Origin: Streptomyces lonarensis
Lineage (GTDB): Bacteria; Actinomycetota; Actinomycetes; Streptomycetales; Streptomycetaceae
Assembly: GCF_012033735.1 (NCBI RefSeq)
Contig: NZ_JAAVJD010000036.1
Location: forward strand, 1 to 32,367
Length of the DNA stretch: 32,367 bases
Direction: 5' to 3'
The notes below the pieces were generated by a model that was not told the DNA's origin, ran no database searches, and worked only from the letters and a program-made list of their open reading frames with translations. The translations under genes and the position numbers were made by a program. Positions 1 through 32,367 of this stretch are shown piece after piece (within the stretch, counting starts at the first letter, position 1; each line of letters opens with the position of its first letter).

Positions 1-2
1 TC

Positions 3-101
3 AAGCAACGCTGGCGCGCACTCCAGCACGTCACCCTCAGCCCCAACAGAATCGGAGCCATCACCAAAGCCGCCCTCGTCCTACACGGCTCATGGAAGTA
101 A
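3..101 (+). pseudogene. C-terminal tail of a transposase, truncated by the window edge
   Basis: The reading frame is open from the first bases and ends at TAA 99-101. It encodes about 32 residues containing WRALQHVTLSPNRIGAITKA, a pattern I associate with the C-terminal helix of DDE-type transposases, where a WR.L motif follows the catalytic Glu. The rest lies outside the window, so I cannot tell whether the element is intact. Its end overlaps the minus-strand small ORF at 61-210. The family call rests on resemblance only. Confidence 0.4.
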
Positions 102-210
102 GGACCGTTGAGAAAACCTCACTCTCACCCCCACCTTTACTGGAGGCCAGAACCAGCGAGGAGATAGCCCCCAGAAATAGAACACCTACGAATATTTCAA
201 GCTTTACCAT
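61..210 (-). CDS. Small single-TM peptide, copy 1 (stop codon lost, run-on)
   Basis: ATG at 210 gives MVKLEIFVGVLFLGAISSLV and onward, one hydrophobic helix. The first 24 residues match a second copy at 6323-6397 (MVKLQVFVSILYLAAISSL...). In that copy the codon after LASS is a stop; here it is AAA, so the frame runs on about 25 residues into the transposase tail. It follows orphan A and its putative immunity ORF on the same strand. The function is unknown. As a very small hydrophobic peptide in an RHS array it could be an immunity or accessory peptide, or a remnant. Confidence 0.4.
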   Translation of the reverse strand: MVKLEIFVGVLFLGAISSLVLASSKGGGESEVFSTVLTSMSRVGRGRLW

Positions 211-292
211 GAGATCACACGCATTCTTCACCACATGACCATGATCGACGATCAAGAGCTCGACGTCTCACCGCTTACGGTGCACGAGCTCG

Positions 293-472
293 TCAGGCTC
301 TGTTACTCCATACTCCGAACACCGTCATGGCCGCCCCTATCATCGCAGCCACCCCGATGACAACCGGAATCACCCAGTTAGTGGCATCGAATACAATTCC
401 ATAGACCAAGAAGCAGCAGCCAATAAGGCCAGCAAAGATGGAAATCCCGGTGAGTCGAGCAGCAGGACTCAT
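293..472 (-). CDS. Putative membrane immunity protein of module A (in frame with the tip)
   Basis: Starting at ATG 472 (AAAGG seven bases upstream) or ATG 487, this gives a 59-64 aa protein with two hydrophobic helices, the second ending AAMTVFGVWSNRA. The independent evidence that it is its own gene is a diverged homologue at 19657-19831, which begins at the equivalent methionine and keeps GCFLGYG, LIPVV, AAAMTLFEVW and RNRD. It sits at the 3' end of orphan A, where an immunity gene is expected. It is in the same frame as the tip, so it could also be a genuine C-terminal domain of the toxin. No enzymatic motif is visible. Confidence 0.5.
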   Translation of the reverse strand: MSPAARLTGISIFAGLIGCCFLVYGIVFDATNWVIPVVIGVAAMIGAAMTVFGVWSNRA

Positions 473-913
473 GGACCAACCTTTCATAGAACCTTTCAGG
501 GAAGGGTAGAGACGGGGCAGCGACCGCAATGCCCCCAGGTGAACTGGGAGCATTGCGGTGAGCTGCCTGCGCCAGTACACCAGCTCCCCTCCTGCGTAAC
601 TGACGCCAGCGCCCAGAGCCCAGCTGAAGACTCCGACACCGACTGATGCGGTCGGGCCGAAGGCGCTGGCCATGGTCATCACCCCGGAGTGAGCCGCAGC
701 CTGAACGCCACTCGCGCAACCGCCCGCAAGACTGAAGGCGGTACTGGCGAGATCGGAAGCGTCGTCAAACGACAGGAGTCCGGTGGGGTAGATGCGGTTG
801 ACGGGGTCGCCTTCGGCGTAGAGGTAGGGGTTCTTCTCCTGGCCGGAGGGGTCGGGTTGGGTGAAGCGGCCGATGCGGGGCTCGGAGTAGAGGGCGGAGA
901 GGTGGTAGACGAG
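293..913 (-). pseudogene. Orphan RHS C-terminal module A (core remnant plus tip)
   Basis: Read from 913 downward, the frame starts directly after an in-frame TGA (914-916). It encodes the RHS core end (YHLSALYSEPRIGRFTQPDP ... GDPVNRIYPTGL), then a tip beginning LSFDDASDLASTAFSLAGGC and rich in Gly/Ala/Val. No start codon precedes the core; the first is a GTG at 682 inside the tip. It is therefore a displaced 3' end of an rhs gene. The core carries substitutions relative to the full-length gene (YYDP to YSEP, IDPTG to IYPTG). The frame continues without a stop into a hydrophobic 59-residue segment (293-472) that looks like a separate immunity protein, so the toxin's own stop may have been lost. 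Confidence 0.75.
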
Positions 914-929
914 TCAGGCCCCCTGGGCG

Positions 930-1196
930 TTACGCCGTGCCGGGAGCCTGGCGCTGATCGCGGGCAGACGTGTCGGCCCGGGCCTGGGTGTCGCGACGCG
1001 TCACGTACTGCGCCAGAGCTGCGAAGAGCAGGAACGCGGCGGTGAAAAATGCCGGTATGGCCACTCCGGTCTCTTCCGAAACCAGCGCGGCGCCCAGGAG
1101 CAGAAGCCAGACCAGCGCCCAGAGCAGATAGAACCAGCGACTGAGCCGCACCACTTTCGCGTAGGTCTTGCCTAACGGGAATCGCTTCGATGCCAT
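930..1196 (-). CDS. 88-aa two-TM membrane protein, copy 1 (candidate immunity protein)
   Basis: ATG 1196 is preceded by TAGGGG. The protein has a basic N-terminus (MASKRFPLGKTYAKVVRLSR), a first helix (FYLLWALVWLLLLGAAL), a second helix (VAIPAFFTAAFLLFAALAQY) and a charged tail (TRRDTQARADTSARDQRQ). A near-identical copy lies at 6621-6887. In both places it is the second small gene after the type-1 RHS tip, about 240 bp beyond the 45-aa gene with a hairpin between. Its stop lies 16 bp ahead of the core remnant of orphan A, so it marks the 3' end of one cassette. A role in immunity is inferred from position and membrane topology only. Confidence 0.7.
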   Translation of the reverse strand: MASKRFPLGKTYAKVVRLSRWFYLLWALVWLLLLGAALVSEETGVAIPAFFTAAFLLFAALAQYVTRRDTQARADTSARDQRQAPGTA

Positions 1197-1324
1197 GCCC
1201 AGCCCCTACCCGAAACGAATCGAATAATGCACCGGAACAGGCAACACCCGGCGTGGCATATCCGATGCTGCAAGCATGGGCGAAAGTAGCCGAGGCCCCA
1301 CTCACGAAATTCGGGAAGAAGGGA

Positions 1325-1370
1325 GACTCCTGTGGTGAGCCGCAATACTACGCGACTCACCACAGGGGTC
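1325..1370. terminator. Conserved hairpin between the small genes, copy 1
   Basis: GACTCCTGTGGTGAG (1325-1339) pairs with CTCACCACAGGGGTC (1356-1370) through a 16-nt loop, giving a 15-bp stem with one G-U pair. No T-run follows on either strand. The same stem and nearly the same loop are at 7018-7059. It may attenuate transcription into the downstream 88-aa gene or act as an RNA-processing or recombination site. Confidence 0.5.
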
Positions 1371-1434
1371 AGGGGGCGGTTCGGCCTGCCGTCCGCAGGG
1401 CGACACCTCGGGTTCTACCGAGAGCATCCCACCT

Positions 1435-1572
1435 TCACTCGACCCCGTTCTCATCTCTTCCGCCGTACACGACGGCGAGAACTATGAAACCAATCACGGA
1501 GGCCACTCCGACGCTGATCCAAACCCAGGGAGGAGCTCCCAGCGACACACCTTTGGCAATTAGTTCGTTCAT
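1435..1572 (-). CDS. 45-aa single-TM protein, copy 1 (candidate immunity peptide)
   Basis: ATG 1572 opens MNELIAKGVSLGAPPWVWIS, followed by a hydrophobic helix (VGVASVIGFIVLAVVYGG) and the tail RDENGVE; TGA at 1435-1437. An A/G-rich GAAGAGGAAAAG stretch upstream serves as the RBS. It begins 26 bp after the stop of orphan B. It is a paralogue of the 45-aa gene at 7124-7261, which follows the full-length rhs at a 22-bp spacing, and it resembles the 42-aa gene at 3535-3663. Conservation of start, length and position argues that it is real despite its size. The function is inferred, not shown. Confidence 0.7.
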   Translation of the reverse strand: MNELIAKGVSLGAPPWVWISVGVASVIGFIVLAVVYGGRDENGVE

Positions 1573-1598
1573 GCTTTTCCTCTTCTTTCATTCTTCTG

Positions 1599-2414
1599 CT
1601 ATGACATAATCTCGGAAGTAAGGTAGCCAGCGGCAAACCCCACACCGACGCAGACACCAGCCGCCACGGCTCCGCCCACACCTGCCGTGGGCGCGGCAAT
1701 CAGTCCCGCTCCGAAGGCGCACGCTGACTGGCCGGCCACGCCCCCGACCATGCCGACGAGACCGTCTACCGCGGCGTCCAAGTCCCCGTTGAGGGTGTCT
1801 TCGACGACGGAGTTGGCGTCAGACAACGTCAAGAGGCCGCCTACAGCTCCGACCGCGCCAGCGGCCCACAGTCCGGTGGGGTCGATGCGGTTGACGGGGT
1901 CGCCTTCGGCGTAGAGGTAGGGGTTCTTCTCCTGGCCGGAGGGGTCGGGTTGGGTGAAGCGGCCGATGCGGGGCTCGTAGTAGCGGGCGGAGAGGTGGTA
2001 CAGCCCGGTAGCGTCCTGGTAGCCGCCGGCGAAGCGGTGGAGCTGGTCGATCTCCTCGGTGGTGTGGGCGGTGCGGGGCACGCTGCGGGGACTGTAGCTG
2101 TACGCGTTGAGGCGGTCGCCGTCCTCGTCGATGACGGCGACCACCGACCCAATGGCGTCGGTGACGAAGCAGTGCGCCTCTCCCTCCCGGGTGAAGGAGT
2201 CGAGGGTGCCGCCGGGTTCGCGCACGAAGCCGGTATCAACCTCGTCGGTGGTGGTCGCGGACAGGCCGAGCGGGCCGTGCTGGAACTCGCAGTGGGTCGC
2301 GGACCCCGTGCCGGACCCCGCAAGGGCTCGCGGCACGCTGCTGACAAGTCCCAGGACCGCCACAGATCGCCGCGACGGCCCACCGTCGCCACGGAGCGGA
2401 GTGGTCAGCTGCAC
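1599..2414 (-). CDS. Orphan RHS C-terminal module B (type-1 tip) with a new possible start
   Basis: The 271-residue frame opens at GTG 2414 (GGAG just upstream), 18 bp after the stop of the 62-aa gene at 2433. The first 45 or so residues are unrelated to Rhs. From HGPLGLSATTTDE onward it matches the full-length Rhs through IGRFTQPDPSGQEKNPYLYA and NRIDPTGL. The tip WAAGAVGAVGGLLTLSDANS...YLTSEIMS is almost the same as that of the intact rhs. A Cys pair (SACAFG, GVCVGV) lies in the Gly/Ala-rich part. It is probably a displaced cassette. Unlike A, C and E it has a start codon, so it could be translated as a short cytoplasmic protein. It pairs with the 45-aa gene downstream. Confidence 0.65.
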   Translation of the reverse strand: MQLTTPLRGDGGPSRRSVAVLGLVSSVPRALAGSGTGSATHCEFQHGPLGLSATTTDEVDTGFVREPGGTLDSFTREGEAHCFVTDAIGSVVAVIDEDGDRLNAYSYSPRSVPRTAHTTEEIDQLHRFAGGYQDATGLYHLSARYYEPRIGRFTQPDPSGQEKNPYLYAEGDPVNRIDPTGLWAAGAVGAVGGLLTLSDANSVVEDTLNGDLDAAVDGLVGMVGGVAGQSACAFGAGLIAAPTAGVGGAVAAGVCVGVGFAAGYLTSEIMS

Positions 2415-2432
2415 AGCTCCGCTCGTCGGTCA

Positions 2433-2621
2433 CTACGCAGGCGACCTCAGGTAGTAGACGCATCCGGCGGCCACCGGGAGCATCGGCACGGCGCTCACCA
2501 GAGCCGTTCTCCACTGGCCCAGAGCAAGGGTCGTCACGAGCAGGCATGCCGTCATCACGAGGAATCCCAGCATGACGATGCGGAGCCCACGCCCCGGCTG
2601 CCATCTCGCTGCTCTACTCAC
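2433..2621 (-). CDS. 62-aa two-TM membrane protein (candidate immunity for module C)
   Basis: GTG 2621 lies 7 bp after the stop of orphan C, with GAGGG upstream. The protein begins MSRAARWQPGRGLR and has two hydrophobic helices (IVMLGFLVMTACLLVTTLAL and ALVSAVPMLPVAAGCVYYL). The tight spacing to the tip and the small membrane topology fit an immunity gene of the preceding toxin. I do not recognise a named family. Confidence 0.6.
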   Translation of the reverse strand: MSRAARWQPGRGLRIVMLGFLVMTACLLVTTLALGQWRTALVSAVPMLPVAAGCVYYLRSPA

Positions 2622-2628
2622 GCTGCCC

Positions 2629-3036
2629 TCAGTTCCTGAGTGAGATCACGGTCAAGGCGCCGCCGACGATGCCGAGGCTTCCGCCGATCGCGCCGCCCGC
2701 GACGCTCCCCGCGCCGCACCCGGGAAGGGTGGCCACGAAGAACCCGATGCCACACCCCACGCCCGCGCCGGCCGAGGCCCCGGCTGCCCCGGACGCGGCC
2801 ACGGCACCGATGTCGATGGCGAAGTCTTCAACCGAGTAGAGGCCGGTGGGGTCGATGCAGTTGACGGGGTCGCCTTCGGCGTAGAGGTAGGGGTTCTTCT
2901 CCTGGCCGGAGGGGTCGGGTTGGGTGAAGCGGCCAATGCGGGGATCGCAGTAGTGGGCGGGGAGGTGGTACAGCCCGGTGGCTTCCTCATGCCCATCCGC
3001 GAGTACACCGTTGCCGAGCAGCTGAAGAACTACCGC
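2629..3036 (-). pseudogene. Orphan RHS C-terminal module C
   Basis: The frame is open from an in-frame TGA (3037-3039). Homology to the RHS core starts near 2986 (EATGLYHLPAHYCDPRIGRF) and runs through GDPVNCIDPTGL. The 69-residue tip starts YSVEDFAIDIGAVAASGAAG and contains GVGCGIGFFVATLPGCGAGS, then AIGGSLGIVGGAL, ending VISLRN. There is no ATG/GTG/TTG before the tip, so it is silent as it stands. The upstream bases (2987-3036) do not belong to rhs and mark the recombination junction. Core substitutions (ARYYDP to AHYCDP, NRIDP to NCIDP) suggest it is not under selection. Confidence 0.75.
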
Positions 3037-3160
3037 TCAACCTTTAGGGACGGACGGCGGTCGAGTGAGCCCGGGAATTGGCCGCCGTAACTGCGGTCAC
3101 TGGAACCCACGACTCACCTGCGCTATCCGTACGCTTGCCCGTTTCCTGAAAGACGGGAAT

Positions 3161-3376
3161 CTAACCGAAGAGCAGGTAGTAGAGGAAGTAGACGCCAGCC
3201 AGCACCATTAAGGCTCCAGTTATCACGGCGGTAAACAGTGCAGCAAATCTCCAGAACTTCGAGGAAGAGCCAAACCCTTCACGCATCGTGACCATTATTC
3301 CGGCCGCGAAGCGCCGCCTAAAGAGGATAAATCCGCAACCGGAAACTACCAGAAGAGCCGCAGCCAGGATCTCCAC
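3161..3376 (-). CDS. 71-aa membrane protein (FRxRFA family, candidate immunity)
   Basis: I choose GTG 3376 because AGGGGG precedes it and because it gives a protein of the same length as its neighbour at 3697-3909. The sequence has an N-terminal helix (EILAAALLVVSGCGFILF), the motif RRRFAAGIM, a short loop and a long C-terminal helix (LFTAVITGALMVLAGVYFL). The neighbour has the same plan with LVVFRNRFARSAM. An upstream GTG at 3433 would give 90 aa. It is the third small gene after orphan E. Function unknown; immunity is inferred from context. Confidence 0.55.
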   Translation of the reverse strand: MEILAAALLVVSGCGFILFRRRFAAGIMVTMREGFGSSSKFWRFAALFTAVITGALMVLAGVYFLYYLLFG

Positions 3377-3534
3377 GATCGACCACCCCCTAAACGAGTC
3401 AGAAGCCAAAGGAAGAAAATTCGCTCCAGCCACCCCGGGCCGGGGCAGGCTCTATTGTGGCTTGGCCCGCAGTGCCACGAGAGGCTTCATTAGCCGCTTA
3501 GGCGACTTGGAGGCCACCGCCACGGAGTGAGGCG

Positions 3535-3663
3535 CTACCGATCCATGCCTCTATGCCGCACCAACGTAACAATGGCGACAACAGAGAGGGCACCGATTCC
3601 GATTCCGATACCCACCCACGGCGGCAGCTTCCCCCAATCCTCACTCGCAATTATTCCCAACAT
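3535..3663 (-). CDS. 42-aa single-TM peptide
   Basis: ATG 3663 has a strong AGGAGG 8-9 bases upstream. The peptide begins MLGIIASEDWGKLPPWVGIG, has a helix (GIGIGALSVVAIVTLV) and ends RHRGMDR; TAG at 3535-3537. Its layout (short polar start, P-P-W-V-G, GALSVV helix, basic tail) matches the 45-aa peptides at 1435-1572 and 7124-7261 (PAWVG...GALSVVGF). It lies between the two FRxRFA-type genes on the same strand and is probably co-transcribed with them behind orphan E. Confidence 0.6.
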   Translation of the reverse strand: MLGIIASEDWGKLPPWVGIGIGIGALSVVAIVTLVRHRGMDR

Positions 3664-3696
3664 GCACACTACCCTCCTTCGCCTAGAACACCACCT

Positions 3697-3909
3697 TCAC
3701 GGGTTGACAACCAAGCCAATTATCCCGATGACCACAAAGACAAGACCAAACACCACCGCCGCCCACTTCGCCGACTCCTCATATAGCCCCGATTCTTTCA
3801 ACTTGAACAACTGAATCCCACTCGCCATCGCTGAGCGCGCAAATCTGTTGCGAAATACAACCAGGCCACTTCCGAACAGAATGGAAAACACCGGAATCAC
3901 TATATTCAT
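3697..3909 (-). CDS. 70-aa membrane protein (FRxRFA family, candidate immunity for module E)
   Basis: ATG 3909 is preceded by AGGGAGG. Sequence plan: MNIVIPVFSILFGSGLVVFR, then NRFARSAMASGIQ, a charged middle (FKLKESGLYEESAKW) and a C-terminal helix (AAVVFGLVFVVIGIIGLVV) ending NP. It starts 58 bp after the stop of orphan E and is the first gene of a run of three small membrane genes. It shares its architecture with 3161-3376. The plan (hydrophobic, RF-A, charged linker, hydrophobic) recalls small DUF6199-like membrane proteins, but I cannot confirm that family. Confidence 0.65.
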   Translation of the reverse strand: MNIVIPVFSILFGSGLVVFRNRFARSAMASGIQLFKLKESGLYEESAKWAAVVFGLVFVVIGIIGLVVNP

Positions 3910-3967
3910 ACCCTGCCTCCCTTTACTGCGCGGGAGGACTCCAAAGAGTCCTCCCGCGCCTGACTTG

Positions 3968-4888
3968 CTAGAACTGGTGCGTGTACCCTCCAGAGCATCC
4001 TGGGGAACTAAAATACCCTGTTCCGATCGAGCCGGAACTGAGACCAGTCGCCTCCCAGGACAGTGGCCCAGCACCGCAGGAGCCGTACCCGGACCCCCCA
4101 CGTGAGTATCCGTAACTCGTTCGGAACCCGCCAGATATTGACACGGGCCAGCCCACCCCGATGCTCGTCATCGCGCCGGTCTCTCCCGTGTCAACGTTTC
4201 TGTTAACTCCTGCGCCCACGCAGACGATTACGCAGACTTCGCCTGAGAAGCTGATTCCCCAGTCGAGGCCGGTGGGGTCGATGCGGTTGACGGGGTCGCC
4301 TTCGGCGTAGAGGTGGGGGTTCTTCTCCTGGCCGGAGGGGTCGGGTTGGGTGAAGCGGCCGATGCGGGGGTCGTAGTAGCGGGCGGAGAGGTGGTACAGC
4401 CCGGTGGCGTCCTGGTATTCGCCGGCGAACCGGTGGGGCTGGTCGATCTCCTCGGTGGTGTGGGCGGTGCGGGTGACGCCGCGGGGGCTGTAGCTGTACG
4501 CGTTGAGGCGGTCGCCGTCTTCGTCGATGACGGCGACGACGGAGCCGATGGCGTCGGTGATGTAGTAGTGGCTGCGGCCGTCGCGGGTGAAGGAGTTGAG
4601 GGTGCCGCCGGGTTCGCGGACGAAGCCGGTGTCGGCCTCGTCGGTGGTGGTGGCGGACAGGCCGAGCGGGCCGTGGTGGAAGTGGGTGTCGCCCAGGCGG
4701 ACGCGTTCGCTGTTGTCGGTGGAGGCGTACTCCCCCGCGTACTCCTGGCCGGCGACGGTGACACCGGTGAGCTGGGAGAAGGCCGACCACTGGCCGTCGG
4801 TGCGGGTGGTGGCCTCCGTCGGCGCGGCCGCGGTCTCGTTGCCGGCAGCAACTGGATTCGATACGTGCCACCCCGACCGCGCCGGGGA
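3968..4888 (-). pseudogene. Orphan RHS C-terminal module E
   Basis: This is the longest displaced module. From an in-frame TGA (4889-4891) the frame runs about 306 codons. RHS homology begins near 4848 (AAGNETAAAPTEATTRTDGQ) and continues at almost full identity with the intact gene to NRIDPTGL. The tip (DWGISFSGEVCVIVCVGAGV ... PGCSGGYTHQF) differs from the others: it is Ser/Gly-rich, probably beta-structured and has four cysteines. No start codon occurs between the stop and the tip, so it is a silent cassette. The FRxRFA-type and 42-aa genes follow it. Confidence 0.8.
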
Positions 4889-4923
4889 TCAGAGACACCT
4901 CACACAAAGGGAGCGCTTCGAAA

Positions 4924-5190
4924 CTACTTGTTCCGCTCAATAGTTGCGAAGAGACCGAGGCCGCCGCACAGCGACAACCCTCCCCCAAGCAGGAAAGCCC
5001 AATTGAACGACTCGGCATTGAGAAACAAGGAAAGAAATATAGCACCAAATAGCACCCCTACTGCAGCAAGTATCCTCGCCCTCGCGACTGCGCTCACGTA
5101 TCCAACCCCTCTCCAAATGCAGCGCCAGACCAGAGGCGTGGGGTCAACCGAAACTCCATGAACCCACACCTCCGGGCCAATGTCAAACAT
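4924..5190 (-). CDS. 88-aa membrane protein (candidate immunity of a lost module)
   Basis: ATG 5190 opens MFDIGPEVWVHGVSVDPTPL. Two hydrophobic helices follow (AAVGVLFGAIFLSLFL and AFLLGGGLSLCGGLGLFA), ending ERNK. It ends 35 bp before the open frame of orphan E, the position that the 88-aa copy-1 and 62-aa genes occupy ahead of orphans A and B. No RHS tip is recognisable between it and the IS element, so its cognate tip was probably lost. Confidence 0.5.
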   Translation of the reverse strand: MFDIGPEVWVHGVSVDPTPLVWRCIWRGVGYVSAVARARILAAVGVLFGAIFLSLFLNAESFNWAFLLGGGLSLCGGLGLFATIERNK

Positions 5191-5447
5191 TCTTGAATCT
5201 ACGCCGGAAGTCCACCGCCTACCTCACCAATTCCTACACCGGCCCTGTAGCCCAGGCTATTGCACCTCAGGTGCGGTCAAAGAACGCCCGCTCGAGCGGA
5301 GGCGAGCAGCCCCGGTGACGAAGAAGCACGCGTCAGCAGCCACCCGGCCCTGAGACGGAAGCAACGATACAAGTCATCTGCTGGAGAGCACAGAACGCCA
5401 TGACCCCACCGAGGAGCCACCACACAACGCTTTCACTCTCACCTTAA
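5191..5447. other. Unassigned spacer between module E and the IS element
   Basis: I see no convincing gene here. A 39-codon plus-strand frame (KSTAYLTNSYTGPVAQAIAP) and short minus-strand frames exist, without an RBS or family likeness. The last bases before the IS resemble the sequence next to the small-peptide gene at 61-210, so the IS split a formerly continuous array segment. Confidence 0.4.
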
Positions 5448-5466
5448 GAGGTTGTCTCACGTGGTG
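5448..5466 (+). repeat. IS left terminal inverted repeat
   Basis: A 19-bp sequence identical to the reverse complement of 6305-6323, with no mismatch. Confidence 0.9.
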
Positions 5467-5496
5467 GTGTTGGGAGCTGCGGCATGATGTCTCTTC

Positions 5497-6314
5497 GTGA
5501 GTGTAGATCTGTCGCAGCGGCTGGTTCCTGACGGTCTGTGGGAACTGGTTGCCCCGTTGCTGCCGTCGTTCAACTCTCGTCCGCAGGGCGGTGGGACGGC
5601 GCCGCTGGACGAGCGCGCCGTGTTCGCGGCTGTGGTGTACGTGCTGACCAGTGGGTGTGCCTGGCGGTATCTGCCGGAGACGTTCGGGGTGTCGCCCGCT
5701 ACGGCGCACCGGCGGTTCACCGCGTGGACCGAGGCGGGACTGTGGCGCCGGTTGCACCGGGCAGTCCTGGACGAACTTGGCGCCCGGGGTGAGATCGACT
5801 GGACCTCGGCGATCGTGGACGCCGCGTCGGTGCGGGCGAAAAGGGGGGCTCGCTGACCGGGCCGAACCCGGTCGATCGCGGCAAGAAGGGCAGCAAGCTG
5901 CACGTGTTGTCCGAGGCCCAGGGCCTTCCGCTCGCCGTGGCCGTGTCCGGCGCGAACATGCACGACAGCCTCGCCCTCAAGTCGCTGATCCGCGGGATAC
6001 CCGCCATCCGCTCCAGGCGCGGACCTCGTCGGCGCCGCCCGGTCAAGCTCCGGGCCGACAAGGCGTACTTCTCTGCTGACCACCTCTCCTGGCTGCGTGA
6101 ACGGGGACTTGTCCCGCGCATCGCCAGGCCGGGAATCGAGTCCGGCGAACGTCTCGGCCGGCACCGCTGGAAGATCGAGAGATCGATCGCCTGGCTCTTC
6201 GGCTACCGACGGCTCACCGTCCGATACGAGCGAAAGGGCTCCCACTTTCTCGCCTTCCTCGGCCTGGCCGCCACGCTGACCTGCTACAAGAAACTCACGA
6301 AACTCACCACGTGA
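5497..6314 (+). CDS. IS5-family DDE transposase made by -1 frameshift
   Basis: ORF A (5497-5856, GTG start, 119 codons) has the N-terminal DUF4096-type region (DLSQRLVPDGLWELVAPLLP) and the first catalytic Asp in AIVDAAS (residue 108). ORF B continues in the -1 frame to 6314 with the second Asp in LRADKAYF (6057-6059) and the Glu in WKIERSIAWLFGYRR (6177-6179). The frames join at an A4G6 run (5839-5848), a typical slippery site for this group. The fused product would be about 272 residues, normal for IS5/IS427-type transposases. All three catalytic residues are present. Confidence 0.9.
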
Positions 6315-6323
6315 GACAACCTC
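6305..6323 (-). repeat. IS right terminal inverted repeat
   Basis: A 19-bp perfect match to the left end. It overlaps the last codons of the transposase. Confidence 0.9.
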
Positions 6324-6397
6324 TAACTGGAGGCCAGTATCAGCGAAGAGATAGCCGCCAAGTATAGAATGCTCACGAACACCTGAAGCTTTACCAT
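6323..6397 (-). CDS. 24-aa single-TM peptide, copy 2
   Basis: ATG 6397 gives MVKLQVFVSILYLAAISSLI, then LASS and TAG. It aligns with the first 24 residues of the peptide at 61-210. The IS right end supplies the G of the present TAG stop, but a TAA would have been present before insertion, so the peptide is unaffected. It lies downstream of the 88-aa gene copy 2. It is very short. The case for it rests on conservation of start and hydrophobic pattern between two copies. Confidence 0.35.
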   Translation of the reverse strand: MVKLQVFVSILYLAAISSLILASS

Positions 6398-6620
6398 TCT
6401 ATTCAGAGATTCTTCCTAATCTCTGCACTGTGGGGTCGAGGAGGGCACGCAGATCTCGATCCCAGCGCATCCAGCGGCTGGTCGGCGACGGCCAAGACAT
6501 CGGCACCGGCCCAGCGCGGCGATCGGCACGGGACCGACGGCGAGAACGAACTCGGCCTGGGTGGCGGGCACCGCCACCCAGCCCCGAACCCTGGAAACCA
6601 CGGGGCAGGCCCCCTGAGCG
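6398..6620. other. Unassigned segment downstream of the 88-aa gene, copy 2
   Basis: The sequence differs from the equivalent place in copy 1, where an RHS core remnant begins; the two diverge just beyond CAGGCCCCCTG (914-924, 6606-6616). A 61-codon minus-strand frame (6416-6601) has no recognisable family. A perfect 8-bp hairpin (CAGAGATT/AATCTCTG, 6404-6425, 6-nt loop) lies near its end and lacks a T-tract. Confidence 0.4.
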
Positions 6621-6887
6621 TTACGCCGTGCCGGGAGCCTGACGCTGCTCCCGGGTTGGCGCGTCGGCCCGGGCTTGGGCGTCGCGGCGCGTCACGTACT
6701 GCGCCAGAGCTGCGAAGAGCAGGAATACGGCGGTGAAGAAAGCCGGTATAGCCACTCCGGCCTCTTCTGAAGCCAGCGCGGCGCCCAGGAGCAGAAGCCA
6801 GACCAGCGCCCAGAGCAGATAGAACCAGCGGCTCAGCCGCACCACTTTCGCGTAGGTCTTGCCTAACGGGAATCGCTTCGATGCCAT
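6621..6887 (-). CDS. 88-aa two-TM membrane protein, copy 2 (candidate immunity protein)
   Basis: It is almost identical to the protein at 930-1196 (MASKRFPLGKTYAKVVRLSR and both TM helices). Differences lie mainly in the charged tail (TRRDAQARADAPTREQRQ). I choose ATG 6887 over ATG 6893 because the TAGGGG box abuts the latter and because copy 1 starts at the equivalent codon. It is the second small gene downstream of the intact rhs. Strong protein conservation with drift in the surrounding DNA suggests that both copies were kept by selection. Confidence 0.7.
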   Translation of the reverse strand: MASKRFPLGKTYAKVVRLSRWFYLLWALVWLLLLGAALASEEAGVAIPAFFTAVFLLFAALAQYVTRRDAQARADAPTREQRQAPGTA

Positions 6888-7017
6888 GCCCATCCCCTAC
6901 CCGAAATGAACTGGCTAAATCACCGGAACAGGCAACATACGGCCCGGCACATCCGATGCTGCAAGCATGGGCGGCAGTGGACGAGGTCCCATTCACGAAA
7001 TCCGGAGAGAGGGGAGG

Positions 7018-7059
7018 CCCCTGTGGTGAGCCGCACTGCTACGCGACTCACCACAGGGG
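7018..7059. terminator. Conserved hairpin between the small genes, copy 2
   Basis: CCCCTGTGGTGAG (7018-7030) pairs perfectly with CTCACCACAGGGG (7047-7059) over 13 bp; the 16-nt loop is nearly the same as at 1325-1370. No T-run follows. It lies between the 45-aa and 88-aa genes in both copies. Confidence 0.5.
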
Positions 7060-7123
7060 TCAGGGGGCGGTCAGACCCGACGTCCGCAGGGTGGCATCTC
7101 CGTTGGCCGATAGTCGCCACCCT

Positions 7124-7261
7124 TCACTCCGCCCCGTTCCCTTCCCTCCCACCATAAATGATGGCAAGAATTACGAAACCGACGACACTCAGCGCTCCGA
7201 TTACGAGTCCAACCCAAGCCGGAAGCCCCAGCGAAGCGCCTTTAGCGACTAGTTCGTTCAT
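7124..7261 (-). CDS. 45-aa single-TM protein, copy 2 (candidate immunity of the intact Rhs)
   Basis: ATG 7261 follows AAGGAAAATC and begins MNELVAKGASLGLPAWVGLV; a helix (IGALSVVGFVILAIIYGG) and the tail REGNGAE follow. It starts 22 bp after the rhs stop on the same strand, the classical place of an immunity gene. The paralogue at 1435-1572 has the same length and start. It is much smaller than usual Rhs immunity proteins. If the tip acts on membranes, a single-TM peptide could bind it in the bilayer. Confidence 0.7.
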   Translation of the reverse strand: MNELVAKGASLGLPAWVGLVIGALSVVGFVILAIIYGGREGNGAE

Positions 7262-7283
7262 GATTTTCCTTTTCTTACACTTG

Positions 7284-10200
7284 CTATGACAACGCTGCAG
7301 AAGTGAGGATTCCAGCCCCGAGTCCTGCACCGACGCAGACACCAGCCGCCACGGCTCCGCCCACACCTGCGGTGGGTGCGGCAATCAGTCCCGCTCCGAA
7401 GGCGCACGCTGACTGGCCGGCCACGCCCGCGGCCATGCTTGCGAGACCGTCTACCGCGGCATCCAGGTCCCCGTTGAGGGTGTCCTCGACGACCGAGTTG
7501 GCGTCAGACAACGTCAGGAAGTCGCCGACAGCTCCGATTGCTCCAGCGGCCCAGAGGCCGGTGGGGTCGATGCGGTTGACGGGGTCGCCTTCGGCGTAGA
7601 GGTAGGGGTTCTTCTCCTGGCCGGAGGGGTCGGGTTGGGTGAAGCGGCCGATGCGGGGGTCGTAGTAGCGGGCGGAGAGGTGGTACAGCCCGGTGGCGTC
7701 CTGGTATTCGCCGGCGAAGCGGTAGGGCTGGTCGATCTCCTCGGTGGTGTGGGCGGTGCGGGTGACGCCGCGGGGGCTGTAGCTGTACGCGTTGAGGCGG
7801 TCGCCGTCTTCGTCGATGACGGCGACGACGGAGCCGATGGCGTCGGTGATGTAGTAGTGGCTGCGGCCGTCGCGGGTGAAGGAGTTGAGGGTGCCGCCGG
7901 GTTCGCGGACGAAACCGGTGTCGGCCTCGTCGGTGGTGGTGGCGGACAGGCCGAGCGGGCCGTGGTGGAAGTGGGTGTCGCCCAGGCGGACGCGTTCGCT
8001 GTTGTCGCTGGAGGCGTACTCCCCCGCGTACTCCTGGCCGGCGACGGTGACACCGGTGAGCTGGGAGAAGGCCGACCATTGGCCGTCGGTGCGGGTGGTG
8101 GCCTCGGTCGGGGCGGCCGCAGTCTCGTTGCCGGCGGCGTCGTAGGACCAGCCGTCGCTGTCGCCGTTCTTCGCGGTGATCTGCGAGGCGGCGTTGACGG
8201 TGTAGGTGGTGCCACGGGGGCAGCCGGGGCTGACGCCTTGGGAGGTGAGGTTGCCGGCGGGGTCGTAGCAGTACTGCCAGGACTCCACGATCTCACCCCC
8301 GTCCCGCTCCGCCGCGTAGGAGAAACGCCCCGCGCTGTCGTAGTCGTAGGACGTCACGTACCCCGTCAACTCATCGGTACGGGTACGGATTTTGGCCCCG
8401 TCGACCGCATCGAGCGCGTACGTGTAGGCGAGGTCGACCAGGGTGGTGTCGTCGGCCTCGGCCGTGATGCGGGTGGGGCGGCCGGAGGCGTCGAGAGTGG
8501 CGGTCTGCGTCAGACCGTGGGGATAGACAGTCTCGGTGCGTTGGTCGTTGTTGTCGTAGGTGTAGGTGGTGTCGTTGCCGTCGGGGTCGGTGAGGGTGGT
8601 GAGGCGGCCGGCGTCGTCCCAGGCGTACTCCACCGTTCCGGCGGGGTCGGTGTAGCTCTCGACGTTGCCGTCGGCGGTGTAGGCAAGGACCGTCTGCGAC
8701 CCGTTCTGCAGCGTGCGGACGGTCTCACGGGAGAGCGGGTCGAAGGCGTAGGAGACCGTGCCGGTGCTGTCGGTGCGGGAGGTGATGTTGCCGTCGCCGT
8801 CGAAGGTGTAGGAGACGGTGGTGTCGTCGGCGGTGACCTCGGTGATGCGGTCGCGGTCGTCGTAGGTGTAGGTCGTCTCGGTGCCGCGGCCGTCGGTGAC
8901 GGTGACCGGGCGGCCCAGGTCGTCGTAGGTGTAGGTGGTGGCCTCGACCGGACCGGGCGGGGCCGCCTGGACGAGGTTGCCGGTGTCGTCGTAGGTGAAC
9001 GCGGTGGTCTCGCCGTTGGCGTCCTGGGCCGTGCAGCGCTGGCCCTGGAACCCGCCGCAGTCGGGGTCGGCCGGGTTGTAGGTGTAGGAGCGGGTCCCGC
9101 CCGCCTCGCCGCTGACCGCGACGGACAGGGTGTTGCCTGCCGTGTCGTAGGAGAACTCGCTCTCCTCGCCGTCCGGCAGCGTCAATGTTCCCGGCAGGTC
9201 GGCGCCGGCGATGGTCTGGTAGCCGGTCAGCGCCGCCGTCGCGCCCGTCGGCAGCTCCGAGGAGGTGAGGTTGTTGCGGGCATCCCACCCGTAGGCGGTC
9301 ACGTTCCCCGGATCGTCCGACCCGGTGCCCATGGCGTCGGTCGCCGTGGTCACCATGTGCGCCTCGTACGTCCGCGACCGGGTCTTGCCCAGCGGGTCGG
9401 TGACCTCCTCCACCTCACCCTCAGCGTTGACCTCGTACTCCGTAGCGTGGCCCAGCGGGTCGGTCACCGTCGTCGTCCCCGCCGACCACGGCGAATCCGC
9501 GCTGTAGGTGTAGGTGAACGTCGGCCCGGTGTGACCGTCCCCGTCGAACTCCGTCGCCCGCGTCATCGACGTCACCCGGCTGTCGGCGTCGTAGGTGAAG
9601 ACCGTCACCCGCCCCTCCGGCGTGCGGACCTCGGTGACACGGCCGTCATCGTCGTAGCCGAACTCCGTCACCGCGCCCGCGGTGTCCGTCGTCGCCACCA
9701 GATCACCACCGGACAGCGTGTACCCGCCGGTGCGGCCGGAGCTGTCACTCACCTCCCAGACGTCGGAGCCCTCCCGGGACAGCTCCACCCACCGGCCCGA
9801 CCGCTCCTCCGTCATCACCAGGCCGTCCCGGCCGGAGGAACCCGTGCGCTCGACGGTGATCGTGCCGCCGTTGCGGTCGGTGACCTCCAGCAGGTTGCCG
9901 TCGGCGTCGTAGCGCTCCTTGCTGCCCGAGGACCGGTCGGTGAGGGTGAAGGAGTAGTCGGCGTGTTCGACCAGGTCCCAGCTGTACCCCTCCGGCGTGA
10001 CGAACCCGCCCTCACCGTCCATCTCGAACTGCACGGTCGCCCCGGTGGAGTCGTACCAGACCACCATGCCGTTCCAGAAGGTGTCCAGCCAGCGCTCGCC
10101 ACCCACCCACCACCGGTCCGAGACGTTCCCGAACGGCCCGTAGAGCGAGTTGTAGGTGCGGTCCAGCAGCAGGTTCTGCCCCACTCCAGCGATGTCGGCG

Positions 10201-10640
10201 TCAGTGGCCGTCAGCATCAGGTTCCCGTTGGACAGGTTGATCCGGGCCACCAGCGCATCCGTGATCCGGATGTCGGAGATCTGATGCCAGGGCACATCAC
10301 CCTGGCCGTCCGAGAGCCAGTTGAGAATCTCACCGGCCTCGGCCGGCGCCACAGCCTCGGTCTCGCTGCCGGGCCGGCGGGCCTCCCGCCACTCCCGCAC
10401 CTCCGGGTCCAGCGGCGCAGCGCGCTCGTTCGGCGGCGCCTGCGTCGTGCCCACGACAACCGGCGGGACCGCCGCATCACCCCCCTCGCCCCACACCGAA
10501 CCCCCGGCGACGTCGTCCGCCGCCGACGCGGTCCCCGGCAGCGCACTCACCGCAACTGCCACGACCGCGGCAGCCACCACCGCAGCCCTCATCTGGTTCC
10601 GGGCACGCCGAACCGGCGCGCCATGAGCGCGTATTCGCAC
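7284..10640 (-). CDS. Secreted RHS/YD-repeat polymorphic toxin protein
   Basis: I choose GTG 10640 (GGGGGGATCT upstream), giving 1118 aa; a GTG at 10652 would add four residues. A Sec signal peptide spans about residues 1-40 (cleavage after GTASA). A DUF6531-like region follows (near LVARINLSNGNLMLTATDAD). More than ten YD repeats form the shell (YDADGNLLEVTDRNG, YDDLGRPVTVTDGRG and similar). The RHS-associated core runs from DAIGSVVAVIDEDGDRLNAY to NRIDPTGL (about 1026-1029). The 89-residue tip is hydrophobic and Gly/Ala-rich with two Cys (SACAFG, AGVCVG) and no nuclease or deaminase motif. In this family the repeats form a cocoon holding the tip, which is delivered to rivals. Putative immunity genes follow at once. 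It shares core DNA with four orphan modules. Confidence 0.9.
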   Translation of the reverse strand: MRIRAHGAPVRRARNQMRAAVVAAAVVAVAVSALPGTASAADDVAGGSVWGEGGDAAVPPVVVGTTQAPPNERAAPLDPEVREWREARRPGSETEAVAPAEAGEILNWLSDGQGDVPWHQISDIRITDALVARINLSNGNLMLTATDADIAGVGQNLLLDRTYNSLYGPFGNVSDRWWVGGERWLDTFWNGMVVWYDSTGATVQFEMDGEGGFVTPEGYSWDLVEHADYSFTLTDRSSGSKERYDADGNLLEVTDRNGGTITVERTGSSGRDGLVMTEERSGRWVELSREGSDVWEVSDSSGRTGGYTLSGGDLVATTDTAGAVTEFGYDDDGRVTEVRTPEGRVTVFTYDADSRVTSMTRATEFDGDGHTGPTFTYTYSADSPWSAGTTTVTDPLGHATEYEVNAEGEVEEVTDPLGKTRSRTYEAHMVTTATDAMGTGSDDPGNVTAYGWDARNNLTSSELPTGATAALTGYQTIAGADLPGTLTLPDGEESEFSYDTAGNTLSVAVSGEAGGTRSYTYNPADPDCGGFQGQRCTAQDANGETTAFTYDDTGNLVQAAPPGPVEATTYTYDDLGRPVTVTDGRGTETTYTYDDRDRITEVTADDTTVSYTFDGDGNITSRTDSTGTVSYAFDPLSRETVRTLQNGSQTVLAYTADGNVESYTDPAGTVEYAWDDAGRLTTLTDPDGNDTTYTYDNNDQRTETVYPHGLTQTATLDASGRPTRITAEADDTTLVDLAYTYALDAVDGAKIRTRTDELTGYVTSYDYDSAGRFSYAAERDGGEIVESWQYCYDPAGNLTSQGVSPGCPRGTTYTVNAASQITAKNGDSDGWSYDAAGNETAAAPTEATTRTDGQWSAFSQLTGVTVAGQEYAGEYASSDNSERVRLGDTHFHHGPLGLSATTTDEADTGFVREPGGTLNSFTRDGRSHYYITDAIGSVVAVIDEDGDRLNAYSYSPRGVTRTAHTTEEIDQPYRFAGEYQDATGLYHLSARYYDPRIGRFTQPDPSGQEKNPYLYAEGDPVNRIDPTGLWAAGAIGAVGDFLTLSDANSVVEDTLNGDLDAAVDGLASMAAGVAGQSACAFGAGLIAAPTAGVGGAVAAGVCVGAGLGAGILTSAALS

Positions 10641-11297
10641 AGATCCCCCCACGGGATGTCATGGACGGCGCACACCGCCGTCACAGCCCGTGCACCTTCG
10701 CACAGTGATCACAGGGTGACTACCGGCGATTCCCCAAAAGCCACCACACATGCGCCCCAGAACACGCCAACCCGAACAGCGCGCAGCACCACTCACTCCT
10801 CACCCACCGCAACCGAACACCGGTTCACACAACCATCGATCCACACCCAGTCACCGAACACTGCATGCACCCACCAACCGGAATGGCTGATACTCCACCC
10901 CTGCCGCTGCTGAGAACAGCTCGCCCGAGCGCCGCAGAGAGTACGAGGAGCTCGGGCGAGGTGAAGCGCACCGCGCAGATTCGTGGTTCACCGCCCGCGA
11001 GCAGGCCACAGGCGTCACCACCACCTACCCCTGGCGACACCCTGGCCGCCGGCCTCACGCTGCACGCTCCGGGCACGGGCGCCCTCCTGGCATCCGACCG
11101 CCGGCGCCCACAGCAGCTGGGATGCCGCAGCCGGGGGCGTGAGGCCGTCGCCGCGATCCCGGCCGCGGAGGAGGACAGCACGGACCAGCACCGCACGGAC
11201 GGACCCACAACGCCATCGCTTATTCATGGTAGTTTTTACCGCGCATCCGGGGTGATACCCGATTCGCTGCCACTCGAAGTCTGGCGAAGAGGACAAC
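10641..11297. other. Intergenic region upstream of rhs and of the multi-HTH gene
   Basis: About 650 bp between divergent genes, presumably with both promoters. An 11-bp inverted repeat (CTCGCCCGAGC at 10920-10930 and GCTCGGGCGAG at 10950-10960) stands out. A short plus-strand frame beside it (YEELGRGEAHRADSWFTARE) looks weakly protein-like but is not continuous. The first 200 bp are unusually A/C-rich. I see no gene I can support. Confidence 0.5.
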
Positions 11298-12602
11298 TTG
11301 ATTCCCAACGGCGTGACCCCCGCCAGTGACGAAGACGCCGCGGATATCTGGGGCATATCCCCGGCCCGCTGGCGCAAGTTGAAGCGCTGGAATGAGATCC
11401 CCGGGATGGTGCTCCTGCGCGAAGGAGGCAACCGACGCACGCGCATCTTCTCCAGGGAGCAGTTGGTCGCCGCGCGCGCCGCGGAACAGCACGCCGCGGG
11501 CCGGGACGCGGTGGTCGAGTACACGTTGCCGGCAGTACCGACCACGGAGCATCCCCGGGACCTTCTCGACTTGGAGGAGGCGCGCCTTTCCCTGCCGGAG
11601 GACCGCCGGCCCTCGCCGGCCACGTGGAAGGGCTACCGGTACGGCGACAAGACGCGGCTGCCCGAACCCGACACCACCGTGGGGAACGCCGACCTCTGGT
11701 ACCGCCAGACCATCTCGGACTGGGACGGGCAGCGTCCCGCCCCCGGAGGGATGAAGGGGCGGGCCGGGCGCCCCCGCGGCAGCAAGGACTCTGTACCCCG
11801 CGGCGAGAAGGCGTCGACGGAAGAGCGTCGGCAGCGGGTGATGCGGCTGCTGGACGAGAAGCCGACAGCGACCGCGGACGATGTGCATGAGCTCATTCCA
11901 GGTTTCCACCTGGTGACTGCGCAGCGTGCGCTGCGCGACGCCCGCGAGCACATCGTGCGCCGCGCCGTCGCCGACGACCCGGACCTCACCGTGGAGGGGG
12001 TGCGGAAGCTCTTCGGGATGGATTCCGCCAACGCGGCGCAGCTGCTGCGAGAGAGCGGAGGGGACGTCCCCGAGCACTACCTCGTCGACCCTGAGGCCGC
12101 AGCGGCAGAGCGCCGCACGGTGGGTGGGCTCCTCCGGGTGAACAACCACCTGACGATCGAAGAAGTGGTTGACGCTGTCGGCCTGACCCCGCGGCGAGCG
12201 GAACGGCTGCTCCGGGAAGCGCGCCTGGAGTTGCTGCGCGAGGATCTCGCCGACGAGCCGGACCGCAGTGTGGAGGAGGTGCAGAGACGCTTCAGTATGG
12301 GGAGGCGCCCGGCTGCGGTGAGGTTGCTTGCCGACGCCGGAGGTAGGTTGGCTGCTGGGGAGATCGAACTGGTGGCACGCAAGCTACTCACTCGGAATCC
12401 TCGCCTCACCACCCAGGAGCTGGCCGGCGTCACCGGGGCGGACGCGGGCCGCGCGGCCGCCCGGTTGCGGAGGGCCCGTGTGGCGATGCTGCACGTCATG
12501 CTGCGCGCCAACCCGACGTTCAGCGTGGACGACACCGTGGAGCTGTTCGGACTCAGCACGCGGGACCAGGCCGCCGAGCTCATCAGCGACGCCTCGGATT
12601 GA
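11298..12602 (+). CDS. 434-aa DNA-binding protein with repeated helix-turn-helix units
   Basis: TTG 11298 with AGAGGA upstream; a GTG at 11313 is an alternative. Residues 12-60 resemble a MerR/excisionase-type winged helix (ADIWGISPARWRKLKRWNEI ... RIFSREQL). A basic AT-hook-like GRPRGSK lies at about 157-163. Residues 170-430 hold about six helical units with an HTH look (TADDVHELIPGFHLVTAQRA, TVEGVRKLFGMDSANAAQLL, TIEEVVDAVGLTPRRAERLL, SVEEVQRRFSMGRRPAAVRL, TTQELAGVTGADAGRAAARL, SVDDTVELFGLSTRDQAAEL). It is divergent from rhs. I do not recognise a named family. Possible roles are regulator, nucleoid-binding protein or element-encoded protein. Confidence 0.7.
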   Translation: MIPNGVTPASDEDAADIWGISPARWRKLKRWNEIPGMVLLREGGNRRTRIFSREQLVAARAAEQHAAGRDAVVEYTLPAVPTTEHPRDLLDLEEARLSLPEDRRPSPATWKGYRYGDKTRLPEPDTTVGNADLWYRQTISDWDGQRPAPGGMKGRAGRPRGSKDSVPRGEKASTEERRQRVMRLLDEKPTATADDVHELIPGFHLVTAQRALRDAREHIVRRAVADDPDLTVEGVRKLFGMDSANAAQLLRESGGDVPEHYLVDPEAAAAERRTVGGLLRVNNHLTIEEVVDAVGLTPRRAERLLREARLELLREDLADEPDRSVEEVQRRFSMGRRPAAVRLLADAGGRLAAGEIELVARKLLTRNPRLTTQELAGVTGADAGRAAARLRRARVAMLHVMLRANPTFSVDDTVELFGLSTRDQAAELISDASD

Positions 12603-12665
12603 CCTGGGCGGAAGCTCTGCCAGCGCTCCTGACGTCGCTACCGCTCCCGCGCGACGGCCTCGTGC

Positions 12666-12699
12666 GCCTCGTGCGCCTCGGTGAAGAGGCGCACGAGGC
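12666..12699 (+). terminator. Terminator hairpin after the multi-HTH gene
   Basis: GCCTCGTGCGCCTC pairs perfectly with GAGGCGCACGAGGC (14 bp, 6-nt loop GGTGAA). An alternative pairing exists because CTCGTGCGCCT is partly repeated upstream. The sequence after it (CGTTCGTGTTTCC) is modestly T-rich. It lies 64 bp after the gene's stop. Confidence 0.7.
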
Positions 12700-12783
12700 C
12701 GTTCGTGTTTCCGTTCCGCCTCTTCTGTGCGCCGGGGCGGCGGCACGCGGATAGGGCGCCCCGCTGTCTGCCCGCTCGCGCTC

Positions 12784-13815
12784 TTACCTGCCCTCTCCCC
12801 CGTTGGGCAGCGAGAGTTCGGCGCGGTAGCTGCTCTCCGTGCCGAGAGAACGCAGCAGGGGGCCGAGGAGTCGGCGAATGATGCGGCCGGCGCCGTCGGT
12901 GAGCTCGATGTAGGTGGCGAGGGCGCTCTCCTCGTGGTTGTCGGCACTGTAGCGGTGCTGTCCGGGATGTCCCGTCTCGGCGACCTGTACCCGCCGGCCG
13001 CGGAGCTCGGAGGCGCCGACGGCCGGGGCCCAGCTGCCGCAGTAGCCGATCTCGTCCGCGACCAGACACACGAGCGGGATGAGCTGGTGGGCGAGGCGGA
13101 CCGCGCCTTCGTCATGGAGTACCTGTTCTCCGCGGACATGGCCCGGTGTGGAGAGGTGCGACTGGTCGCTGACATCTCGCAGGGGTCGGTGGCCATCTCG
13201 GTGCGCAGTCGGGTGAGTGCGGCCTTGGATGTGGCGCGGCGTCGCAGGTGCAGTTCGCGGACGTGGGCGTCGGTGAGGTGGCTGTTGGTCTTGTCGCCGC
13301 GGGCGGGGTACTAGCCGTCGACCATGTGGGGGGGCGTCGGGGCTGGGCGGGATGTGGACGATGAGGCACCCGAGCCCGTCGTGTCCGGCTGCGGGGATCG
13401 CCTCGGTGCGGATGTGGGCGGGAGGGTCGAGGACGGTCCCGGCGATCCGTTCGATGCGTTCGGCAAGACCCTTGAGTTGCTGCGGGGCCAGGGCGAACGT
13501 CCCGGTCTGCTGGTCCTCGTCGACCCCGACGATCAGCGCTCCCCCGTTCACGGCGAACGCGGCGATATCACGCGCGATGCTGCCTTTCCGTCTCGGCTAC
13601 CGGCGTGGCCGTCGGCGACGGAGAAGGGTAGCGCCCCGCCTGCCGCACTCCTGCCGTGTCTGGCCCGCGGCGGGCAACTGCTGCGTCGGCAGGTGCGGGT
13701 GGGTGCGAGGTCTGAGTGGAGCGGCACGCGCGCGTGGGGGCGGTGCAGCAGCTCGCGCAGGCGGGCGTGGGGGCGGTGCAGCAGCTCGCGCAGGCGGCGC
13801 GATGTCGACCTGGTC
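12784..13815 (-). pseudogene. AlbA_2 (Schlafen-type) DNA-binding protein, frameshifted
   Basis: Pieces of one protein lie in different minus-strand frames. The N-terminal part RLRELLHRPHARV and DAAVARRGPDTAG resembles the start of actinomycete AlbA_2 proteins. Next comes ARDIAAFAVNGGALIVGVDE, the conserved AlbA_2 core, then a region with an in-frame TAG (MVDG-stop-YPARGDKTNSHLTD) and, after another shift, a C-terminal part (LHDEGAVRLAHQLIPLVCLV ... SYRAELSLPNGGEGR). At least two frameshifts and a stop make it non-functional. A 33-bp duplication near the N-terminus repeats LRELLHRPHAR. Intact relatives are predicted ATP/DNA-binding proteins often carried on accessory DNA. Confidence 0.7.
13732..13797. 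repeat. 33-bp direct tandem duplication
   Basis: Two exact 33-bp units (13732-13764 and 13765-13797) beginning GCGTGGGGGCGGTGCAGCAG. In the pseudogene frame they duplicate an 11-residue segment, LRELLHRPHAR. Confidence 0.85.
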
Positions 13816-13918
13816 GACGCCACCGGAGCATCCCGGGTGATCGCGCCAGGGGTCGGCGGGCAGCACTGTCCGAGCTGAGGCGCGAACCGACCACGACAGC
13901 TGCCAGGGGGTGGCGTCG

Positions 13919-14740
13919 CTACGCGGGTTCGGCGCAGAACTCTCGGGCGCCGCGCAGCGTGGTGCGCAGCTTCTGCTGCGTCGTGCGGCTGTCGAGGCGT
14001 ACGTCGAGGCCGCCCGGAAGGCTTCCTGCACGTAGGCCTGCGGAGATGCCGGTGGCGTCGAGGCCGTCGCGCCTGGCGATGAGCACGCCGAGCTCGTGGC
14101 GGCTCACTGCGTCGGCGCCGGCGAGATGATGGATGCCGCTCGCGTCGCTCTCCGCCAGTTCGAGGATGCCTGCGGCCAGGTCCTCGACGGCGACGGGGCA
14201 TCGGATGTCGTCGGTGTAGAGAGCTCCGGGGCTGCCGGCCGCGAGTTGGTGCACGAGGCGCTCGTGGACGGAGCTGCCCTTGCCAATGATCAGGGAGGTG
14301 CGGGCGACGACCGCTTCGGGGTGGACAGTGAGCACTCCTGTTTCCGCCGCAGCTTTGGCCGCGCCGTAGGACGTGACGGGGTCGGGCTGACAGGACAGGT
14401 CGTAATGGGTTCGCGCGCCGGAGAAGATGGCGTCACTGGAGACGTGAACGAGACGGCTGCGGTGCTGGGCCGCTGCCATCGCAAGGCGAATCGGTGCTTG
14501 GGCAGTCACCGTCCAGTCGTCCCGGTTACTCGCCGCGTTGATGATGAGGCGCGGCCGCAGCTCGGTCACCACCTCGTCCGCGTAGGCGGCTTTCGTGAGG
14601 TCAAGAGCACGCCAGGTGGCCTGTGCTGCCTCGACGGGTTTCGTGGCGTACGTGGCGACAGTGGCGTGACCGGCTGCGGTCGCCTGCCGGACCAGCTCGG
14701 CTCCGAGGAAGCCGCTGCCGCCCACGATCAGAAGTGTCAT
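13919..14740 (-). CDS. RmlD-like NAD(P)-dependent sugar/epimerase-family reductase
   Basis: ATG 14740, 273 aa. The Rossmann motif VGGSGFLG is at residues 6-13, SSDAIFSG at 101-108 and the catalytic YxxxK at Tyr125/Lys129 (SYGAAK). The length fits dTDP-4-dehydrorhamnose reductase/RmlD_sub_bind proteins (about 280-300 aa). No other rml or glycosyltransferase genes are near, so it may be an orphan acting on another nucleotide sugar or metabolite. A longer upstream frame is an artefact of overlap with the LysE remnant. The gene is flanked on both sides by pseudogenes yet appears intact. Confidence 0.8.
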   Translation of the reverse strand: MTLLIVGGSGFLGAELVRQATAAGHATVATYATKPVEAAQATWRALDLTKAAYADEVVTELRPRLIINAASNRDDWTVTAQAPIRLAMAAAQHRSRLVHVSSDAIFSGARTHYDLSCQPDPVTSYGAAKAAAETGVLTVHPEAVVARTSLIIGKGSSVHERLVHQLAAGSPGALYTDDIRCPVAVEDLAAGILELAESDASGIHHLAGADAVSRHELGVLIARRDGLDATGISAGLRAGSLPGGLDVRLDSRTTQQKLRTTLRGAREFCAEPA

Positions 14741-14954
14741 GCGCGCCACGGTAGACCGGCCCCTGACCCTGCTGCTGATGCCCGGAGGCGAGCCGAGGGC
14801 GTCCTGCTGGGAAGGGGACGGCCGCCGCGTTTCGGGACAGGGCGTGTCGACACGGCGTTGCACCGCGAGGACAGTGGCGTCCAGGTGCGCGGCCGGTCGG
14901 GCCTGCGTCCGAGGCAGCCAGGAGTCGGTCTTTCCCGGGTTCGGCCGGACCGGG

Positions 14955-15383
14955 TCAGCCGCTGGCGTTTCCGATGACCAGGGCAGTCCCGTCGAGCAGC
15001 AGAAACACACCGCCGCAGACATGGCGCCGGCGTCGAGGAAAGCTTGGTTCTCCTGGACACAGCCGCGGATGAGAGCATTCAGGACCCCCACGCCCCGTGT
15101 CCGGCCCGACCAGGAGGAACGGAATGCCGAGGCTCGACGTCCGTGACCACACCGGCCCCTGCTCCCGACGGATGAAGGCAGTGAGGAACGCCAGGAAGAG
15201 CAGGGCACTCTTGGGGTCGACGGCGTTGACGGCATTGACGGCATTGACGACCAGGCTTCTCCGTCCGCGGCGGCAGCCGGGCACCGTCTCGTCGGGCTCG
15301 CCGACGGCGTCAGGGAGGGCCGGGGTGCGTGGCCGCTCTCTCCCCAACCACACGAGGTGGGCCGCACCGGCGCGCTCAATCAC
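14955..15383 (-). pseudogene. LysE-family amino-acid exporter, truncated remnant
   Basis: The minus frame carries the LysE hallmarks RAGAAHLVWLG and VNAVDPKSALLFLAFLTAFI, then a tail diverging from the family. The first 70 or so residues (the N-terminal TM helices) are absent. The motif is expanded to VNAVNAVNAVDPKSA by a 9-bp repeat (gttgacggcattgacggcat on the plus strand), whereas family members have a single VNAVNPK. The end (VFLLLDGTALVIG) keeps the last TM pattern, but the segment before it is degenerate. Loss of the 5' part makes it a pseudogene. Confidence 0.7.
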
Positions 15384-15412
15384 CTCGCGTGGGTTCGAAC
15401 AACGCGACCAGA

Positions 15413-15460
15413 GCTGATGGTCCGCGGGGGCCGGCAGGCCGGCCCCCGCGGACCATCAGC
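15413..15460. terminator. Long perfect hairpin (23-bp stem)
   Basis: 15413-15435 (GCTGATGGTCCGCGGGGGCC...) is exactly complementary to 15438-15460, with a 2-nt centre. It is a strong GC hairpin of the kind used as a bidirectional terminator in actinomycetes. No intact gene now ends beside it, so it may belong to a lost gene upstream of the lysE remnant. Confidence 0.65.
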
Positions 15461-16031
15461 AGCACGAGTGACAAGGTCAAGCGCCATCAGAGAGTCGTGA
15501 TCTCAGTCAGGCGCGTGGTGTTCCTCGCTCTCTTCGTCCTGTGGGGTCCGTTTCCCCGGCAGCTCCCACCCGCACCGAGGCACGCCCGGTGGTCGGCGCC
15601 GGGGCGCGGCCCGCCGCAGGGCAGCGAGGGAGGAGACTGCGGCGGGTGAGCACGTGCGGGGTGTGCTGCGACCGGTGACCGAACGATGCCGGCACCCCTG
15701 TTGACCACTGTTCACGCGGCGTCGGCAACACCTCAGGCGACGACCCCGTACACGACGATGCCCCCGGATGCATCACTGGACTCCTGTGCGCATGAGGCGC
15801 CTTCGACGCTGCAGCGTGGCCCGGCGCGCCCGGCCGTCGGCGGCACGGAACGGGGCAGGACCGTGCGGGTCCTCCAGCAGCCCTGCGGACAGACGTGCCC
15901 GGCTCGCCGCTGGGTGTGAACACCAACCGTCGGCGTCAACGCTTCGGCGGTGCTGCACGTACATCATGACGTCTCGTCAGCTATCAGACCTGGCGTGGCG
16001 TCCGGCGTCCGGGTCGCTTCGAGAGGACATC
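15461..16031. other. Unassigned 570 bp upstream of trpD
   Basis: Overlapping frames exist on both strands, but none has an RBS, a family motif or consistent coding bias. The trpD frame stays open upstream and has another ATG at 15966 without an RBS. I see no Trp-codon leader peptide or attenuator. The trpD promoter must lie here. Confidence 0.45.
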
Positions 16032-17084
16032 ATGACCGCACCCACCCGTACCTGGCCGTATCTGCTCGCCACCTTGCTGCGCGGCGAAGACCTCACTGCC
16101 GAGGACACCACGTGGGCGATGCGCACGGTCATGGATGACGACCACGAGCCGGTTGCGCTGGCCGGCTTCCTCGTCGCGCTGCGCGCCAAGGGCGAGAGCC
16201 CAGCCGAGCTCGGGGGCCTGCTCGACGCCCTGATGGAACGGGCCGTGCCGCTTCCTGTCGACGGCCGCGATGTCCTTGACATCGTCGGAACCGGCGGAGA
16301 CGGCGCGCACACCGTCAATATCTCCACCATGGCGGCGATCGTCACGGCAGCCGCCGGGGCCCCGGTGGTGAAGAACGGCGGTCGCTCCGTCTCCAGCAAG
16401 AGCGGCTCCGCCGACGTCCTCGAACATTTGGGCGTACCCCTCGATCTCACACCGGAGCAGGTCGCCCGCTGCGTCCACGAACTCGGTATCGGCTTCACCT
16501 TCGCCCCCGCCTTCCACCGAGGCCTGCACCACGCCTCCCCCATCCGCCGCGCCCTGGGCGTTCCCACCGCGGTCAACTGCATCGCCCCACTGACCAACCC
16601 CGCCCGCCCGGGCACCGCCCTGGTGGGCTGCGCCAACCTCAAGCTCGCCCCCGTGCTGGCTACCGTGCTCGCCGACCGCGGGACCCGGGCACTGGTCGTC
16701 CGCGGTCACGACGGGCTGGACGAGATCACCACGGCTGCCCCCACCGACGCATGGCACGCCGACGAGAGGGGCGCGCACCGCGTCACTCTCGACACCGCTC
16801 GCCACGGCCTGCCGCGCCCCGGCGTGGACGCCCTGCGCGGCGGAGACGCCGAGCACAACGCGACGGCCGTTCACGCCGTGCTCGCCGGCACGACGGGCGC
16901 TGCCCGGGATGCCGTCATCGCCAACGCAGCCGGCGCCCTCGCCACCCGCAGCCCCACCGACGAGTTCGAGGAGGCCTTCGCCGACGGACTGCAGCGGGCC
17001 CGCGACTCCATCGACAGCGGAGCCGCCGCCGAGCTTCTCGCTCGCTGGAGCGAGCTCGCCACCGCCCTGACCTCTTCTCACTGA
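16032..17084 (+). CDS. trpD: Anthranilate phosphoribosyltransferase
   Basis: ATG 16032 follows GAGAGGA at 16021-16027; 350 aa, the normal length. The enzyme transfers phosphoribose from PRPP to anthranilate, the second committed step of tryptophan synthesis in the cytoplasm. Visible hallmarks are the PRPP-binding GTGGDG (86-91) with HTVNIST, KNGGRSVSSKSGSADVLEHL for anthranilate and Mg binding, FAPAFH, and the C-terminal VVRGHDGLDE. The gene stands alone with no trpE/G/C near and is followed by a hairpin. Stand-alone trpD is common in actinomycetes. It may instead be a second copy serving a secondary pathway. Confidence 0.93.
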   Translation: MTAPTRTWPYLLATLLRGEDLTAEDTTWAMRTVMDDDHEPVALAGFLVALRAKGESPAELGGLLDALMERAVPLPVDGRDVLDIVGTGGDGAHTVNISTMAAIVTAAAGAPVVKNGGRSVSSKSGSADVLEHLGVPLDLTPEQVARCVHELGIGFTFAPAFHRGLHHASPIRRALGVPTAVNCIAPLTNPARPGTALVGCANLKLAPVLATVLADRGTRALVVRGHDGLDEITTAAPTDAWHADERGAHRVTLDTARHGLPRPGVDALRGGDAEHNATAVHAVLAGTTGAARDAVIANAAGALATRSPTDEFEEAFADGLQRARDSIDSGAAAELLARWSELATALTSSH

Positions 17085-17148
17085 CTCCGGTGCGGTCAGC
17101 CGTCCGGTCGGAGCGCCGTCGTCGAACGGGTGGTCAGCGGCACCGACG

Positions 17149-17199
17149 AGGCTGCCTTGGGGCACGGGGGAGCGGGCTCCCTCCCGCGCCAGGCAGCCT
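17149..17199 (+). terminator. Branched hairpin after trpD
   Basis: AGGCTGCCT (17149-17157) pairs with AGGCAGCCT (17191-17199). An inner stem (GGGAG/CTCCC) lies in the loop. It starts 65 bp after the trpD stop and probably terminates it, though no T-tract is present. Confidence 0.5.
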
Positions 17200-17348
17200 G
17201 ACGCGCCGCCCACCAGTGGGTGGTTGGAGCGTGGCGGGCGCAGACCACCGCCCCGCGCCCTGGCGTCGCGGGCCCCTACCCGGCCGGAGTCCCGGCCGCT
17301 GGGCCCGCGCTCCCCCTGCCACGGCAACGTCTGTCGCTTGCCTCGCCG

Positions 17349-17786
17349 TCATCCGAAGGCTCCGCGACAGGCGGCGGCGATCTCCGTGTCCAGCCAGTCT
17401 TGCGCCATGTCGCAGACGGCGCCGGGCTCGTAGTCGACCGCGGGCGGGACGGGGGCGGCCGGCGGAACGGGATCGGGGACGCGCGGCGTCGGCGGGTCGG
17501 GGGGCGACAGAGGCTGGGGCGCGGTGGCGGGCCCCGGGGCCGAGGGGGGTGGGGGCGCTGTCGGGGGCGGGGGTGGCGGTTGCGGCCGGGCGGGAGCCGG
17601 GCGGTCGTCGTGAACGGGAGTGGTCTCCTCGATCGGGTCAGGGGTGGGGATGACCGGCACGGCATCTCCTGCTGGATGGGGCATACCGTCTCTCGCGGGA
17701 TCCGCTGGCAGCGGTTGGACGGTGGTGCACGCGGTGAGCGCGGCTGCGACGAGTACGAGAGGGAGAGCGGTGAAACGGTGATGCAT
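17349..17786 (-). CDS. Proline-rich lipoprotein
   Basis: ATG 17786, 145 aa. The N-terminus MHHRFTALPLVLVAAALTAC is a lipoprotein signal with lipobox LTAC and the acylated Cys at 20. Residues 45-115 are a Pro/Ala-rich linker probably spanning the cell wall. The compact C-terminus (YEPGAVCDMAQDWLDTEIAA, then ACRGAFG) holds two Cys that may form a disulphide, and it resembles short C-terminal domains seen in other actinomycete lipoproteins. The substrate and role are unknown. It is convergent with trpD. Confidence 0.75.
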   Translation of the reverse strand: MHHRFTALPLVLVAAALTACTTVQPLPADPARDGMPHPAGDAVPVIPTPDPIEETTPVHDDRPAPARPQPPPPPPTAPPPPSAPGPATAPQPLSPPDPPTPRVPDPVPPAAPVPPAVDYEPGAVCDMAQDWLDTEIAAACRGAFG

Positions 17787-18946
17787 CGGGCGATTTTCGC
17801 ACCGGTATGAGCAGCTGCGTACCGGCCGAAGGCGCCGGATCGATGTCTCGATGGCCTACGACGTCTGTGGACAGGTGGGGACCAGACATGGCCGAGCAGC
17901 CTTCCCGAAGGCCGATCGCTGCGCTCCGGTCAGCCGCTTCGGCCAGGTGGGGCGTTGTCGCGGATCGTGGCTACGGTCTGCGCTTCTCCTCCGAGGAGGA
18001 GCGCAGACCATGAGATCGCCGGCCGAACTCGGCCGTGTGGCGTGGCGGACCTGTCTCATGTGTACGGCTCCGCCGAGGATGTCCCTGTACTGACCAGAGC
18101 CGCCCGGAAGAGCGACGAGGAGAGGGCTCCCGAAGCGGTTCACGAAACCTTCGTGAGTCCACCACCACGGCACGGTACCCGGCATCAGCGCCGGCCGTCC
18201 CCTACCTCGCTCACGCGGTGCAGCATGCCCCGAGCGGACGCATTGAGTTGCTGCTGCTTGCGCCCCCTGCCGACCATGGCCCGGTGGACATCGGTCTGCC
18301 GCACTGGCCGCGCACCGTCCTCCGCGCTTTCGTCCACTCCCCGCTTCGCCTGATCCGAGACCCGCATCGTTCGGGAGGGGACAGCCGGGCTGTGCTCCGA
18401 AACGTGGCGGACGCGTTGCCGGCTGTCGACCAGTCACGCCACGCATGCACGGCCGGCGCTTTCCGCGGCGTCTGACGGGGCACCTGCCCCGTAGGCCGCG
18501 CTCCCCCGCGTTTCCGGGCGCGGGCTGAGGAGGGAAGCGCGGGGGCGCCTGGGATGCGCGACAGCACCCAAGGCCGCTGCCGTGGCCGTGCGGCCTTCCC
18601 CCCCCCTGTCGTGCCACGGCCGCCGGGTCAGCCCTCCGTCGACGGGCGCAGCGTGCGGACTGCCGCGAACCGCGAGGGGCACGGGGGCCCGGGAGGAGCG
18701 CGCCGCGAAACCGCTCCGTCGCCAGGGAGTCCTGAACGGAAGTCACGCCACGTGCATGCGGCGCGGATCCGCCGTGAAGGATCTTGGTGGCGCCGGCGGC
18801 AAGGAAGTCGACCGCAAGCACGATGGTGGCAACGGCAACGAAGCCCGATTGTCGCCGCGCGGCACTCGCCGGTTCCGCGCGGTATCCGCGTCGGCATCCC
18901 GGTTCATGGCCGGGGCCCGGAGTGAGCGAGAGGCGCGGGGCGGGGG
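17787..18946. other. 1.16-kb stretch without a supportable gene
   Basis: Several overlapping frames are open on both strands because of the GC content. The most protein-like is a plus frame ending at 18475 (about GRIELLLLAPPADHGPVDIG), with no clear start or family. A near-perfect hairpin at 17975-18009 (17-bp arms GGTCTGCGCTTCTCCTC/GAGGAGGAGCGCAGACC, one G-U) is probably a terminator-like element. The stretch is most likely decayed DNA. Confidence 0.4.
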
Positions 18947-19336
18947 TCAGGCACCGGGGTCGACGTCGGGGTGGGTGAACCGTACGGGCTTGCCCAGGGA
19001 CCGGGCGTAGGCGATCTCGGCGCGGGTGCTGTCGCCGATGTGGTCGCCGATGACGAGCGCCTCGTCGGCGAGCCGGATCTTCGCGCGGTGCAGCTCGTCG
19101 AGTCGACGCTTCAGCTCCTCGGCCCCGGCGGGGTCGGACAGGAGGTGGCGCGGGGACTTCATGTCGCAGGCCGGCTTCACCACGATCCTCCCGGCTTTGG
19201 TCTCCTGCACCTCGGCCTCGGCCATCTGGGACATGAAGTGGGTCGAGCCGCAGATCACGACGATGCGCGGAAGGCTCAACAGCGTCTTGGCCTCCGCGAG
19301 CCTCTCCTCGGGGGCGGGTGACTTCTGCAATGACAT
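18947..19336 (-). CDS. Nucleoside 2-deoxyribosyltransferase-like protein (DUF4406 type)
   Basis: ATG 19336 with AGGAG seven bases upstream; 129 aa. The core VVICGSTHFM at about 31-40 is the nucleotide-binding start of this fold. Further conserved elements are ELHRAKIRLADEALVIGDHI and GDSTRAEIAYARSLGKPVRF, the usual Gly-x-Ser-Thr-x-x-Glu site. Such proteins bind or cleave nucleosides or nucleotides, and some belong to phage and defence loci, but the substrate here is unknown. An upstream in-frame extension lacks an RBS. Confidence 0.75.
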   Translation of the reverse strand: MSLQKSPAPEERLAEAKTLLSLPRIVVICGSTHFMSQMAEAEVQETKAGRIVVKPACDMKSPRHLLSDPAGAEELKRRLDELHRAKIRLADEALVIGDHIGDSTRAEIAYARSLGKPVRFTHPDVDPGA

Positions 19337-19656
19337 CGGCTGCTCCTGCTCGGCCGCCGTGCGCGGCGCGGACGCCTCGGCCGGCGGGTGCCGGCCGGTG
19401 CCGGGGCTGGAGGCGGCAACCGGCCCCGTGGGCAACCTACCTGACAGCCTCGGCGGGGCAGCGAGATCCGAGCATGCGTCGTTCGGCGCAGCGGGGGCGG
19501 GCGCGGGCGACAGACCTCCCGTCGCCACAGCCTGGTGCTCGGCCTGCGCCGCCCCGGTCGTCCCCGGTCTCGGGCATGTGCGGGGTGGCGCCCGGCCGGG
19601 GGCCGCCACGCGGGCAGCCGAACACCCGGCGAGGTGGACGACGGAAGTACCGGCTG
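19337..19656. other. Unassigned 320 bp
   Basis: Holds the promoter side of the deoxyribosyltransferase-like gene. No gene is supportable; the open frames are low-complexity Pro/Arg/Ala sequences without an RBS. Confidence 0.4.
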
Positions 19657-19831
19657 GTCCCTGTTGCGCCAGACCTCGAACAGCGTCATGGCCGCGGCCA
19701 CCCGCCCAGCTGCCCCGGCGACCACGGGGATGAGCCGGTCGGAGGCATCGGACGCGAGCCCGTACCCGAGGAAGCAGCCGCACGAGAGCGCCGCCACCGG
19801 AAGTCACCGTCGGTCGGGCAGCAGCGTCCAT
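19657..19831 (-). pseudogene. Relic of the module-A immunity-type gene
   Basis: From ATG 19831 the frame reads MDAAARPTVTSGG. After a single frameshift it reads ALSCGCFLGYGLASDASDRL, then IPVVAGAAGRVAAAMTLFEV and WRNRD. This aligns end to end with 293-472 (MSPAARLTG ... GCCFLVYGIVFDATNWVIPV ... AAMTVFGVWSNRA). The nucleotide sequence around CGAACA.CGTCATGGCCGC is also shared. The stop and frame have decayed. No RHS core lies nearby, so this immunity-type gene moved, or was left behind, about 19 kb from the array. Confidence 0.6.
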
Positions 19832-20026
19832 GAGGCGCACCCTTGGCGGTCGGCACGGCTGGCGTGCACAGGGAAGAGAGCGCAGCGACTACCATGCTCC
19901 GCTGCGGGAGCCCGGGCTGCCCGGCGGTGAGCAGAACCGCTTGCGTCAGCGGGCCGGCCCCTCCCACCGGGGGCCTCTTCCCCCGGCCGTGGGCCTCACG
20001 TGGCGGAGCGGCGAGTGGCTCTCCGG

Positions 20027-20416
20027 TCAGTCGCGGGTGGCGTCGAACCGGCGCCTGGCTTCCTCGATGTGATCGAGATGGGCGCGCGTCCAGGCGCACA
20101 TGCCGTTGACGGTCGCACGCAGTGCCTCGCCCGCCTCGGTGAGGCGGTACTCCACCCGGGGCGGCACCTCGGGGTGCACGGTTCTGTCGACGAGTCCGTC
20201 GCGCTCCAGGTGCCGCAGCGTCTGGGACAGCATCTTGTGGCTGATGCCTCCGACCTCTCGCTGCAGTTCGGTGAAGCGGAGGGTGCGGTCGGCCAGGACG
20301 TTGACGAGCAGCAGCGCCCACTTGTTCGCCACGCCCGCGAAGATCTCGCGCGCCAGGGAATCGACGCGGGTGACGTCGGCGTCGGCCTGGTCGCGCTCGG
20401 GCCGTTCGGTTACCAC
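20027..20416 (-). CDS. HxlR-family transcriptional regulator
   Basis: 129 aa. The HxlR winged helix is clear: IFAGVANKWALLLVNVLADR, then FTELQREVGGISHKMLSQTL, RHLERDGLVDRTVHPEVPPR and VEYRLTEAGEAL. The final helix is WTRAHLDHIEEARRRFD. Members sense small molecules or redox state and usually regulate a divergent gene. Here that gene is the VOC protein at 20529, with 112 bp between the starts. Confidence 0.88.
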   Translation of the reverse strand: MVTERPERDQADADVTRVDSLAREIFAGVANKWALLLVNVLADRTLRFTELQREVGGISHKMLSQTLRHLERDGLVDRTVHPEVPPRVEYRLTEAGEALRATVNGMCAWTRAHLDHIEEARRRFDATRD

Positions 20417-20528
20417 GGGGTGCCCTTCTCACGGGAAAGTGCGTTCTTCCGCCAGGAAGCCTACTCTCCTACGGTGAGTTCGTTCCTGCTGGTTACTGGC
20501 AGGGCTCGAACGGACCCCTGGAGCCTTC

Positions 20529-20918
20529 ATGATTCTCACGACGTACGCCCGCCTGTGGGCCGACGACCTGGGCGCCGCCCTTCCCCTGCTCGAGCGGCTG
20601 ACGGGGCAACGTCCGGCGCTGCGGTTCGTGTTCGAGGGAATCGAGCTCGCCGCCGTCGGGGACTTCCTCGTCATCGCCGGGCCGGCCGATATGCGCGCTC
20701 GCTACGCGCACGCCACCGCCACGGTGGTCGTCACCGACCTGGACCACACGCGTGCGGCCCTGGAGGAGGAAGGCGCCCGCATCACCACCGAGGAGGCGGC
20801 GAGCGCGACGGGCCGCTTCCTCTACGCGCGCCACCCCGGCGGGGCGGAGGTCGAGTACGTCGAATGGACGGCGGAGATTCGGCGGAAGGTACTCGGACCG
20901 CAGGCAGACACCCGCTGA
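20529..20918 (+). CDS. VOC (glyoxalase/bleomycin-resistance fold) protein
   Basis: ATG 20529, 129 aa, one VOC domain: LTTYARLWADDLGAALPLLE, then RFVFEGIELAAVGDFLVIAG, a second half starting TATVVVTDLDHTRAALEEEG, and FLYARHPGGAEVEYVEW carrying the usual terminal Glu. Such proteins bind metals and act as dioxygenases, lyases or drug-binding proteins; the substrate is unknown. It is divergent from the HxlR gene, which probably controls it. Confidence 0.82.
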   Translation: MILTTYARLWADDLGAALPLLERLTGQRPALRFVFEGIELAAVGDFLVIAGPADMRARYAHATATVVVTDLDHTRAALEEEGARITTEEAASATGRFLYARHPGGAEVEYVEWTAEIRRKVLGPQADTR

Positions 20919-20970
20919 CCGGTGGTGGCCGCGCCGCACGCCCGCTTCCCGGCGCGTCCGCGGCAGGCCG

Positions 20971-21651
20971 CTACGCCCGGTCGCCGAGCTGCTCGGTGTC
21001 GAACAGGTGGCTGATGTGGTTGCCGAGCTCGGACCAGTGCGCGGCCGAGAGTTCCGCCGCCTCGGCCGCGCGCCCGGCTGCACACAGGGCGATGAGGGCC
21101 TCGTGGTGGTCGATGGTGTTGCGGCCCCCGAGCAGGGTGGTGAACTTGCGGTGCAGGATGCGGTGCACCTGGGGGTGCAGCTGGGCCGCCAGCCGCCGCA
21201 GCACCGGGTTGTCCGCCGCGGTGAAGAGCACGCCGTGGAAGCGGTCGTCGGCCTCGACCGCGCCGGCGGTGTCCTCGGCACCGACCGCACGGCAGAAGGC
21301 GCGGTTCGCCTCCCGCATCGCGTCGAGCTGGGTGGCGGTCAAGCGGGGGACGGCGGTCTCCACCGCGAGGCGGTCCAGGGACCGGAGCACGTCGAGGGTG
21401 TGGGTGACGTTGCGTCGGTCCAGCGGGGTGACGCGGGTCCAGACGCCGGGCCTGGCTTCGACGAGCCCGATCTCGGCGAGCCGTGACAGCGCCTCACGCA
21501 CCGGCGTGCGGCTCAGCCCGAGGCGTGCTGCCAGTTCGCTGTCCTTGACCTTCTCGCCGGGTTCGAGTTCACCGCGGACAATGGAGTCGCGCAGCCGGTG
21601 GAAGACCTCCTCGCTCAGCAGCGTGCGGGAGACGGGGCGGTCGAGGGTCAT
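20971..21651 (-). CDS. GntR-family regulator, FCD subfamily
   Basis: ATG 21651, 226 aa. The N-terminal winged helix runs about 10-75 (HRLRDSIVRGELEPGEKVKD, SELAARLGLSRTPVREALSR). The C-terminal FCD helical domain has ANRAFCRAVGAEDTAGAVEA, DDRFHGVLFTAADNPVL and DHHEALIALCAAGRAAEA, including the His residues that bind metal or ligand. Its ATG overlaps the racemase stop by 4 nt (ATGA), so the two are translationally coupled. FCD regulators usually sense organic acids, fitting control of its own amino-acid racemase operon. Confidence 0.9.
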   Translation of the reverse strand: MTLDRPVSRTLLSEEVFHRLRDSIVRGELEPGEKVKDSELAARLGLSRTPVREALSRLAEIGLVEARPGVWTRVTPLDRRNVTHTLDVLRSLDRLAVETAVPRLTATQLDAMREANRAFCRAVGAEDTAGAVEADDRFHGVLFTAADNPVLRRLAAQLHPQVHRILHRKFTTLLGGRNTIDHHEALIALCAAGRAAEAAELSAAHWSELGNHISHLFDTEQLGDRA

Positions 21652-22439
21652 GGCTCGTACGGTATCCCGGCGCTCACCCCTCGTGCCGCCGGTGGTGGCG
21701 GGAGGCGGCCCGCAGCGTGGCGCACCAGGGCGCGGGCGAGGACGACCGCGGGGTCGACGAGCGGGACACCCACCCGGTCGGCCGACAGGCCGAGCGGTAT
21801 CTCGGTGCAGCCGGCGACCACGGCCTGGGCGCCCCGAGCGACGAGGCCCGCGGCCGCGGCGGCCAGGGCATCGGAGGCGCCGCCCCGTACTGCCAGGGAG
21901 GGACCGGCCTTGACCGCTCGGATCGCGGCCATCACCTGCGCCTGCTGGGCGTCGTCCGGCGGGAGAAGCGTTCGGATTCCGTGGCGGCCCAGCCAATTCT
22001 GGTACAGACCGGCATGCACGGTGCCGGTGGTCGCCAGTAGGCCCGCCGTGCGGACCCGAGGGCGACGGGACGCCAGATGGATCGCCACTTCGCCGATCAT
22101 GTGGACGATCGGGACGCCGACCGCGCCGGCCAGGCGGGGCACGAAGGCGTGGGCGGTGTTGCACGGGATCGCGATGAGTGACGCCCCGGCCGCGCGGAGC
22201 ACGAGGCCTCCCCGCAGCAGCCAGGGCGTCGGGTCGGGCCCCGTACCCAGCAGCGCGGCGGTGCGGTCCGGTACCGACGGGTCGGACCAGATCACCGTGC
22301 GCAAGTGGTCCTGGTCGCGGTCCCCCGGTGTGGCGGCCACCAGCTTGGTGTAGAAGTCGGCGGTGGCGGCCGGCCCCATCCCGCCGAGGATGCCGACGAC
22401 CGGGAGACTTCCGTCAAAGCGGGAGGGGGCGTCGGGCAT
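21648..22439 (-). CDS. Aspartate/glutamate racemase family protein
   Basis: I choose ATG 22439 (263 aa); an upstream TTG would run through the putative operator. The family interconverts L and D amino acids with two Cys acting as acid and base. Both are present: Cys93 in AIPCNTAH and Cys211 in VAGCTEIPL. The N-terminus VVGILGGMGPAATADFYTKL is diagnostic of the YgeA-type group. It is the first gene of a two-gene operon with the GntR gene. The direct substrate (Asp, Glu, hydantoin or other) cannot be told from sequence. Confidence 0.88.
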   Translation of the reverse strand: MPDAPSRFDGSLPVVGILGGMGPAATADFYTKLVAATPGDRDQDHLRTVIWSDPSVPDRTAALLGTGPDPTPWLLRGGLVLRAAGASLIAIPCNTAHAFVPRLAGAVGVPIVHMIGEVAIHLASRRPRVRTAGLLATTGTVHAGLYQNWLGRHGIRTLLPPDDAQQAQVMAAIRAVKAGPSLAVRGGASDALAAAAAGLVARGAQAVVAGCTEIPLGLSADRVGVPLVDPAVVLARALVRHAAGRLPPPPAARGVSAGIPYEP

Positions 22440-22478
22440 CGGGGCCTCACGGGTGCTCGGTGGGTACGGTCGATCGCT

Positions 22479-22504
22479 CCAATATACTGCGTTCTGGGTA
22501 TTGG
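22479..22504 (-). promoter_or_regulatory. Putative GntR operator/promoter of the racemase operon
   Basis: Inverted repeat CCAATATAC (22479-22487) and GGGTATTGG (22496-22504), matching at 7 of 9 positions around an 8-bp spacer. It lies 40 bp upstream of the racemase ATG, and on the minus strand it includes AGTATATT, a possible -10. Its AT content is unusual for the surroundings. The location suggests autoregulation. Confidence 0.45.
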
Positions 22505-22711
22505 GGGGCAGGATCACGGTTGTCCCTCGGGGCGGCGCAGGAGCTCCCCGGATTCCGCGGTGCGTGACGGCGTCCGCGCCGCGCCGGAGATCCCGCCTCG
22601 GCTGCCTTCACAAACATGGAGACGTTCGCGATGGGTAAGCGTCCGCAACCACCCGGGAGCGATCGACAGCGGAGCTCCGGGCCCCGCCCCGGGTGGAGAA
22701 AGGCAGGTCTG

Positions 22712-23182
22712 ATGTCCGACCACCACCTCACGAGCAAACGACCGCGGGCAGACCTTCCCACGCAGCACACCGCCGCCCGCAGTCACGCCGTGCGGGCGCG
22801 GGCCCTCTACGACGGCACGGAGCGAGTCGCGGAGGCGCGTGCGCTGGCCCGGCGGTTCCTCACCACGGTGCAGACGCGCGAGGCGGTCTCCCTCGACGCC
22901 CGCGAAGCGCTCCGCCTGGTGGTCAGCGAGCTGGTCACCAACGCCCGCACCCACACCTCGGGCAAGTACTCCCTCACGCTGGAGCACGTCCCCGGCACCC
23001 TGACCATCAGCGTCTGGGACACCAGCCCGGAGATCCCGGCTGCCAAGGCGCGCGACCCGCGGCGGATCGGCGGCCACGGCCTCCACATCGTCACGACGCT
23101 CTGCGCCAGTTTCCAGGCCAGTCGCAACCATGGCGGCAAGCGCGTCACCGCCACCCTCCCCCTCACGGCAGCTCCTCGTTGA
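22712..23182 (+). CDS. RsbW-like ATP-binding regulatory protein (HATPase_c)
   Basis: ATG 22712 preceded by AAAGGCAGG; 156 aa. The GHKL N-box is LRLVVSELVTNARTH, the G1 box VWDTSPEIP and the G2 box GGHGLHIV. Such small proteins act as anti-sigma-factor serine kinases or signal integrators and are numerous in streptomycetes. The tail is short with no extra domain. No anti-anti-sigma or DUF397 partner lies next to it. An upstream ATG at 22616 would give an unrelated N-terminal extension. Confidence 0.85.
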   Translation: MSDHHLTSKRPRADLPTQHTAARSHAVRARALYDGTERVAEARALARRFLTTVQTREAVSLDAREALRLVVSELVTNARTHTSGKYSLTLEHVPGTLTISVWDTSPEIPAAKARDPRRIGGHGLHIVTTLCASFQASRNHGGKRVTATLPLTAAPR

Positions 23183-23429
23183 CCGGTCGTCCCGACCGCG
23201 GCGAACCCGCCTGCGACGCGCCGTCCGCCGGGGGCCCGTGCGGACCGTGTGACGGGCCGGGGCGGGTGACGGGCCGGACCGGGGCCGGTGCCGGTGCCGC
23301 GAGCGGGGCGGGTGCCCGACGGCCGCCGTCCACCGCCGGAGGCGAGAGCCGTGGTGCGCATGCCCTGCCCGGAAACGGAGAGACGGCCCAGTGCTCGGTA
23401 GCACACCCGGCCCACTGAGGGAGGGCGAC

Positions 23430-23891
23430 ATGGGCGAGTTCATCGCACCGGACGACCCGTCGTACGACGAGAGGGCGCGCACACTGGTACGCATCGGTCG
23501 CGAGGCGATCGCCGTCCCCGACGACCATCGACTCGACGCGTACTTCGCGCCCGATTTCGTCTTCCACGGTCCGGCGGGCGACATGAGCTACCCGCAACTG
23601 CGAGCGTTCTTCGCCTCGATGCGGGCCGCGTTCGAGGGGTTCTCCTGCGAACGCAGGACGCTGGTGAGCGAGGGCGCCTTCATCAGCGCCCGTACCAGCA
23701 TGGCGGGCCGCTTCACCGCACCGTTCGACGCCTCCCCCATCGGCACCCTGCCACCGACCGGACGGCCGATGCGCCTCGAACTGATCAACGTCTTCCGGTT
23801 CCATCCCGACGGCACACTCGCCGAGGAGTGGGTCCAGTACGACAACCTGGATTTTCTCCGCCAGCTCGGGGTCGACCTCGTCCGGCGTTGA
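23430..23891 (+). CDS. SnoaL-like (NTF2-fold) protein
   Basis: ATG 23430 with GAGGGAGGG upstream; 153 aa. The cone-fold pattern is visible: LDAYFAPDFVFHGPAGDMSY, then PQLRAFFASMRAAFEGFSCE, ARTSMAGRFTAPF, and RLELINVFRFHPDGTLAEEW. SnoaL-like proteins are small cyclases, isomerases or binding proteins of unclear specificity. The downstream XRE gene is convergent, so it is probably monocistronic. Confidence 0.8.
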   Translation: MGEFIAPDDPSYDERARTLVRIGREAIAVPDDHRLDAYFAPDFVFHGPAGDMSYPQLRAFFASMRAAFEGFSCERRTLVSEGAFISARTSMAGRFTAPFDASPIGTLPPTGRPMRLELINVFRFHPDGTLAEEWVQYDNLDFLRQLGVDLVRR

Positions 23892-24161
23892 TCAGCGCAC
23901 GGAGTCGGCGGCGCCTGCCGCACCGCGGGCCCGTTGCGTCCACCGCAGGAGCACACGGCGGGAGCGCGTCCCGGTGCGGTGCTGCGGGGCGCGGACCACC
24001 TCCTGCGGACTGCGCCGGAGCGGCGCCGCGTCTCGACCTCCGTGGCCTGCTCCGCGGTGGCCGGAGAGCTACGGGGCAGCTCTCCCGGTCGGGGCGGGAA
24101 CGGAAACCGCAGGTCGTCGAGCTCAGCCGCGGAGCCGACGGCACGCACTGCCGACACGGCC

Positions 24162-24962
24162 TCAGGCGCCGTCGCGGGGCGTGTAGAGCATGACCCAGTG
24201 GTCCCGCTCCGCGTCGTGCAGCATCTCGATGTCGAAGTGCAGCCAGCCGCGCCGCGGATGCCGGATGCGCTTGACGGCGGAACGCCACGCCCCGACCTCG
24301 CAGCGCTCCCAGAGGTCGCGGAACCGGCCGCTGACGGCGCCGAGTTCGGCGAGCAACCCCCGGAGGTGGGTGTCCTCGGGGTACCGGCTGAGCGCTGTGC
24401 GCAGCTCGGCCGCCGCGACGCGGGTGAACAGCTCCGCGCCCTCCTCGCCGAGCAGGTCTGCGAGCCCCGGCGCGGTGAAAGCCTGATAGGCGATGTTGCG
24501 CGCGTAGCGGCCGGTGCCACCGGTGAGCGGCGCGAGCAGTTCGGAGGCGGCGGCGTTGCCGGCGAGCAGGGTGAGACGCCCGTCGTGCACGGTTACCGGC
24601 ATGGTGCCGTCCAGCGCGTGGAGCACCCGCAGTAGCCCCGGGCGGATGACGGTGTCCGGCGACTCGATCTGCGGGGGTGACTCGCCGCCGAGCCGGAACA
24701 GATGGTCCCGTTCCGCACCGGAGAGCCCGAAGGCCCGGGCCAGCGCCTGGAGGACCTCTCGCGAGGGACGCACCGCACGGCCCTGTTCCAGCCGGGTGTA
24801 GTACTCCACGGAGATGCCGGCCACTTCCGAGAGTTCCTGACGCCGCAGCCCCGGTACGCGACGCCGGCGCACCCGTGGGTCCCCGGGCGCCACGGGCGGG
24901 CACATCGCCGCCCGCTGCCGACGCAGGTAGTCGCCGAGGTCCGTTCTTTCGCCGCTGAGCAC
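24162..24962 (-). CDS. XRE-family regulator with MmyB-like ligand-binding domain
   Basis: GTG 24962, 266 aa; longer upstream extensions are spurious. The N-terminal HTH (LGDYLRRQRAAM, VPGLRRQELSEVAGISVEYY, TRLEQGRAVRPSREVLQALA) is followed by the PAS-like MmyB domain (RLTLLAGNAAASELLAPLTG, RDLWERCEVGAWRSAVKRIR, HPRRGWLHFDIEMLHDAERD). These regulators are very common in actinomycetes and usually control a divergent SDR oxidoreductase, which is what lies at 25185. The 222-bp gap between them should hold the shared operator. Confidence 0.9.
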   Translation of the reverse strand: MLSGERTDLGDYLRRQRAAMCPPVAPGDPRVRRRRVPGLRRQELSEVAGISVEYYTRLEQGRAVRPSREVLQALARAFGLSGAERDHLFRLGGESPPQIESPDTVIRPGLLRVLHALDGTMPVTVHDGRLTLLAGNAAASELLAPLTGGTGRYARNIAYQAFTAPGLADLLGEEGAELFTRVAAAELRTALSRYPEDTHLRGLLAELGAVSGRFRDLWERCEVGAWRSAVKRIRHPRRGWLHFDIEMLHDAERDHWVMLYTPRDGA

Positions 24963-25184
24963 CCGTCCATTCTGCCCCGTGCGGGGCGAGGAGAGTGGCT
25001 CTGAGGGTGGTCCTGCCAGGACCGGTATCCACCGGGTCTCCCCCGGCGACGATCCGTGCCGCACATTCGGTGCAGGCGCCGCGCCCACCGGCGGTGCGCC
25101 GGACTCGGAGAGCAGCCCCGTCCAGGTCCGTCGCACCGTCCGGGCAGCTCGGCGCGCCTCGTTCGTCGAATCCAGGAGTGCGTG

Positions 25185-26105
25185 ATGCCCGAAGCGACCC
25201 GTACCGTCGTCATGACCGGAGCCACCGGAGGCCTCGGCTTCGAGGCTGCCCGAGAGGTTCTGCGCCGCAGTCCGGAGACGCACCTGGTGCTGCTGGCGCG
25301 TGAGGCCTCGGCGGCGCGCACCCTGCCGCGTCTCCTGGAGGTCTCCCCGCACGTCTCGACCGTCCCCGCGGACCTCGCCGGCAAGGCCTCGGTGGCAGCA
25401 GCGGCTGCTCGGGTGGAGGACCTGCTGGACGCGGGTACGGTCCCGCCGCTGGCTGGGATCGTCTGCAACGCGGGGGTCCACCTCTCGGACGCCCTGCACA
25501 CGAGCGAGGACGGCCATGAACTCACCTTCGCGGTGAACGTCCTGGCGACGCATCTGGTCCTGAGGCAGCTCCACCCGCACCTGCAGCCGTCCTCGCGCAT
25601 CGTCGTGACCGTCAGCGATGCCCATTTCGGCGACCTGCGCCACACCGGCGGCATCATGCCCCGGCCGCTCTGGCGGGGCCCGGAGGCGCTGTTCCGGCCC
25701 GGCGCCTACCCGCGGTCGCACCGGGTGCGTGCCGGAGGCCGACGCGCCTACGCGACGAGCAAGCTCGGCGGCATCCACCTGGTGCACGAGTGGGCCCGCC
25801 GGCTGCCCTCGGGCGTCGACATCGTCGCCTACAACCCGAGCCTGGTGACGGGGACCGGTCTCGCCGAGCGGATGGGCGGCCCCGGCCGGTGGGCGATGTC
25901 ACGGGTGGTGCCGATGTTTGCGGCGACCCCGCTCGTGGACACTCCGCCGCAGGCCGGCCGCAGGCTCGCCGATGTCGTGCTGGGCACGACGACTGCGCCG
26001 ACGGGTTCCTACGTCCACCGCGACCGCACCATGCGCTCCTCGGTCGAGTCGTACGATGCCGCGCGCGAGCAGGAGCTGTGGGCCTGGCTCGAACGGCAGG
26101 GGTGA
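25185..26105 (+). CDS. SDR-family oxidoreductase
   Basis: ATG 25185 with AGGAG upstream; 306 aa. TGATGGLG (11-18) is the NAD(P)-binding loop, CNAG follows the fourth strand, and Tyr189/Lys193 (YATSK) are catalytic. The length and GGRRAYATSKLGGIHLVHEW resemble the light-dependent protochlorophyllide reductase-like/retinol-dehydrogenase-like SDR branch. It is divergent from the XRE/MmyB gene, a recurrent actinomycete pair. The substrate is unknown. Confidence 0.88.
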   Translation: MPEATRTVVMTGATGGLGFEAAREVLRRSPETHLVLLAREASAARTLPRLLEVSPHVSTVPADLAGKASVAAAAARVEDLLDAGTVPPLAGIVCNAGVHLSDALHTSEDGHELTFAVNVLATHLVLRQLHPHLQPSSRIVVTVSDAHFGDLRHTGGIMPRPLWRGPEALFRPGAYPRSHRVRAGGRRAYATSKLGGIHLVHEWARRLPSGVDIVAYNPSLVTGTGLAERMGGPGRWAMSRVVPMFAATPLVDTPPQAGRRLADVVLGTTTAPTGSYVHRDRTMRSSVESYDAAREQELWAWLERQG

Positions 26106-26275
26106 CCGCCCGGGCTGGGGCGGGCGCCCGATCGGTACGGCCGCGACGCGGAGCGCACTGCTGCGGCCTGGGTGGCGCGTCACTGTCGCGGGTCGGGCCG
26201 ACGTGGTTGCGGGTCGCCCGGGCCGCCGGGGCATACTGCCGACAGTGGGCGGCGGCCGGTGAAGAGGTGGCAACG

Positions 26276-27220
26276 GTGGAGATCCTGCGTCTGGACAGCA
26301 ACGTCCCGACCGCTGTCGCGGACCTTCTCTCCCGGGTGTGCGAGCCGGTCCGGCTCCGGCCCGAGGCCGGTCTCCCGCTGCGGTCCCGCGCCGACCACTG
26401 GGAGGCCGGGGACTTCTCGTTCACCGAGCTGGCGCTGGACGGGTCCGTCGACCTGACGAGTGGCCCCGCCCACCACCGGATCGGGCTCCTGGCCGTGCAC
26501 AGCGGCCAGTTCGTGGACACCACCGGCGGCCGCCAGGACCTCTACCGCCCGGGGAGCGCGGTACTGGTGACCGACTGCGGGCTGCCCCGGACCGGAAGGG
26601 CACTGGAACTGCGCTGCACGGTCGCCACCTTCGACCCCGCCCTGCTGGGTGCGGCCGGCACGTCAGGTACGCAGGAGACGGCGCGGGTGGCCGGTGCCGG
26701 TGCGCCCGATCCAGCGCGGGGTCGGCAGGTCACCGCGGCCCTGGCGTATCTGCGGCACCACGTGCTGGCCGCGCCGGACGTGGACCCGCTCGCCGCCGCC
26801 ACGGGCATCCGGCACCTGGCCTCGGTGCTCGGCGTGATGCTGCCGGGGAAGCGGGGCGCCGGGAGCGACGGCGCGGACACCGAGACGTTGCAGCGGGCCA
26901 TGCGGTTCATCGAGGAGAACGCCCACCGGCCGATCTCGCTGCCCGAGATCGCCGAGGCGGCACAGGTGACCGCTCGCGCGGTGCAGTACGCCTTCAAACG
27001 CCACACGGCCGGCACTCCGCTCGGCTACCTGCGGCGCGTCCGGATCGGCCACGCACACCAGGAGCTGCGCGCCGCATCCCCCGAGGCCGGAAGCGTGGCG
27101 GAGATCGGGGCGCGGTGGGGCTTCTCCCACCCGGGCCGCTTCGCAGCCGCGTACCGCGCGGTCTACGGTTTCCCGCCTTCCCGCACGCTGCAGCAACCGC
27201 CGGTGGCACGGGCGCCCTGA
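26276..27220 (+). CDS. AraC-family transcriptional regulator
   Basis: GTG 26276 is chosen because AGAGGTGG lies five bases upstream; 314 aa. The N-terminal part is an AraC-binding-like-2 domain (DHWEAGDFSFTELALDGSVD, FVDTTGGRQDLYRPGSAVLV). The C-terminal double HTH is complete: MRFIEENAHRPISLPEIAEA, VTARAVQYAFKRHTAGTPLG and SVAEIGARWGFSHPGRFAAA. It follows the SDR gene in the same direction at 170 bp and may regulate it or itself. Confidence 0.87.
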   Translation: MEILRLDSNVPTAVADLLSRVCEPVRLRPEAGLPLRSRADHWEAGDFSFTELALDGSVDLTSGPAHHRIGLLAVHSGQFVDTTGGRQDLYRPGSAVLVTDCGLPRTGRALELRCTVATFDPALLGAAGTSGTQETARVAGAGAPDPARGRQVTAALAYLRHHVLAAPDVDPLAAATGIRHLASVLGVMLPGKRGAGSDGADTETLQRAMRFIEENAHRPISLPEIAEAAQVTARAVQYAFKRHTAGTPLGYLRRVRIGHAHQELRAASPEAGSVAEIGARWGFSHPGRFAAAYRAVYGFPPSRTLQQPPVARAP

Positions 27221-27556
27221 CCGTGGTGCGGTGTCGGAGACGGCGGGGGCGGCGAGGGGCGGCGGGTTCTGGGGGCGATGAAAGGCCGTCAGCCGCTGGC
27301 GACGAACTCGGCTGCGGCCGGGCGAAGAGAAGGACACCGTCCGATCACCCCCCGACGAGTCGTTCGCCGGCTGAACGAAAACGTTCACCGCCCCAGGCTC
27401 TGCGCGGCAATCGTCGACCGACTCACGTTCAACGCGCACGAACAGCTGAGGAGCCCTGCAGCGTCGCCGAAAGCCGTCGGCAGGTCGAGGCTCGGTGATC
27501 ACCGGTTGCTGCCCGAACGCATCGGCATACGCTGTCCGCCTTCGTGCTGAAGCCGC
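27221..27556. other. Unassigned 336 bp
   Basis: No gene is supportable. It contains the inverted repeat TGAACGAAAACGTTCA listed separately and a second CACGTTCA-like half-site nearby. Confidence 0.4.
27372..27387. promoter_or_regulatory. Palindromic operator-like site
   Basis: TGAACG (27372-27377) and CGTTCA (27382-27387) form a perfect palindrome around AAAA. A further ACGTTCA occurs at about 27424-27430. It looks like a binding site for a dimeric repressor. Neither flanking gene clearly uses it, so it may date from the lost gene before the dnaB remnant. Confidence 0.3.
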
Positions 27557-28083
27557 GTGCCCGAGCAGCGAGCGAGGAGACCCCTGGCTGACGACCCGGG
27601 TCTGCACGTCGGCGTCCTCGCCGGTGGAGCCCGCCCGACGGGGCGCCCCCTCCATGTGGTCCCGGAGGATACCTTCGATCCCGCCGCTCCGGGAGACGGG
27701 GTGCTCCGGAGCGCCCCGGATCTGCTGGAGGGTCAAGGGCAGGGCACCGCTGGGGTTGTCGACTCGCCCCGCCTCCCCGGCACGGGCCGCGGCGGCGCCC
27801 GGCACCGTCCGGTCTCCGGGAGTGCGACGGTGCGGACCGGGCCGCGGACCTGGTCCTGCTGCTGTACCGGGAGGACGTCCGGCGGACGCGCATTCCGCTG
27901 GCCGGTCGGGCCGAACTCACCGTCGCCGAGCACCGGCACGGCCTCACCGGGCGGCTGTTCCTCGCGCACCAGGGGCACTACGGCCGCTTCGTCGACCTCC
28001 CGGACGCCCCCTACTCCAGCGCGCACGGCACCGAGGAGGACCCCGGCGACGGCCCAGGAGCCGGCGGAGAGCTGCGGCCGTGA
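27557..28083 (+). pseudogene. dnaB: Replicative DNA helicase DnaB, C-terminal remnant
   Basis: From about 27840 one frame reads SGLRECDGADRAADLVLLLY, REDVRRTRIPLAGRAELTVA, EHRHGLTGRLFLAHQGHYGR and FVDLPDA, ending at TGA 28081-28083. This is the RecA-fold C-terminus of DnaB (LSDLRESG..E.DADVVILLHRED, then VAKHRNGPT and FQGHYSRF in the family). Upstream, RRPLADDPGLHVGVLA in another frame matches the RPLYIDDSPG region. Between them the sequence is shortened and frameshifted, and the N-terminal and Walker A parts are missing. It is a decayed fragment, perhaps from a plasmid or phage-borne helicase. Confidence 0.7.
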
Positions 28084-28117
28084 ACGCGGTGGACCGGTGC
28101 CGGTCGGCGGTGGAGCT

Positions 28118-29569
28118 TCAGGAGGCCGGGCCGGTCGTGGGGCGGCGGCTCGGTACCGCGGGGTCCGAGGCGTGGCAGGGCTCGGACGCGGCTGTCGGCG
28201 AGGCCGGCGACTGAGGAGCGGGGCGGGGTCGGGCGGTCAGCCTCCGGACGCGGGCTGAGCAGGCGAGAAGCAGCGCGAGCGCGGCCTGTCCCAGGGCGCA
28301 GCAGGCAAGGAGGAGCCCGGCACCGCCGCCGTCCTCCGCGAGGCGCGGGACCAGCGTGCCGGCTGCCTCGGCGAGCCGGCCGTGGTCCTGGAAGCCGCGG
28401 TCGGCGAGGAAGCCGCCCAGCACGACGGCAGGGGGGAACAGGCCCTGTCCGAGGAGTCGGCGTGCCCCGAACACGGTCGCCTGGATGTCCGTGGGGGTTC
28501 GTTCCTGCCAGACGGCGGTGGCGTGGGCGTTGGAGATCTGCACGCACGCCTGGTTGAGGAGTTGTGCGAGGAACCACAGCAGCGGGACCGCTGTGAGGGC
28601 CAGCCCGAGCCGACCGAGGAGGGCCCCGGCGGCGATGGCGGTGACGACGGCGGCGAACCGGCTGCCGCGATCGCCGAGGGTCAGCATGGCGATCGCACCG
28701 AGCAGGAGGCCAACGGGGCCGGCGACGGTGAAAGCCGCCAGGTTCCGTTCCTCGGTGCCGGCGGTGGAGGAGGAGACGACGTAGACGGTGACGACGGCGG
28801 TGGCCAGTCCGGCGAAGAGGTTGACGCCGGCGTACGCAGCTTGCAGGCGGCGGAAGCCGGAGTGGCCGAGGATGAAGCGGAACCCGCGCAGCGCGCCCGC
28901 GAACGGTCGCAACCGACGGTTGCGCCCGCTCTCCCGGCCGACGGACGGCCAGCGGACGGCGGCGGCCATGGCCCCTGCTGCCGCGAAGGTCACGGCTTCG
29001 AAGGCGAAGACGGCGGCGGGCGTCACCACGGTGTGGAGCGCGGCGCCGATGACGGGGCCGGAGACGGTGGGGATCGTCTCGATCAGCGAGGTGAAGCCGT
29101 TGACGCGGCTGAGGTCGCGCTCGGCGCGGAGTTGCCGGACGGTTGCTGCCAGCGTGGTGGACAGGGCCGCTTTCACCACACCGGCCAGGAAGACCAGCAG
29201 CAGGATCGTCCAGTACTCGGCGTCGCCCTCGTCGGTGAACCGCCACACCTGCCAGGCGAGCAGCAGGGAGAGGAGGCTCAGGGTCACGTTGCCGACGCAG
29301 ACGACCTGACGGCGGGTGAAGTGGTCGCTGACCGCACCGGCCACCGGCGCGAGGTAGATGGAGCCCAGGGTGCTCGCCCCCACGATGAGGGCGAGCGCGG
29401 AGGCGTCGCCGGTCTCGGTGTACACCGTGAGGGCGAGGCAGAACGCCGCGGCGCTGGAGCCGAGCAGGGAGACCAGTTGACCGCCCCACAGGACCCCGAA
29501 CGCTCGGGAGCTGCTGGGTGGACGGGCGGGGCGTGGTCGCGCGGCGGGGGTGTCGGCGGTGTCGGGCAC
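28118..29569 (-). CDS. MFS transporter (enterobactin-exporter/DHA3-like)
   Basis: GTG 29569 with GAGGAG upstream; 483 aa, about 12 TM helices. It begins FGVLWGGQLVSLLGSSAAAF, the typical start of DHA3-type MFS exporters. The loop 2-3 motif is GAVSDHFTRRQVVCVGN. The central loop is basic (RESGRNRRLRPFAGALRGFR) and the tail is polar and cytoplasmic. Such proteins export drugs, siderophores or peptides by proton antiport in the inner membrane. No biosynthetic or regulatory partner is adjacent. Confidence 0.88.
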   Translation of the reverse strand: MPDTADTPAARPRPARPPSSSRAFGVLWGGQLVSLLGSSAAAFCLALTVYTETGDASALALIVGASTLGSIYLAPVAGAVSDHFTRRQVVCVGNVTLSLLSLLLAWQVWRFTDEGDAEYWTILLLVFLAGVVKAALSTTLAATVRQLRAERDLSRVNGFTSLIETIPTVSGPVIGAALHTVVTPAAVFAFEAVTFAAAGAMAAAVRWPSVGRESGRNRRLRPFAGALRGFRFILGHSGFRRLQAAYAGVNLFAGLATAVVTVYVVSSSTAGTEERNLAAFTVAGPVGLLLGAIAMLTLGDRGSRFAAVVTAIAAGALLGRLGLALTAVPLLWFLAQLLNQACVQISNAHATAVWQERTPTDIQATVFGARRLLGQGLFPPAVVLGGFLADRGFQDHGRLAEAAGTLVPRLAEDGGGAGLLLACCALGQAALALLLACSARVRRLTARPRPAPQSPASPTAASEPCHASDPAVPSRRPTTGPAS

Positions 29570-29965
29570 TGGCTCCTCGTCCGGGGAGACGGCTGGGGGT
29601 GGCGGTCGAGGAGGTTACCCGTGACCCGGATGCGGCACGGGCGGACGGGGAACTGCGGCCTGCCGGCAGCCCCTCTTCGGCCGGGAGCCGCCGCCGGCGC
29701 GGGGTGTGTGCGGGTCCGGGCGGCGGATCGGTCACGGGGATGACACCGCGCCCGGCGTGAGGTGCCGTCAAGAGGCTCCCACCCCCGCGTGTTGCGGGCC
29801 GGGAGCGCACGCGGAATGCGGCGCACGCTCAAGTCAGGGCGTTGCCAACGATCTGACCTGCTGTGATGTCGCGCCGTCAGGGGCCGGTGGCGGCCGATGC
29901 AGGCGGCGACGCTTTCGCACATCTGATCGTGCACGCTTTGTCCGGATCGGGGTAGGCGCACCGCC
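29570..29965. other. Divergent intergenic region, 396 bp
   Basis: It should hold the promoters of the MFS gene and of the gene at 29966. A bulged hairpin (GCTCCC 29775-29780 with GGGAGC 29801-29806, inner CCCGC/GCGGG) is visible. No gene is supportable. Confidence 0.45.
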
Positions 29966-30367
29966 ATGTACGAGGACGATGTGGTGGAACTGGCGATAGA
30001 AGCGGACAGCGTCCGCCAGCAGATGGCCGACGGGAACCTGGCGGTGGACGCGGGCGATCGGGCGGCACTGACCTCGATACAACGGATGTGCACCCTGGGG
30101 TACAGCGCCGCGGCGCCCGAGAACTTCGACGAGTACCTCGCTCTCGATCTGCGCCGGGCGGCTCGCTGCTCGGGCCACGACCCGGCGCAGAAGCCGGTCG
30201 GGACGGTGATCCGCCACGCGGCCGAGCTGGTGGAGGCGGGGTGCAACCCCCACACCGTGCTCAACGCTCTCGCGCCGCTGGTCGAACCCGCCACGGTCGA
30301 GGAGCAGGCCGCCGCGGACGCGACGGCGCCACGGGAGGCCCCCGCCCCGCTCGACGAGGCGGGCTGA
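29966..30367 (+). CDS. Hypothetical protein, 133 aa
   Basis: ATG 29966, soluble and acidic. It is mainly helical: MYEDDVVELAIEADSVRQQM, AALTSIQRMCTLGYSAAAPE, KPVGTVIRHAAELVEAGCNP, HTVLNALAPLV, then an Ala/Glu/Pro-rich disordered tail. There is no TM segment and no family I recognise. Codon bias and a lone promoter region support it as a real gene. It is convergent with 30609-31265 across a good terminator. Confidence 0.6.
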   Translation: MYEDDVVELAIEADSVRQQMADGNLAVDAGDRAALTSIQRMCTLGYSAAAPENFDEYLALDLRRAARCSGHDPAQKPVGTVIRHAAELVEAGCNPHTVLNALAPLVEPATVEEQAAADATAPREAPAPLDEAG

Positions 30368-30544
30368 CCCGGGACCGACGACAGCGGCCGGGAGCCCGCG
30401 CCCGTCCCGGCCGTGCACCGCGGCGGGAATGTGGGCCCCTGGCGGGTGGGCGCACCCGCGGCGGCGGTGGGGCTCCCGCCATGGAGTCCTGACGGGTTCG
30501 ACCCGCCCCCACGCGCGCGGACGGCCGGGGGCCGCTTCGTCCAC

Positions 30545-30570
30545 GGGCTCCCGGCTCCGGCCGGGAGCCC
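30545..30570. terminator. Bidirectional terminator hairpin
   Basis: GGGCTCCCGG (30545-30554) and CCGGGAGCCC (30561-30570) form a perfect 10-bp stem with a 6-nt loop between two convergent genes. Confidence 0.65.
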
Positions 30571-30608
30571 GCAGCGGCCCGGGCCGTGACGACCCGCCTC
30601 GTCGCGGT

Positions 30609-31265
30609 TCACTCCGCCCCGTCCAGCAACGGGTTGTACCGCAGCCGGGTCGCGCGCTCCACACTCGCGGTGGAGGCGCAGAGTCCGAGCAGGGTGTTGA
30701 GCCACCAGGGCAGGGCCACCGGTGAGTCGAACGTACCGAAGCGTTCCGCGACGGGAGGCACCTGCGAGAGGGCCTCGGCGAGCTGCGGGACCGCCAGGCC
30801 GATCGGGATCAGCAGCATCAGCAGGGAGACGGCGGCGACAAGCCGGCTGAGTCCGGGACGGGAACGCCCGAAACGGGCCCGGCGCCCCTCGGCGGACCGG
30901 GCCTCCGCCACCAGGCGGCGCTCCGCCCCGTCGTGCCCGACGTAGTGGCAGCGGCGCAGACCGAAGGAGGTCGGGACGACCTCGATCGTTCCGCCGTGCA
31001 CGGGGAAGACCGCGGGCAGGGTGGAGGTGGCCTGCTGCCGCCCGTCGGCGTAGAGCTGGGCCTTCCCCTTGCCGTCCTCGGTCGCCAGCCGTTGCCAGTG
31101 GGGCACGTCCACCGAGTAGGTGGTGGGTCGCCCGTCCTCGCCGGTGACGGCGATGTGGAACAGCGCGCGGGAGAGCGGCTGCCACCAGCGGTAGCCGCGG
31201 AGCGCGCGGCCGTCGCCCGGCCTCACCCGGCCGACGGCGCGTCGCCTCTGTCGTTGGTTGAGCAT
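30609..31265 (-). CDS. Membrane-anchored protein of unknown function, 218 aa
   Basis: ATG 31265. The N-terminal 140 residues are soluble and beta-rich (LSRALFHIAVTGEDGRPTTY, YSVDVPHWQRLATEDGKGKA, QLYADGRQQATSTLPAVFPV, GTIEVVPTSFGLRRCHYVGH). They are followed by a basic stretch (EGRRARFGRSRPG) and two TM helices (LVAAVSLLMLLIPIGLAVPQ and ALPWWLNTLLGLCASTASVE), ending ATRLRYNPLLDGAE. No named domain is recognised. It is divergent from a MerR gene with 280 bp between them and may be its target. Confidence 0.65.
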   Translation of the reverse strand: MLNQRQRRRAVGRVRPGDGRALRGYRWWQPLSRALFHIAVTGEDGRPTTYSVDVPHWQRLATEDGKGKAQLYADGRQQATSTLPAVFPVHGGTIEVVPTSFGLRRCHYVGHDGAERRLVAEARSAEGRRARFGRSRPGLSRLVAAVSLLMLLIPIGLAVPQLAEALSQVPPVAERFGTFDSPVALPWWLNTLLGLCASTASVERATRLRYNPLLDGAE

Positions 31266-31462
31266 CTCGGTTCGGGCTCCCTGTCGTGGCACGACGGTGG
31301 GGCAGGCGACACGGGGCGCCCGCGCGGCGGGTTCCGGGCGCCTGCCGGGGCGCGGCTCCTCCGGTGGGTCCGTGCCCATTGCAGGGTGTGCCCCGGGGGC
31401 AGGGTCAAGGCGAGGTGCGATCGGGGCCCCGGGCCTGGGGCACGCGCTGTGGGGAGGGGGGT

Positions 31463-31481
31463 TGCCCCTGCCCCAGGGGCA
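31463..31481. promoter_or_regulatory. Palindrome upstream of the merR-type gene
   Basis: TGCCCCT and AGGGGCA around GCCCC form a perfect 19-bp dyad, the size of typical MerR operators, 65 bp before the MerR start and in the divergent promoter region. It could be the regulator's binding site or a simple GC hairpin. Confidence 0.35.
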
Positions 31482-31545
31482 CGGTGTGGAGTGGGGCCTG
31501 CGGGCCGACGCCCGAGCGGAGCGAACCGGAGAAGGAGTGGACCGG

Positions 31546-32298
31546 ATGGCGTGGAGCACTCAGCAGCTGGCTGATCTCGCCGGAACCACCGTCAAGGCGG
31601 TGCGCCACTATCACGCGGTGGGTCTGCTCGATCTGCCACGGCGGTCGGCCAACGGCTACAAGCAGTACGAGGTCCTCCACCTGGTCCGGCTGATGCAGAT
31701 CCGGCGGCTGAGCGACCTCGGCGTCCCGCTGTCGGCGATCCCGCACATGGACGAGGGGGGTGCGACATCGCGCGAGGCACTCCGGGAGCTCGACGCGGAG
31801 CTGGAGGCCACGGTCGCCCGGCTGAACCGGGTGCGCGCCGAGCTCGAGGGGCTGCTGCACCACGAGGCACCGGCGTACCTGCCGCCCGCCTTCGCACCGC
31901 TGGCCGGCGGACTGACAGCGCGGCAGCGCTCCCTGCTGATGGTGTACTCCTCCGTTCTCAGCGAGGACTCGCTCGCTGAGTTTCGGAAGCTGCTCCAGGA
32001 GCCCGACGCGTCGGCGGAGCAGTTCGAGGTGCTCCCGGCCGACGCGGACGACGCGACGATCGAGCTCCTCGCGCAGCGCATGCTCCCGCCGCTGCTGCGC
32101 TCGCGCGAGGAGGCGCCGTGGTCGAAGGCGCCCGCGGCCGACGCTCCCGCGGGTGAGGAGGACGCCGCCGCGGTCATGGCGGAGGCGGTCCTGCAGCTGT
32201 ACAACCCGGCCCAGATGCGGGTGCTGCGGAGGTTGAGCGCTCTGCTGCGCGAGGCGGAGGAAGGCGAGGGGCCGGCGTCCGGGCGGTCCGGCCGCTGA
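31546..32298 (+). CDS. MerR-family transcriptional regulator
   Basis: ATG 31546, with GAAGGAG eight bases upstream; 250 aa. The MerR HTH and wing are clear: STQQLADLAGTTVKAVRHYH, AVGLLDLPRRSANGYKQYEV, LHLVRLMQIRRLSDLGVPLS. A dimerisation helix follows (LRELDAELEATVARLNRVRA). Residues 120-235 form an extra helical domain resembling the TipAS/TOBE-less sensor region of actinomycete MerR regulators; the ligand is unknown. The neighbouring divergent membrane protein is its likely target. Confidence 0.85.
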   Translation: MAWSTQQLADLAGTTVKAVRHYHAVGLLDLPRRSANGYKQYEVLHLVRLMQIRRLSDLGVPLSAIPHMDEGGATSREALRELDAELEATVARLNRVRAELEGLLHHEAPAYLPPAFAPLAGGLTARQRSLLMVYSSVLSEDSLAEFRKLLQEPDASAEQFEVLPADADDATIELLAQRMLPPLLRSREEAPWSKAPAADAPAGEEDAAAVMAEAVLQLYNPAQMRVLRRLSALLREAEEGEGPASGRSGR

Positions 32299-32367
32299 GG
32301 CCGCCGGAGAGCCGTTCCGCGCCGCCGGTGAGGGCGGGGGTCAGGTCCATGACGTCGGAGTCGTACC

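Follow-up and report, generated by a model that had tools for sequence, protein, structure and literature searches.

Teneurin-like and other polymorphic toxins combine YD/RHS shells with variable C-terminal toxins and matching immunity genes, and one such C-terminal toxin is rich in hydrophobic residues (PMC13018210, PMC3482391). The available text of these two sources names no immunity family with a single transmembrane helix (one-TM), and that of PMC3482391 uses none of the terms "2TM", "single TM" and "transmembrane immunity". The protease motif of Rhs proteins, which precedes the variable tip, has been published as DPxG-x18/19-DPxG (PMC10684867). Tse5 (RhsP1) of Pseudomonas aeruginosa, which consists of an Rhs shell with a DUF6531 plug and a DPxG...DPxG motif, exits by the type VI secretion system (T6SS) and carries a membrane-inserting, depolarizing and pore-forming tip; its cognate immunity protein Tsi5 is a membrane protein with two predicted TM regions (PMC9637101, PMC10684867). 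EsxX of Staphylococcus aureus is a T7SS LXG toxin with a glycine zipper that attacks membranes, from outside as well, and it has two partner pairs, the soluble ExiAB and the polytopic, not single-pass, ExiC and ExiD. Against extracellular EsxX two membrane proteins are needed together, and ExiCD is also found in strains that lack EsxX (PMC12744356). The glycine-zipper killers CdzC/CdzD of Caulobacter crescentus are type I secreted and not Rhs proteins, and are matched by a small inner-membrane immunity protein, CdzI, with three predicted TM domains (PMC5380434). CDI ionophore toxins, delivered by CdiA, have polymorphic membrane-depolarizing tips with five-helix ionophore domains and matching, highly variable CdiI immunity proteins (PMC11630599).

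Here we analyze a stretch of 32,367 nucleotides from Streptomyces lonarensis (assembly GCF_012033735.1, contig NZ_JAAVJD010000036.1; hereafter the window), in which three very small ORFs belong to Rhs tip modules. We consider it probable, at roughly 0.75, that each of these ORFs is a genuine gene whose single-pass membrane product confers immunity to membrane-active Rhs tips, alone or with a two-TM partner. In TM count, one helix against at least two, they differ from the Tsi5, ExiCD and CdzI families. Our literature search, which covered few subscription journals or preprints, did not turn up one-TM immunity genes described for Rhs tips; on that search they may be the smallest immunity proteins reported for Rhs, as a preliminary description of this DNA had thought probable.

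Organization of the Rhs Locus

The genes of interest all lie on the minus strand, which the preliminary description had left unstated. From high to low coordinates they are:

7284..10652, minus strand: full-length Rhs/YD-repeat protein of about 1122 aa, start codon uncertain, with DUF6531 plug and RHS repeats
7284..7553, minus strand: T1a tip, 89 aa, Gly/Ala-rich hydrophobic C-terminal domain after DPTGL
7124..7261, minus strand: one-TM ORF, 45 aa, starting 22 nt after the T1a stop
6621..6893, minus strand: two-TM ORF, 88-90 aa (MASKRFPLGKTYAKVV...), which closes the T1a module
4924..5190, minus strand: orphan ORF, 88 aa, with hydrophobic segments
3968..4438, minus strand: displaced Rhs 3' end, core 4265-4438, 99-aa T4 tip 3968-4267
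3697..3909, minus strand: two-TM ORF, 70 aa, starting 58 nt downstream of the T4 tip
3535..3663, minus strand: one-TM ORF, 42 aa, with a PPW motif, in the T4 module
3161..3433, minus strand: 90-aa ORF that follows 3535..3663 and, by eye, has two hydrophobic segments
2629..2997, minus strand: displaced Rhs 3' end, core 2839-2997, 70-aa Gly-rich T2 tip 2629-2841
2433..2621, minus strand: TM ORF, 62 aa, 7 nt after the T2 tip
1599..2414, minus strand: displaced Rhs 3' end with T1b tip 1599-1868, T1b being 84% identical to T1a
1435..1572, minus strand: one-TM ORF, 45 aa, 26 nt after the T1b stop
930..1196, minus strand: two-TM ORF, 88 aa, which closes the T1b module

In this Rhs subfamily the cores are alike and the tips vary. 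Like Tse5, the protein encoded at 7284..10652 combines an Rhs shell, a DUF6531 plug and a protease motif: it matches the RHS_repeat (E 2e-53) and DUF6531 (E 2e-7) families as well as solved Rhs proteins (best E 2.9e-32), and a DPSG-x17-DPTGL motif starts at residue 1008, directly before the tip. The spacing is one residue shorter than the published x18, and cleavage at this motif is predicted. Whereas Tse5 exits by the T6SS, the window protein has a hydrophobic N-terminus that, judged by eye, is signal-like. The T1a tip (GA 0.46, hydrophobic peak 1.82) is all-helical in a structure model of low confidence (pLDDT 50), and a PDB sequence search returned nothing convincing for either the tip or the small ORF. 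By analogy with Tse5, the tip would most likely be released from the shell and inserted into a neighbor's membrane.

Each one-TM gene in the window shares its module with a two-TM gene. The orphan ORF at 4924..5190 is perhaps the leftover of a lost tip module; between it and the T1a module lies an IS4/5-family transposase in two reading frames (5497-6314, plus strand). A decayed displaced module is also visible as an Rhs core remnant with an internal stop at 776-925 (minus strand).

Three Small ORFs and Their Homologs

The three ORFs are present as first described, and their products are MNELVAKGASLGLPAWVGLVIGALSVVGFVILAIIYGGREGNGAE (7124..7261), MNELIAKGVSLGAPPWVWISVGVASVIGFIVLAVVYGGRDENGVE (1435..1572) and MLGIIASEDWGKLPPWVGIGIGIGALSVVAIVTLVRHRGMDR (3535..3663). 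Two of them had been placed 22-26 nt after a type-1 tip, in agreement with the gaps listed above for T1a and T1b. The good ribosome-binding sites reported for them were likewise found, as purine-rich sites upstream (AAGGA, GAGGA, and GGAGG); for 3535..3663, the spacing to GGAGG makes ATG 3663 a better start than GTG 3669, two codons earlier. The further claim of a plan and conserved ends common to all three holds for 7124..7261 and 1435..1572, which are homologous (60% protein identity), but only in part for 3535..3663, whose ends are not conserved and whose product is 40-43% identical to that of 7124..7261. None of 500 segment-wise shuffles reached the score of the 3535..3663 protein against the other two window proteins, and 5/500 reached its score against one-TM ORFs of its own tip class; against a third tip class, there was no excess over shuffles (329/500 reached the score). 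On these sequence comparisons, 3535..3663 is a looser relative of the other two, in another tip class. When 95,934 nt of strand not belonging to these tip modules were passed through the filter that selects such ORFs, it returned one, a homolog on contig C53, so that the three ORFs are more than chance would supply.

A search of the S. lonarensis genome with the 7124..7261 protein retrieved this ORF, 1435..1572, and the third, intact copy on C53, and missed 3535..3663. A sister genome, taken as that of Streptomyces bohaiensis 11A07, holds four intact homologs of 7124..7261 and 1435..1572; the C53 copy differs from its counterpart there by a dS of 0.17 and a dN of 0.10. In the T4 unit of that genome we saw no ORF of the 3535 type at the same place; a 7124-type copy is present instead, farther downstream. 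A stringent search of 199 Streptomyces genomes with the 7124..7261 protein gave matches only in these two genomes, besides a chance-like match in one other, and an A2 profile search of genome contigs matched only S. bohaiensis 11A07. The reading of the ORFs as private to one species pair was nevertheless dropped, as searches with the T1a tip and the Rhs core revealed a wider plan. All homologs of 7124..7261 and 1435..1572 that were read keep their frame, so that the frame-disrupting changes named beforehand as evidence against these genes were not encountered. On C53 (L002/L011) and in the sister genome on contig C544 (L007/L010), an orphan one-TM ORF is followed by a row of hydrophobic ORFs and adjoins, by eye, a remnant resembling an Rhs N-terminus. 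The gene beside these orphan loci is the same in both species and is presumably TctA-like.

Survey of Rhs Tips in Streptomyces

A search with the T1a tip matched 10/392 Streptomyces genomes. Of nine loci outside the two genomes above, six show an Rhs-like frame followed by a one-TM ORF of 38-49 aa, in four cases together with an adjacent two-TM ORF of 71-77 aa (L016, L017, L018, and L020); no such Rhs frame was found at the remaining three. An Rhs-core search matched 160/392 genomes at E 1e-8; because its query consisted of the last 58 aa of the window's own core, the sample leans to relatives of that core. From the matches listed, 80 regions were picked by hand, to which 16 plasmid records were added, and 98 stretches were scanned for tips (the 80 regions, the window, L009, and 16 plasmid loci). 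Seven regions lacking a usable core were left out (L097, L105, L112, L128, L131, L133, and L135), and six plasmid loci escaped the pattern, most of which were read by eye (L139, L142, L143, L148, L151, and L152). The 97 units obtained were reduced to 85 by removing tips shorter than 50 aa and those with more than 90% likeness to another. Short tips characterize this subfamily, the majority of them hydrophobic and rich in Gly and Ala.

Absence of such ORFs beside related tips had been proposed as an argument against them. For 42/85 distinct tips, the 500 nt that follow contain a one-TM ORF of 25-55 aa preceded by a ribosome site, about six of these ORFs being, by eye, pieces of longer two-TM ORFs. 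The same search gave 0/85 on the opposite strand, 5/81 at 1,500-2,000 nt further on, and 1/1,700 in dinucleotide shuffles. These controls bear on the possibility that the ORFs are chance reading frames in lower-GC module DNA or decayed toxin ends. The GC content of the three window ORFs (0.558), below that of the Rhs body (0.702), would fit such an origin, but the single hit among 1,700 shuffles of the same DNA and the dN/dS ratios reported below refute it for the family and leave it highly improbable overall, 3535..3663 taken by itself being less certain.

A stricter pass with a reach of about 520 nt divided the 85 tips into 19 with a one-TM ORF only, 17 with both, 36 with a two-TM ORF only, and 13 with neither. 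The last two groups count against reading the one-TM proteins as the immunity proteins, though in some of the 13 a TM ORF is present but fails the ribosome-site filter or overlaps the tip stop. Among the 19 one-TM-only tips, 11 have no two-TM ORF within 1,300 nt (L058, L059, L062, L069, L070, L074, L084, L119, L123, L124, and L126). Others have a two-TM gene farther away (T1b of the window, 930-1196; L063, +529; L065, +638; L073, +697; L077, +738), which slightly lowers our confidence in the reading, and L094, L132, and L149, the latter lying outside the 1,300-nt scan, are doubtful members.

Not all tips resemble T1a. A Gly/Ser-rich class ending in KYTF or similar (L058, L063, L067, L068, L080, and 3968-4267 of the window) is unlike the helical Gly/Ala tips, yet its members are also followed by one-TM and often by two-TM ORFs. 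At L094/L095, a 28-aa hydrophobic ORF lies 89 nt after a tip that is not hydrophobic. A class-wide search matched 13/394 genomes, seven from the same genus and six from five other genera. Tips were readable at only two (L157 and L166) of its seven non-Streptomyces loci, as well as at two plasmid loci, L151 and L152. Behind none of these four did we see an ORF with the one-TM plan, a result that covers very few loci in other genera. L166 has a 63-aa one-TM ORF and L152 a 65-aa two-TM ORF.

Selection and Shape of the One-TM Proteins

The one-TM ORFs are genes under purifying selection. Comparing synonymous and nonsynonymous changes between 1435..1572 and 7124..7261, a check proposed at the outset, gave a dS of 0.96 and a dN of 0.29 (dN/dS 0.30). 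Among 12 one-TM pairs picked by hand, dN/dS was below 1 in all 11 for which it was computed (0.06-0.56); in the twelfth, a 27-aa ORF, dS was saturated and changes at the three codon positions numbered 5, 1, and 16.

The 34 one-TM proteins compared are 27-51 aa long (median 42.5). They carry on average 0.97 Lys/Arg residues before the helix and 4.06 after it, with more after it in 31/34, and this basic-residue bias suggests that the N-terminus would be outside and the C-terminus inside. The two 45-aa proteins of the window lack the basic tail and have one Lys/Arg on either side of the helix. The structure model of the 7124..7261 protein has a short helix at 2-10, a break at P14, and a helix at 15-41 (mean pLDDT 75). 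Within the first 26 residues, Trp is present in 27/34 and Pro in 32/34 proteins, a Trp count reached by 3/2,000 whole-sequence shuffles; Trp is also nearly invariant in the A4 set of 18 sequences, chosen by hand. The plan that recurs across Streptomyces consists of a short N-terminal stretch, P-x-W, a single TM helix and, in most members, a basic tail; it makes a weak case for unity across tip classes.

Searches of Pfam, NCBIfam, PHROGs, and PADLOC placed the small ORFs in no confident family and gave weak matches only; in scans of 18 members, no Pfam or NCBIfam family reached E 0.001. Three of these 18 matched LPXTG_anchor (best E 0.015), through a hydrophobic stretch followed by a basic tail, as would be expected of short proteins with a cell-wall sorting signal, that is, remnants of sortase-type surface anchors. 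Since an LPxTG or LAxTG motif occurs in 0/34 one-TM proteins, this origin, already weakened by the missing motif, has a next to negligible probability.

Linkage with Tip Class and Module Borders

The one-TM genes are linked to tip class. Presence of a one-TM ORF agrees in 104/130 pairs of tips from the same cluster, against a permutation mean of 65.7 (0/5,000 permutations reach the observed value), and presence of a two-TM ORF in 91/130 (17/5,000). After L132 and L094 had been left out, which reduced 36 units to 34, a Mantel test gave a correlation of 0.57 between tip and one-TM similarity, and of 0.56 given the Rhs core (0/5,000 permutations), while Rhs core and one-TM similarity correlate at 0.12. 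The covariation lies mostly in related tips, because r falls to 0.10 among pairs with a tip similarity below 0.5. In this statistical sense, the position of the gene behind the toxin is tip-specific.

The ends of shared DNA locate the borders of the modules. Of 55 same-cluster pairs, 43 lose DNA similarity at most 20 nt beyond the tip stop, which means that similar tips often have partners differing in DNA. In the other 12 the similarity continues for over 50 nt beyond that stop, and seven of these 12 end within 30 nt of the stop of a TM ORF (T1a/T1b of the window, +21; L068/L080, -27; L070/L126, -1; L074/L123, +10; L076/L110, -9; L106/L121, +24; and L089/L119, +1 at the stop of a 27-aa ORF, worked out by hand). 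Of the five left, three end inside an ORF (-50 to -75), one ends 385 nt beyond it (L102/L104), and one has no ORF called (L085/L114). In a separate comparison of eight pairs, the shared DNA stops together with the one-TM ORF in four, to within one base in L070/L126, L070/L144, and L089/L119 and 10 nt on in L074/L123; L126/L144 share DNA up to 115 nt beyond the ORF stop, and three pairs end before the ORF. A module border coincides with an ORF stop in several pairs. Between the T1a and T1b modules of the window, dS is 0.15 in the core, 0.32 in the tip, 0.19 in the two-TM gene, and 0.96 in the one-TM gene, the latter being calculated from only 35 synonymous sites. This divergence peak is suggestive of the one-TM gene being the exchanged specificity element.

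The same figures could be turned around. The two-TM protein might be the immunity protein and the one-TM peptide an accessory membrane chaperone or adaptor that holds the tip or aids its release: both genes are found in the window and in 17/85 tip units, the two-TM gene is the better conserved of the two between the T1 modules (dS 0.19 and dN 0.04, against 0.96 and 0.29), and small partner proteins that aid export are known elsewhere (PMC10653861). We regard this division of roles as unlikely, given the 11 tips that have no two-TM ORF within 1,300 nt, the shared DNA that stops at the one-TM stop in L070/L144 and L070/L126, and the copies, described next, that have no Rhs core motif within about 1.5 kb, where a tip chaperone would be idle.

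Copies Away from Rhs Genes, Plasmids, and Annotation

A profile of one subclass (A3) matched 20/392 Streptomyces genomes. Three matches are the seed loci beside Rhs; among the other 17, (A/S)YKG with a subsequent P, in most cases as P-x-W, was recognized by eye in 15. A motif scan reaching about 1.5 kb to either side, the distance within which absence of Rhs was judged, found no Rhs core motif at 14 of these 15 copies. At the fifteenth (L189) there is a lone RYYD string in a different reading frame, and at L176 an Rhs-like remnant is visible by eye in its reading frame. Such copies fit orphan immunity genes, although they could also represent a family of small proteins that is related but serves a different function.

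Copies without a nearby Rhs gene would also be compatible with the one-TM peptides being themselves toxins, holin-like peptides, or the second peptide of a two-peptide bacteriocin. In being small and hydrophobic and in having a charged tail they do resemble holin-like toxins, and one of the 18 scanned members matches Hol_Tox weakly (E 0.027). Yet both presence and sequence follow tip class, and the scans cited above yielded no family at E 0.001; we therefore judge a toxin role very unlikely. Immunity, the first of two functions suggested in the preliminary description, is favored by the comparative evidence, namely presence by tip class, covariation, module borders, copies with no toxin nearby, and purifying selection, with the proviso that 3535..3663 would serve another tip class than the other two.

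The ORFs had also been said to fall below normal gene-calling limits, which is true of some members only. In an incomplete plasmid gene table, 3/7 plasmid one-TM ORFs (loci L139-L144 and L149) lie within listed genes: a 39-aa ORF of Streptomyces sp. NBC_01208 is annotated as "cell wall-associated protein" (WP_109880726.1), a 49-aa ORF of KN37 as hypothetical, and a longer version is listed for S. cyaneofuscatus. That table omits the one-TM ORFs of S. longwoodensis, S. rimosus pPZG101, S. changanensis, and Streptomyces sp. AD2-2. The Rhs core is carried by 37 plasmid records at E 1e-12, 21 of them from Streptomyces, and 10 of the 14 Streptomyces plasmid records opened are linear.

A Proposed Model for Single-Helix Immunity and Its Significance

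We propose that the Rhs shell is exported, probably by means of its signal-like N-terminus, and that the tip would be released by self-cleavage at DPxG...DPxGL, as in other Rhs proteins. Its hydrophobic, Gly/Ala-rich sequence would then attack the cytoplasmic membrane of a neighbor. Export by such an N-terminus would imply attack from outside, and a membrane immunity protein with an outside N-terminus would be well placed to meet it. In the producer, a protein of 27-51 aa would sit in the membrane with its N-terminus outside and, usually, a basic tail inside, recognize its own tip class through a P-x-W collar at the outer face together with the helix, and block insertion or assembly of the tip. 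In some classes no TM gene other than the one-TM gene was seen behind the tip, and a single helix would have to suffice; in others, including the T1 modules of the window, a two-TM gene accompanies it, and both proteins may join in a single complex. For modules with both genes, EsxX and ExiCD provide the best model (PMC12744356). Displaced tip modules would retain their immunity genes.

A bolder version of this model, which we consider doubtful, is that one helix, down to 27 residues, constitutes a complete immunity gene; that it acts as a dummy subunit blocking the glycine-zipper assembly of the tip; that the one-TM gene is the exchanged specificity element; and that many orphans decide the coexistence of strains and plasmids.

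If the ORFs are immunity genes as proposed, single-helix immunity proteins would join the known, larger ones, and Streptomyces, known for small-molecule antibiotics, would gain many protein weapons with membrane-directed tips, some of them plasmid-borne. The modules would also provide very small natural helix pairs for direct tests of recognition between a membrane toxin and its blocker. Such genes are often omitted by annotation, and orphan immunity in Streptomyces is probably undercounted. Should a single helix indeed suffice, a large and mostly overlooked layer of genes would decide which Streptomyces strains and plasmids can coexist.
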